Of a stretch of 64,000 nt of DNA, positions 1-64,000 are shown in pieces (position 1 is the stretch's first letter; each line of letters begins with the position of its first letter). A model generated the notes under the pieces. That model saw nothing but the letters and a program-made list of their open reading frames with translations. It was not told the origin of the DNA and did not search any database. Position numbers and translations under genes: made by a program. The stretch is from assembly GCA_000611775.1 (NCBI GenBank), contig KK106981.1, positions 10,133,183 through 10,197,182 of the forward strand. Direction: 5' to 3'. The DNA is from Umbilicaria muhlenbergii (taxonomy: Eukaryota; Ascomycota; Lecanoromycetes; Umbilicariales; Umbilicariaceae).

Positions 1-544
1 GTCTTCGGGGTACTGGGAATCACCAATGACCCCAGCATTTTCACCCCGTTTCTCTGGCCCTCCGCAGTTACCTGTACAATATCATCGTGACATTGGTGGG
101 GCCTTTACCCCTTTCGGTGGTCTTAGACAAGATCCCGGCTGGCCACAGCGCTCAGCGTCCTTTGGCCAAGTCGAAGATCTTCAACATAACTACCAGAACC
201 TCTACCAGCACCCGTCCCAGGTCGATTACCGCCGCCGTACGACATATATGCCTCCACCATCTCTGCAGAATAGCGGCAACTCTTCGAATGCTTCCATGAC
301 CGAAGCACCACCAGCCCCTGTTTCGGCATCGTTGGGGAATCAAGGTATCAATCAGCTTGGATTCCCCAACTGGACTGCTGTTTCCGGTCCAGCCGTTCTT
401 GGCCACTCGCCAATGAACAAGACTCCCGAGTACGGTGGTTGGAATTCGGACACTGGTCAGTTGGCAAAAGTGCAAGAAGAGGAGGCAGGAGCCCACTTTG
501 GCGGAGATCACACTGTAATGTACTCCCGTGCTGGACATCATTAA
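1..544 (+). CDS. C-terminal part of an unidentified disordered protein, probably a transcription regulator
   Basis: An open frame enters from the left edge (codons start at base 2) and ends at the stop at 542-544, so about 180 C-terminal residues are visible. The segment is rich in Pro, Ser, Gly, Gln and Asn, with no folded domain, membrane segment or signal. Short motifs such as YWESPMTPAFSP, FGGLRQDPGW and LAKVQEEE look like constrained islands in a disordered tail. Fungal C2H2 zinc-finger factors often end this way, so a transcription factor is my best guess, but no zinc finger is in view. The start, any upstream introns and the DNA-binding part lie outside the window. Confidence is good that it codes, low for function. 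Confidence 0.6.
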   Translation, partial: SSGYWESPMTPAFSPRFSGPPQLPVQYHRDIGGAFTPFGGLRQDPGWPQRSASFGQVEDLQHNYQNLYQHPSQVDYRRRTTYMPPPSLQNSGNSSNASMTEAPPAPVSASLGNQGINQLGFPNWTAVSGPAVLGHSPMNKTPEYGGWNSDTGQLAKVQEEEAGAHFGGDHTVMYSRAGHH

Positions 545-3500
545 CTTCTTCCGAGACCCTTGGCAACCGTTTCGTGTGCACGCCAGGACTTTCATTCATG
601 CGGGGCCAGGAGGTTTGGCGGTCATTAGTCGGGTATTGTTGTGGACGTCAGAAATGCTAGCATCGTCCGATGGCAAACTCTAGACTGCGATCGGACGCGG
701 GAGTTGGTGGAAGAACCGGAGATCAACGGGCTGTCGCCTCAGCCTGACGACGGCCGGAACGGATTTGCAGATGGCTTCATGGGATACCTTTGGTGGCCGG
801 GGCGTTCAGAGCTGATTGATTTGTAGCACGAGCATGGGATGTGCAGTATCTTCCGACGCCCTCGAACTGTCCCTCTCATTATTTTTTCCCTTTCAATGCA
901 TCCCAAAGCGGCTTGTACCACTTTCTTAGGAGAGACATAATTCTTCCGGCGGAGCAATTTCAAGGACACAGCATTGAATGGACACTTGTGTAATTATAGG
1001 GCATATGGACTTACTGCTAGATCTCCAGTCATATAGCGGTTTGTGTTCCAAGCAACCACTGATTTTCTACAACCCTGCATTGAGTTGGTCTTGTCACCAA
1101 TTGCAGGTCCTTAACTTCTTTGGCTGGTTTGCAATACAATGACTGCTTGACAGGATAACGAACTGGCACACCATCACTCAGGTGTCGAATTTCGATACCT
1201 CGAGCAGGCGAGGGTCACTGCGCCATACGCCGACCTGACTCTGATCAGACGGACCTTGCAAAGAAGTACTGTCGGCCATCACCAACGGCAAGCCAACAAA
1301 GTTCACGACGTGTCCAACGCATGCAGCCTGTTCAGCGATGGCATCGACCCGCTCAATAATCAAACTCCGACGCAGCCAACCACACCCCAGTAAGGAGGAG
1401 CATGGATCTCCGACAGCAATCCACTGCACATAGCAGATCGATCGACCGGACACCAAACTCTGACTCGAGATGGCCGACTCTCCCCAAGGAAATAAAGTCA
1501 AACAACTCTACCAATGAAGCGCCAAAACTCCGGTGTCACCACTGCAGACGTCAAACTCATCAACACCATCCATCCAGCACCACACCCATTTCATTCCTGA
1601 CCCAGTGAACGTCACGCCTGCATCTGCAGCATCATCCACCCCCACGCGCCCCCCCAACTACGCCGCATCCGTACCTCCATCTCCTCCAGCGGACGCACCT
1701 CGCTCGAAAAGTCCATCATTCGTTCACACATGCATCCAAGGCTCCTGCACGACACCACACCCACATCTCCACACCCTCTCCCGGACAATCGGATGCCTCC
1801 CATCCCTATCGTCGGCCCCCCGCGTCTGCAGCCAAAAAAAGGCACCCCTGCGCAGCACCTGCTCTACACGCCCCAATCACAGCGCGCGCACCCGATTCGA
1901 GAGATCAAGCTCGGAGCTGCTGGCCTGCGGAGATGTCGGAAGGAAGATTTCTACACCTGCGTAAGGGGAGGATGATTGGGTGCGTTCGTGCGTTTGTGAA
2001 ATTCAGCGGGCGGTCCCGAGGATGAGGGCGGGCCGACCCAGCTGACACACGCCACTATGTTTCCGAATAGTGGGGTTGGGGGACTCGTTGCGTGCGTGAA
2101 GTATACAGACAGACGGACAGCTACCTCCCTACCTACCTACCTAACCGGGGGCTTCGAGATTTGAAGGGGGTGGGTTTGTTCTCGGGGAGAGTGTTGCTTT
2201 GCGTGAAGGCTATGCTGTGAGACAGTATAAATGTTGGATCCATGACGATGACTTGGCTGGCAACTGGCGAGCCGGAAGCTGGGATGGAGAAAGCATGAGG
2301 GCTCGAAAGGGGGGGGACGAGAACGGCGGGCATAATCATCGGACAACCTGCGTTTACATGGCAGCGCGGGCGGTAAATGGGAGGGACTTGTTGGTGGTGA
2401 TTGATGGTGTCTGTTTTTCCAGAGAATGTCGGCCTTGCAGCTTGGCATGGTATGGTGATGATTCACACGTTGATGGAAGTGAAGGACGGCCTATTTTGTT
2501 CATCGAGCGCGGCTGGTAGATCAGCCTGTACCTTCACTACCTTAGACCGGGCTCCGTACGTTCTACACTCTGAAACCTTCAAAGCTTCGCCCGTACGCTG
2601 CCTTGGGACCAATCATCCCCGCAGCTCATCCACCGTAGTATTTGCTCGATCCCAACATCACCGGTGTCCGCCCAACGCAACCCCTTTCTTGTTCCAACAC
2701 TCCTTCCGCGGGTCCTAGCCGGACACCCGGAGCAGGATCACCAACAGTTCGCGTCTGTTCAGCCGGCCCGGACGAGCAGAATCGGAGGAAATACCGCATT
2801 CCGCCCAGCTATTCAAGCCGGCGCGGACCCGACCCCTTCAATAGGTGTTTGTCTGTTGGGGCCATGTGCAGAAGGAGGCATCTGGTCGAGGAAATAAAAT
2901 GTGTCTGTTCAGCCTATGGGTGACGGTCCCACCGGAGCGGTATGGGCTTCCGTGTGTCGGTGCGTCTAGACGACGGTTCCACGAAAGAATAAAGATGGTC
3001 TCATGACCCGCCATGTCTTGTGCATCCCCAACCTGCTGATGGCCCAGTTTCCAGCCAAATGTTTCGCAGCGATCTCTCACGCGACTGTTACAGAACAACC
3101 GCATGATCCCATTCAAGTATTCTCACGTGCTGTGAGATTGTTGGTGCCCCCCGAAGCCGTTGGCTATCACGTATTCACAAGGATTTATGTGCTCAAAGCC
3201 GCAGAAGCCGACGACGTTAATGTTAGGGTTTTGGGTGTGGTAGAGAGTACCGAGTCGAGTTCCCTTAGTTCCTTCTGACGATAATGGCCTCTTTAGGGAC
3301 GATGGATGTCGAAGGGGAACAGCAAGTGGCGGTTCTGGAATCATAGCATAGATAAAGTGACGTTGATTACGATCACAGTCACTCTACTAGAGTAGACTTC
3401 CTTGACATGGTATATCTCAATAAGGGCTCCGTTAGCAAAATACACCTCCGCGAAGTTAAGACGCGGCGTATCTGTGAGACATGCGCTACCAGCGCGCGAT

Positions 3501-3904
3501 GCTTTGCCCAGAGATGCCGTGACGATAGTTCGAGCGACTGTCGGCGACTGACGGCATCGAGCGTGGTTTGAATGCTGAATCGGATCGAGCGAACGATGGA
3601 CACTGCCTCAAGAAGTAAGGTTCCTCATCTGCAAAGCTGATACGGTGCTTGAGCGGCACAAACACCCCGGCCAACTTCTGCAAGTGGTTCTGAACCCGAT
3701 GCTCCAAGCGTGATGAAGGATGAAGATGTAGGTCCTGAAAAAGAGACTTTTCAGGTGTGCGGAACTTCTGGCATCGATTCGACATGGACGGCCTTCGAAT
3801 CTGCGCACCAGAGGCGCAGTGTCGATCGATAGGTAGTGTCGATACACGATCAGTATGTGGTGGATCGGCCGCCATTAGACATTATCCCTCCCTGTGACTC
3901 CCCA
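545..3904. other. Intergenic stretch without recognisable genes
   Basis: About 3.4 kb. Short open frames occur on both strands, but none resembles a known family or has convincing splice partners. The stretch holds the 3' flank of the first gene and the 3' flank of the BLOC-1-like gene. A minus frame at 3486-3875 has protein-like composition but could not be assigned. Confidence 0.5.
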
Positions 3905-4626
3905 TCACCTCCTCCCACCTCTATCCACCCTCCTATCTAGCCCTTCCACTCTGCTTCGAAAACCCTTGACAATATCTCTGATATGCCTCACTTTGTCGAG
4001 CTCGACTTCCATCTCATCGATCTGCCGTAAAATCTCTCTGAAGCGCGCGCACTCTGCCTCTGCAGCTGCCATGGCATTACCGGCGCGTGCGGATTGTGCA
4101 GAGATGGATATCTGCGTCTGTTGGGTGAGCTGTGGACAGAGCGCGTCAGCCAGCTTCCCGTGGGTGATACAACGGTGATACAGTGGCAAACATGAGGTAA
4201 TGACAAGCCACGTGTTGCGATTGGACAAGAAAGTCCAACCACGGTAATTCAAACCACGAGGGGCTGACCGCACACAAAACCCAAATTTAAGACAGATACG
4301 GAAAACAAGTGAACAAAGGTGGAAGGACAAGACCTAAACCTACTCACCGCATCGACCCTCCCTTGTATGGCCAACATCAGTCGATCAAAATGCTGCCCCA
4401 ACGCCGACAAGCTCCCCGGATCCAGCATCAGTCTCCCCTGCCCACTAGACGCGGCACTGGTTCCTCTCGATGAGCTACTGTTCCGGGCGTTCCCTCGCCC
4501 GCGGACGGAGCTGGCGGAGGAGTGGGCTTGTAGTGCGATTGCTTGATGTTGGCGCAAGATCTGAATTTCCGCGGCGGAGAGGCCGAGTTGCGTATCCGGG
4601 ATGGAGGTGGGAAAGGAGGTGGTCAT
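3905..4626 (-). CDS. cnl1: BLOC-1 subunit CNL1-like coiled-coil protein
   Basis: Two exons on the minus strand (4348-4626 and 3905-4129) joined by a 218-nt GTGAGT...CAG intron give 167 residues. The order is a short disordered N-terminus, a conserved LGLSAAEIQILRQHQA segment, a Ser/Gly/Arg-rich linker, a segment beginning LDPGSLSALGQHFDRLM, and a C-terminal coiled coil (about residues 94-160) containing FREILRQIDEMEVELDKVRH. From family knowledge this matches the small helical subunit Cnl1 of the fungal BLOC-1 complex, which acts on endosomes and in Rab5 regulation. Length and domain order fit. The family call is from memory of the sequence pattern, so another BLOC-1/Snapin-type subunit remains possible. 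The intron is longer than most in the window. Confidence 0.6.
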
Positions 4627-7600
4627 GGAGGGTTACATGGTCTGCTCGGGGCGGTGGAAGGGGAAGAGTATTAGTTTTGAGGGAGGTCGAGGTGCAGGCG
4701 CAGTCGCAATCGCGGTAGCAGTCGCAGTTGGAGAGGGTTGGAAACCTGTAATGCCATGTGTACGGAGCGAGTGGAGGTTGGGCACCGATGTTGGGTGCAT
4801 GTAAGGCGGCGATTCTTTACGTGAAACGCGAGATTAAGGTAAGGTGAGCGTGAAACGGGCTAAGCAAGTTCGGGTTGTGGGGTATCAAGGGTCATGGGGC
4901 ATCAGTAGCGCCGTAAGTTTCCTCGACTCCGGAGCGGCCAGAATCGTCCAGGATGCAGGCAATCAGGTACTGGGACACTGCACCAGCCTCGCCAGTCTGG
5001 CCAGTGTCGAGTTTCAGTTTGATTGGTGCGTCATGAAGGGTAAGGTAACAATACTGTAATGTAATGCCCCTGAACGTTACATGCGATAAGACGACACCGT
5101 CGGCACCGTCGGCACCGTCGGGGCACGTCTGGAGAAGAGCTGATCGATCTGGACGCAAATGCACGTGCTTGGTAATAGGCTTACTGGCTATCGATAAAGC
5201 CAAAATCTCGGGGGCAGCCTCCGAACGTGTGCCGTCGGCTTTCTTGCACTGGCCCAGCCGTGACTACGGCCCAAGTCCGAGCCTTTACGCGCGGTCCGTG
5301 GCAGCGGCTTTGGCACCTCTCCTCAGTATTGGTCCGGTCTGGGTTTCAGTGTCCTCGAAAACGCGAGCCTGCGAGTGCTCCATCACGTTAGGGCTTGTCC
5401 CACCGGAACGGGTCCGGCGTGCCCACGCTTCGATGAGCCACACCAACACTGACTACCTGAAAGGGCTGGAATGCTGTCGATGGTCGCTGTGCGAGGCCAT
5501 CCTATCCGTAAGCGGATGTGACGCCTTTTGAATTCGCCAGCATTTGCTCCTTTCATCGTGCTGATCCTCGGCTGTCCCAGTGGATGCATAAGGTAAACAA
5601 AATCCATGAAAATTGCCGTCCATAGCGGCTTTCAGTAACCGATGTCAATTCGTCAACCTTGCTGGTTGGCGAAGCTGCAGGAAGCCGTCCTGTCTCCTAT
5701 TTCGTCGGCGTCGGGAAGGTGCGAGGACGCGTTGAGCGATCAATACTCGATGCTCCGCATGTGGTTGGTTGATTCGCAAGGCACATTGCAGCCAACATGG
5801 CAAAACTCAGTTGCAGCATACGAATAAAGGCTATGAGGAAAACGCCACCCGTGTTACGTATGTGAGCTGTGTATTCCCCACGATCACAAGAGCCGATGGT
5901 AACGTCAGGGGATGCCGTTTGAGGCTAGCCAAGTGTACGATTCTTGAGCGGCTGAACGAGAAATCGTCAAGCCTTGTGGTAACTGCTCCGGCTGATGGAT
6001 GTGGGACTCTATGCTTCCTGTAGCACAGCACGTTCTGGCCCCGTCGCATACTGCTCTTGGCGATGGGGGTAGGACTTATCGGTCCTTTTGCAAACATGAT
6101 TGAGAAGCTGCTTATTGTTACCTGCAGCGGTCAGGTTCAAAATAATGCCCGTGCCTTGGAAGGTAGACGTTAACTTTGTCAGATCTAGGTCAAGGTGCTC
6201 CTTCTTAAAGGAAGATAGCACTCAGACTCAACGCACAATCATTGTGGTGCTTCCAATTTGTGGAGCCATGTGTAGCTCATCAGCAGTATGATTGAAAATG
6301 TGAGGAACATATTCCTTCCCATTTAGCCCAGCAATGGCTGATCCTGTGAGAGAGTGACTAGTCGGAGTATAACTGTGAGGACGATATAGCCAAGTAGGAT
6401 AATGTGTAAAGGAAAGATAATACTAAAAACGTTCGGTACTATGATCCACACCCCACTGAACTAGCGTCAAGGCCTAAGGGTTTTCTTTTTGCGATCTGAG
6501 AAAGGGGCTACATTATGCTCCCTGTTGCAGGCATCGCACTCGGGACGGAGAGCGTGCGTATCAATCCGAACAACATACATGAGTCTGTTCACAGCTCTGA
6601 GCGCTAAATCTATCACGCACCTTACATATTGGCAATGTGAAACACTGCTGCATTGCGGCATGTGCTAGAAAGTCTTTCAGTTCAGTTGCAGAAACTTGGA
6701 TCTCACTTCTCAACTGCTTTGCAGTGCCGTTCACGTAATAACACGGGAGAACGTCGTGCATCCGAAACCTCGCCTGCATCATGTAGCTTTCCTATCGACA
6801 ACACGTTCGAAGGGTGCGGAAACTGTATGGAAGAAATGGACAGTTGAACGTGTGTGCCTCGTGGAGACCCGCTGCCAGGTTATCAGTGCAAATAGATGGT
6901 GTCAAGCTTAAGGTAGGGAGAGATGTGTCAGCACTCGCTCTGCAACATGACGTTGGTGGCGAGACCCCATATTGGTCACCCGACTGGTAGGCAGTCCTTG
7001 AGTTTCGGAATGTATGCATGTGGTTGGTTGGTAGGTATGCAAACCTTTGCTGAGCACCAGACCTGCGCGAAACCCTAGAGTAACGTGCCACAGCAACACC
7101 AGAATCCCAGGGTTAGTAGGGTTGAGAACGTGAGATATTACTGGCGGGGACAACGCACCGAACTGGTGGGCAAACCGGTGGTAGAGTTTAAGGAAGTCTC
7201 GACATGATCTGCACCTCCCGCTCGATCTTAGGATGTCCAAGCGCTTGCCCCTGCTTATCCATCTTGTCGGATTCAAGACCCCGGATCCCTACGCGGATCT
7301 TATAAGATCACAGAATGTGGGAATTTGGGAGTGTTTTCAGTCTCCACAACCGTGTGTCAGGCTGTCAGCAGAGTTTGACAGTTGACAGCTGCGTGTCTAC
7401 CATGGGAGATACAGACGTGGAGTCATGCATGCACACTGCCACGAGATCGAGATTTGTAGAAGGAGAAAGGATCCGGCACTAATGCAAAAAACATCAAAAA
7501 GAACTGATCATGCATACTGAGGGCCCAAGACGAGGTGAAAATCGGTGGAGGCCGTCTATCAGAGTTTCACCAAAGTCTTTTATAAGAACCTAGCAAATGC

Positions 7601-10600
7601 GGTTTGATTCCCGTCGATAGAGCTCTGTGGGCATCCAACTCGATATCGACATAGGCTCCCATCAATGGCTCCGTCCAGGATACGCCGAGAGTACGCTATG
7701 TGCAGATATCTCCATTGGTAGAAGAGCCCATGTAAATCTTGCAAAACGTCATAAGAGACCGAGCACCCCTGAGTACCGACATACGGATCGATTATGTGGC
7801 GCTATGCTTAATATTGTGATGCCGGTCGTTGGTAACTAGAGCAGGATTCTCCGTGAATCTGAGTGCTTGGCTCCAGAGCCCGAAGCCAACCATAACAGGT
7901 CCGGTACGGCGGTACTGCTAACCTCGTATCCTGCCACCTGCTGTTGCATATTTAGGGCGGCCCTAAGCAAGGGTTAAGACCGGCTCGATGGGCACATTTG
8001 GGTCAGAACTACCAGAATCCCCTGTCTTGAACGTGTACCTAGCGGCCGCTCTCGCGCATGTAACTGTGGCACGATGTGAATCCGATAGACAGAACCTGTG
8101 ACTTGTCCCATCCACGGTGCACCGGTTTCTTCCCTGACACCGGCCGTGCGCGGAATCTGTTCACACCGAGCATCAGGTACAGCAGGGAAATTGGGAGAAG
8201 ACTGACATGTCCCGGGTTTAGGAAGCCGGCAATGATGGCCTTGGTCTTCGCAATCGTCTGTGCAGCCGCGTGAAGGAAGACGTAGTGAGAACGGCTGGTT
8301 GCAGATCCCGTCCACTACTGTCGATCGCTAACAGGGAGATAGCTTCGGATGATCTAAGATCATGCATTATTGATTATTGGCAGCGAATAGTGATGGGCGT
8401 AGACCAATTTCGAGGTCACCTTAGGAGCACAGCTAGAGCCGCTGTGGCAATCACCTTTCGTAGCCGCCGAGCGAGCCCAACATTCGATCATATGAGCCCT
8501 CTTCTTCTCTCTCGCTGTCCGTCTACCTCTGCACTTGGAGTCAGTCATCATCCAACGAGCATTCCTTCGTCGGTTGGTGCCGTATACGTAGCAGCACCTG
8601 ATCGCAATGGAGCCAGGTTGGTCTTGATCTTACGAAAGAGGGTCTCGGCCCTTGAAACGTGCGAGGCAGAGTCTCAGGATCTGCAAGTGATGTGCCGCTG
8701 TCGCGTGCAGGCGTGTATCACGATCTGGAGATTTCCCTCGGGTAGAAGCAGCTTCGCATGGCTTATTCCCTAGCTGCATGTCTGATCGCCGTTGCTTCCA
8801 ACCTCATCCCTACCTCCCTGGCGGCCTAAGGAGCCCCTCGAGCCCTCTGATGCTGCAGCTGCAAGCTTGCAGGAACGGAAAACCCATACCCCCGTGCCCT
8901 CTGCTTGTTCACCCTATTTTAGACCACTCACCATCCACCCGCGGCTCACCAATAAGGCCTGAGCAGAACAAAATGGGTCCCTGTTGCACCTGCTTCTATG
9001 CAATGTATCGTGTATCGTGTCTGACCTTACACCAATGAGACACCACGCCCGGCGTGCCGTGCCCTGCTTTGAGTTCAGCCCCGCCATGGGCCGCCAGGAT
9101 CACGGGCGATCATCGATGACCTCGGGACCGGAAAACAGTCCAGTGGATCCTCCCTGGGGGCGTGCCCGTGCCTGTTTACTCGGAGCACAGGAGCATCGGA
9201 CGAGCACGCATCAACCACGGCCCCTGCTCACACAACGCTGACTGGCTTCAGCGGGCGTTGCCGCTTGCGTACTGTACCCCAACATTGCACAATGCGTGCG
9301 GTAAGTCTGCTGCACCGTGAAAGCCATCCATCCAGAGCATCCAGATCTCCGTCTCACCTATCAACCTGGCGCACTGCTCTCTCCGGGAACCCCCCTGATA
9401 CCTGGAGATATAAAAGCATAACAGACACCGAGCATCCCCTGCGCTAGGGTTGGAATCGTTATTCCAGAAGTCTGCCACCAGCCCTCGTTCATGCAATCGT
9501 TTGCTGCACTCTGTGCAACCGAGCACTGCGCCAGGCCCGCCTGTGTCGACATCGGCATCGCCGTGCCATCTGGTCATCGCCCGCCGCCGTGGGGAGTGGC
9601 TGCTCTTCTCACTTATTCCCGTGGATCCAACGGCTCTGTATCTTCCACGGGCCTGTGCGGAACGTACCTCGGCCGCACCGCCGTCTCTGCCACAGGAATG
9701 GATGCTCGTCCCTCACGGTAGTGTCGATCAGCCGAAGCCTTTGAAGCTACCCACCGAGGTGGGCCACCCAACTCCCAGAGTCTCCTCCCTGCCACCGGCC
9801 ATCCGCCAAGCTATTTAGATTTGCGCCGGCATTAATCCTTGCTCGGCCCGCGAGTTCGACAGCAATCAGGTCTTAGCGAGGCACCGACGCAATCCATTCT
9901 CCCAAGGGTGCTGGCGTTGGGCCACCGTCTTTGAACGTTCGCAGCGCCCACCCCCCCAAGCCCCCGTCCCCCTTGCCGGCGGACCCAAGTCCTGACTCGC
10001 ACATCCCCCGTCACCCAAAGGCGATCCCCCTGCACGTCTTTGCCCTTGGACAGCGGTCCTTGCCCCAGGGTCTCCACAGCGAAGCTGCAGACCATATCAC
10101 TCTGGGCCTCCTGCGCAGCGTCCACGTACTGACTACTGCGCGGCAGCTTCTGACGGTCTCGTAGGCTCCCACTCCTTGAACCTACCCGACAGCAGCTTGG
10201 AGACCGTGATAACGGAAGCGAAGTAACAGACGCTCCTCAGCCCCTGTCCTGACGCGGTGGGGGAGAACGAGCAGCCCCGACTTGGGAACGGGGATGCGCA
10301 CCGTTTGGCCAGCCATTGGAGATTTGCCTGGGCATGGTACGAGCACGCCTGGGTGACCGCAGCAGCATTTGCACACCTTTGCAGTTGCTCATCCGGGAGG
10401 GTTGCTTCACTTAAATATCAACTCTCTCAGCCGGCCTCGGTACAATATCAGACATTCCTTCTCAGCAAGCCCATCATCAATGTCAGCGCCGTTGATCCTG
10501 CAACCTGCGAAGCCTGTAATTGCCCCCGTCGGGCTCCTAGAGAAGCGGTGGAGGTCTACATAACCTTCCTTCTCTGTATTCTGTAATTGTTCCTGAAAAT

Positions 10601-10663
10601 ACACGGCTTGTCTTCGCAGCTTCTATTCACGGGCACCTGACCAAGCGCTTTTCTCACCAAAGT
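4627..10663. other. Long gene-free region upstream of flbC
   Basis: About 6 kb with only short, mutually overlapping frames on both strands and no recognisable protein. A 9-bp tandem repeat (GGCACCGTC, three copies) lies near 5092-5121. C/T-rich sequence and a TATAAAA-like stretch near 9410-9417 lie in the last 1.3 kb. Large upstream regions are common for developmental regulators of filamentous fungi, so part of it probably serves as the flbC promoter and 5' leader. Small lineage-specific genes cannot be excluded. Confidence 0.5.
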
Positions 10664-11835
10664 ATGAATCTCTCCAACTTGGTTCATGACACCCGTCACC
10701 ACCACCACCATCCCCATTCTCAGCCTCAGTCTCAGTCTCAGCGCCAACGCCATCATCCGCACGCTCAGTCAATCCGGACTCGGCCAATTCCTCGCTTCGA
10801 TGCGCACCCAGAGATGGGATTAACGGCAAGTCCGTACAGCAGTCACCCAACCGAGAACTCAACATACACCGGCTCCCCGCAGCCTCCACCATCGCCACCT
10901 GTCGAGGACCCTAATACCAAGTGCACATTACCCTCCATCCAAAGTCTGATCGGCATGGCAGATGGATCCCCATCGACGAGTCGTGATCAGCCAGGTGAGC
11001 TCTTGAAGATTCACAGTGCAATGAGAACTTTCACTGATTGTGCCTTCCAGCTGAAGCAGAGAGGCCGTTGGCCCAATCGCAGGCACCGCAGCAAGGAGAA
11101 AGTAGCCAGCAAGCTCCAGACTACGCTTCGCAGCCATATGGTCAACCTAGTGTGAGCAACTCCAGGGCACTGCCGCCAACCCCTCCTCTACGGCCGGATT
11201 CTGGTTTTGACTGCTCCTACCAGTCCCCATCCGCGGCCTCTTCGCATTCCTCCACTTCCGCTCCATATTACGGCAGCGCTATCAACAACCTGGAACCTCA
11301 TCAGCAGCGCCAGTCTTTACAGACATCGTCTCTGAACCACCACTCTGTGCCTCCACAAGCGTCGCAATCCCCCTACGCGACATCTGCGTATGTCTCCTCG
11401 CCCAGCGCGATATCAAATTACTCGTACCCTTCGCCAAATCACCCACCTCTGCCAAGCTCTGCATTGAACTACCAACGACCGCTTCCCTCATCTTTTCCGC
11501 CACCCGGTGTTTCTGGGGCCATTAATCCTTCTGTACAGAGTGCCCACCAGAGCGAATCGCCAGTCGACCATACAAACCCTTGGCAACATCACCATTACAT
11601 TTCCCCATCCTCGTCAGCGGCCTTCGCAGGCCAATCACAAGACCGATACATCTGTCAAACCTGCAACAAAGCGTTTTCACGGCCGTCTAGCCTACGAATA
11701 CATAGCCATTCGCACACAGGAGAGAAGCCGTTTAAATGTCCGCATGGTGGATGTGGTAAGGCCTTCAGTGTAAGGAGTAACATGAAGAGACATGAGAGGG
11801 GCTGCCACGGTGGCGGAAGCCCAGGAAGTGTATAG
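10664..11835 (+). CDS. flbC: C2H2 zinc-finger transcription factor, FlbC-like
   Basis: Two exons (10664-10994, 11051-11835) around a 56-nt GTGAGC...CAG intron give 371 residues. The N-terminal two thirds are disordered: a His/Gln/Ser-rich start with HHHHHPHSQPQSQSQ, then the conserved patches LPSIQSLIGMADG and LPPTPPLRPDSGFD. The C-terminus has two C2H2 fingers: C-x2-C-x12-H-x3-H starting at YICQTCNKAFS, the linker HTGEKPFKCP, then a C-x4-C finger ending MKRHERGCH. In Aspergillus, FlbC is a nuclear activator of early conidiation genes such as brlA. The finger pair and the PPTPPLRPDSGFD patch fit that family well. A very long gene-free region lies upstream and the 3' side carries a heptamer repeat. 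Confidence 0.8.
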
Positions 11836-12107
11836 ATTGGGCGAGTTTCATGCCTGCTTTCTCATCCATACAGTTCTCACACACCGCGGTTGTAACAACG
11901 ACACGCCGACGGCTACGGACCTGTTTTCGTTCTGCCTTCCTTGTTCTCACCGCGACCCAAAAATGCTTCGACGTTCTACAATACCCCCTACTGCAGTATA
12001 CCAAGCGATTTCACAAGGGAACATTAGCGGCGTCATGGGATTCATGAGACTCTGTCGATATTTGGGCTTTTTTCCCATGCCATGAACCGAGAGCGCTGGG
12101 TCAATCA

Positions 12108-12184
12108 TATGTTCTATGTTCTTATGTTCTATGTTCTGTGTTCTATGTTCTGTGTTCTATGTTCTATGTTCTATGTTCTATGTT
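12108..12184. repeat. Heptanucleotide minisatellite, unit ATGTTCT
   Basis: About eleven units of ATGTTCT with a few variants (GTGTTCT twice, one unit with an extra T) run without interruption. It starts about 270 bp after the flbC stop. Units are 7 bp, so it would read through in rotating frames, and I see no sign that it codes. Confidence 0.9.
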
Positions 12185-13857
12185 ACACAGAGATGCTGGT
12201 TCATCGCAATCTACTTCTCCCGAAGCGAGAAACCACAACCAGAGACGAATTGCGCCGTTTCAACTTCATCAAGGTCTTTTCGAAATTGATCATCATAAGG
12301 ACCAACAACAAACAGTTGTGCTGATGCTAACTCGAAACTGTGTCCTTTCTCAGCTGTTCCCCAAAGCGCTCGAAAAGTTTCTCACATCTTCCCCAGCATC
12401 ATCTTCATGCGAAGTCTTCCAAGCCATAACTCCCACACGGGCGCTTCCTGCTTTGATTAGAACATCATGCTGAAGGCCGTAGGATATCGCTCAGGATGCC
12501 ATTTCCAACTTTTAGGCCTGCTTTTGTTACTACTGCCAACTGTCTAAACACTTGCATTTTTGGCTAAGCACTGTTCGAGTGTCGATCAAAATCCAACAGA
12601 TTTCGAAGCGATCGGATGTCTTGACCATGTCGGTAGTTCTGTCAACTAATCGCGAAACCAAGTGGCCTTTTCAGCTGCAATGGGACTTGACAACGTCAGA
12701 CCTCAAGGGGCCTCTTCATGCCGTCCGTTCTCAGAGTAGCGACCTGGTACCCGGTTTTGCGAATGCCGCTAAGAAACTGCAGCAGCGCTGGCACACTTTG
12801 CAGTGAAAAAGGAATTACCTGTCCCAGTTTTTTCATGGCAGAATCTTGCTTGCAAGTGAACATCTGATCCTCCCGTCTCAAAGCATAGCCTCCCTGATAT
12901 CGCGTGCCTGGGCCGTCCGTGCCTGGGCGTTCCACCTCGAGCGATGGGTGCCTCGGCCCGGCATAGGTAAGATAGTGGGATCAGACTCCACAAGCAAAGG
13001 TCTTCGAGGCCTGAATTCGCATTGCTTCCCATGTTCTCGTCGGCTGACGGGGTCGAGGGCGAGGAAGGGGATGAGAGCAGCTGAAGTTGGGTATCATGTT
13101 CGCATGCCTAGCACACCAACCTGATTGAGCTGGGTCGCACAAAAGTGGTGGCGTCTGGAAATTCCCGCGGAGGTCCCGAGGCGGTTTTTCCCACACTCAT
13201 CGCGATTTTTAATGTTATTGAAAAGCTTTCGCGTTCGAGCAGGGTGCTGACAGTGCAGATAACGTATGAAGATAGGGGTAAAACTTTGCGCTCGATTGCA
13301 GGGACTGTCTGCACTGGCCTGCATTATCGTTCTGCGCGGCGCACCACGTGCATTGTCACACAGCCCTCCGGTCTTTGATCGTTGCTGACGATCCTCTGCC
13401 AAACAAACACCCTTTGGCCATGAACGGCCCAGGCCCTGTCGTTGCTTTCAACATTTCAGATTGTGAAACGCAATGCCGCAGATTTCGATATTTGAAATCC
13501 CAAAATCCTTCTGTTAACTTACTCGGTGCCAGTTCTATTTCTGCCATGGTTACACAATACCCCTTTCCCGATATATTTTCCGTGGTGCGAGTCAAGAATC
13601 CGCCCATTCTTTCCGTTGCACATATCTTCCCGCTGTCGTTGCAGGTGTGATTCGGCAATCGTCGAGGCACAGCCGGCCGATACGTCCTATTGACGCGTAG
13701 ACGCATGATTCCTGCTCTTCTCTTACCGTCCCTCATGCCTGTACCGTCAACCAGCGCACTGTCTGCGCCATCGTGCCTACTTTCAGCTACCTGCTCACTG
13801 CTTGTTGACGAGTGAAAATAGAACGCTTAGCTGTCAACAGGGCTTCAGTTAGACTGC

Positions 13858-14155
13858 TGTCTACGGAATCTTGAAGAACCCTAGTCTCCCTCCTTTGCCT
13901 TTCCAATGCTAGATCGCAATCTACAGAATCCTTGAAGCAAACCAGCTTCTCCTCTTTGTCAATCTCACGCTAGACCATAATTTACAGAATCCTTAGAGCA
14001 AACCAGCTCCTTTCCTTTATCTCTCCAACGTTAGACCGCAATCTACAGAATCCTTGGAGCAACTCAACTTCCCGTCTTCGTCTCTCCAATCCCAGCCCGT
14101 GTTTTACCCAACCCTTGGAGCAACTCAGCTTCTCAGCTCTCCGTCTGCCATGCCA
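13858..14155. repeat. Degenerate 61-bp tandem repeat, about five copies
   Basis: Successive copies start near 13858, 13920, 13981, 14042 and 14102. Each begins with a form of TCTACAGAATCCTTGAAGCA, then CCAGCTTC, a C/T-rich middle, and TCTCCAA near the end. Copies differ by substitutions and small gaps. The outer copies are most divergent, as expected for an old array. Confidence 0.75.
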
Positions 14156-15483
14156 ATGCCCATGTCAATGGAGGCTCGCCACACTAATCCAGCGCACGCA
14201 ACAAGCCTTACCACACTCATCCAGCGCACGCAACAAGCCTCACTACATTAATCGAGCATACGCAGGAGCCAGCTTCCCACATCCTCCAGCTTCCCACCCT
14301 TCCGGGACCCCTTCCGACACAACCCCGTAGGCGATCATCCCAACCGAGGCTTCAGCACATTCAAACCAAGGGCCTCACACATCCAAATCGAAGACTCCCA
14401 CACGTCCAAACCCAGACCTGTCATGAATCCGACCCCAAACCTCCCACACATCCCTCCCAAGCCTCTCACCCATCCAACCCCAGACTCCCACACATTCCAA
14501 CCCCAGACTCCTACAGCCCCGACATCTCCATTCCCAAGCCTGAAGCAACACCACCACCATAGCATCCCTCACCCGGCGCGTCTTCCGACTCTTCAACAAC
14601 GATCTTCTCAAGACCTCGGACAACACCACCCACCGTGTAAATTGCTAGAGCTTACAGATCTCCAGACCCTTCTACTTCGAGGAGTTCCCGAATGTCGCTT
14701 TTTTCCGTTGCTGACGTATACGAGACTTGAGAAGCCGTCATTTGCTTTAGGTTACAAGCCCGAACAGTACGAGTGTTTGTTGAACGGTCTGACTATGAAC
14801 GGTAGTGGCGAGTATTGCCGATGAGGATGACGTCGTGGATGGGTTCGAATGGATGGGTTGCATGCAGCGCCTGTGAGATACTTGGGTCAGGATATCGTGG
14901 GTAGGTGGATGGAGATGAGATGGATGGGTTGGGTTGGATGGATCTATTGGACCTGTTGGGTCCTTTGAAGGGTTGTAAATGTATGTTCAAAAGGCGATAG
15001 TAAGTGTGAATTTCAAAGGCGATATCAAACCATGGTCGGGATACAAGCTCTAAATACACGGTCCATGCTTATCTCGTGTTAAAGAGAGGCTACTACGCGC
15101 GAGGTGAGGGGGCAAACGGGTGGGAAGAGTAAATCTTGGGAGTAGATAAGAATACTCACAGATTTCGAGATCGTTTGAACAAATGATGCGGCAGTCATGG
15201 AACAGCCAGCATGTACATATGAGTGTCCATGCAGCAGACAATCTGGAGATGAAGCTCGGTGGATAGGTTTTTCGCAGACTGTACACGAACGCCACATGCA
15301 AACCAAAGAAAAATCTCCCCTTCGATCCATCTAAGCCCTCGTAGCTTTTCCACCTTCAAGCAAGATCAAGACACGCACGGATGCTCTAAGGTCCTACTTC
15401 CACCGTCGGATAGCCCGTACGATTCCCATCTCCACCATGCAACTTGCTCCCACCTCCATATCTGCCCTCCCGGTTCGATGCGT

Positions 15484-15951
15484 TTAGGTGGTTGGGTTGG
15501 GGTTCATCTGGATGGTCCTCGTCAGTTTCATCTTCCTATTGGTTTCATCTCGTGGGTTTTTGCAGAGATGCACAGATCGACTCGTGTATGAAATCGACTG
15601 AGGATGTTAAAGCAGTAGAGTGTATCCATACCTTCCTCTTTCCTCCGGTCATAGTAACGTTTACGAAGCGGCGAGTGTATGTTATTCTCTTCTTCGCACG
15701 ACCCTTGGGGGTCTTCTTCTTCTCCTGGGGTTCGACCTGCATCATCATCACATCAGCCAGTGTTCCTTTTCACTTTTATCGCACGGAAGCAACAAGCCGT
15801 TGTGGGAGCTATGGAGCGCAGCGGATTCTGCCACGCGGGGGGTTTGCCGAGATGTAGACATGCGGAACGGTTGAAGAGTGGTGAGATTTACCTTGGGAGT
15901 CTGCGACTTGACTTTCCCAGCACGCGCAAGGGAGCCATGCACCTTGCCCAT
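15484..15951 (-). CDS. rps30: 40S ribosomal protein S30 (eS30)
   Basis: Three exons (15892-15951, 15632-15736, 15484-15507) give 62 residues beginning [20 protein letters not shown] and ending in MNPNPTT. The middle carries the basic core [12 protein letters not shown] followed by [16 protein letters not shown], which is diagnostic of eS30, a small-subunit protein near the decoding centre. The introns (155 and 124 nt) sit at codon boundaries, and the last exon codes for only seven residues plus stop. As in other fungi, there is no ubiquitin-like FUBI fusion at the N-terminus, unlike in animals. Exon lengths and family sequence agree throughout. Confidence 0.95.
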
Positions 15952-16598
15952 GGCTGCGGTTCGAGATTGTTGGATGTATGTAGGTCGAGCGGATTTTTCG
16001 TTGTCTAGCTAGAAGTGGCGAGTGTCACAAATTAGCCAAATGTGCCCAGAGACCTGATTCCGGCCATCCAGATAGAGTCTGTGCAAACGGGTACCTGGCA
16101 TGGGATAAGGAAGTAATACGTACTCTTTGTCTAGATGAAGCTGATTGCGCTTTTCGGGGTTGTGGTCGAAGATGGAGTCACAGAGATGTGGTTTGTCGAG
16201 CGATCGCTTAGCCAACTGATTACTAAGCCCTCAGGGTCAAGCCCTTCATGCCCGGGTGGCTTATACAACACTTAATATGCCCCTTATGCCTCGGAGATTC
16301 ATAGTGCAAGAAGTCCAGACATATCACTTTCCAAACTCTACACAGGCTTAAGTAGATAGATTTCTACATTTGATCATATGACAAAATACCACGTAACCGG
16401 CGCCACGCCCACGGGCAGATCCATCAAGCAACCCAGTCTGGCATTGTCTGAACACCATGCCTATTTCAGCTCTGAGCCTTGATTCTTCTGGCGGATCTTG
16501 CAATGGTAGACCTACCGGCTAATCCTGCTTAGCACGGCACATTAACCGGCACAGCACCCGCTCGACCCGCTTTGCGGGATCTTATCCTTGGTTCGATT
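15952..16598. other. Promoter side of rps30
   Basis: About 650 bp between the rps30 start and the stop of the CREG-like gene, both on the minus strand. It should hold the rps30 promoter and perhaps a 5' UTR intron. I see no gene in it. Confidence 0.5.
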
Positions 16599-17384
16599 TC
16601 AGATCTCATCCTTCTCCCACCCAATCTCCACCGATTCCTCCTCTTTCCAACCCTTTTCCCCCGGCAACCTTACCACCTCCACCTCGTGCATGCTGACGTT
16701 CCTCCACACTCCCTCTGGAATCCATCCGATATACGCTCGATCCCCAAAGCCTCCAATCCAATAAATCTCCTCCACCACCAGCCGTGCCCAATAGCTCTCA
16801 TGGATCTTGTTTCCAGGTGTCCAAGGCTTCGCGTCTGGATGCCTGTCCAAAAAGCACCCGCTCACATTGTGCGCTTTCGCCTCGGCAGAAGAAAGAGCTT
16901 CGATATGCCCAATCAAAGAGAAGCGCGGGAGGTTCGCAGCAGAATAAGTGTAGGGATCTTCGGCGGGCGGCCGCGTCGATGGCGGAGGGGCGTGGTAGCG
17001 TAAAGACAAGGTGATGTTGCTGCCAGCTGCAGCGTTTTTGAAGGATGTGGCTATGCTGATCGCTAATATAGTGGGGTCCGACTCGTATGGAGGACAAGCG
17101 GCATAGTAATCCATCAGGCCGATGGGGGAGCCACCCAGATCGGAGGGCCGGTTCTCCGAGATTGCGTGGTGAGAGGGGAAGACTGTAGAGAGTGTGGCAA
17201 TGGAGGATAAGTGAAGGATACGACGAGCAAGAACGGCGGAGTCATGGATCGAAGGAATGCGAAAATTGTCGGTGGATGGTGGGTTGGAGAAGACATATTG
17301 GAGGGCTTGCCTGGTGTTTGCTGCAGCGAAGGGCACGAGAAAGAGGGGGAGGAGAGTGTGGAAATGCATGGGGGTTGGTGGCAA
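16599..17384 (-). CDS. Secreted CREG-like protein with pyridoxamine-phosphate-oxidase fold
   Basis: A single exon of 261 residues. An N-terminal signal peptide is visible (MHFHTLLPLFLVPFAAA, from the second Met, which is the likelier start, at 17369). The body contains SIATLSTVF, PIGLMDYYAACPP, DRHPDAKPW and VEEIYWIGGFGDRAYIGWI, the pattern of CREG-type proteins with an FMN-binding split-barrel fold. CREG proteins usually lack flavin chemistry and are glycosylated, secreted or lysosomal. Two NxS/T sites (NITL, NVSM) fit secretion. The molecular role in fungi is not established. It sits on the same strand as the FMN hydroxyacid oxidase, about 280 bp downstream of it. Confidence 0.8.
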   Translation of the reverse strand: MPPTPMHFHTLLPLFLVPFAAANTRQALQYVFSNPPSTDNFRIPSIHDSAVLARRILHLSSIATLSTVFPSHHAISENRPSDLGGSPIGLMDYYAACPPYESDPTILAISIATSFKNAAAGSNITLSLRYHAPPPSTRPPAEDPYTYSAANLPRFSLIGHIEALSSAEAKAHNVSGCFLDRHPDAKPWTPGNKIHESYWARLVVEEIYWIGGFGDRAYIGWIPEGVWRNVSMHEVEVVRLPGEKGWKEEESVEIGWEKDEI

Positions 17385-17660
17385 GATAGAAGACGGTTGT
17401 AGGACTAGTAATAGTAGAGGGTTCAGATGGCGAAAGTCCGCACTTTTTGATTATGTCCCTGGAAAGTGCATGTCTAGAGTAAGGTAGCTTGTGGATGATG
17501 ATGCGATCACAAGATGCTTGGCGTCAACACTTCGTTATCGATTACCTATCCTGGCCATAGCACTAAGCGCGTTTAGCGCGTCGTGAGCCTCGAAAAGTAT
17601 CTGAACCTACCACAACCACAAAATATTGAAACGAGATCTTAGTAACATGAATATGTCCAT

Positions 17661-19229
17661 CTAATTGGATGAGTGCCTATCTCCGCCATATTGTACCCGC
17701 CTGACCATACTTCGATTGCAGTCAGCGATCGTCCGTATACCAGCCAAGCCCATGCTTTGGTCGAGATCCTAGGTTTCTCTGTCAGTACCTGCTCCTTGAA
17801 GCCTGTCCGATTTCAACCACTTACCGCCAGAATGCCTCTTACAGCATCCCTCGCACCGAGCTTGCCTCCGATGCCCAGGCCGTACACAAATGGCCTCCCA
17901 ATCAACACGCCCTTCGCTCCCAAACACAACGCCTTGATGATGTCAACACCGGTCCTGATGCCGCTGTCAAACAACACCGTGATCTGATCCCCTACTGCCT
18001 CCACAATTTCCGGCAAAACCTCCAAGCTCCCTACTGCCCCATCTAGCTGCCTCCCACCATGATTACTGACGATGATCCCTTGCACGCCAGCTTCTACCGC
18101 CATCCTCGCATCCTCGACATGTTGGATACCCTTTAGAACGATCGGTCCATCCCATTCTCTCTTCAACAGTTCCAGCTGATCCCAGGTGTGAGCGGCGCCG
18201 GAGAAGACATCGGCTTCCCATTCGCGCGAGGCGAGGAAAATGTCGTCTTCGACCTCTTTGCTATGTTTCTCGGTAAACTTTCGGCGGAATACCGGATCAC
18301 TGAACCCGGTCTGGTCACCTATGCCGGAAGCGAATGGAACCTGGGAACGCCGCTGTGAGTTCTATGTGGCAATAGCGTAGCGTAGGGACATACATAGGCA
18401 TTGTCCAGGTCCCACGGGCGCCAGGAGAGGGCCCAGGTGTCTAGAGTGACTACCAAGACTTTGTAGCCACATTTTTTGGCACGGTTGAGAAGCTTCATAC
18501 ACAGTTCCGGTCAGTAGCGGTCCATGGCATTCAGGAGACAGTGTGACTGTACAGAGATTGTGATTTCGTCATCCTGTCCAAGACTATCAGCATGTATATC
18601 TCAGCCTGCCTCGATATCCCACGTACCTGTGGCCAGTACAACTGATACCACCTCGTGCCGTCTCCGCTAGCCTTTGCGACGTCTTCAATACTGCTACTGG
18701 ACGCTGTACTAAGGATGTATGGCACTCCTATTTCAGCCGCTACCTCGGCCACACCGACCTCTTTGTCCTGATGAAAGATCGTCTGGACCCCTACAGGAGC
18801 AATAAGGACGGGCGAGTCGAGCTTCTCCCCAAATATCTCTACGGTAAGGTCCCGATGGGTAGTCGGTCGGAGCATGCGGGGGATCATCTAAGAATAGGGA
18901 GCATACTGTTAGTGTGACTGTTTGAGATTCTGGACAATCGCATCAAGCAAGCAACCCGATCACCCAATTATGCAAGCAGTGCGTACCTTCCACTGTCTGA
19001 AAGCCAATCGATTCGCATCCATGGTAGCCCTCTCGCCCGCCCCGCCAGCAACATAATTGAAGCTCCTCGCGCCCATGTACTTCTTAGCCTGTTCCTCGAG
19101 CTTGTTGGGATCCGTGGTCACCGTAGGCAATTTGTTATTGAGTAGGCCGTCCCCGTATATCTCCATTTGAAATTTGCCATATTTGCGGCCTCCTTCCGGA
19201 TGATCAGGGTGCGGTTGGACTTGAGGCAT
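17661..19229 (-). CDS. FMN-dependent 2-hydroxyacid oxidase (lactate oxidase / lactate 2-monooxygenase type)
   Basis: Six exons on the minus strand: 18987-19229, 18627-18887, 18553-18573, 18394-18492, 17825-18340 and 17661-17768, totalling 415 residues. I chose the Met of MPQVQPHPDHPEGG, which matches the family start; an in-frame Met lies 13 codons upstream. Seen: RQWKMIPRMLRPTTHRDL, STASSSSIEDVA, the active-site motif SNHGGRQLDG (His about 302, the proton-abstracting base), a likely FMN-contacting Lys in IVLKG about 278, and DSGIRTGVDIIKALCLGAKG in the FMN phosphate site. The enzyme oxidises L-lactate or another (S)-2-hydroxyacid; oxidase versus monooxygenase cannot be told from sequence. 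Exon 3 is only 21 nt (DDEITIS) and is needed to keep family continuity. Confidence 0.9.
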
Positions 19230-19759
19230 TGTGTGAGGATTGGGCAAAAGAAGGTGGGCCTCGATCAAGTGCCCAATGGGGGATGTTTGTGTGTCTAATA
19301 TGTGAAGCTTGCATTGTGAATGATGCTACAAGTCCTCCTTATATCATTCTACCCCGATCGTGCCCGATCACGGCAATAGTGCCCGTTGTGTGGAAGTGCT
19401 ACTCCGAAATACCCCACCAACTGTTATCGGCGAAACAAACTTCGTCCAATGGTGCCGAGGCTCCTGCTGCACGCGCTTCGGTGCCTAATTTACATCTATC
19501 TTATGAGACCTTGAAAATAGTCTCACTCGTAACGGTTATCGGAATAGATCTACTACTTCCAGTGCAAGTTTCGTTGTCAATGTTTTCTCACTGCGCAACT
19601 GCATACAAGGTAGTCTCCTCGGTGGGCAATGAGTACTTGAAGATACGGAAGAAATAGTATATAACACGGCAGTTCTTATTCTAATCCTTGCTCAGTACCA
19701 GTATCATAACACACCTCATAAGTAAAGGTAGCTGAAAAGCGACTGTCCACTTTTAGCCG
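19230..19759. other. Spacer between hydroxyacid oxidase and tetraspanin
   Basis: About 530 bp, holding the promoter side of the oxidase gene and the 3' flank of the tetraspanin gene. No further gene was seen. Confidence 0.5.
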
Positions 19760-20615
19760 CTAGATGCTGGCATAGCCGCTCTTCTCATCGATATGGCGGT
19801 ACCTCGTTTGCTCAGCCCGACTCCTTAACACCATGAGGGTACAGAGCAAGAGAATGACATCAAGCGCTGTCAAAGGTCAGAGGGTCTCATGCCTCGGAGC
19901 ATTGCGGACTCGAAGCGTACCAACGATGCCGAACATGGCAGTAAATACAAGGTCGAGGAATCCGTTGGCGTAATTGCTAAACGGCCCTACGCATCCAGGC
20001 TTCTGCGCAGCCACCACCGCGTCCGTGCAGAAAGCGTCCTCCTGAAATGGCGGACTCGTACTGCTAAGATAGCCACAGCAGCTGAACTGAGTCTTATTAC
20101 TACCAAAGAAGTTCTTCGAGACAGCACTGTTTGCTTACCCTCTGTTGCAACAGGCTTTGCATGTCCACACTTTCACGGCCCCAGAGGACACCCAGATTTG
20201 CCCGAATTCTGAGAGTCTGGAACCATATGTCTAGACCGAGAATAAGCGTAAACAGCGCGCATATGAGTACGAGCCATCCATGAAGTTTGAGCCAAGCGCG
20301 GTCGGTTGGAAGGAGCATGCCGGGTATAGAGACGAGAAAAGTCAGCAAGATCAGGCCTGCATTCACGAGAGCAGCTGTGGGTACACATTCAATCAGTAGC
20401 TGCCCAGAGTACTATCTTGTTTCTGTAAAATAGTAGGAAAGGGAAGAAGTACCTGTAAGAGGAGCTCTCATGAGAAGAAGATTGGCTGCAACGCTAGCTA
20501 CTGTTGGCTGCGCCATGCCTGCCCTGGCAAGGAAGAAGACGGCAATGAAAAGGCATCCCGTGCCAAGGAAAAGCCCATTGACCACCAGGAAAGAGAGTAG
20601 TATTTTGTCAACCAT
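19760..20615 (-). CDS. Tetraspanin (fungal Tsp3-like)
   Basis: Four exons (20453-20615, 20139-20374, 19921-20086, 19760-19866) give 223 residues. Transmembrane segments: TM1 in ILLSFLVVNGLFLGTGCLFI, TM2 in AGLILLTFLVSIPGMLL, TM3 in HGWLVLICALFTLILGLDIW, and TM4 spanning the last splice (LVFTAMFGIVALDVILLLC). The large loop carries the hallmark SCCGY with further cysteines (FCTDA, PGCVGP). Tetraspanins organise membrane microdomains. Pls1-type members serve appressorium function, but this one looks closer to Tsp3, an inference from the WLKLHGW segment. All intron junctions are GT...AG and preserve frame. It is divergent from the GMC oxidoreductase. Confidence 0.85.
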
Positions 20616-21877
20616 AGCTGCGCCGTAGAATTGGTAGTAGGGAGTGCGATCGCAGTGAGTAGTACGGCCAACGCAAGTATGGACGACGGTGGCGCCCGTC
20701 GTCTGCAGAAGTCAGAGAAAGAGAGCGTGTAGTATAGAGGTTTGCAAGCAAAGAATGAGTGGCAAGTCCTAGAAGCCTTTTTGAGATCAGGCTGGAACTC
20801 TAGAGAAACAGAGAAGTAGACCACGGTGAAGGGAAAGTCAGTATCAAAAAAAGAAGAAAAACGAAAGGAAGAGGCAGAAAGAGACCCATCTCTTCCCTAA
20901 TTGTGCATTGTTATGCGTAAGGTACCTTAGTATTGTGATTTAGGAAGGGACGTTCAAGGGGGATGACGTCGGACATCTACGGTTTCAGGATTGCCTCATA
21001 ATGCAAAGTACCACAACCATTACCAATCTCGAGTATGCCAGCCTTACCCAGTGACCGAGTATGTCATCGCATTATAAGGCTTCGCACTGTACTTGTCTCA
21101 GGAACGAAATGTGTTAGAATCTGCTCCGGGTCTGGGGGGCCCCCGGTCTCGAGTTTCGAACCAGATACCTTTCCCTCCCAGCTCCGCGACACGTATACCT
21201 TGAGCAAACGATGTCTACCGTCAGGGAAATGAGAGTCGTCGGTGGCCCTACTTGGTGCTTTGAAGATGTCAAATTCTTGTGTCGGCTTTCCTAAGCAGTA
21301 TGGTCTGTAAGACCTGTCTTTCTGGTTCGGCTTTCATTATGCACGCCACGCTGGAGGCAAAGTACAGATACACGAAGGCCGGTGGTCTCACTGATGAGAT
21401 CCAACGCACCCTTCGCGCAACTATCATAAGAAATCAAGGGAGTTTATGAATCAGTGCCGTTGAGATATTGCCCCTCTGGGCCCAAAGCTTCCATTTCCAA
21501 TGTGCGGGGTTGCTCTGTATTCGACGCAGCTGCTACATTACTTGCTTAATCGGCTTACATTTCCATCCGACTTTTCTTGCCATGTGTGTCCAGGCACAGA
21601 TGCAGGGCTAAAATTTACGTTTGTTATGGTTGGAAGACACTTGCGGCTTTGCTGTACGGAGGGTAAGAGCAATACTACAGCTGACATACGATGGGCCCGA
21701 GGCTGAACACAGAATCTGTATAGCGTCCCGAGCGGGGTACGTATGTGGTACAAGAACACTGACCATGCCGGAGCGCAATGATACAAGCAGAGTCAGCCCT
21801 GAAGCCCAAGGGAAAGATCTGTATAGCACTCCTGCTTTTCAACCCCCTAAACAGGCTTTAGTACCCTTAGATGAAGG
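20616..21877. other. Divergent promoter region, tetraspanin / GMC oxidoreductase
   Basis: About 1.26 kb between two gene starts pointing away from each other. It includes a purine-rich stretch near 20845-20885. No coding signal was found. Confidence 0.5.
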
Positions 21878-23870
21878 ATGGCTGCAGCCAGTGTTGCGCA
21901 CGAGAAGAGCAATGGTGTTAATGGACACGCAGCTTCAGCGATTTGCTCCGTTGAAGATTTTCTGGGCCACTCCTTCGACTACCTCATCGTTGGGGGAGGA
22001 ACAGCAGGGCTAGTACTCGCAGCGAGACTCACGGAGAACCCTAACATTCACGTGGGCGTGTTAGAGGCCGGTCAAAATCGACTGGGCGACATGCTGGTGT
22101 CGGTACCTGCTTTGTTTATGAAGCTGCTGGGCAACCCGGACTACGACTGGATGCTGAAAACTGTACCTCAGGTAGACCAAGTCTTGTCTAGACTGTAAAA
22201 AATTGACAATTGCTTACCAATTGGGCAGACAGGAAATCATAACAAGGTCCACGCACAGCCGCGAGGCAAGCTGCTCGGAGGCTCTAGCGGTATCAACTAT
22301 GTGAAACTCGATCTTCTAATGCAATGGAATTGTTGTTGATAGCTAATATAATTGACAGATGATGTATGTGAGGGGCTCGACTGCTGACTATGATGACTGG
22401 GCCACCTTGTGTGGAGATCAATGCTGGTCTGCGTCCAAGTTGGCTCCTTATTTTCGGAAGCACCAGACTCTGGACCCGATGGATCCGAATATCAAAGAGC
22501 GAGGCTTTATGCCGTTCGTTGAAGCATTTCACGGCACTGAGGGACCTATCCACACAAGTTTCAATGACTGGAGAGTCCCCTTCGAAGACAATTTCATGCA
22601 TGCCTGTGATGAGGTTGCCGGGATGAAACAGAGGCCTAAAGATCCGTGGAGCGGTGATCACATCGGCTTCTATTCGTCGCTGGGTGCAGTGGACCGTACT
22701 AATCATAAGGGCACAAGAAGCTATGCAGCAAGTGGCTATCTGGCCCCTAATCTTGGCCGAACTAACCTGAAAGTTCTTTCCGAAGCTTTTGTATGCAACG
22801 TTATCCTGAAGGACAACACTGCCACCGGCGTAAAGTTCACACATGGAGGAGGCACCCACGAGGTTCATGCGAAGCAGGAAATCATTGTCAGCGCCGGGGT
22901 CTACCAGACGCCCCAAATCCTCGAGCTTTCTGGTATCGGTGATCCTGATGTCCTCAAAAGTGCTGGTATTGAATGCCTTATCGCGAATCCTGGAGTGGGC
23001 GCCAACTTTCAAGACCACGTAATTACCGCCGCTGTTTATGAACTATCGGACGGACACACCTCTCTTGACTCTCTGCACAAGCCAGAAGTCCAAGAGCAAA
23101 TGCAAAAGACGTATACGGAGACACAAGCAGGCGGACTCGCGGCGACATCTTGCTGCATGGGTTTCCTGCCCTACTCCTCCCTCGTCTCAGCCTCTGAGCT
23201 GGAGCAAACTTGCGCCAGCATTGCGCAAACACCTAACCAGAGTCCTTTCCAAAAACGACAGTTTGAGCAAATCATCACGCACCTGAAGAGTCCCACATCC
23301 GGTAATCTGCAGATAGTCCTCATCCCCGCGACAGCCGATTTGGAAGTCGGTTGCACCGATCAATCGAGACTCTTACCTGCCCCGGCGACAGGCAAAGACG
23401 GCGTCACCATGGCCGTGTGTCTGCAATACCCCGCCTCTCGGGGCACGATCCATATCACCAGCTCGGAGCCACTCACCCAACCCGCCATTGACCCTGCTTT
23501 CCTCACTCACCCAGCGGACGTGGCCGTTCTCGCCGCTGGCCTCGAGTTCTGCCAGCGTGTTGCCGAGACCTCTCATCTCACGTCACAGATCGCCAAACGT
23601 CTCATTCCAGAGCCGGAGGTGAACGTGTTCGACCGGGAGGAAGCCGCCAAAGCTATCCGTAAGCATGTCCTGACGGAATACCATCCGTGCGGATCTTGCG
23701 CCATGGGAGTGGCTGTAGATGAGAGGTTGAGGGTGAAGGGCGTCACTGGATTAAGGGTTGTGGATGCGAGTGTTTTCCCCAACCACATCAGTGGCAACAT
23801 TATGGCTAGTGTCTATGCGGTGGCGGAGAAGGCAGCGGATATGATCAAGGAAGATGCTGCTGGATGTTAG
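21878..23870 (+). CDS. GMC-family FAD oxidoreductase (choline dehydrogenase / alcohol oxidase type)
   Basis: Three exons (21878-22171, 22229-22300, 22359-23870) give 625 residues. The ADP-binding motif YLIVGGGTAGLVLAARL lies at about 35-50. GMC signature 1 spans the second splice (GKLLGGSSGINY then MMYVRGS). Signature 2 is SAGVYQTPQILELSGIG. The catalytic pair is His564 in EYHPCGSCAMG and Asn602 in HISGNIM, where other members have His or Asn. The enzyme oxidises a primary or aryl alcohol, sugar or choline with FAD; the substrate is not readable from sequence. No signal peptide is seen, so it is probably intracellular. An FMN hydroxyacid oxidase lies 2.6 kb away on the other strand. Confidence 0.93.
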
Positions 23871-26268
23871 GAGTTAATGAGAAGTCTTAAGGGGCGTGAT
23901 TTGTCGAGTTTCTTGGACTGAGTGATCTTTACGTGTGAAGCTGTTGCATGAACTTCGTTTACTGAAGAAAAGAGCGTCAGAGTGAGCTCTAGATGGGTAG
24001 TCCCTAAGGCTTGAAGCGTACATCCTACGGCCATCTGCAATCTGCCGGTCATCACTCGAGAGTATCATCATAAGAAAAGGGAGATTTCACAGCAGTAGAC
24101 GAAGAGTCTTGCGATTGCCACGGCCTGTTCCTAGTACCAAACTTGCATAAAGGCTTAGTCACAACAAGACATCTGGTACAGATTGGCCCGTTAATATCAT
24201 CATATCAGCGTCCTTCCTGGCCGCCAGATATTTCCCAACGCGGAAGTAAACTGAGCGGACGGGAAAGATTCCAGGTCCAGCATGATGCTTGACATCGAGA
24301 GTACTTGCATGGTTTCAGGATTACTTCGAAATGCTGCACCACAACGGATTGAGCCCAGATCCAGTCCTTCGATTCATGAGCATGGATGCCAGGTAGCGGT
24401 TTATGCATGGCGATATGCAAGAGAATATTGCATCGTCCAAGATACCGTAGTCAGGTACGTGGAAGACGTTGCTCCACACAAGGCAAGCTTCGAGACGACT
24501 TCCCTGACACCGTGGTCGTGAGTTGTCGAGGTTTGCCACAGATAAGGCAACGACGCAGCGATGACGAGCCTTGCATCAGCGACAACGTGATCCGATAACT
24601 TACCGGGCGGAAGAGGAACGAATGGAGATAGAAGCAAAGGTGCTGCGGTCCAGCGTAACGTGATCCTTGGCACTCATCGCCTCCACCGGGCCAGCATCGA
24701 CGTCGATTCCCATTCCCATCCGAGCCATCTCCTGCACTTGACGGGGGATCCACATCACGTGCAGTCCCAGCACGAGTGAGTTGCCGCTCGGCGCTAGTCC
24801 GAATGTCCAAAATCCGGCCGTTGCCCATCTTAACGAAATTCAAGCTCAGGCGGTCGGAAATTGGCAACTCCAAGCACGTTACGGAGCACTCGTCCTCCAT
24901 CGTCACGAGAGAGCTACGGGGACAAGGGAGGCGAAGCATCATCGACACGACGCGCGGTAAGTGGTACGATTTCCTTTCTCCTTTGAGGCCGACCGAGCTG
25001 GCTCTATGCGGCAATGCGATCGCCCGTGCAGTCCAGGAACTCGGTCTCCAGGCACCAAAGCGTGTTGCCGGCGATCCTGTATGCTGCCGGGTGGTACAGC
25101 AGCACCGCTGCCATCGAGCTTGCAACGCCCTGATCACCTGTCACAAGGGATATACTTTCTGGCGTCCCCACTCTCCCCGAGTCTGAGGTAGTGTTACTGG
25201 CGTGGAACATTATCAGCATCGGTGCTTGCAGGAAAAGGAGGCCGAGCCGGGAGCCAGTCGTGAGGGGAACAGATCACACAAGCTACAAGCCGACAGCAGA
25301 GTCGCAGAGCGCAGAGCGCAGAGCGCAGACAGGACATGGCAGACTCTCATCCTCTCCCCGTTGGCCCTCCCTCTCGGCTTCGCGTCCGAGGGCCCCGGAT
25401 GGCGGTAGCGATGGCGCATTGCTGTGGTCCATTCGGCCCCGGTCGTTCGCAATGTCCAGTTTGGCGGCTGGCAGTTGACCCTCGTCGCCCCTCCTCTTTC
25501 CTTCACACCCCCTCTCGCCGTGCTCCGTCCTCCCGTCCTGGCTCGCCAGGCTCAACAGGCTTCCCAGGCGTGACCGGCCATTACGCTTTCTAGTGCCGGC
25601 CAATCCCAGCACCGGCCGCTGCCACCAACCCCACCCGGGCCTAGCCGGGCTGGCGCCGTGTCGCAAGGGGTTTACTGTTGGTCATAACCAGCGATAGCGC
25701 GGCCTAGCGGGCCATAGCGTCGCCCCCCTCGCTAGCGTGCGCGGTGCCGCTTACCGGAGCTGGAGCGCGCTGGATGGCCCCCAACCTCTTTATGTGCCTC
25801 TGCGACCTGCTGCCTTTCCTCATCCGTCGCTCCACTCTGCCATCCCTCGCGCGCTCGTTGCTGATTCGAACATCATTGCGACCAGGTCTTCCTGGAATTT
25901 AATTGAGTCCTCCGCTTCAGGCGTCGCCCACGACCGCCCGTCGTTGATCAATTCGAATACTGGTAACTCCCTTCCTCTTTCTCTTTTCCCTTTTCCCTTT
26001 TCCCTTTTGCCTTTTGCCTTTTCCTTTTTTCCTTGTTCCGCCGGTCGCTTCGGGCAAGTGTCATTCCGTGGGCAGGTGCGACCACAGCGCTTCCAGCGTG
26101 TTCTCGCGGTCGGCGAATCCCAGAGCCTCGCCTGTCACTTTACAACACCTTTCTCGAAGAGGAGCATTTGACGATTTCTAACCTCAAGCAGTAGGTCCAT
26201 CAACAAGATTCCTCTTTGGGATTCACCAACTCCTAATACGACCATCCAACTATCTCGAATCCTACATC
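23871..26268. other. Long upstream region of mcm1
   Basis: About 2.4 kb with no recognisable gene. It holds a small GCAGAGC direct repeat near 25305-25330 and, next to the gene, the C/T tract listed separately. A 228-codon minus frame (24451-25137) has no family resemblance and looks like chance in GC-rich DNA. Confidence 0.5.
25970..26034 (+). repeat. Pyrimidine tract of CCCTTTT units upstream of mcm1
   Basis: An uninterrupted C/T-rich run with repeated TTTTCCC and TTTTGCC heptamers, 235-300 bp before the mcm1 start. Pyrimidine tracts of this kind are frequent in core promoters and 5' leaders of highly expressed fungal genes, so a promoter or leader role is likely but not shown. Confidence 0.6.
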
Positions 26269-27091
26269 ATGGCCGATATTGCTGATCCCGATCCACAACA
26301 ATCGCCCCCTGCGCAAGACGACGCGCTTGCGACCGGCAACGGCAATGGCGACGCAAACCGCGGCGTGAAGCGTCCTCGTGTCAGCGCCGCTGGCGATGAC
26401 GACGACGACGATGACGACAAGCCTGGCCGCGAGAGGAGAAAGATAGATATCAAATTCATCCAAGACAAGTCTCGTCGACATATTACTTTCTCGAAGAGAA
26501 AGGCCGGTATCATGAAGAAGGTATGAAGAATTAATCCCACGGGTTACCCCGCGTCGTCGAAGTGACCAGATCCTTACACGGTCGCACACATCGCGAAACG
26601 ATGGACTGACAACCGTTTACCTCTAGGCTTACGAATTATCGGTCCTCACCGGCACCCAAGTCTTGCTACTCGTCGTTTCGGAGACCGGACTCGTCTACAC
26701 CTTTACTACCCCGAAGCTTCAACCACTCGTAACCAAAGCCGAAGGCAAGAACCTCATCCAAGTAAGCAATACCTTCATCGAACCTTGCGCACATCCACTA
26801 ACAACTACATAGGCATGTCTGAATGCGCCCGAACCCTCAACCGGCAACGAGAATGGCGTCGACGGCGAATCTGCAGTTGACTCACCCGAAGACGTTGGTC
26901 ATGCCCAAGTCCCTGCACAGCAAGCTGGCATGCCTCGCGGCGGCGGAATGCAGCCACAGTACAGCATCACGCCAGAGCAGCAGCAGCAAATGGCGTACCA
27001 CTATATGCAACAGCAGCAGCAACACGTCGGCGGACAATACCCTATGCCGCCGCAAGCAAGAATGCCACACCAACAACAACCATCAGCATAA
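26269..27091 (+). CDS. mcm1: MADS-box transcription factor Mcm1
   Basis: Three exons (26269-26520, 26627-26761, 26813-27091) give 221 residues. An acidic run (eight Asp, about 43-50) precedes the SRF-type MADS domain, which is split by intron 1: RRKIDIKFIQDKSRRHITFS with KRKAGIMKK, then AYELSVLTGTQVLLLVVSE. The C-terminus is Gln/Pro/Met-rich (QQQQQMAYHYMQQQQQ) and probably activating. Mcm1 binds CC(A/T)6GG-like boxes as a dimer and works with mating-type, cell-cycle and metabolic partners. The length is typical for filamentous ascomycetes. The upstream region has a C/T tract. Confidence 0.95.
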
Positions 27092-28728
27092 GGGCCTCGA
27101 CAGCTCAAAGGATACCGGCGGTGGATGTGATGTGAGAGGGCGCACTGAGCATACTGAGATGACTTTTGGTTTCGATACCCTTCACATACTAATACATCCC
27201 CGATTGTCGTTCCCGGTACTTGCACGGTGGTGATTGACGGTACGATCTGGTGTCAGGAGCATGGGGTCTATCATAATGCTTTGAAATTTTCCTTGTTCCG
27301 AGCTATTGCTGTCATGTTTCCATCCCATTGTGACGTATCAGCAGGGTAACTTGAATGCCAACCTAAAAGCCAGCGGTCGGTGGTGGTGGTTATAGAGGCA
27401 GGCCGTGGTGATGGGGGATGCCTCTGGTCGCGCTTGCTTAGAATATGTCTTTTCATTTCTTTTATTCTCCACACTACAGGCTCGCTCACTTTGTATGATA
27501 TTGTTCGATCCAGTTGTCGTATTTGTCCGCTCAAACCCACTGCTACTCATACGTGGCTTGTCTGAAATTCTGGATCCGAAGCCGGCGTGCAGGTGCTTCC
27601 TATCGACAGACTAACTGCGCGTCGTGTCGCGTCTATTAGAATCCCCACACGTGATGCAACCGCTCCTATTGTTTTCAATCAACCTGGATGCCGATACCCA
27701 GAGTCGATTCTTGAGCCATTCGGAAAGCAGCCACTGAGTCGTGTCAGCACGGAACCCCCAAATGCGCGCTCAGATACCACTCTTACTGGACAAACCCGCA
27801 TCTCAATGTCTCCTGCGTAGTTAAGGCCCTCAGATGCCGTGCAACCGCTCCCCCCGTGCTCAACTCCAGTATCAAGCCCACAAATTGAGACCAGCTCACC
27901 GCCCCACTCAGACTCCGATTTACTCACACAGACGAAGAGACCGGCAAACAATTCCCGCATATATCCGGTAGTCTATGTATATTGCCCTTAGGCGCAAACC
28001 AACACCGTCCAATCGTCGGATAGAGATGGAGGCAGAACTCCGCTGACTGTCAGTGCTTATGAGCTCGTACCTGCAGATGATTTTCTGCATTCTCAGACGG
28101 ATAATGCAGGACGATGGCACATACCCCGGCTCCTTCCGAATGTACCTGAGGTAAGCTCTTCCGGCCAGCTGGAAGGATCTTTTAGAGCCTCGTTCTTGCG
28201 GGTTTTGCGGGGGCTACGGAAATGACTACGCGGAGCGGGCAGTGAGTCCATCGACGTAGCTGAGTAAGAGTGTCTGCGTCTACTACCGGGGTGCAGCTGG
28301 CTACTTCATTGGCGGCGAGGTCGCTGAGTAAAAGCTTCTGTGTTGGCCATTGTGGTGCGTGTGGCTACTTCACTGATGCTGTAGTACCTCTATCGACGGA
28401 GTGCTGGCCCATTTCCCGACCCGCCAAGAAAGCTGCTTGGCCGTAATCAGGTTACACAGTCGCCAATACTGCCGGAGCAGGGCAGAAACCAGGTATCTTG
28501 TAAACCTCTAGGTTCTGTATCGTACGAGTATCATACAAAGTATACAAGCATCGCTGTAGGAGTAATGCACCACCGCAACCGGGCCCCTCAAACACTCAGC
28601 CAGTAACGTACTGATCGCTCGTAGATCGAACATGTAACATCCACGTCCCACCTTCGCCGCTCTATCCTTCTCGCGCGCGAGAAACTCAGAAATGCAAGGA
28701 CTGCAAGAATCTCGACTCGTACAACCCC
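27092..28728. other. Intergenic region between mcm1 and vma4 (convergent)
   Basis: About 1.6 kb between two 3' ends. Short frames only. A loosely repeated phrase (GGCTACTTCA with CGCTGAGTAA-like flanks) occurs twice near 28255-28370. No gene was recognised. Confidence 0.45.
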
Positions 28729-29528
28729 CTAGTCATAGAATTTGCGATTCTCGTTCTTGCCGAATAGACTCGTTCGCACCATGGGTAGGGCGTCGCTCTG
28801 TAGCAGCTTCAGACGCTCCTCGAAGGTGTTGTTGATGTCGATTTTGCCGCCGGTGCCAACGATAGAAATGCCGCCAGCCCTGTGTATAGGAGACAGTTGG
28901 ATCAGCCCAGCCCGCGCGTCCTTGCCAACACCACATAGGTGCAACGTAACAGAAAAACCCGCACCCAGGGAGAGAGAAGGGAAAGCACGTACGAGTCCTC
29001 CGGCTGGGGATTCTTCTCATCCAACTCAATCTTGACCTCCTTATCCAACTCCTGCTTATACTCCTTCTTCGCATCCTCCATCGCCCCCTTCACAATCTCG
29101 TAATCCGCCTTCCGCGCCCGCACCGAGATCTTCTCCTCATTCAACGCATACGCCCCCTCCAGTATTAAATTCTTGCATATCTCCCGATACTTCCTCTCAT
29201 CCTCCGTATACCCCTTCAACCTCCCCTGTGCCCGCTCGAACAACTCGTCCAGCAATTCTTGCCGCGCGCTCAGCACCTTGAGCCGCGTCTTGTTGGCCAG
29301 CGTCGAGCGCGTGATTTGCTGGCTCATGGAGGCTTGTTTGAATTTTTTGTCGTAGGCGGTGTCGATGGAGGAGGTTTCGGCGCGGACGAGCTTGGATTTT
29401 TCGATGGCGAATTCTTCGTCGGCTTTGATGCGGATTTCGTCGGCTTTTTCGAGGGCTTCTTGCCGGATGAATGCTGTCATCTTTTTGAGCTCGGTGGAGA
29501 CTTGGTCGTCGGACATGGCGTGGGACAT
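28729..29528 (-). CDS. vma4: V-type proton ATPase subunit E
   Basis: Two exons (28993-29528, 28729-28879) with a 113-nt intron give 228 residues, the usual family length. The start MSHAMSDDQV was chosen because family members begin just before SDDQV; the frame stays open further upstream without conservation. The long N-terminal helix (MTAFIRQEALEKADEIRIKA, ADEEFAIEKSKLVR) forms the peripheral stalk. The C-terminal globular part contains AGGISIVGTGGKIDINNTFE and ERLKLLQSDALPMVRTSLFG. Subunit E pairs with subunit G to hold the V1 head against the membrane sector, acidifying vacuoles and endosomes. Confidence 0.95.
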
Positions 29529-30449
29529 TTTGACTGGTGCTGGGTGGGGGGGGGAAGAGGAGGTTGGTGGGGTGTGGGTGGGAGTTTGGGTGATGGGATG
29601 GGAGAAGTGCCAAATGTGGTTCGGCTTGGTTGTGGTTACGGAGAGGGAGCTGTTGTTGCGGTGCTGATAAGGTTGGAACAAGCAACTATAGAAGGCATCA
29701 GGATGGACTAGCCCATGCCATTGGGATGTCTTCAGGAATGATGGACTCTAGCTGTACACAAAGAACCCGTTACTTACCTTTCCTCAGTCCTTGTCAGGAA
29801 AAGGTAGTAGCCGCTAAGTCTGGTGTTGGTGACGGGGATGGGATCTGATATGGATGAGCTTGGTCTCCTCAGTCTACGCTCGTATCTCGTCTCCGTACAG
29901 CTCGCTTCCTGGTTCCTTGCGTTATGGCGCATAGACCGAGACACGCTAAAAGCTAGTGCGTTACATTTCAAGTGAGCCTCACCACCTCTTGATATTCCTT
30001 GGGAGCTTGGAGTGTGCTTGGTCAGGGTCCGCTCAGAAAGTGACACTCATCGGTAGTAGCTTCAAGGCTGACGACAGAGATATGAATGTTCGTGTGCTAT
30101 CAAGCTCGGGAATAATCTAATGCTGTCGATATTATGATATCTAACTTATCACCTGACTGTATAATTGCCGTGGGCGATTGAGGCTGAGGGGCTCTTCCAC
30201 TTCATAGCCTGAGAGTTGCTAGTGGCTAGCTTATCTGCCGCTGGCTGCCCTATCCGAGTAGGCTGGAACGCTTCCATCAGCTGCGAAGTCCCCCATGACT
30301 GCCGATTTCGTGAATTCTGAATTCCAAGTATCACAACCTTTGTACAAGCGTTCTGGTGGTCGTGGTCATGATGAACGTGCCCGTCAGATAGCATCCGTTG
30401 CCCTACGGCCATTCTCTATCCTGCGTATCAATGCGCTACACCACAAGGG
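29529..30449. other. Divergent spacer, vma4 / NIPA-like gene
   Basis: About 920 bp between two gene starts. No coding signal was found. The first 150 bp next to vma4 are G-rich on the plus strand. Confidence 0.5.
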
Positions 30450-32300
30450 ATGGGGCAACTCGCTGGATTGTCGCCTCAGAGCAGTGTCGCTGTAGGTGGT
30501 TGACTTGCCCTGATTCGTGAGAGGCGAGGCGGAATACTGACAGCAACTCCTGGACAGGTCGGTGTACTCGTTGGGCTGTGTTCTACCAGCGTGCAGAGCC
30601 TGGGTTTGACACTGCAGCGAAAGTCGCATATACTAGAAGATGAGAAGGATACCCACGACCTTCGACGACCACCCTATAGACGGCGAAGATGGCAGGTCAG
30701 GGACACTTCAATGCTGCGGAGGGAATTCTACGCTGACATTTCACCTTAGCTGGGCATGCTCATGTTCGTGGTCGCCAACCTCCTTGGAAGCACAATCCAA
30801 ATCACCACCCTTCCCCTCCCGGTCCTTTCCACACTTCAAGCCGTATGCACCTCAACGAGCTTCAAAGAGTCCAACGACTAACATTGAGCAGTCTGGTTTG
30901 GTATTCAACTCGATCTGCGCCACCATTATCCTAGGGGAAGCTTTCACGCGGTGGTCCTTGGCTGGAACCATTTTAGTCTGCGGAGGAGCGGTGCTCATCG
31001 CCATCTTTGGGGCTATAGCGGAACCTGCGCACAACCTGGACCAATTACTGGAGTTATTGGGCAGGCGACAGTTCATAATCTGGATGATAGGACAGGCAAT
31101 CCTGGTCGTAGCCATTGTCATAGGAGCACGAGCACTCAAGCTCCTAAACGCCCACGACAGCAATAGCCCCCGAATGCGGCTACTTCGCGGCATGGCTTAC
31201 GGTTGTATCAGCGGTATACTTTCAGCTCACTCACTCCTCGTCGCTAAGTCAGCGGTCGAACTGCTCGTCCGCACAATCGTCGACCGAAAGAACCAGTTCA
31301 ACCGCTGGCAGTCCTGGGCGAGCCTCCTCGGGCTCCTTGTCCTTGCGCTCACCCAACTGTACTACCTCCACAAAGGCTTGAAACTCTGTTCCACTAGCAT
31401 ACTATACCCATTTGTGTTCTGTGTTTATAACATCATCGCCATTTTAGACGGTCTCATATACTTCCATCAGACATCTAGGCTCTCCGTACTTCACGCTCTT
31501 ATGGTCAGTTGCCAAACCTCGCCCCTTCACACCAAGCTTCATCATCTAATCCTCAATAGATCGCTCTCGGCACCATCATTCTCCTTGCCGGTGTTCTCGC
31601 CCTCTCCTGGCGCCTGAACGACGACCCTACAGCCCACCACCCCGTGGCCCAGACGCCCCTAACTCCAGGCATGGGATTCGTAGACGATCGTACAGACCTC
31701 GCAGCGTCATCACCAAGCCCTGTATCCTCGGACGAAGAATCCGCCATCGACACTCGCACCCCTCTGCTCCCACATCACAACGGGAACAGCAACGGCAACA
31801 GCCTCTCCGTCTCGCGCACACCCACCCTCAAAAACAACGACCTCCTCCGTTCCACGCGCCTCCTTCGAAAGAAGGGCATGATGGTCCCCACAGAAGCAGA
31901 CGAAATATGGGGCGAACTAATAGAAGACAGCCCCTTCGCCGACCATCCAAACATCTCATCGCCACTCTCTCGAAACTCACCACGATCAGTGACGTGGTAT
32001 TCGTCGCAGCGGAGGGCGAGCGCTAGGAGCACGCCAGCGCAACCTCCATCGCATGATATTGCAGAAGAGGACGGGGTGACTAACGGCGAAGCGCCGGATG
32101 AATACACGGCTTTATTGGGGAGGAGTTCGACTGGTAGGACTTACAGGGACAAGCGAAGGAGACATTCTGCGCCGCTTGAGCGGGCGGGTCGGCCTGGCAG
32201 TAGGAGTGAAGGGGCTGGGATGGCCAGGCCGTCACAGCCTTGGTGGAGGAGGTGGTGGAGGGGTAGGGGAGCGGAGGATGCTAATGGCGGCCAGCGGTAA
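30450..32300 (+). CDS. NIPA-like / DUF803 multi-pass membrane protein
   Basis: Five exons (30450-30491, 30558-30695, 30750-30842, 30892-31503, 31560-32300) give 541 residues. The first exon (14 codons) is the least certain. Membrane segments include VGVLVGLCSTSVQSLGLTLQ, LGMLMFVVANLLGSTIQ, LAGTILVCGGAVLIAIFGA, FIIWMIGQAILVVAIVIGA, a segment around YGCISGILSAHSLLVAKSA, WASLLGLLVLALTQLYYLH, ILYPFVFCVYNIIAILDGLI and IALGTIILLAGVLALSW. RKSH after TM1 and DLRRPPY before TM2 fit the EamA/NIPA superfamily. The last 210 residues are a hydrophilic, Ser/Arg-rich cytosolic tail. NIPA proteins are proposed magnesium transporters; the substrate of this fungal branch is unknown. Confidence 0.8.
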
Positions 32301-33068
32301 ATGGGCTCCGCTTGAGGGTGGGAGCTGCGGGAATTGAGGGCTGAAGCATTGGGATGGGTTTGTGATGATTCATGGAACCTGGCATGGGATGGTGTTCTGG
32401 GGGAACGTTGGTATGCACTGGGGAGCATCAGTATGATGGGGGCCACCGTGGGTTAGACACGGTCAGTCGTCGACAAAGCGCTACAATAGCGTATGGGGCA
32501 TAGTATGTCGACATTTGAGAAGGAAGAAGCTATTCACATTGTCGGGTTTCCGTGCCTGAGAAACCGGTGCTCAACCGATGATATGGCCATGTCCTCCGAG
32601 ATTGTAGCTCCGAAAGCTTGTGATCGAACAAGCGATCCTTTATGCTGACGACGCCGAGTTCTCCTCCTGCAATTCTTTCACCGATTGCCCAATTCTCTCC
32701 GCGAACAAGGCCACAAGCTCGATAAAGCGCGTCCCCCACAAGATCCTCGAAAATTGCAGCTCCGAGAGCTTGAGCACGGACAAGCAATATTTTTCTCTGA
32801 CGAAACCGAGTTTTCCTCGAGCAACGCTTTCACCGATTGTTCCAACTTCTTCGCAAACGAGGCCACAAGTGCGCCTCCTAGAATGTCCTCCGGAATTGCA
32901 GCCCTGAGGGCTTGTCGTTTTACGCAGGATCCTTTTATTCTGCCGACCCCGAGTCCTCCTCCAGCAACGCTTTCACCAATTGCCCCAATTTCTCTGCAAA
33001 CTCGAGAGAGCGTCTCTCCAACGTGGGTGACTCGAGAGGTTTCAATCCGGAAAGCTCGGCGATCTGGG
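32301..33068. other. Spacer with degenerate tandem repeat
   Basis: Between the NIPA-like gene and the unknown helical protein gene. Most of it is the repeat described separately. Open minus frames cross the repeat in different phases and could be old coding sequence. Confidence 0.5.
32591..33020. repeat. Degenerate tandem repeat, three units of about 142-152 bp
   Basis: Units start near 32591, 32743 and 32885. Shared landmarks are TCCTCCGGAATTGCAG, GAGGGCTTG, GATCCTTTTAT, CCGAGT(T)CTCCTCC, GCAACGCTTTCACCGATTG and GCAAACGAGGCCACAAG. On the minus strand the units read as related peptides around ALRAAIPEDILGGAL and ALGAAIFEDLVGDAL, but unit lengths are not all multiples of three, so the copies fall in different frames. 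Confidence 0.75.
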
Positions 33069-33662
33069 TCAGTCAGGAAGTGAGCCAAACCAGCCAAGCC
33101 AAGATTGCCATACCATCCATTCCTGGAACTTTAACCTCTGTCTTAGCCTAATTACCATTTCTCTCGATTCTCGCATGACCGTCACGGCCAGTTGTGACCT
33201 GAACACAACGTCTTGTTCCATTCGATTGTGCTCATGCGTCGATAGGAATGGTCTCGCCTGCTGGAGTACATATTTACTTGTCAGGGCATGGTGATTGGCT
33301 TCGTGAACCGCCAGATAGCTTTTCAGGGCCATCTCGAGCGCATTCTTGACTTCTTCGAGGCGGCTACGGGAGTTCGCAAGAAGATGTGCGATGGTGTCGA
33401 TTAAATTCATTTGCGCTACTTCTTGCGTAGGCTGCGAACGTCGAAAGAGAGTGTCTACAACTGTGTGCATGGATCCTGAGGTGTCCCTGTCCAACATGGT
33501 TGCGCCTGCGTCATGAGGGAGGTTTGAGCGTTGGGAAGATGACGACATGGTGGATTGGGGCGTTGTCGTGATCCTTGGAAAGCTGGTGATGAGAAACGGG
33601 CCCGAATCCGCTGGCTGAAGTATTTCCGACACTGCGGGATGGATTGTCGAAGTTGACGTCAA
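33069..33662 (-). CDS. Hypothetical helical protein
   Basis: An unspliced frame of 197 codons. I do not recognise the family. The first 60 residues are Ser/Thr/Pro-rich and disordered. From about residue 65 on it looks like a helical bundle: TVVDTLFRRSQPTQEVAQMN, IDTIAHLLANSRSRLEEVKN, ALEMALKSYLAVHEANHHAL and MRESREMVIRLRQRLKFQEW, ending in a Trp-rich WMVWQSWLGWFGSLPD. Amphipathic spacing and low stop density suggest real coding. The true start may be the Met of MSSSSQRSN, and an unseen intron could link it to the repeat frames directly downstream. It lies tail to tail with the NIPA-like gene and shares strand with rpr2. Confidence 0.45.
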   Translation of the reverse strand: MTSTSTIHPAVSEILQPADSGPFLITSFPRITTTPQSTMSSSSQRSNLPHDAGATMLDRDTSGSMHTVVDTLFRRSQPTQEVAQMNLIDTIAHLLANSRSRLEEVKNALEMALKSYLAVHEANHHALTSKYVLQQARPFLSTHEHNRMEQDVVFRSQLAVTVMRESREMVIRLRQRLKFQEWMVWQSWLGWFGSLPD

Positions 33663-33853
33663 ACTCTTCCGTTCTGCATTGTCTAGAGAGATCCAAGCTC
33701 GGGGGCCGTGAGAGCTGGGGGAGAGGTGCAGTGGTGATCGAGTCTCACTTGATAGTCAGACGAAGTAGGAAATGAGCTCATACAATTCACTTTCCTCTGA
33801 CACGTTGGTGGCCTTGTTCAAATGGATGAATGGCCTAACGTTGCTGGAGTAGC

Positions 33854-34507
33854 TCATTCACCACCGCCATCATTACCGCCATCATCACCGCCACCATTCA
33901 CTTCCGGCTGTTTCCCTGCATTCTTCCGCCGCCGCTCTCTCTTCTGCTGCCTCCGGGCTCCAACCGGAAAACGCTTCTCGGCATGGCAGATACCGCACCG
34001 GATCACCAGGACGTCGGCCCAGGGCTTTTTGCCACCCTTACTTGGGTTCTCAATCGTGCTTGTTGATGTAGACCCTGGCACTAAGAACGTATCACACCGC
34101 TTACACACAGAGTGTTTGATACTAGGAGATAGCCTGATTTGGCTTTTCAAGGATACTCCTCGAAGGTGCGATAGCAGGCGACGGGCCATGGGAGCGTATG
34201 CCATAGACAAGCCCTGGGAAGCGTCTCGCTTCGATGATTCCCCGGCTTCTTGCGTGCATCGGGCTCCATCTGCCTCTTCTAAATCCTTACCGGGGACTGT
34301 AGTGTGATCGTACTTTGCCCTTGCATCATTCGTTGCTTGATGCCTCTGATGATCGTCCATAGACGAGATGGGCACTGTTTGGTCGCTGTCGCTCATCTGT
34401 GCTCCCGAGAGAAGTGTCGCAGCTTGATATAGGAAAGAAAGTCTAGAGTGTATATGTCTCTGCGGGACGCTGTTTGCCTTGCTGCCCCTTTCCTTTGCCT
34501 TGGCCAT
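33854..34507 (-). CDS. rpr2: RNase P / MRP subunit Rpr2 (Rpp21)
   Basis: A single exon of 217 residues. The Rpr2/Rpp21 domain is clear: the helical start VPQRHIHSRLSFLYQAATLL (about 14-33), then ARRLLSHLRGVSLKSQIRLS, and a zinc ribbon with CKRC (135, 138) and CGIC (171, 174). The sequence KPWADVLVIRCGICHAEKRF is typical. The tail is basic (RRQQKRERRRKN) then Gly/Asp-rich. The protein is part of nuclear RNase P, which removes 5' leaders from pre-tRNA. About 70 extra disordered residues between the N-terminal helix and the core are common in fungal members. It is divergent from sub2 (438 bp). Confidence 0.9.
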   Translation of the reverse strand: MAKAKERGSKANSVPQRHIHSRLSFLYQAATLLSGAQMSDSDQTVPISSMDDHQRHQATNDARAKYDHTTVPGKDLEEADGARCTQEAGESSKRDASQGLSMAYAPMARRLLSHLRGVSLKSQIRLSPSIKHSVCKRCDTFLVPGSTSTSTIENPSKGGKKPWADVLVIRCGICHAEKRFPVGARRQQKRERRRKNAGKQPEVNGGGDDGGNDGGGE

Positions 34508-34945
34508 TGCCGCCTAGTAAAGCCCTGGCCATAGAACTGTGTAACCAGAAATACCTTGACGGATACGGATGTGAGATTCAGCCTTGCGAAGTCTTCTCAG
34601 TAGTAGTAAAGTATACGCTAAACATTGCAAACAGCCTAGCCTCTTCAGCCGCATTCAGTTTCATATCTTTCCTTCCCTCCCTCTTTCTCCACATCCACAT
34701 CCACCATCGCAATCTAACTTCTCACATCCATCAACGCCCTTACTCAACCTGATCAAGAGCTTATCCCAGACTTCTGTATTCTTCGCCTCATCTACGCCAC
34801 TCTCTCGCTTTTGGTTCTCGCAAATTCCAACCAGGCCAACGAAGACTAATACCTCACGTTCACATTCTTTGTGTGAGCGAGTTCCATCGCAAGCCACCTC
34901 CGCCGACTCGCATCTACCTTATCTAGAATCTTGTCTTCGATCATC
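34508..34945. other. Divergent promoter region rpr2 / sub2
   Basis: About 440 bp shared by two RNA-metabolism genes. C/T-rich stretches (CCTTCCCTCCCTCTTTCTCC near 34670) precede sub2. No gene is seen. Confidence 0.55.
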
Positions 34946-36939
34946 ATGTCTCACGAGGAAGATCTCATCGACTACTCTGACGAGGAACTCCAAGCAACCG
35001 ACGCCGCAGCGACTACAACAGCTGCGACAGCTACAAACGGCAACGCGACAAAGAAGGGCGATCTCACTGTATCTGGAGGTAATCCTGATAAGAAAGGGAG
35101 TTATGTTGGTATCCACACAACGAGCTTTCGCGATTTCTTGTTGAAGCCAGAGCTTCTCCGAGCCATCACCGACTGCGGTTTCGAGCATCCATCGGAGGGT
35201 CAGTCATAACTTTTCTCCCCAGCTCCCTCCAGTTCATCCATGTCCAAAACGTCCGTCCATCTACGCTGTCAGCCTCGCTTCGCTATTTCTCTGGTCTGTG
35301 GGCGGCCCAAGGAAGTCTCTTCGGAACCCGCTGTCCTGCATTTCGCCTGCAGGCGGCAATGCTGGGCCCATTATGCCGCATCCTGTGGATCTCACACGGC
35401 GTATCGTTGTACTCAATGATCACAAGATTGGGATTCTATTGCAATGCATCACCAGAGACTTCCAAGGCCGCCTGCGTGTCGGTCTTCGACGTGCGATTGG
35501 CATTTTTGCGAAAGAGCACAATACACCTTCTCCTTCCGCTATGCGATGAAATTCCCTTGGTTGGATGATGTATAAAGGGTGCGATATCAAGCGTTGTGTT
35601 CTTGCGAGATGGACGGACGTTACAATGGACTGCGCGCATTGTTTCACACACTTCTTGGAGCGAATCAAGTCTAACATCGGCGTCGCCTTACTCTACAGTC
35701 CAGCAAGTGTGCATACCTCAAGCGATTCTGGGTACCGACGTACTCTGCCAGGCCAAGTCCGGTCTTGGTAAGACGGCCGTCTTCGTCCTCACTACACTGC
35801 AACAAGTCGAACCGGTGCCTGGCGAATGCTCCGTACTGGTCATGTGCCACACCCGCGAGTTGGCTTACCAGATCAAGAATGAGTACGCCCGATTCAGCAA
35901 GTATCTGCCAGACGTAAAGACGGCAGTCTTCTACGGCGGAACTCCGATGCAGAAAGATTTGGAGATACTATCCAACAAAGACACCCACCCGCACATCATT
36001 GTCGCTACTCCAGGGCGACTGAACGCATTAGTCAGAGAGAAGAAGCTCCGACTAAGCAACATCAAGGTGTTCTGTCTCGACGAGTGTGACAAGATGCTCG
36101 ACCAGATTGGTACGTTATCATGGTACCCATGGACATGGAAGCTCGCTAAGCCATCAAAATAGATATGCGTCGTGATGTGCAGGAGATCTTCCGCGCCACC
36201 CCGACTCAAAAGCAGGTCATGATGTTCAGCGCTACTCTTTCGCAAGAGATCCGACCGATCTGCAAGAAGTTTATGCAGAATCCGCTTGAGATTTACGTGG
36301 ACGATGACACTAAGCTTACTCTCCACGGTCTGCAGCAATACTACGTTAAACTCAGCGAGGGCGAGAAGAACCGAAAGCTGAACGACCTTCTTGACACGTT
36401 GGAGTTCAACCAAGTCATCATCTTCGTCAAGAGCACTCTTCGCGCCACCGAGCTGGACAAACTTCTTCGGGAATGCAACTTCCCGAGTATTGCGGTCCAT
36501 TCTGGCGTAAGCCAAGAGGAGCGGTATGCATGTTCCCAGGCTATAGGGGCAAGCTAGGTAACAAAGCTGACAACCTCTAGTATCAAACGCTACAAGGAGT
36601 TCAAGGAATTCAACAAGCGTATCTGCGTTGCCACTGATGTTTTCGGCCGTGGTATTGATATTGAACGCATCAACCTAGCGATCAATTACGATCTACCGGG
36701 TGATGCCGACTCATACCTCCACCGTGTGGGTCGTGCTGGAAGATTCGGTACCAAAGGTCTCAGTATCTCGTTTGTGAGCAGCCCGGAGGACCAAGAGGTG
36801 CTGAAGTCAATCGAGAAGAGGTTCGACGTGGCTCTGCCGTAAGTCTTACCGGCCCCCGATGATAGTGCCCACGTGCTGATAAGTGAATAGAGAATTCCCG
36901 GAGGGCGGAGTCGGCTCCAGCACCTATATGGCAGACTAA
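34946..36939 (+). CDS. sub2: DECD-box RNA helicase Sub2 (UAP56)
   Basis: Five exons (34946-35198, 35699-36109, 36163-36523, 36581-36838, 36891-36939) give 443 residues. Start [14 protein letters not shown] matches the family. Motifs: the Q-motif region [14 protein letters not shown] with [11 protein letters not shown] across the first splice, Walker A AKSGLGKT (103-110), the TPGRL motif, DECD (212-215) instead of DEAD as expected for Sub2, SAT in [22 protein letters not shown] and HRVGRAGR. The end STYMAD is conserved. Sub2 acts in spliceosome assembly and, within TREX, in mRNA export. Intron 1 is 500 nt, about nine times the others in the gene. Confidence 0.97.
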
Positions 36940-37316
36940 GCTGCTTGTACCTGGTGTTTCAGAATCTCTTCGCGATGATCCATCGTTGTCTTTCCTCTAC
37001 TCTTCATTGCGGCAGCAAAAGTTGATCTCGGATCTCAAGGTTGCGGCATTTTTTATGGATTTGTTCTGCGTTCAGGAAGTTTTAAGGCGGCTACACGATG
37101 TACCCTAGAATCTCTCTCAAGTGCCAGTCAAGTGCTCTGATTTGATTCGAGGTTCTCGATAGTCATAGTGACTGTGGTTGCTTTTCTGAATTGGCCCACA
37201 AGTACCTGCAAGCCACGCTTGTGTGTCCATGATGGTTTGACTCGTGATATGAGACTGTCTGTCTCCATAAAGACGCTGGGGTATACTTTGTAGAACGGTA
37301 GCCCATATTCTATCCC
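36940..37316. other. Convergent spacer sub2 / WBP11-like
   Basis: About 380 bp holding both 3' flanks. No other feature was seen. Confidence 0.5.
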
Positions 37317-38518
37317 CTACAAATCCTCATCCTCCACCTCCTCCATCTCCACCCCCTTTCCTCCCGTCAACTCCCCCAACTCCCTCAACTCCCTCTCAAA
37401 CTTATCTTCCTCTTCTTCCAACCCTCCATTACCAAGCCCTCTTTCGCCACCAGCACCTTGCCCTATAACCACCCCCGGCGCCGCCTCCACAAGCACACCC
37501 CCCTCACCCACCCTCTCCCTTTCCCCACTCCCGCTCACAACCCCATACCCCTCCCTCTCCAACCTCTCCACCTCCTCCTCCTCCAACAGTCTCCCCACCC
37601 CACCCCCCCTCTTCGCCTCCAACTTCCTCGCCACCACCCCCGGCACAAACCGCCTCACAGCCTCCTTCTGCAGATCGCGCACTGCGGGCTTGGCTTCGTA
37701 GACTGTTCGCGCCAGCTGGACGACTGGTTTGGGGGGCAGGGCGTGGGGTGCGCGCTCGCCGCCTTCGTGGCGGTTCGAGCCGAGGGGTTCGAGATTGGCG
37801 TTCGTCGCACCTTTGTTGGTGTGTTGGTGAGGGAAACGGGAGGAGGGAGGATGGGAGGGCAGAGGTGGCGGCGTGTCCCGCGGCATGGGGATGAGGCGGA
37901 CGCTGGCGTCTGTGTCGCTACCACTCTCACTCCCACTCCCACTCCCACTCTCGCGCCCGTATCCGTCTCGATCCCCCCGCCTCCTCTTCCCTAGCATGCC
38001 ATCCCTACCTCCTCCCCTGCCTCCCCTCCCCTCCCTGCCTCCCCTCCCCCTGCCCCTGCCGTCTCCCTCCCCACCTCCCCCATCACCTCTTCCCTCCCCG
38101 GTCGCCCTCTCCGGCACCCCCACCATCTCCCTCGCCTTCCGCACCCGTCCCACATCCCTCTCCAACTCCAGCAGCACCTTTTTGTCCCTAGCCCCCAACG
38201 TACCGCCGGATGCCCCGACGGCTTTCAGCTCGTCGATTTGGCGTTGCAGGCGGTCGGGGTTGCGGCGGGCGAGGCGGTCGGTGCGTTGGGCGGCGACGGT
38301 GGCTTTGCCTGTTTGGGTTGGGGGTGAGGCGTTAGTATGAGGTGGGGGGTGAATGGGATGGAGTGGGGAGGTGGGGGGGAGGATGGGGATGGGGATGGGG
38401 GTGAGGATGTGGATGGGGAACGGAGGGGGGAATAGGAACCTTTTTTGAGGGCTTTTTGCTTTTCGAGTTTGCGTTGGGCGGCCGCGGGGTTGAGGACGCG
38501 GTCTTTGTCTTTGGCCAT
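37317..38518 (-). CDS. WBP11-like splicing factor
   Basis: Two exons (38440-38518, 37317-38308) with a 131-nt intron (donor GTTCCT, branch ACTAAC) give 356 residues. The N-terminus MAKDKDRVLNPAAAQRKLEK, then KKGKATVAAQRTDRLARRN and PDRLQRQIDELKAV, is the WBP11/Npw38-binding domain found in human WBP11 and plant homologues, which activate the spliceosome through PQBP1 and PP1. After it come RGG-like repeats (GRGRGRGGREGRGGRGGGRDG region), a KRRR nuclear signal, acidic/Ser patches, a proline patch (PRDTPPPLPSHPPSS) and an acidic C-terminus. The coding strand is very purine-rich. The middle is low complexity and poorly constrained. Confidence 0.8.
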
Positions 38519-39051
38519 GGGTGCTAGGTGGGTGAATTGGGGATGGGTGTGGGAGGTTGGTTGGATTAGGAGTGGTGTTGGGTAGTTGTTACGGTAAGCT
38601 CTATGATGATTTCATTTCTTAAGGCGTTCGCGGCGGTGGATTTGTGACTCTTTACTCCAGCGTGAGCCGCAAGGCCAAGGCGTGGGTTCAACCTTAAAAT
38701 GTGGAGCTTTTGTGCCTCAATCTGGGGTACCAAGGCCGAGACCCAACATATCTACATATATGTTTTCTTCAGCTTCTTAGATTACGGCAGAGCATTTTTG
38801 ACAAGGCATTCTCAAGCTGTGCTGTAGACTTTGGTTGAATATGAGCTGTGTGATGCTATCTTCGCCCGTTTTCGTTGGCCAATCATATCCTCAGCAATCC
38901 TTTCCATATCCGAAGTGCGCAGATCCATCAATCATCAGGACGTGGATATCATGATCTCCCATCGCTCCCGAGGTCCTCACAGGAAAGGAGCCGCTCGTTT
39001 TCGCTCAGAAAGAAACATTAAATCGACGGTGAGGGTATCGTAATGCTATCT
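38519..39051. other. Spacer between WBP11-like and Hsp12-like genes
   Basis: About 530 bp. Promoter side of the WBP11-like gene and 3' flank of the Hsp12-like gene. No coding signal. Confidence 0.5.
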
Positions 39052-40029
39052 CTATTTGCTGGTAGAGCCTGTGTTGCCGGAGATCTTGTTAGCCAGGTCT
39101 ATACAAGATGTGAGTACATTGGCTGGATAAAGATTCTCTAGAATGTTGCGGGGACTTACCACCCACGGTGTCAGCGACGTATTGAGCGGCGTCAGAGGCA
39201 GTGTCTTGAGCGGTCTGCAACATGCTCTTTCCGCCTTCCTGAGTGCTATCGGCACCAGACTTGGTGGAGTCGGCGACTTTTTGAGCGGTTCCCGCCGCGG
39301 TGTCCTGGGCAGACTTTAGGTAGCTCTGCCCGGCTTCCGTAGTGTTGTCGGCGCCAGACTTGGTGGAGTCGGTAACCTTTTCAGCCGTGTTAGAGGCGGT
39401 GTCCTGAGCAGACTGCATGTAGCTCTTGGCCGTGCCTTCAGCGTCGTCGGTGCCGGAGCTAGTGGAGTCGGTGACCTTTGAAGCCGTGTCAGATGCAGTG
39501 TCCCGGGCAGATTGCAGGGAGCTCTTGGCCGTGCCTTCAGCGTCGTCGGTGCCGGAGCTAGAGGAGTCGGTGACCTTTGAAGTCGTGTCAGATACTGTGT
39601 CCTGGGCAGATTGCATGTAGCCCTTGGTGGTGCCTTCAGCGTCATCGGCGCCGGAGCGAGTGGAGTCGGACAGCTTTTGGGTGGTCGACTTTTCACTCTC
39701 TGTGAAGCACCAGTCAGCCACTGTCGAGCGACGATCCAGCAGTACCTTGAACCGTGGAAAGGCATTCGTTTCGGAAAAGTAGGACTGAAGAGTTAAACGT
39801 ACCAGGCTGAGCGGAACCCATAACCTTGTCGCCCAGACCAGAGGCTTTCTCCGAGGCCTGGTCGAGAGTGGACTTCTGGGAGTCTGGAGTGATCTTCTCT
39901 CCCACCTGGTCGGTAAGACCTTTGCGTCTATAGTAATGCGTGTCAGTAGGCCCACTCTTGTCACAAACGGCTTCCCCCCTCAGGCTGACTGATGAGTGGG
40001 ATTCTTGTGACTTACCCGAGGTCAGTCAT
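39052..40029 (-). CDS. Hsp12-family stress protein with LEA-like repeats
   Basis: Four exons (40016-40029, 39803-39927, 39160-39699, 39052-39098) give 241 residues. The N-terminus MTDLGRKGLTDQVGEKITPD with SQKST...QASEKASGLGD matches fungal Hsp9/Hsp12 (Awh11), small membrane-stabilising proteins induced by heat, osmotic stress and stationary phase. Residues 54-218 are five 33-residue repeats (consensus SKVTDSTKSGTDDAEGTAKS followed by YMQSAQDTASDTA), each equal to three 11-mers, as in group 3 LEA proteins. The tail is ADTVGDLANKISGN. It is highly hydrophilic, with no Trp or Cys. Classical Hsp12 proteins are about 80-110 residues, so this one is enlarged by the repeats. Expected role: protection from desiccation or osmotic stress (inference). 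Confidence 0.85.
39185..39679 (-). repeat. In-frame 99-bp coding repeat, five copies
   Basis: Five tandem 99-bp units encode the 33-residue repeats of the Hsp12-family protein. Units 2 and 3 are nearly identical at nucleotide level (the phrase GCCGTGCCTTCAGCGTCGTC recurs exactly), while units 1, 4 and 5 are more diverged, pointing to a recent duplication in the middle of an older array. Confidence 0.85.
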
Positions 40030-40889
40030 GATGATCGAAGCTTTTGTAGTTTGGTTTCGACTGTGGTTGTGGATGGTAGGGGGGTTGGATTGAGGACGGT
40101 GATGTGAGGTTTGGTGGATTGTAACAGGAAGAGCAAGACGGAGGAGGAGATGGAGGGGCAGTCACAAGATTTAAGGAGGGGCACTGCATTAGCGCAGCTC
40201 AATGACACGCTGCGCAGTGGCAGGATTCACTCGAAGCACCTCATGCAATCATGCAATCATGCAATCATGCAATTCACACACGCCCGTTCTTATCGTTGGG
40301 CTGGCCATGGGACCCCCCTCCCTCCGCAGTCCATACAACTACGCGGCCAGGACGTGTTGGGGGGCATGGAGGCGTTCCCGTTGCACTGGCGACAGCCTAA
40401 CTCACGCTATGCCCTGACCAGCCGCTTGGGGCCGCGATTGACGTCACGAACCTTAGCCGTGGTGGCGTTGCAAAAGACGAATCAGCCAATGTGGAAGGGT
40501 CCGTCATCCTCATCGTGATCGCCATGCATTGCACATGCTACAGGAGGAGGTAGGTACTCGGTGCGCTTCCCTGTCTTGTCACACGACTTTCACATGCTTT
40601 CCCTTACTCTATGGATATGCACAAACCCCTTCTTTCGCCGAGTTTTGGAACAACCCTGACACCTCCGACTCTCAGATGTGCCTCTGACGTGGTGCCTCGT
40701 ACTCCGTAGTATGGCATGTTCTTTGCAGAGGTATGATTGTGAAACCTAAATACGCTCGTGCACTTTGCAGGTGCTGCAATACTTAGGTACTATGGAAACA
40801 AACATCGAGTGGCGCCGCCAAGTTTAGGGTATCTCGAAGGGAAATGTACCGTCCAATAAAACTCTCCATCCTCCACGCTCATGTCTCTC
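40030..40889. other. Upstream region of the Hsp12-family gene
   Basis: About 860 bp. It holds an octamer repeat CATGCAAT (four copies, 40242-40273). GGAGGGGC near 40175 contains an AGGGG-type stress element, consistent with stress regulation but too short to prove it. No gene was seen. Confidence 0.5.
40242..40273. repeat. Octamer repeat CATGCAAT x4
   Basis: Four perfect tandem copies of the 8-mer CATGCAAT about 215 bp upstream of the Hsp12-family gene start. A short simple repeat; no function is implied. Confidence 0.9.
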
Positions 40890-41502
40890 TCATGCGGGAG
40901 GAGTATCGTGTATAACAACCAGCAGGAATTTGGTGTCTATCAAGCCTCGTATTAGTACGCGCGATGCTTATCGATCTTCCCAATGCATGCACTGCCTCCT
41001 TGTCTCTGAGTACTTCGGAGTGAGGAAGACGAACCAGGTACTATGACCAACTCGTTCTTCTTTGTCCTCAACCTTAGCAACTTGACTTCGTCTCCCTTGT
41101 TGAGTCCTTCCACCAACCCTCCCGCGGCAGAGACAAACGAGTATACAATCTTCGCGACGTCCTCCGCCGTTTGAGCCCCCTCCTCACGCTCAGTACCATA
41201 GTCTCCTACTTCGTTGTGACCTTCGTTCGCAGTGTCGCCGTCCGGGCCGCCGTTGGTGGGAAACGTGCCGCTTGGAGAGCTGCGGAGGTTGGATACGGGC
41301 GAAGGAGATGAGGAGCTCGAGAGTAGACCAGTGCTGCGAATAATGGATCCATCTGATTTAGAGATGATCAGAGTGGACTGGACGCCTGGCTTTGACGCCA
41401 GTCGGGTCAAATTATCAAGGGTCGAGGTGGGCTGACCAGATATTAGCAATGTATCACGGTACTGACGGTGACCATAAAAGGAAGTACCGTTGATTGGGTC
41501 AT
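40890..41502 (-). CDS. Roadblock/LC7 domain protein (dynein light chain type)
   Basis: Three exons (41488-41502, 41035-41431, 40890-40936) give 152 residues: a five-codon first exon (MTQST), the main exon and a last exon DTKFLLVVIHDTPPA reached by a TACTAAT branch-site intron. Family marks are TLDNLTRLASKPGVQSTLII with SKSDGSIIRSTG at the start and IVYSFVSAAGGLVEGL, EVKLLRLRTKKNELVIVP and FLLVVIHD at the end. The centre holds a 40-residue Ser/Gly/acidic insert. Roadblock/LC7 proteins bind dynein intermediate chain or serve Ragulator-like complexes. Fungal members are normally dynein-associated. Divergent from ipi1. Confidence 0.85.
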
Positions 41503-41959
41503 CCTTGAGGTCTTTGGAGTTTCAGATGAGCATGATGTAGTGTATAGCGAAATGTCCAAGAGAGCACTGCTAGAGGAGTCTATAGAACCATGTCGGTGCC
41601 GACCGCTCAAAGAGACGTGAAGTTGAGCGGCGATACAACTCGGACATCCAAATAAAATCTGGAACAAGAGCAATAGGGACTCAGCATGGTTGATGCATGT
41701 GAGTTTTATTACCGTATTATAACGATAGCGCCGATGCGGTTAGGTAAATACCTAACAATATACCTAACAAACGGGCCGAGACCGCCCTAAGCCTTGTGAT
41801 ACTTTGATGAAGAGAAGCACCTGGATCTGCTGAAAAGAGCAGCCTTGCCTGCGACATTGTGTGCCCTACCCTTTGTGACCCATACTCCGCTCATGCAGCC
41901 ACCGCTGAGACCTCAATCGTTCCGAAAGAAGAGGAAGCGGGCAGGCAGCGGCTAAGAGC
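41503..41959. other. Divergent promoter region roadblock / ipi1
   Basis: About 460 bp between two starts. It carries a perfect 8+2+8 palindrome at 41739-41756 and an extra half-site just after it. Confidence 0.55.
41739..41756. promoter_or_regulatory. Palindrome GTTAGGTA-AA-TACCTAAC
   Basis: A perfect inverted repeat with 8-bp arms and a 2-bp spacer in the shared promoter of two divergent genes, followed after a few bases by a further TACCTAAC half-site. It could be a dimeric factor site; the half-site also resembles a telomere-repeat (TTAGG) motif. Function is inferred only from position. Confidence 0.35.
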
Positions 41960-43091
41960 ATGGGTTCCAGTGCGAAGAAGAAGAAGGACAAGAAGAAAGA
42001 CTTCCAGGTGACAGTCCTATTGAAACACTCCTTCTCCTGGATACCATTATTGATTTTATGCCTGCAGAAACCGAAGCTGAAGGTTGGAAAAGCATGGCCA
42101 AAAGCGTCTAATTTCACGGACACAAGTTTCAAGTCCAAGTGTAAGATGCCCCAAAATCTCCTTGCTCGTATCAGCTAATCGAATCACAGCTATTGTGGTG
42201 AACCAGCAATCTCTAACTACCACGGCGCCTTCCCTGTCATCACAATTCTCGCATCACCTTTCGCTATTATACTCTCGCTCCGACAGTCAACGCAGAGACT
42301 CTCTAAGCTATTTGACCACCGCCGTTGCAGCACGCCCGGTCAATGCACCATTGCAGCAACCCGTCAGTGTCATACTCCCATCCCTCCTACCACTCCTACT
42401 CGACGGCAACAACAACGTGCGCAGCCAACTTCTCAAGCTACTGCGCTCATTACCGCCCCACGATGTAGAGGACCATGTCAGCCAGCTACTGCTATACATT
42501 CGAGCTGGCATGACGCACTTGGCCGCGGATATAAGAAGCAGCTCTATGGATGTGCTTGGCTGGGTCCTAGAAATCGCTGGTCTAGAGCTTGTGTTATGCG
42601 CTGGAGGCTGGGTAAAAACGCTGAAGTGCTTCTTAACCATGCTTGGCTGGCCGAACGAAGTTACGGCTGCTGCGTGGTCTACCAGCAAGGCATCCTTTGG
42701 CAAGGGCGGCTCCGAAGGAAAGGTCTTGGTGAAGAACCTGAACACCCTGGCGTCATTCTTGCGAGCAGGTTTGGTACCTATCGATGAATCGCAGGATCTA
42801 GCGTTGGTGAGCAGGTTTCCCTTGTGGCATGTACAACATCAACTATTGCCAAAGAGATCAAATTGCTACGCGCACCTCAATCTCTTCGGACCACCTCGAG
42901 ACGAGGAAAGCGAGGTCTACGAGGATCGTGAAGCCAGGCAGAGAATCTTTCACATGCGTTTCCAACGTGCCATTGAAACGGCCTTGGAGGCCGCCAAGAA
43001 GGAGGGCGGCGAGGTTGGACGAGCTGCCGCAGGTGTCAAGAAGGTCTTAACGGAGGGCATGGATGGCTTTGAGCAGGAAGAGGAGGTCTGA
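41960..43091 (+). CDS. ipi1: Pre-rRNA processing protein Ipi1 (Rix1 complex)
   Basis: Three exons (41960-42007, 42068-42140, 42190-43091) give 340 residues. The start MGSSAKKKKDKKKDFQKPKL and KVGKAWPKASNFTDTSFKSK are characteristic of Ipi1/TEX10, followed by SIVVNQQSL and an ARM/HEAT-like helical part (LQQPVSVILPSLLPLLLDGN, NNVRSQLLKLLRSLP, DVEDHVSQLLLYIRAGMTHL). Ipi1 works with Rix1/Ipi3 and Rea1 in ITS2 processing and maturation of pre-60S particles in the nucleus. Length fits fungal members. No unusual residues were noted. Confidence 0.93.
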
Positions 43092-44010
43092 ACAAATGAA
43101 GGCTAATATGCATATCATATCCCTGGCGATTAGGCTCCTGAGACGCGCCAAGGCGTTATCCACTTAAATGAGATACCCCTAGCAGGGTATGAAACCTAAA
43201 CAATAGATGTTGGTCCGTGATACTGCAGTGGGTCACACAATGATGCATGTGACGATTTCTAAGGTATGATCTTTTGGGTGATGAAGCCTGCCGCTACCCA
43301 GTGAACCCTGCATCAATCGTCGATGCAAGGGCAGATGCAACGATGCATCACCTGACCAAGGTAGGTAGTGTATATTGCTTTGCAGTATTTGTCTTGATCC
43401 TTCACCCTCGACCCTCATGCATACAACGCTTGACATGTCTTCAAAGCCTGAGATCATTCACAAGTTGACTGGAACACATACATTCACAGGTGGCAGTCAG
43501 CTGTAGGCGCCTGTGGCTTGTTTGTTGTGCTTTGACTCATTGCCAACTCCAAGAAAAAAAAAAAAAAAAAAGGTTAAAATCCATGTTTACATAATCCTGT
43601 CTTTAAATAGTGTTGTCTACTACACTATGAATATCTCTGCTAATTGGATTTTCATCAGTTACACAGAGTTAACATTAACGGTAAGTTTAAAATGTGTTTA
43701 ACTTGCTTAAGTTGGTTTTATGTTGTATTTCTAGGCTTAGTGAGCTTTTTACCCTTTGTTACACAAGAAACAGCAGTCACTGTGGAATGCTAGGGAGTGA
43801 TCCTTTACTTCACTACTGTTTCACTTGTGGTCTTCACATTCTGTGTCTATGGATATTTAAGCAAGCATGGATTGAAACAACAAAGCACTTTAACACCCTC
43901 CACATTATATTTGCTTTTGTTAGCTGTCTTCAAAAATCAAAAATGCATCTTGAAAAATTCACAGATGATCGACGGCGCTAATCGCGGATAAGCCCTGAGA
44001 CAGACACACC
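43092..44010. other. Spacer holding an AT-rich, CpG-poor segment
   Basis: About 920 bp between ipi1 and the DUF262 gene. The left 450 bp are ordinary; the rest is mostly the anomalous segment listed next. Confidence 0.55.
43554..43969. other. AT-rich, CpG-depleted segment led by an A18 run
   Basis: Starts with 18 A residues (43554-43571) and runs about 400 bp with roughly one third G+C and a single CpG (43679-43680), while TpG and CpA are common. Flanking DNA is near 50% G+C with frequent CpG, which returns abruptly at 43970 (CGACGGCGC). Abundant CpA argues against RIP, which would remove it. Its origin is unknown: foreign insert, contaminating read or unusual intergenic DNA. Confidence 0.6.
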
Positions 44011-46099
44011 ATGCCACGTGCACTACGAGCAAGCCACAATAGTGAAGAGAGAGGAAAACTCCACCAGGCGCAAATGCGACAAGCGTCTGAAGAGGCGGAC
44101 CAACCTTCAATAGACAACGCGGATGAAGACGAGTCTGAGGGCTATGGCGAGGAAGGGGATGATGATGACGAGGAGGAAGATGGAGGATTCCTTATGAAGC
44201 CTACCTTGACGACGCAGACTGCCGTGAATAGGCCTCTAGACCAGCTCAATGGTAATATCTTTCACCTTTGCACATCTGGTTTTTACTGACACTGATCGAC
44301 TACCTATAGAACTCCTTAAAGGTCCGTACCTGGATCTTGCGCCGCAATACCAGCGTGATGTCGTATGGCCAAGTGAGCCCAGATTCTGCTGCGCTCTAGT
44401 AGACCAAGTCGCTGACAGGTATTAGTTGCGCGGATGAGCAAACTGATCGATTCCCTCATGGGTACGTATCGTTCCTTGTTTTGAATGCTGAAGGAGAAAC
44501 TGACAGCTCCTGTCAGAAAACTTTTATATCCCGCCTGTTATCTTCAACACGAAAAGAATCGTTGATCGAGATGGAGTTGAGCGATATAAGCGCACCTGCG
44601 TTGATGGCAAGCAGCGCTTGACCTCGATCAAGAACTTCATGGGGGGCAATATCCCTTGCCATGACCGCAAAGGAAATTCATGGTGAGGTTATTTCAGGCC
44701 TTGTACGACACCATTGCTGATCGTCATCGATAGGTACTTCTGTGTAGAGATAGATGCTGAGGGTCGGCCTTTGGAGCGTGCAGCAAAGCGGAAAATCCTG
44801 CCTAAGCCAGTGAAGGACCATTTTGCGAAGAAATCACTTCTCTGCTGCGAGTACATGGACTTGTCTGAAACTCAGGAGAGAGAAATCTTCCAAAGAGTGC
44901 AACTGGGCATACCGCTCACTAAGGCTGAAGCATTTCGAGCGACCATGGGTGTCTGGCAAAACTTCGCAGAGCTATATGAGCATGACTTTCCAAAAGTGGT
45001 TAACCGTAAGTCGTGCTTGCTGTCTGTACCTCATCTGCAAAACATTTTCTAAAACATATCAGTGGTCAATAACAAGCGAGCGTCTGGGTTCCGGAATATC
45101 CTTATCTGCTTCTCTCAAATATACGAGTGTCACGATCCCACTGCAACGGACGGAGTCCCGAGGCTCCAGCACACCATACCATCGTTGGAGAGATTTTCCA
45201 GAAACCAGGACTCGCTCAACACCAAGACAAAGTCTCATCTCCGAGAAGTCTTTACCCTCTTCAACGAACTTGTTGAAGAAGATGGAACCACGTTCGGAGA
45301 CCGAGGCTATACACGTGTTAAGACCTTTGCGCCCATTGAATTGATTGCTGTGGCTGTGTTGCTGTCTCAGCACAAGAAGCGTCCAAAAGGGATGCTCCGA
45401 GGTGACATTGCAACTCTTCGTGATCACCTCCGCTCTAGGCACGAAGACCTTCGAATGAATGGGAATTGCTGGGCTAGTGCCTGGGAATATATCGACAACC
45501 TCGAACGTTATCGCGGAGCGGTTGATACTTCAACCATCCGGAAAACTGGCGGCAAAACAAAGCATCGTGCGACTAGAAATTCGGGTGCAGTCGTCTCTGG
45601 TCCTGCCCTTGACCCAAGGCCTTCAGCAACAAACCCACGCAAGAACTTGGCGGCGAGCGTTGTCCAGGCTCCGCTCGAGAGGCCACGAACCAGCCAAGCC
45701 AGTGCGGCGAACCATTCACCGCGGATCCAAATGGGTGGAAGCGGACAGGAACATGACATGATGCTGCCACAGTTTGATGGTCCAAGGAGCACACTAGTGT
45801 CACGTCCGCCTGTGGCAAGAGAGATTCGGGATCTGGAAGAACCTTTACCGAAGATCGAAAAGGAAACATCAGAACGTGAGGTGTTACGCAGTCTCGTTCC
45901 ACAAGCACCATTACGTGCAGCCTCGGCCTCGTCCTCGTCGGCTGATTCCATGCTTGGCAACGCTCGCGCACCCACGGCTGTAATGACAGCCATACCGAGT
46001 GCAGGGAAAAGGAGAGCAGACTTAGACCTAGGATCAAGCACCAGTGCGGCACAAAGTTTGGCTGCGAAGAAAGCAAGGTTGATGGGGACGCTGAAGTAG
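44011..46099 (+). CDS. DUF262 (GmrSD N-terminal-like) domain protein
   Basis: Six exons (44011-44251, 44310-44372, 44426-44461, 44517-44682, 44734-45005, 45063-46099) give 604 residues. Residues 1-75 are disordered with a 13-residue acidic run. The DUF262 core follows: LLKGPYLDLAPQYQRDVVW, LIDSLMENFYIPPVIF, the signature TCVDGKQRLTSI (DGKQR at 143-147, matching the DGQQR motif of ParB-like DUF262) and LGIPLTKAEAFRA. The C-terminal 250 residues are disordered, Ser/Pro/Arg-rich, ending KRRADLDLGS...KKARLMGTLK, a likely nuclear signal. In bacteria this fold is the nucleotide-binding part of GmrSD type IV restriction systems; fungal homologues are uncharacterised. No HNH (DUF1524) partner is visible. 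The exon 2-3 junction is the least certain. Confidence 0.8.
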
Positions 46100-46784
46100 A
46101 AATTGGAAGGACAAGTTGCGAGGAGGTAACAAGAAGTCGGAAACGAAGAGTCGGGAACAGTAGCAGAAGATGGTGCCTGTGATTTGGAGCCCGGAGGACT
46201 TTACAAGCAGGAGTGGACAGTCGCCGCCGGAGCTTGCTTTGACTACTACAGCTCTCTTATACCTTATCCGGATTTACAGGAACGATTCATGCGACGCACG
46301 AATATCAATGGTTCTCTTAAGATATGATATAGCCAAATACTTTCGCAGAATCGCGACTCTACAATTAAATATGTGGTGTTAAACTCGCTCATACTATTGA
46401 GTCCGTCGTACCTAGCTTTGCGCTGGGTCTTCTGAAGTTAGTCTTTTATGGGATTGTAGAGGCTCAAGGGGCAGACCTGGCAGACGATAGATGTACGTGT
46501 AGGTGGACACAGATTGAAAGTGTGACTGCCCTCGACTTTCCACACCATCCCACCATCGCTAAGCCTAGCCCGAATTTCTCGGCTTCTACCGCGCAAGACC
46601 ACAGTCGAGTGCTCGAGATAGAGTCAACGGCCATAACATCCTTCTGTACGCGTGTCTCCTCTTAAAGGAGCATTGAGACCCATCTAATCTTGCACATGTG
46701 CTAACAGCCCCGCTGCAGCATCTCCACATCCATCCCCCACCAACGCACGCAACTTTGCGAAATTCCCACACAACAGCCGCAATT
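46100..46784. other. Spacer between DUF262 gene and egd1
   Basis: About 680 bp: 3' flank of the DUF262 gene and promoter/5' leader of egd1. A branch-like GCTAACAGCC followed by a CAG acceptor near 46700-46720 suggests a possible 5' UTR intron. No other gene was seen. Confidence 0.45.
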
Positions 46785-47566
46785 ATGGATCAAGCAAAGC
46801 TAGCGAAGATGCAGCAATCAGTGCGCATTGGTGAGTTCCCCCTACCTCCCATGTCTTCAATCTAGCTTCTGATACCGGGCATGCGGTGGCTAACCTCATC
46901 TTCTGCGCTTAGGGTAAGTCTAACTCTCCAATCCTCACTGCCAGAGCTGCCGAGCCTTGTATCCTACAAACCGGTCTTCCGATGCCGGGCCAACAGCCTG
47001 CTAGGACTATACGAGGAAGTTTACGCTGATATGTGACCAACCTCAGAGGCAAGGGCACGCCGCGAAGAAAGATGAAGAAAGTGCACAAGAGCTCCGGCAC
47101 CGACGACAAGAAGCTCCAAACCGCCCTCAAGAAGCTAAACGTGCAACCCATCCAAGCGATTGAAGAAGTCAACATGTTCAAAGAAGACGGCAACGTCATC
47201 CACTTCGCCGCTCCCAAAGGTATACATCATCGTTCCCCAATTCCCCATTCCCCATCCCCCCCATCACAACCACCCATACCGTCCAACACGCTTACACGAA
47301 CTCACAACCCCACAGTCCACGCCTCCGTCCCCTCCAACACCTTCGCCATCTACGGCAACGGCGAAGATAAAGAACTCACCGAGCTCGTCCCGGGCATCCT
47401 CAACCAACTGGGCCCGGACTCGCTCGCCTCGCTGCGCAAATTGGCCGAGAGCTACCAGAGCATGCAGAAGAAGGAAGGCGAAGACGGGGACAAGAAGGCG
47501 GATGACGACGACGACGATATCCCGGACTTGGTGGCGGGGGACAACTTCGAGAGCAAGGTCGAGTGA
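46785..47566 (+). CDS. egd1: Nascent polypeptide-associated complex subunit beta (NAC-beta, BTF3)
   Basis: Exons 46785-46830, 46913 (one base), 47047-47219 and 47316-47566 give 156 residues. The N-terminus [15 protein letters not shown] leads into the ribosome-binding motif [18 protein letters not shown]; the NAC domain follows ([60 protein letters not shown]), and the tail ends in [21 protein letters not shown] shields nascent chains at the ribosome exit and controls SRP targeting. Reading GGA at the Gly-Gly position needs the single G at 46913, which sits between a full acceptor (CTTAG) and a full donor (GTAAGT). Joining exon 1 directly to 47047 breaks the frame; using the next AG (47049 on) keeps frame but drops one Gly. 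Confidence 0.93.
46913..46913 (+). other. egd1: Putative one-nucleotide exon of egd1
   Basis: The sequence CTAACCTCATCTTCTGCGCTTAG-G-GTAAGTC places one G between a branch/acceptor and a donor, each near consensus. Exon 1 ends with one base of a Gly codon and the next exon starts with A, so this G completes GGA and the conserved Gly-Gly-Lys. Confidence 0.65.
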
Positions 47567-47978
47567 GAGGGTTGAGGAGGGGTGAGGGGTGAGGGGGGAT
47601 GTGTGCGGTGGCGGTGGGGCAAACTGTATGTTATGGGGCATGGTATAGCATATGCGAAGATCTGCAACGTCCCTGTTTTCCCCATGGGCGGCTGGATGGG
47701 GATCGATCGGCTGGGTACAGCCATCGCGGAACCTGAACCCTCGGTTCTCGCCGAGGAGTGCGCTCTCCTACCTCTGCCATCTCCAGCAACCCGGACACAG
47801 CCGGCGGTTCCACGGCTTCGGCGCGGACAAATCCATGCTTTCCGACATGGCGTAAATACGGTGCCCGCTCGACCAAGGCAAACTTGAGGTGACATAGACG
47901 TCGTTGACTACCACGAGCGCGTTGAACTACCCTTGAATCACCGACTCAATAATACACTCCGACCGGTAACCCCAAATG
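47567..47978. other. Convergent spacer egd1 / cry-DASH
   Basis: About 410 bp. G-rich just after the egd1 stop. No further feature. The cry-DASH end itself is uncertain (see adapter). Confidence 0.45.
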
Positions 47979-50037
47979 TCAACCGTGATAATTTCCCAAG
48001 CGGAAAATGGTGACGCCTTCACTAAGCCCCACAAACTTCCACCTCACACTGCGCCTTTTCCATCCTCCCCATCCTCCCCATCCTCCCATTCCCATTCCCA
48101 CCCGACCTGGCCTTGTCGCCCCTCCCCCTCCCCACCACCCCATCCCCCCTCCCTCTCCCCGCATGGGCATGTGATATGATTCTGGCGTGTGTTTGTTGTC
48201 GTTGGTTGGGACGTGTGGTATTAGTATGGTATGGTGGGGATTGGGCGGGTGTAGATGGATGTGTATAAGAGACAGCCTCTCCACCCACTCCACCCCCTCC
48301 AGTCCCAACTCCCTCCTCCTCTCCCCCCCCACCATCCACGCCTGGAAAACCCCCTGCGCATCCTCCACCCCCCTCAACTCCTGCACCCAATTCTTGACAT
48401 ACGCCCCCTGCGGATCATAGTCAAACGCCTGCTTGACCGGGTTGAAGACGCGGGCTTCGCCCCTGGGGTCGTTGCCCACGCCCGCCGTGTACTGCCAGTT
48501 GCCCCAGTTGCTGCTGACGTCGTAGTCGGCGAGGAGGGACTCGTACCACTCGGCGCCGACGCGCCAGTCGATGCCGAGGTGCTTGGAGAGGAAGGAGGCG
48601 ACGTTTTGGCGCGCCCGGTTGGAGGTGTAGCCCGTGAGGAAGAGTTCGCGCATGGAGGCGTCGATGAGCCCCGTGCCCGTCGTGCCGGAGAGGAAGCGGG
48701 CCACGACTTGCTGCGTGTCTTTCCCCTCCGCGCTGCCGCCGTGCGGGCATTTCCACGCGTAGCTGCTGTCGTTGCGGAACCCCGAGATGCGGAACAACCG
48801 CGGGCCAAACTTGCGCGTGCACAGACGCATGTAGTCGCGCCACAGCAATTCGAAGCGCACGGCGGCGGTGCCGATGTTTTCGCCCTGCGCGTAGCCCGGC
48901 GCGGTGCTGCCGAGCGGGGTGGTGCCGTTTTCGAAGTGGAGGAGGTATTCGTGGGTTTGGCGGGCGGTGATGCAGCCGAGGGCGAGCCAGGCGGAGAGTT
49001 TGGTGCTGAAGTCGAGGCCGAGGAGGCCGTTGCGCGTGTCTTTGTAGGTCGACATGCTGCCGGATGTGATGAGGTGTCGTAGGCGTTCGTGGCCGGTGGT
49101 TTCGCCGCCGTGGAAGGGGTGCGCGGATTTGGCGTTTGTGGGCCATTTGGGTGGGTGCGCGAGGCCGAGGTTGGGATCTAGTGGCTTGACGAGTTTGGCG
49201 ATGATGTCGTCTAGGGTGTTTGGAATTGTAAATGGCGCCGGTTGAGGTGGGATCGATGGCGGAAGGGGTGGGAGTTCTTGTGGCACGGGTAAGGTAGGGC
49301 GGGGTGCCTCGCGGAGAGGTTCGACCTGTTTGCGATATGTAGTGAAAACGTCGGGTGTCTCGCGTGGATGGTCAAAAGGCACATCACGACTGTTGAGATG
49401 TCAGTATGAAGCTGCGAAGAGAAAGCCCCCTTAAGGGGATGGGGCTCCTTCGTTTGAAAAGGTGGTGTTTCCGGGAATGAGCTGGCCCCTTCCCAAGTGA
49501 AAAGGGGGTGTGCACATACTCATCAATATAGTACTTTTCGTCAACCCATAACTTGAACTCCTTCCCATCGGCCTCCACGGCCTTTCGCACATCACGCTCT
49601 TCCCTCTTCTCCTCCACGCCTTCCTCCGCGGTCATCCACACGCCGAAGACCTCACTGTCTGTGCGTCTAAAGGCCTCCAGCATGTCTTTGACCACTTGGC
49701 CAAGCATACCAACCCGGATCTCAAGTCCACTGTCAACACTCTCGAGTGACTTTTTCAGATCCCAGACACTCTCGGCCACAAAGCGTGCACGATGTGGGCC
49801 ACATCTCCAGAAGCCACCAGCCTGCGAGCGGGCCTCTGGGTACGGAGATCGGTCCGAATCCGACGAGAGAAAGCCAGAGACCTCGATCTGTTGCGCCGGA
49901 AAACAATAGACGGGAAGAACGTGAGTATACGGACGTGACGACTGCTGACAGGACTTGGAGATCTCGTGCAATATCGGGTTGTCCGCGAGGCGGAGGTCCC
50001 GGCGAAGGAGGTAGATGAGAACGCGCGGCGGAGACAT
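47979..50037 (-). CDS. Cryptochrome DASH
   Basis: Two exons (49520-50037, 47979-49389) with a 130-nt intron; nominal length 642. N-terminal photolyase fold: PPRVLIYLLRRDLRLADNPI, HVLPVYCFP and FGVWMTAEEGVEEK. The FAD-binding half shows FHGGETTGHERL, STKLSAWLALGCITARQTHE, ELLWRDYMRL, REL(F)LTGYTSNRARQNVASF, and the DASH hallmark YDVSSNWGNWQYTAGVGNDP. Cry-DASH proteins bind FAD and MTHF, repair UV lesions in single-stranded DNA and may sense blue/UV-A light. Everything up to WVER (about 48276) is sound. Downstream the frame runs through a Nextera adapter (LSLIHI) into a Gly/Trp/Arg-rich tail, so the last ~95 residues and the stop should not be trusted. Confidence 0.93.
48258..48275. other. Nextera/Tn5 mosaic-end adapter sequence in the assembly
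   Basis: The 18 bases GATGTGTATAAGAGACAG match the Tn5 mosaic end used in Nextera libraries exactly (the full 19-mer has A before this; here it is G). On the minus strand it reads LSLIHI and on the plus strand VYKRQ, both well-known translation marks of this adapter. Confidence 0.95.
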
Positions 50038-50618
50038 GTCTCGGTCGTGGAAGGTCGTCGCAGAGAATCAAAACGCTGACAGCAAAGTAACGACGGACAG
50101 GCGGACAAGGTCGCAAGCAGTGGTATCTCGCAGCGCAGTGCTTCCACCAGAAGCAAACAAGAACAGAGCTCGAGCTGTCATGTACAGAAGTGCAAGGGGG
50201 GGGATCAACCGAGTTCTGGCACTGCTGTCACTGCACCACGGTCGAAGTGCAGGGAAATGCTCATAGATATACTGCGAATCCGAGGCGGAGGCAAAAGCAA
50301 CAGGCCGCAGTGCCCTTGTGGTCGAGCCGCACGGGATGCTATCCGGATGCATCTTCAACACGGTAGGCTGGGGCCGGGGCGCTGGCGGGTGGGCCTGTGT
50401 CTCGCATGCCCGGCGTGGAGCAGTGCAGACACGAACAGGAGAGAGATGGGACGGAGAATTAACAGCATCATAGACTTGCGGCCATGGCTTGCCGGGACGG
50501 GGCTTCCCTACTTGCGACCAAAACGGTTCCACCCGAACTTTGACTCGTCGCTTGCGGACCCCACGACCCGACTGCCACGGACCACCGCGCCGGAGTCCCA
50601 GGACCGCGTCCCCGGGAG

Positions 50619-50654
50619 GAATTCATCGAATTCATCGAATTGATCGAATTCATC
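50619..50654. repeat. Nonamer repeat GAATTCATC x4
   Basis: Four tandem copies of GAATTCATC, the third with one change (GAATTGATC). Short simple repeat in the upstream region of cry-DASH. Confidence 0.9.
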
Positions 50655-50773
50655 TCATTCGGGTGGCGCCTCGACCACGATGCCAGGGCCGCCACTCAAA
50701 TCAACGGATGCCACGCTTACCTTAAGCCTCGAGCCTCACGCCTCCAGCCTCCACCGCGATCGCGCTGCCCTTA

Positions 50774-50821
50774 GCACCCAGCACCCAGCACCCAGCACCC
50801 AGCACCCAGCACCCCGCACCC
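50774..50821. repeat. Heptamer repeat GCACCCA, about six copies
   Basis: Five clean GCACCCA units and one or two decayed ones. It lies 740-780 bp upstream of the cry-DASH start. On the minus strand it would read as repeated GAGCWVL peptides, which I regard as chance. Confidence 0.85.
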
Positions 50822-52048
50822 AGGCTCTCGCGCTCCCCGACCAGGCTACACCCTAGACACTCCGGAGCATTCTTTCGCATAGGGGACTGAGCCAGCTGGC
50901 TGGGTCGCCCATTCACTCACACGCCTTGCTGATGTGCTGGCTGGTTGACCGACCGCAACTAGCCTGGCGCAGATCATTCACCCCTGGAAACCCCTGCTGA
51001 TCGGTGAAGATTTACGATTTACTGCGGCACCGTGAAGCCACTGCTCTCGTCGTTCTTCGCCGTGTCTACGGGGCCTCGACAAGATGAGTAATTCCTGACC
51101 AAGCCCACTATGACGCGCTAAAATGCTTAGAGGGCTCGCGGGTGCCAAAATAAAGCGGAATCTCAAGCGAGACAAATCAATAATCTACGCAAAAGCGCAA
51201 CAGTAGTCCTGCAACAATAAAAGATACTTTTTGTTTGCAATAGAGCTTTTAGATACTTCATACACTGTTCTTATTTCCTACAAATTTTCTCGACTTCAGC
51301 AGCTATTCTGAGGGCGGTACGACTTTTTGCAGCTCAGAGCACCCATAACTTAGGATTCCGGTTTTGTTGGCACCCGCGAGGAGGGGTGCCCGCACTGATT
51401 GATTAAAACAAGATTTCGAAAAACCCGCTTAGTCTGTGGAGCGGCAACAATGCATGCAGTTCCAGTCGTACGAGTAAGGTAGCGCCGACCTGCGTGCTGG
51501 GCCTTGCGACCCTCGGATCCGATGGAGCCCTCTTGATGCGCTCCCGGCTTGAGGGTTTTGACATTTGACATCTGACGTCGGGTGTGACTTCTGACATCGG
51601 GATGTCACCGAAGCAAGTCACGACTGAGTCCACGCTGGCAATCCGGTCGCCCGACTTCCCAGACCCTCGCGTGGCTTGCTGCACCGCCAGATTGCCGAAT
51701 CCGACAACCTGGATCCAGATCGGCGCAGGTGGAGCAGCCAACCAGCACAAAGCTCAAACTGCTGTTACGAGGAGCGCGGGAAGGATCTATTCAGGGCCCT
51801 TCTTTAGCGTGTCGGCCGCCGAAATGGCAGCCGTTACGGATCGTGAGCCTGCGACAGGCCTGCTGTCGTGACTCTTCACGGACGCCTGCGTTGGTGACAT
51901 ATCACCTGATGATACAAAAGAACGGACCTGATCCGATCTGGTCGCGTAATGGAAAGACCATGTGCGCAGCCATTGTGTGTTGGTGCAAACATCATACCCC
52001 ATCCAGACCATCCTGCCGTCGCTAATGGGCCCGTAGCGAACCCCAAAC

Positions 52049-53214
52049 CTAATAGCCCTGCGCCACCAGCTCTTTCTCGGTCCACTCCCACAGACGTGTT
52101 GCCAAGTTGGTGTCTTGTGCGTATCCACTTCCCTTGCTTAGCTGCCCCACAGGTTTGTAGTATGCCCCATTCACCACGTCTTCCCTCTTGGCCGCAACCG
52201 CCCAGAGCTGGTTCAGAGCGCCCTGCTTGACGTCCTGCATAATGAATGAGCCCACGACTGCCATTCCGCATCGTACCAGCAGATTCGTTTCCTCATTCGG
52301 CTTGTACAACTCCGTTTTGATGATGCCCGGATGGACTGATACAGCAGTGAGGGAAGGGTGTCGCCTGGCAAGCTCGCGCGCGTAGAGGATGTTGGCTAGC
52401 TTGCTTTGACCGTACCGTGCCCAGGTGCTTTGTGCATCCAACAGTGACTTGTCAAAAAGGATGCCGCCCGTTGGCGCGAGGTTGTGCCCCTCAGAGCTCA
52501 GGTTAACAATGCGGACGTCAGTGCCCTTTTCGGCAGTAGAGAGCAAGGTCGGTAGAAGGAGCTTTGTCAATAGCGCGTGACCAAGGTGATTTGTGCCGAA
52601 TTGAATCTCGTAGCCCTCCTCCGTGGCCCCCTTGGGCACAGCCATGATACCGGCATTGTTCAGGAGTACATCCAGACGACTCGATTGAGACGTGAACTCG
52701 CGAACCGCAGATGAGATTGAGCGAAAAGATGACAGATCTAGGTGGAGGAAGGTGATCTTGGCTGATGGCACGGCTTCCTTGATCTCGGCAATGGCAGCTC
52801 CCGCCTTTGCAGGTGTGCGCGCAGCGAGCCATATATGCGATGGATTGTGTTTTGCAACCTGACGGACAGATTCTTTGCCTAAACCAGTGTTCCCTAGACG
52901 TGTTCAGCGGTGAAGAAGGCCTGTTGGGATCATGGCGCACCCCCAGTGATTAAGATGACGCGATCTTTGAGATCCGGTATATCTTGGTCCGGAGTGAAGG
53001 TGTTACTCGCACTCCAAAACCGGCTGAGATGGGGAAGATATGTTTCAACTGCTTCAAATGGATGCAAGATGCTCTGGTAGATCAAGAACCGTAAACCAAA
53101 CAATTCTGCAAAGGCTTCCGTAAGTGGTGTGCCACGCGTTGTTTGAGAAACAGAGCTGGTTTGGGAGCGTGAGATAGTTGTTCCTTGATGAGTGTCTCTT
53201 AGTTCACGATCCAT
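52049..53214 (-). CDS. Short-chain dehydrogenase/reductase (retinol dehydrogenase-like)
   Basis: Two exons (52941-53214, 52049-52893) around a 47-nt intron give 372 residues. A 70-residue N-terminal extension with a hydrophobic stretch (AELFGLRFLIYQSILHPF) precedes the Rossmann fold: VILITGGNTGLG with the TGxxxGxG motif crossing the splice, LDLSSF, LLNNAGIM (NNAG) and the catalytic YGQSK (YxxxK) after a conserved Ser in VNLSSE; PGIIKTEL follows. This is the classical SDR pattern of the RDH/WWOX-like branch, NADP-linked and acting on a lipid alcohol or ketone; the substrate is unknown. The N-terminal stretch may anchor it to membranes. Confidence 0.9.
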
Positions 53215-54142
53215 ACTCGACTACGCCCAGCTGTGGCAAATCTAATCGGATGATGACCTGGGACCTGGGATTGAGGCGACCGAAAGCGGTAACGCCTGGC
53301 CAGCAGGCCAATCAGAAGGTGATCCCTGATCCTGTCTGAGGCAGGCTTGGCCAGGATATCAGAGTCCTGCCTGGTAGTCAAAATCTACGACGTGCAAAAC
53401 AGAAATGGCTAGACAGGATTAGTTGAATACTCTGCTACGCCATCAGACATGCACAAGATTTGACAGAATAAGGTATCGCTGGTAGGAACGTTACGCACAA
53501 GGAACTTGCCCGCGGTTAGGATACCTGTACCTAATGCTTCTCTATGACGTCATTACGGCATTGTCAAAAGCGCTTACGGGCTTACAGACGCGGTCCTCTC
53601 CCTCAAATGCGAGGGGATGTCCTTTATTGTTATACGGATACTCGTACTCGTAATCTAGTCGAGTTGGATTCAAGGGAGTACGGTGAAGTATTGAAAGGGC
53701 AACAAGATCAATTGGAAGAAAGAATGGATCAGCCGCGACAGGGGTCTTCGGCATCCGTACCATCCCGGAAACAGCAAGGCTTTGAGCAGATATGCGCTGC
53801 TTGCTGAGCACACCTGGAGCATGCGAGGATTTGAAAGGGAAAAAGCACAGCCATGAATGTCCGTCTATGTCTCATATCTCATGCCTCATGCATCATCACC
53901 TCCATTGGAGCAAGAGCGAGAACGTCAAAATCAATACTAATGCTCCATCTCGCTGACTCCCACCACTCCGACTTTTGCCATCTCTTTCAACTTTCTTTCT
54001 GCCCAGTACAACATTACCATTCAGCCTCCATCCCATTGTTCCTCGAGAAATCACCCATTTCCGCAAGGCTACCTCAATAACAGCGCCCCACCATCGCCAC
54101 AACACCACAACACCAAAACCCACCACCCTCCCCCCCCACAAA
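53215..54142. other. Divergent spacer SDR / copper transporter
   Basis: About 930 bp. Overlapping frames at 53542-53811 occur on both strands (87 and 89 codons); neither is recognisable. C/T-rich sequence precedes the Ctr gene. Confidence 0.45.
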
Positions 54143-54746
54143 ATGGACATGTCCTCCATGCCCTCCTCCTCCTCCTCCTCAACCCCCATGTCCGGCATGA
54201 ACTCCATCTTCCAAACCTCCCCCTCCACCCCCCTCTACTCCCCCCACTGGACCCCCCACTCCACCACCGCCTACGCCTTCACCTGCATCTTCCTCATCCT
54301 CCTCGCCACCATCTTCCGCCTCCTCGTCGCCGGCAAACACCTCCTCGAGCACCGCTGGCTCGACCGCGAACTCAACCGCCGCTACCTCGTCGTGCACGGC
54401 CGGCCCAGCGTGCTCGAAGCCGCCAAGGCGGAGGACGCCCCGAACGCGACGCTCGTGTCGGGCAGGGGCGTCGAGGAGAGTGTGCGCGTGGTGCGGAAGC
54501 GGACGCGGGGCGTGGCGCCGTGGCGCTGGAGTGTGGATGCGCCGAGGGCGGCGTATGCGACTGTGATGGTTGGGGTGGCCTATATGCTGTAGGTCGAGCG
54601 GCGCGGCGGTGAAAGTCCGAACTAACGCTGTCGGTAGGATGCTGGCCGTCATGACGATGAATGTGGGCTATTTTCTTTCCGTGCTGGCCGGTACCTTTGT
54701 GGGCGAGTTGGCGGTGGGCAGGTATACCGAATTGGCGGAGCATTAG
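54143..54746 (+). CDS. Ctr-family copper transporter
   Basis: Two exons (54143-54588, 54638-54746) with a 49-nt intron (branch ACTAAC) give 184 residues. The Met/Ser-rich N-terminus MDMSSMPSSSSSSTPMSGMN binds copper. TM1 is TTAYAFTCIFLILLATIFRL; a 90-residue cytosolic loop follows; TM2 carries the MxxxM motif in MLMLAVMTMNVGYF, and TM3 the GxxxG motif (AGTFVGELAVG). Ctr proteins form trimers that import Cu(I); short fungal members act at the plasma membrane or the vacuole (Ctr2-like). The frame stays open upstream of the chosen Met, but the MDM start fits the family. Confidence 0.92.
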
Positions 54747-55186
54747 ACATGTTGTCGGGCATGCTCGGCTTGGGGCCTTTGGGGGCGTTTTAGGAGCGGA
54801 TGCGGGATTTTGGAAATCGACATTTGGAGTTGGGGCGGGTATCATGCGGAACTACAGAGTATCTTTAGGCCGGTTGAAAGGACAGCATGGGGAAGTTTGT
54901 CCGAGGGACAAGGAACCTGATTTAGATGAGTGCTTTTACAAAATGCAAGCCTCTGCTACCTTATGCAGGTCCCTTTGGATCGACAACGCCGTCGCTATGT
55001 ACCAAGATCAACAGACGCTAGGTGATACACGCAGTGGACTCTGCCGCGCGCATGGCTGGTAAGAGACTTATTTGTCAGTACGCTTCCTACTCTTGGCTGC
55101 CGGCGGGCCAAGCTGTCCATTTCGAGCGGAGATCGGGTATCAAAAAGCAAAGGGTGCAACAAGTAATATGCCCAACTGGAAACTCT
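54747..55186. other. Convergent spacer Ctr / nup53
   Basis: About 440 bp holding two 3' flanks. No other feature seen. Confidence 0.5.
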
Positions 55187-56577
55187 CTAGTTCTCTTTCA
55201 TGCCACACAGATCCGTTCCTAGATGGGTATCAAGCCAATAACAGATTTTCCAGTAGAAGCTCGCTCGTGCCCAGTCGAAGTCTCCGTTCTCGAGGCGAGG
55301 AACAACACTACCAATAACATCACTTTGCAATCCTCCAACAAGTGGCAAATTCGCAAGCACGTTCTCGGTCCATGATTTCTGAGGTAGAAAGGCTTCAGAT
55401 GCCGGACGAATTTCCGTCTTTGGGAGCTCGGGAAAGTGCGTGAAGGCGGATGAGCGGCGTTGCGGCTGATTGCCACTGTTCATTGTAGAGACAGCCGAGG
55501 ACCTGCTATCGCCGTGCTGAGGGCTTCTCTGACGATTCAGGTCGGGATACTCTGGGCCTGTGGCCGTGGCGGAAGATGCCGTGGAGGAAGAAAGTGATCC
55601 GACTTCGACAAGGGCTTGTTCGTCCGCCGTCGATAATACGTTCGCGGTAAAAGACCTAGGTAAGGTAGCGTTTGACCGTCGTCTCACGTCCGCATCTTGA
55701 AGCGACGACATTGAGAAGGATGGCCCAAGCGTTTGAGACGGTCGATGTGAAGGTCTTGTGGCATCAAGAAGTCCTGGCTCTCTATCCTCTAATCGGTATA
55801 ATATTGGCTCATCGACATCCGGACCCTTGCCGTTAAATGGCTCCGCGTAGACCCAGTGTCCTTGAATGAGGTGCGGTGAACTGTATATGGCCCTTTCAGC
55901 TGCCTCGGCCGAATCGAACGTGACTTTGATCCAGCAATCTCCTCCATAGTAGCGGTTCGCCAAAGCCTTCTCCGCGCGTGAGAGGGGTCGCGGATGGACA
56001 TAGGTGCTCGCGCTGAGGCTGGACTGATATCTCCGTCGCTCAAAGGGCGGCTGGCGTTCGTAGTCTTCGCATATGAGACCTTCTGAGACCCTCTCGTAGA
56101 ATTCGATGGCCGCCCACTGGTTGCTGGGAGAGTATCCCCGTAGAATGACTTGTGTAGGTGCTTTCTGGGTCGTCACTGTGGTTCGAGATGCCGCGTTGCT
56201 GTCGATAGACGCGAGAGCACCGCTCTGGGCTCTCGATGAAGAAGCCTGCCCCTGTTGTTGAACATCGGCGGCTTGTCGCTCCTGGTCGTACTTGAGTGCG
56301 AGGGCAAAGCTATCGATGGTGGGATTCTCCTTCTTGGCCGGCGTTGCCGTCCTGCTCGCTCTGGAGGATCCTTTACGCCCCGCATTCTTCCCAAACGATC
56401 CCCACTCTTCTTGTGGTCTCCGCGAGTTTCGACTTTCACTAGATCTAGGTGTTACTACTGGGCGTTTTGGGCCTGAGGCAGCGAGCGGACTTACTCCAGG
56501 TAATCGATACCCCACGGCAAACGTTCACCCTTTGAGTTGAAAGCTCGTTCTTCGGGTGGTACAGCGTGTACTTGCAT
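55187..56577 (-). CDS. nup53: Nucleoporin Nup53 (Nup35/MPPN family)
   Basis: Two exons (56495-56577, 55187-56438) with a 56-nt intron give 444 residues. The N-terminus MQVHAVPPEERAFNSKGERL comes from the short first exon. Disordered Ser/Arg-rich sequence leads to the Nup35-type RRM (about 118-240) beginning TQVILRGYSPSNQWAAIEFY and including DCWIKVTFDSAEAAERAIYS and IQGHWVYAEPF. The end WKICYWLDTHLGTDLCG has the amphipathic membrane-binding helix typical of Nup53/Nup59. The protein links the inner ring (Nup170, Nic96) to the nuclear membrane. Exon 1 is supported by the splice sites and in-frame joining rather than by conservation I can recall exactly. Confidence 0.88.
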
Positions 56578-57025
56578 TTCTGCGTTTTGAAGACGGGCGT
56601 TGCGGATCTTGCTCGCGTTCTATTTACAAGCTGTCGAACATGGTCGGCGCAAACACGCCTAGGATTTTAGCGAGTCACTTGGTGCATCGACAGAGGCACG
56701 AGAGAATGATATTGTGATTCCCGGACGCACTACGAATTCTAGTTGTTCTAGACATTTGGAATTCACTTTGGCTAATTATTGGAGTAATGAGCATTTGGAA
56801 AACTTTCGTGTAGTTGCTGTGGATGCTTGATGCCCAATGCCAGACAGCTCACTCTGAAGCAGCCCATCGGCCCCATCAGATAATGAACTGTACCTAGTAT
56901 GAAACGGTCCATGCCATCACTAAGGTAAGTATCGTAACGGAAAGGGATGCATCCAAGGTGACCGCGGCCTGCATATATGATAATGTCGAAAGCGCAAAGA
57001 CGACAAGTCCCACACGTACAGCCCG
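56578..57025. other. Spacer nup53 / mpc2
   Basis: About 450 bp upstream of nup53 and downstream of mpc2. No coding signal. Confidence 0.5.
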
Positions 57026-57707
57026 CTATTTTACACCCGCTTTCTTCGCAGCTCCTTCTGGATTCTCCACAATTCCCTTCGCTATCTGTGCTTCACCCTT
57101 CACCTCTTGCTCCGCTGCTTCCGGGAGTGGTTCATTCTTGAGGTTTCGCTGATACAATAGAATCCGCGTTACTTGGATCACACCCACACAGCCTAGAAGG
57201 AAGTTGACCGCGGCCAGGCTGGTAAAGAAAGATATCAGCTGAGAAAGTGCCTCAACAGCCGCGCATGTGGAGCTCTTACAGTATGTTCCTAGGCTTGATG
57301 ATAAAGCACCACCGTGTCCAGATTGCGCCGGTGCATGTGAGCGCAATGTTCTGGGTGAGAGAGAGCTTTTCCGCTGGTCTAGTAAAGTCACTGGCGCCGG
57401 CAAGGACGAGAGTCCACTACCCTCTGTCAGACACTTTACTCCGGCCTATATAACACTGGATGCGATTCACCTTCATGACTGGAGCCCTGTTCTGGCGTTA
57501 GTATAATACTCCTTCAATTGACGATTGATCCTACCAGAAGTGTACCGTCTTGATACCGATCGGACTGTTCCATAGTCGCTGGAAAGTGCTTTGTTCTGGT
57601 GCTGCCGCTGCATCTGTAGTCTGAAATCTGCGACCTATGGGCTGTCTGAATGATGCTCTTGCGGCCCGGGTGAACTGAGCAAAACGAAGACCGGCGCGGG
57701 AAGTCAT
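57026..57707 (-). CDS. mpc2: Mitochondrial pyruvate carrier subunit (MPC2/MPC3 type)
   Basis: Four exons (57535-57707, 57471-57486, 57280-57416, 57026-57218) give 172 residues; exon 2 is only 16 nt. The N-terminus MTSRAGLRFAQFTRAARASF with RQPIGRRF is a mitochondrial presequence rich in Arg and Ser. The MPC core follows: SPIGIKTVHFWAPVMKW, LVLAGASDFTRPAEKLSLTQ, TGAIWTRWCFIIKPRNILL and AAVNFLLGCVGVIQVTRIL. The tail is hydrophilic. MPC proteins form a heterodimer in the inner mitochondrial membrane that imports pyruvate. IWTRW and IKPRN point to the MPC2 side. The gene is invisible as a single open frame. Its start faces that of a complex I subunit 332 bp away. Confidence 0.93.
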
Positions 57708-58039
57708 AGTGACTGAAGTATCTGTGAGATGCCTGGGCTGGATGTCGGAAAGAAGTACTGTCGGAGTAGCAGAGATTATCGTGGATTCCCGACCAACATT
57801 GAATGCTCGTGTAGTTGTGTACTCTCCGCAGTCTGGTCCTCCGCAACTGGATGACTGGACTTGGCGCTTTCCGATTGATAACTCCGCCGGATGAGGGCGC
57901 TAGAGCTTATGCAAAGCGCACAAATGCACAATCCGAGCGCTGAAACCGCCGAAGCTTTTATGCAGCACCCTCACCAGCAAGCCAATCGACCAGCATCACT
58001 TGAAGCTCCCCGACGTCGCTCGACATACCGCAATCCATC
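57708..58039. promoter_or_regulatory. Shared promoter of mpc2 and the NDUFA2-type gene
   Basis: 332 bp between two diverging start codons of nuclear genes for mitochondrial proteins. The spacing is short enough for a shared promoter. I see no clear CCAAT box or other named site. Confidence 0.5.
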
Positions 58040-58508
58040 ATGTCGGGCAAATACGCATTCACAAAGTCGCTCAAGGAAGTGCGTTTTCTCTTTTGTCAAT
58101 CATCAGAGCACAGCGCAGCCACGAGGTCGAGCCGCAATCTCCGGGTCGTCTAGATCGAAGCTGTGCTGAGGGACGACAGGTCATTCCTCACGAGAGCGTA
58201 CCCTACAATGAAGAAGAACAACCCGTATACGCCGATCATGCTACGGGAAGCAATGGGCACGGAGCCAAGGGTTTTCGCCAGATACGGTAGGCTGCACGGG
58301 GAGGCTGCACGGGGGAAGAGAGCGACATGAAGAGAACCTGGCTGACATAGTGGGTAGAGTATGGAAAGGAGAAACAGGAGTCATTATCAGGTTAGTCGGA
58401 TCTGTCTGGATACAGAGCGAACAGCTTACTTACCAGCGTCAACCCGCAGGCCTAAGCGATAAGGAGATCGAGGACAAGGTCACTGGATTGGTCAAGACGA
58501 GGATATGA
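58040..58508 (+). CDS. NADH:ubiquinone oxidoreductase 10.5 kDa subunit (NDUFA2 / CI-B8)
   Basis: Four exons (58040-58125, 58180-58286, 58358-58390, 58450-58508) give 94 residues, the length known for the Neurospora 10.5-kDa subunit. The sequence begins MSGKYAFTKSLKEVRFLFCQ, continues SSEHSAATRSFLTRAYPTMK, NNPYTPIMLREAMGTEPRVF and ARYEYGKEKQESLSGLS, and ends in KEIEDKVTGLVKTRI. This is the thioredoxin-fold L51/S25/CI-B8 family; the protein is an accessory subunit on the matrix arm of complex I. One exon is 33 nt. The gene is not visible as one open frame, but every junction is GT...AG and keeps frame. Confidence 0.95.
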
Positions 58509-58639
58509 CCACGGGACGACTATATCTACCATTGTACAAAACCGATTAATGAAGCATTGCCACAAGAGAGGTTGCATACACCAACCCAAAAGCAATCGAC
58601 GCCCGCAATGCCCACTGACCCCCCACCGCTTCAACCGCT

Positions 58640-59778
58640 TCAAACATCCCCGAACCTATACTGCGCCCAACTCATACTCCCCTCCTTCAACGTCCACAAC
58701 CTCTCCCCGAAATCCCCCCCCGCCGCCCCCGCCCCCACAAAAATCGGCAACAAATGCTCAAACTCCGGATGCGCCCTCCTGGCATCCCCCCTCTCCAGCA
58801 ACCTCACCATAGCCTTCTCCCTCTCCGCCGGCTTCACTGTCACCGCCTCCTTTAACGCCTCGTCGAAACTAATAGTGTAGGGCATCGGCTCCGACTTCCC
58901 GAACGACAAGCGCATGTCCCGCAGATTGTGCACCGCCATGCCCGACACAATGATCTGGATCCCCTCCTCACGTAACGCTGCGATTGCTTGCCCGAGTCGG
59001 TAGTGCTGGGTGGGGTCTTCGCTGTCGAAGAGGGAGACCTGCACGATGGGCACCTTCAGCGGGTTGGTCGCCGGGTCGAACGCTGCGGAAACTTCGTCAG
59101 CGCCCTGTTTTGTTTCACCCCGGATGCCCCCGCTAGTGCACGCCGGCGTGCTCACCGCACTTGAACGACGCCCACACCCCATGGTCGAGGCCCCTCTCCA
59201 CCCCCTCGACCTCAATCCCCCCCTGCCTCAACGAGCTCATGACCTTTTCCGCCACGGCCCTGCTGCCGACATTCGGGTATTTTTCCTCGTAGTAGTGCGC
59301 GGGGAAGCCGTAGAAATCGTAGATCAGATCGGTGCGCTCGGCGGTGTTGACTTGGATTTTTGGGGGCCCGGCTTGCCAGTGGGCGGAGAAGACTACGATG
59401 GCGGAGGGCTGCACTTTGGTGGTGATTTCGCGGCCGATCTCTTGGAGTTTTTGGTGGGCGGGGTGGGCGGTGTCGTACATGATGTTTGGCTGTTGGGGGG
59501 GGGTGAGTGGGGGAATAGCATCACAGGGGTTTTGGGTAGGGTTGGGAGGGAGGGTTACTTACACCACCGTGGCTGAGGAAGTAGACGGGTGTCCTGGTCA
59601 TATTGGAGGAGCTGTATGAATTAAAATTCCCGGCAACAATGGGCGTAGTGGTGGAATGGTGCAAAACTCGTCTCCAGGACGCTTTGATTGTATTCTGTAA
59701 CGGAGACGGAATGATTGCAAGCAGGATTGGCAAGAGCAGGAGAGAAATCCACTTAAGGCTTAGAACACGAGGGTACAT
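58640..59778 (-). CDS. DODA-type extradiol aromatic ring-opening dioxygenase
   Basis: Three exons (59563-59778, 59156-59489, 58640-59082) give 330 residues from the upstream Met (MYPRVLSLKWISLLLL), or 271 from MTRTPVYF at 59601. The catalytic part is LigB-like: TPVYFLSHGGPNIMYD (metal His in SHGG), VVFSAHWQAGPPKIQVNTAE (His of SAHW), RGLDHGVWASFKCAFDP (His of DHGVW), IVSGMAVHNLRD (His of AVHN) and GSMSWAQYRFGD at the end. The family cleaves catechols such as 4,5-DOPA with Zn/Fe. The longer start adds a hydrophobic segment (ISLLLLPILLAIIPS) that would be a signal or anchor; which start is used is not decided by the sequence. Confidence 0.88.
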
Positions 59779-60336
59779 GAGGCGTGCTGACGACAGAGGA
59801 GAAAGCTCGATTTTATATGGGATCGAATCATAGACACAGCTACGAAGTACCATTGCCTTATTGTTCCTCCGAGTAGCTGTGTTTACCAAGCTTTGATCCA
59901 ATCGCTCGAAAGTTTGTAAGCAGGCCCGCCCTATGACAGATGATTAAATAATCCTCATTATTCCCGGATCGCGGAAGGTTAATGAATGCGCTGGGCTCCT
60001 CGGGCTCAGATGAGTGCTCCTACAATGAGTCAAAGACGTGTAGCCACATAGCCAAGATGTGGTTAATCAAAAAAGTTATGTACAACAGACGCCACCGAAC
60101 AGGACGCCCTGTGATTTCGCATGCTGTCTAAAATCATCGCAGTCGTAGACGCGAAGGGAGACCCATCTCTCCCAAGCGCCTCCTAAGTACAAATACATAG
60201 ACCACCACTCAGAACGCCTGGCAATCTGTACCGGCCAGAAGCCATCGAAAATGCATGAGGAGCCGCGACTGGTGCACGAATTCCCACGCCAGATACCATC
60301 GGCCCTTTTCAATGGCAAGGCGACTGATACCGGTGG
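59779..60336. other. Spacer dioxygenase / chs4
   Basis: About 560 bp: promoter side of the dioxygenase and 3' flank of chs4. An 80-codon minus frame at 60076-60318 overlaps nothing known. Confidence 0.45.
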
Positions 60337-63300
60337 TCACATGATATTACAATCGCCGTCACTCCGTCTGTCCACGGCAGAACGGGAGATAGTCTTGGAT
60401 TTCTGCATCTTCGCGCCTCCTTTCCGTAAGTCCTCCAATCGTTCTCGGGCCTTTGGGAAGTTTTGTGCTGCTCGAGAATCAGCTACATTCACACAGTGAT
60501 CTTCCTAGGCTACTCACAAGCTGCACGCCAGTACCACCTCTTCGCGTCATCGATGTTAGCCGGAGTACCGATACCAACTTCCGTAAAATAGCCCATAGCA
60601 TATTCGGCCTTCGCTAGTCCAGCGTGCGCGGCTTTACGAGCCCAGAGGTAGGCCTCGGTATCGCTCTGCTGCAGCACACCCTCAGATCCGGTCAGGTACC
60701 AGCCACTCAAGGCTAATTCACTCTGATGCTCCTCTTGGACTGCTGCTCGGCTATACCATGCAATGCTTTGCCGTGGATCGATGGGACAGCCCATCAGCCC
60801 ATACTCGTAGGCACAGCCCAGGCGGTATTGCGAGAACTTATAGCCTAGGTCTGCGGCTTGCGTGAAGAGCTGCTTCGAATAAGCTTCGTCCCTTACGATG
60901 TTGTCGTTGCCGCTCGCAGTTTCATACAGAAGCCCCTACGCTCCAAGTTAGACAGTTTTAGTTCGCACGGCGGGCAAATGAACTTACAAGCTCGTGCAAG
61001 GCATGGGGGTTTTCTTCATCAGCTCTCTCCGCAGCTCTCTTCAGCCATCCTATCGCTTCACGCGGGTTCTTAGGCTGTCCGAGTAAGCCCTTCAATTGGA
61101 TCATGCCCATTTTGTACATAGCTGGTGTATCTCCCAAAGTGGCTGCTCGCTTGTACCACTGTATGGCTTTTAGAGGATCTCGTCTTGTCCCTCCACCTTC
61201 TTCCTGGCCCATCTCACAACAGACAGCCACTCTATAGGCCGACTGGGCATGACCAGCCTTGGCTGCAGATTGGTAGAGATTGAAGGCTTCTTTGGTGTCG
61301 GGCTCCAAACCTAGAAGACCACGACCATGACAGTCCGCAAGATAAAACATTGCCTCTGGGTAACCAGCGTAGGCGAGCTTCTTCACCAGCTTATGAGCAT
61401 CGAAGATATACTTCTCGCGGTTCTTGATTTTCGTCTTCTGATCTGCTCGACCTCCCTCATCTGCCAGGACTGCTGCAGCCTCCACCATCTTCTTAGCAAA
61501 TATTAGCTGAGTTTTTTGGTCAGATGGACTGGCTTTGACAGCCAGCCTAAGTCGCTCTAGCTCCTCTTGAGTGACTGCAACTGACGTCCCTCCATCTCTT
61601 GATGAGATTGGTGCAACGGTTTGTTGTGCGACACCCGCTTGCTGCGGAGGTGAAGGGCCGAAATTATACTGCCTGACGGGGACTGGTTTCGGAGCTTGAT
61701 TTGACGTGGGTCCTGGCATTGGCTGAACAGATGAAGAGCCGCCATCATACTGTCTAACGGGAGGGGGCTTCGAATTCTGGTTTACAATAGAGCCTTGCAT
61801 CAAGCCAGGCCTAAAGGGCGCTGGATGGGGAGGAAGAGCGTCTGGGTTGGATGATAGGCCTGCCGGAGGTGACGTGGGCCCTGTCCGACTGATGGGGCTC
61901 TGTCCGTTTCCCGGACCTCGTCCTTGTCCAGAGACTGAACGCTCATTATCTCTCGGATTCTGCTTCGGAAGTCCAGGTAGCATGTCCTGTCGCTGTTGTC
62001 CATTATTCTGCGAACCCATACGAGGGTGACCGTTTGCTTGACCGTTTTCTCTCACTCTACCGTCCGAAAACCTTGCCATATTATCATGGGGTAGACCGGC
62101 TACTTTCGCTTCACCGTTCGTAGTTCTTATTGGTAAATCCTGATATTGGCTGTTATGCGACCTGGCCGGGATATTAAGTTGGGCCCCGTTGTATCGAGGA
62201 TCAGGGTGTGGACCAGATTGATGGTTGACTTCATTCATGCGCGGGGGCACCGAAGCCACATTCCGCACTTCTCCAGCCAATCCAAAGTCGAAGCCGCTGT
62301 TGCTATTGCCGGTCTCTTTCGGTTGATGGTGCTGTCTAAGGTCTGGCTGGGATCGGCTTCGGTGAGCTTGTGCAGCAAAATCAGGATGCCGATATGATGC
62401 CTTCGTATTGTCGTTGTAAGGGTGTGCAGACATAGGTGGGCCTTCGGGCGATCTTTGATGGCCTTGCATGCGAAAAACTCGGTCAGTTGTCATACCCTGC
62501 TTTTGTTCGAAGCTTTCTTCAGGCATGGCACCAACATTCTGCCTGTCGTCGAAAGTTTGTTGATGATACGATCCGCCACTCTGGGTTTGGCTTAATTGAT
62601 TGTTCTGAGGCGTATCGTAGTATGAATCGGAAAGCTCTCCATAGCTTGCCTGGTTGGAGTGTGGAGGACGCTGTGAAGGACGCGCAGTTTGGTTGTCGAC
62701 GTAATTATGAGAGGGTTTATACGCAGTAAAACTTGGCCCTGGTGGCACTATGGGGGTCAGATCAGACCTCACAGATGCGTGGGGTTGGTAAGCCCGCCCT
62801 TCTGGACTACGATAGCCGGCTGCGGGACCAGGCTCTGACCATGCAGGCTGGCCGTCAAGTCCGACCTGCGAACCCCAATTTGTGTATGCCTCAGCTACTC
62901 CATTGGGCATAGTTCTGCTCCTTTGCTGTCCCAGGCCAGTTGCTACCTCGGCTGGGAAAGACGGTTCTGTTTGATATTGATCAAACCTTTGATGCTGGTT
63001 GAAGGGGCGGCTATCCTGTACAGGCTGAGCGGACGATCTACCATCGCCAATATTGCGCCACCCTGCACCGACTGGTCGTGTATTTCTGCTTTCAAAGCCT
63101 GGTTTTTGAGTGTTTTGATGGTACTGAGACGGGCCATATTGCTTGGTATCCACAAGGTTGCTGTCACCAGACGGATTGGGCCGTGAGCTGTTACGGTAAT
63201 CTTGTGACGCGCCTCCATTGTGTCTCTCCTGACCACGTGAAGAGGCGTGACTGCTTTTGCTGCTCGCAGTTTCTGGCCTTTTGTCAAGCGATCTCTCTTG

Positions 63301-63967
63301 TGGTACTCCATCCCCTTTCAAGCTCATGCCTGCTAAAGCCCCATGAAGACTCTCTGCTTCGGAATTGCCAGCTTTTTTCTTATTCAGTGGGAATGTAGGG
63401 AATGGGTTGTCCCAGCTCAGGGTTTCTGGGGATGGAGGCCTGCCCAGGATGTGCTCTTTTGCTATGAGTATCTTCGTTAGCCTGCAAACATATGCCACAC
63501 CCGCCGGTCTGCTTGGCATCTCCGCATGGGAAGGGCTACAAACCAGGCTTGATAGGTTGCGCCTTCTTCACTCTCGGCGATTGCGTCGGATAGGAAGGTG
63601 CAACGACGTTTGCTCGGCCTGCGTTCCCAGTCAAATCATTTGAGACATAGCCGTGGGCCGTCATTTGGGAACTTCGCTCGTAACTGCGTTTCAGACCAGT
63701 CGGATCTTGAACATCGAGCGCAGGGCGTTGATTCCTGTTATCAACATAACCGCTTTCGTGACGGTAAGAACCCTGCAGCTGCGGCTGACGTCCCTCTGGC
63801 CCTCGGTAGCCATCCTGTCTAGAATACGCACCGGTCGCCTGCTGTGGCGGTCCCTCATAGTATGCGTTTGTACCAGAGTACTGCGGCTGCTGTTGAGGTT
63901 GCTGCCTTTGCCCTATGTTATAGCCGTTCTTTGTAGGGTAATTTGATTGTGGCGGAGGTTGGCTCAT
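60337..63967 (-). CDS. chs4: Chitin synthase activator Chs4/Skt5-like, Sel1-repeat protein
   Basis: Four exons (63540-63967, 60988-63481, 60518-60935, 60337-60470) give 1157 residues. The first ~830 residues are disordered, rich in Gln, Pro, Ser, Asn and Gly (MSQPPPQSNYPTKNGY at the start). Then come Sel1-type helical repeats (about 835-1110) with YPEAMFYLADCHGRGLLG, AFNLYQSAAKAGHAQSAYRV, DPLKAIQWYKRAATLGD, PREAIGWLKRAAERAD and DTEAYLWARKAAHAGLAKAE. The C-terminus is CNIM, a CAAX prenylation box as in yeast Skt5. Skt5/Chs4 binds and activates class IV chitin synthase (Chs3) and carries it to septa and bud necks. The exon 1-2 junction is weaker, and the last acceptor is a GAGCAG tandem (one codon optional). 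Confidence 0.92.
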
Positions 63968-64000
63968 TGAAGACTCTTGATAGCCAGATTGTAGGGGATA

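Follow-up and report, generated by a model that had tools for sequence, protein, structure and literature searches.

The window, a stretch of 64,000 nucleotides from the Umbilicaria muhlenbergii genome (34.8 Mb, 7 contigs), carries the gene egd1 at positions 46785-47566 of the plus strand. This gene encodes NAC-beta (EGD1/BTF3): its product matches the NAC domain profile PF01849 with 84.9 bits, compared with a cut-off of 21.3, and its best relatives of solved structure are BTF3 entries (E 3.6e-48), which we take to be mammalian, the listing giving molecule names without species. When the genome was searched with the protein, this gene alone was returned, meaning that egd1 is single copy. As expected for a eukaryotic gene, no confirmed relative of the protein was found among the bacterial/archaeal and viral contigs. 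The features of the locus are as follows.

46785 to 46830, plus strand: exon 1 (46 nt), coding for 15 residues and the first base of a Gly codon; it aligns to BTF3, MNQEKLAKLQAQVRIG.
46831 to 46912, plus strand: intron 1 (82 nt), GTGAGT...CTTAG, donor 5.65 nats, acceptor with branch site 5.72 nats.
46890 to 46894, plus strand: branch site CTAAC of intron 1, its A46893 lying 19 nt before the intron end.
46913 to 46913, plus strand: probable one-nucleotide exon G, the middle base of the Gly codon G-G-A.
46914 to 47046, plus strand: intron 2 (133 nt), GTAAGT...CTCAG, donor 7.67 nats, acceptor 4.76 nats.
47026 to 47030, plus strand: branch site CTGAT of intron 2, with A47029.
47047 to 47219, plus strand: exon 3, A-GGC-AAG-GGC..., encoding RRKMKK and the beginning of the NAC domain.
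47047 to 47048, plus strand: competing weak acceptor AG (GAG), 2.30 nats, which skips the one-base exon in frame and drops one Gly.
47220 to 47315, plus strand: intron 3 (96 nt), with the weak donor GTATAC and PKV-HASVP continuity with BTF3 across it.
47316 to 47566, plus strand: exon 4 with the stop TGA.

The preliminary description of this DNA had proposed the one-base exon, and the bases it cited are all in place: ATT-G ends at 46830, GTGAGT starts at 46831, CTAAC has its A at 46893, CTTAG ends at 46912 and is followed by G46913, GTAAGTC runs from 46914, CTCAG ends at 47046 and A-GGC-AAG-GGC begins at 47047. The three joinings also behaved as it had claimed. When G46913 was included, splicing gave a protein of 156 aa containing IGGKGT (ATT-GGA-GGC-AAG, that is Ile-Gly-Gly-Lys); when exon 1 was joined straight to the CAG acceptor at 47046, the frame was shifted and the product ended at 24 residues; and when it was joined to the AG at 47048, a protein of 155 aa with IGKGT was obtained. 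Retention of intron 2 led to a stop after 16 residues and retention of intron 1 to a stop after 26, so that the mis-spliced forms examined end early, the GAG form excepted. The sequences across the junction are given here.

G46913 included: ATTGGAGGC
GAG route: ATTGGCAAG
One-base exon skipped: ATTGAGGC

Intron 3 is a case of its own, since its length is a multiple of three, it contains no in-frame stop and its donor GTATAC stands at the 12th percentile. Its retention would add 32 residues within the NAC domain, giving a 188-aa read-through form, and is a possible alternative isoform.

We then compared the two in-frame proteins with BTF3. The 156-aa form aligns over residues 1-150 and is free of gaps over residues 1-120. 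The segment VRIGGKGT is present in BTF3 too, and a gap-free match of egd1 to it needs the one-base exon; the 155-aa form scored 158.9 bits as compared with 166.7 with the Gly (a loss of 7.8), the gap falling exactly at the missing Gly. Both the reading frame and the conserved protein motif thus depend on G46913. The preliminary description had called GGKGT invariant, a statement set here against BTF3 only, presumably mammalian. Its assignment of ribosome binding to GGKGT had to be corrected: the motif tested for it is RRK-(X)n-KK, located after GGKGT and given for yeast NAC-beta as RRK-(X)2-KK (PMC4664479). RRKMKK in exon 3 fits this motif with a spacer of one residue and is thus a putative ribosome-binding site.

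The same comparison bears on the reading in which a single intron of 218 nt starts at 46831 and ends with the GAG acceptor (47048), the protein reads Ile-Gly-Lys-Gly with one Gly lost and AG-G-GT is a coincidence. Such an intron keeps the frame in one step and is the second of five in-frame solutions, but it removes a residue that BTF3 has, and GAG is a poor acceptor (2.3 nats, 13th percentile) lying 2 nt behind the better CAG. The chance of the AG-G-GT coincidence that it requires is about 2-5 in 100,000. We regard this reading as very improbable.

To weigh the splice sites we used a simple gene model that knows nothing of NAC and whose starting values were a generic fungal consensus. Its training set, 264 kb in all, consisted of the window plus 20 further 10-kb stretches on three contigs of this genome; there it yielded, outside egd1, 61 predicted genes and 90 predicted introns with a median of about 58 nt; the percentiles below therefore refer to predicted rather than transcript-proven introns. 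The two donors, GTAAGT at 46914 (7.67 nats) and GTGAGT at 46831 (5.65 nats), stood at the 98th and the 69th percentile, respectively. Scored with its branch site CTAAC, the acceptor at 46912 (5.72 nats) reached the 72nd percentile, compared with a below-average 30th for the acceptor at 47046 (4.76 nats) and the 13th for the GAG acceptor at 47048 (2.30 nats); G precedes the AG in about 2% of the predicted introns, pseudocounts included. A complete acceptor thus lies directly before, and a complete donor directly after, a single base (CTAAC..CTTAG-G-GTAAGT), and both inner sites exceed their outer competitors (donor 7.67 vs 5.65, acceptor 5.72 vs 4.76). Since the inner sites are the stronger ones, skipping should be prevented and inclusion favoured.

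The model picked the one-base exon with its generic starting parameters and again in all four training rounds, from which the egd1 splice sites were left out while the coding model included egd1 itself. It did so once more after the splice and coding parameters had been re-estimated on 41 genes and 55 introns from beyond the window, an estimate that is not fully independent since the window had been seen by the model that predicted these genes and was also part of the background base model. The predicted internal exons number 45, and all but this one measure at least 26 nt. When either inner site was forbidden, the model dropped exons 1 and 2 and started at the ATG at 47072, losing the first 24 residues, which illustrates a pitfall for annotation; a protein begun at this downstream ATG would lack RRK, one part of the motif for ribosome binding.

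With intron 3 spliced out in each case, explicit structures scored 43.1 nats when they contained the one-base exon, 38.3 when they took the GAG route and -29.1 when frameshifted, and with outside-window parameters the one-base exon led the GAG route by 4.3 nats. On scores alone this margin is moderate, and the model, which does not call intron 3 of egd1, is an imperfect judge of this gene. Five in-frame solutions were found among structures that used donors at 46800-46870, inner donors of positive score and an acceptor at 47046 or 47048, with no more than one additional exon and with introns of at least 42 nt. The one-base exon was the best of them by 5 nats and the sole one with Gly-Gly. A single intron would have to be 216 or 218 nt long, and only 1 of the 90 predicted introns is of 216 nt or more. 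BTF3 homology, splice-site strength and the in-frame comparison thus all uphold the one-base exon put forward in the preliminary description.

We also looked at how often such a site occurs by chance. With 13.38 nats, the acceptor-1nt-donor site of egd1 is the highest among 528,000 positions (264 kb, both strands), the next reaching 9.3. In 20,000 dinucleotide shuffles of 46840-47020, an AG-G-GT at legal spacing arose in 2,178 and a score of at least 10 nats in 27, and the egd1 score with G was reached in 1/20,000. Genome-wide, the pattern CTAAC-N(6-30)-YAG-N-GTRAGT is found at 15 places on both strands; a model gene lies over 5 of them, and a one-base exon is called at 1, egd1. With CTGAC, CTAAT and CTGAT in place of CTAAC the counts are 16, 11 and 33, so that the four spellings give 75 listings, in which at least three sites are listed twice and repeats are possibly under-counted. 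G followed by GTAAGT appears in 10 of the 75, egd1 included; as a 216-nt intron offers about 130 legal positions, the chance of a G-GTAAGT site is about 2 in 100,000.

When the pattern was read backwards as a control, the counts (pattern/control) were 15/68 for CTAAC, 16/40 for CTGAC, 11/36 for CTAAT and 33/21 for CTGAT. For the first three spellings the reversed pattern outnumbers the juxtaposition 2.5- to 4.5-fold, for CTGAT it does not, and given this mixed direction we infer neither avoidance nor excess. The genome-wide number of zero-length sites is 9, as compared with 20 in the reversed control. Some of the listed sites appear to lie in repeats. An apparent array of tandem repeats, with units some 82 nt long and a recurring CTAAC...CACAGGGTAAGT, occupies G000:C2:6056814-6057099 (L011, L012, L013), which the gene model interprets as exons of 21 nt separated by introns some 61 nt long. 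Four near-identical sites of the form CTAATCAGGCAATA...CATAGGGTAAGT (G000:C1:6498638, C1:8463874, C3:1965604 and C7:1549920) seem to be copies of one dispersed repeat, in which an acceptor and a donor stand one base apart. For egd1, an origin from a duplicated intron or an introner finds no support: the local similarity between introns 1 and 2 is weak, being equalled or exceeded in 191 of 2000 shuffle pairs, and the 216-nt stretch matches only itself genome-wide.

An error of sequencing or assembly would offer another way out, if a base were missing at the exon border of a gene with one ordinary intron. The assembly is indeed not free of flaws, with adapter-like remnants and runs of N in some stretches. 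However, an indel within a few bases of the border would have to coincide with a strong acceptor-G-donor (1/20,000 shuffles), a single intron of this length would be in the tail of the distribution (1/90), and the type of adapter suggests a short-read mate-pair library. One-base indels are rare in such libraries. This explanation is, in our judgement, most improbable. As to the remnants themselves, exact 18-nt matches to what we take to be the Nextera mosaic-end adapter occur 12 times genome-wide and 0 times in a reversed-pattern control. One copy is at 48258-48275 of the window, 0.7 kb past the egd1 stop and within the span of a predicted minus-strand gene (47979-50037); others include G000:C1:5477968 and 5478099 (L042), and one at L042 follows an inverted near-copy, like a mate-pair junction adapter. 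These matches are probable adapter contamination and possibly mark misjoins in the assembly.

The anatomy of the one-base exon, its frame, the strength of its sites, their rarity and the homology are direct observations. Taken together with them, we consider it highly likely that the egd1 mRNA contains G46913 as a constitutive one-nucleotide exon and that the two flanking introns are removed one after the other. By intron definition, the spliceosome would remove two ordinary short introns of 82 and 133 nt. With the acceptor of intron 1 and the donor of intron 2 one base apart, the two complexes would not be seated together: the consensus of the intron 2 donor extends back over the end of intron 1, which means that the sites are presumably not co-occupied and splicing should be sequential. 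A like argument for sequential splicing has been made for APC11 (PMC4674806). Either order of removal would lead to ATT-GGA-GGC-AAG and thus to Ile-Gly-Gly-Lys.

The preliminary description had also suggested the two-step removal of one long intron. The overlapping sites make sequential splicing likely, whereas a strict zero-length site with AG directly before GT is absent, one base being kept. Since the same mRNA is predicted, the sequence does not separate two-step removal from the one-base exon. Recursive splicing proper, or a stwintron, would go further and make the whole stretch a complex intron with an obligate order of removal, while remaining compatible with the mRNA of the preferred explanation. 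The overlapping sites would force sequential splicing, and removal of intron 1 creates the donor TGG/GTAAGT, which at 6.41 nats is stronger than donor 1 (5.65), so that a recursive-like second step is possible; many stwintrons have moreover been reported in Hypoxylaceae. Yet both egd1 introns have their own complete donor, branch site and acceptor, so either order works, and the retained base between AG and GT means that there is no zero-length exon. We therefore hold an obligate complex intron to be rather unlikely.

The GAG acceptor puts the skipped form in frame, which would allow two isoforms in quantity, one with Gly-Gly by inclusion and one with a single Gly by skipping, the difference lying in the loop that precedes the ribosome-binding motif. 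GAG is weak, however, and no sign of regulation was seen here, making substantial amounts of both forms unlikely. It is slightly more doubtful still that the one-base exon acts as a control point, at which obligate two-step splicing and the choice between inclusion and skipping would determine how much NAC-beta, or which kind of it, is on ribosomes.

Altogether, these data indicate that the egd1 exon is very probably one base long and that it keeps both the frame and a conserved glycine. One-base exons are real, rarely described and easily missed by annotation. No report of one in egd1/NAC-beta was found in the open-licence literature, which was the scope of our search; a text search of stwintron papers for micro-exon or 1 nt gave no use in the sense of a one-base exon. 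If transcripts confirm it, egd1 would add a further nuclear one-base exon and, according to the literature surveyed, the second in fungal nuclear genes.

We finally compared egd1 with known systems described in the papers cited. The one-base A exon of Arabidopsis APC11 was proven by constructs (Guo and Liu 2015, PMC4674806). Like that of egd1, it is a constitutive one-base exon between two spliceosomal introns and is required for the frame; unlike it, APC11 is a plant gene with construct proof and its base is A instead of G. One-base exons of VPS55 and APC11 occur across land plants (PMC8831610). The VPS55 microexon resembles that of egd1 in the strong donor GTRAGT behind it, which is conserved in VPS55 (PMC8831610), and differs in being a plant exon that is alternative in some lineages and conserved over land plants (PMC8831610). 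In mitochondria, one-base exons are reported in placozoan cox1 (PMC5436844) and in fungal rnl of Ophiostoma and Ceratocystis (PMC12308204); these too lie between two introns, which unlike those of egd1 are of group I or group II and not spliceosomal, and rnl is not protein-coding. Ascomycete stwintrons, in which an internal intron interrupts a splice element of an external one, share with egd1 two consecutive excisions at one place, whereas in egd1 each intron has its full set of splice elements and a coding base remains between them.

The Fusarium CYP621A one-nucleotide exon has read support in two species (Nelson and Syed 2026, PMC12940212) and was found in at least 20 orthologues (PMC12940212). 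Its authors present it as the second one-nucleotide exon overall and the first in a fungal gene (PMC12940212); the VPS55 and mitochondrial cases show that one-base exons beyond this tally had already been described. They propose that a base was lost at an exon border and that a cryptic AGGGT in the intron rescued the gene (PMC12940212). The egd1 exon could have arisen by such a loss with cryptic rescue, or when a new intron was gained at a distance of one base from an older one. As in CYP621A, the gene is fungal and nuclear, and the base, the G of AG-G-GT, forms the centre of a Gly codon within a conserved motif and is required by the frame. Unlike CYP621A, egd1 is a core single-copy gene, another gene in another lineage, and its exon is predicted here from the sequence. 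It is a core translation gene common to fungi and mammals and more widely conserved than CYP621A, which its authors call rarely expressed (PMC12940212). As a core gene, egd1 is in contrast likely to be well expressed, and the order in which its introns are removed should therefore be easily measurable.
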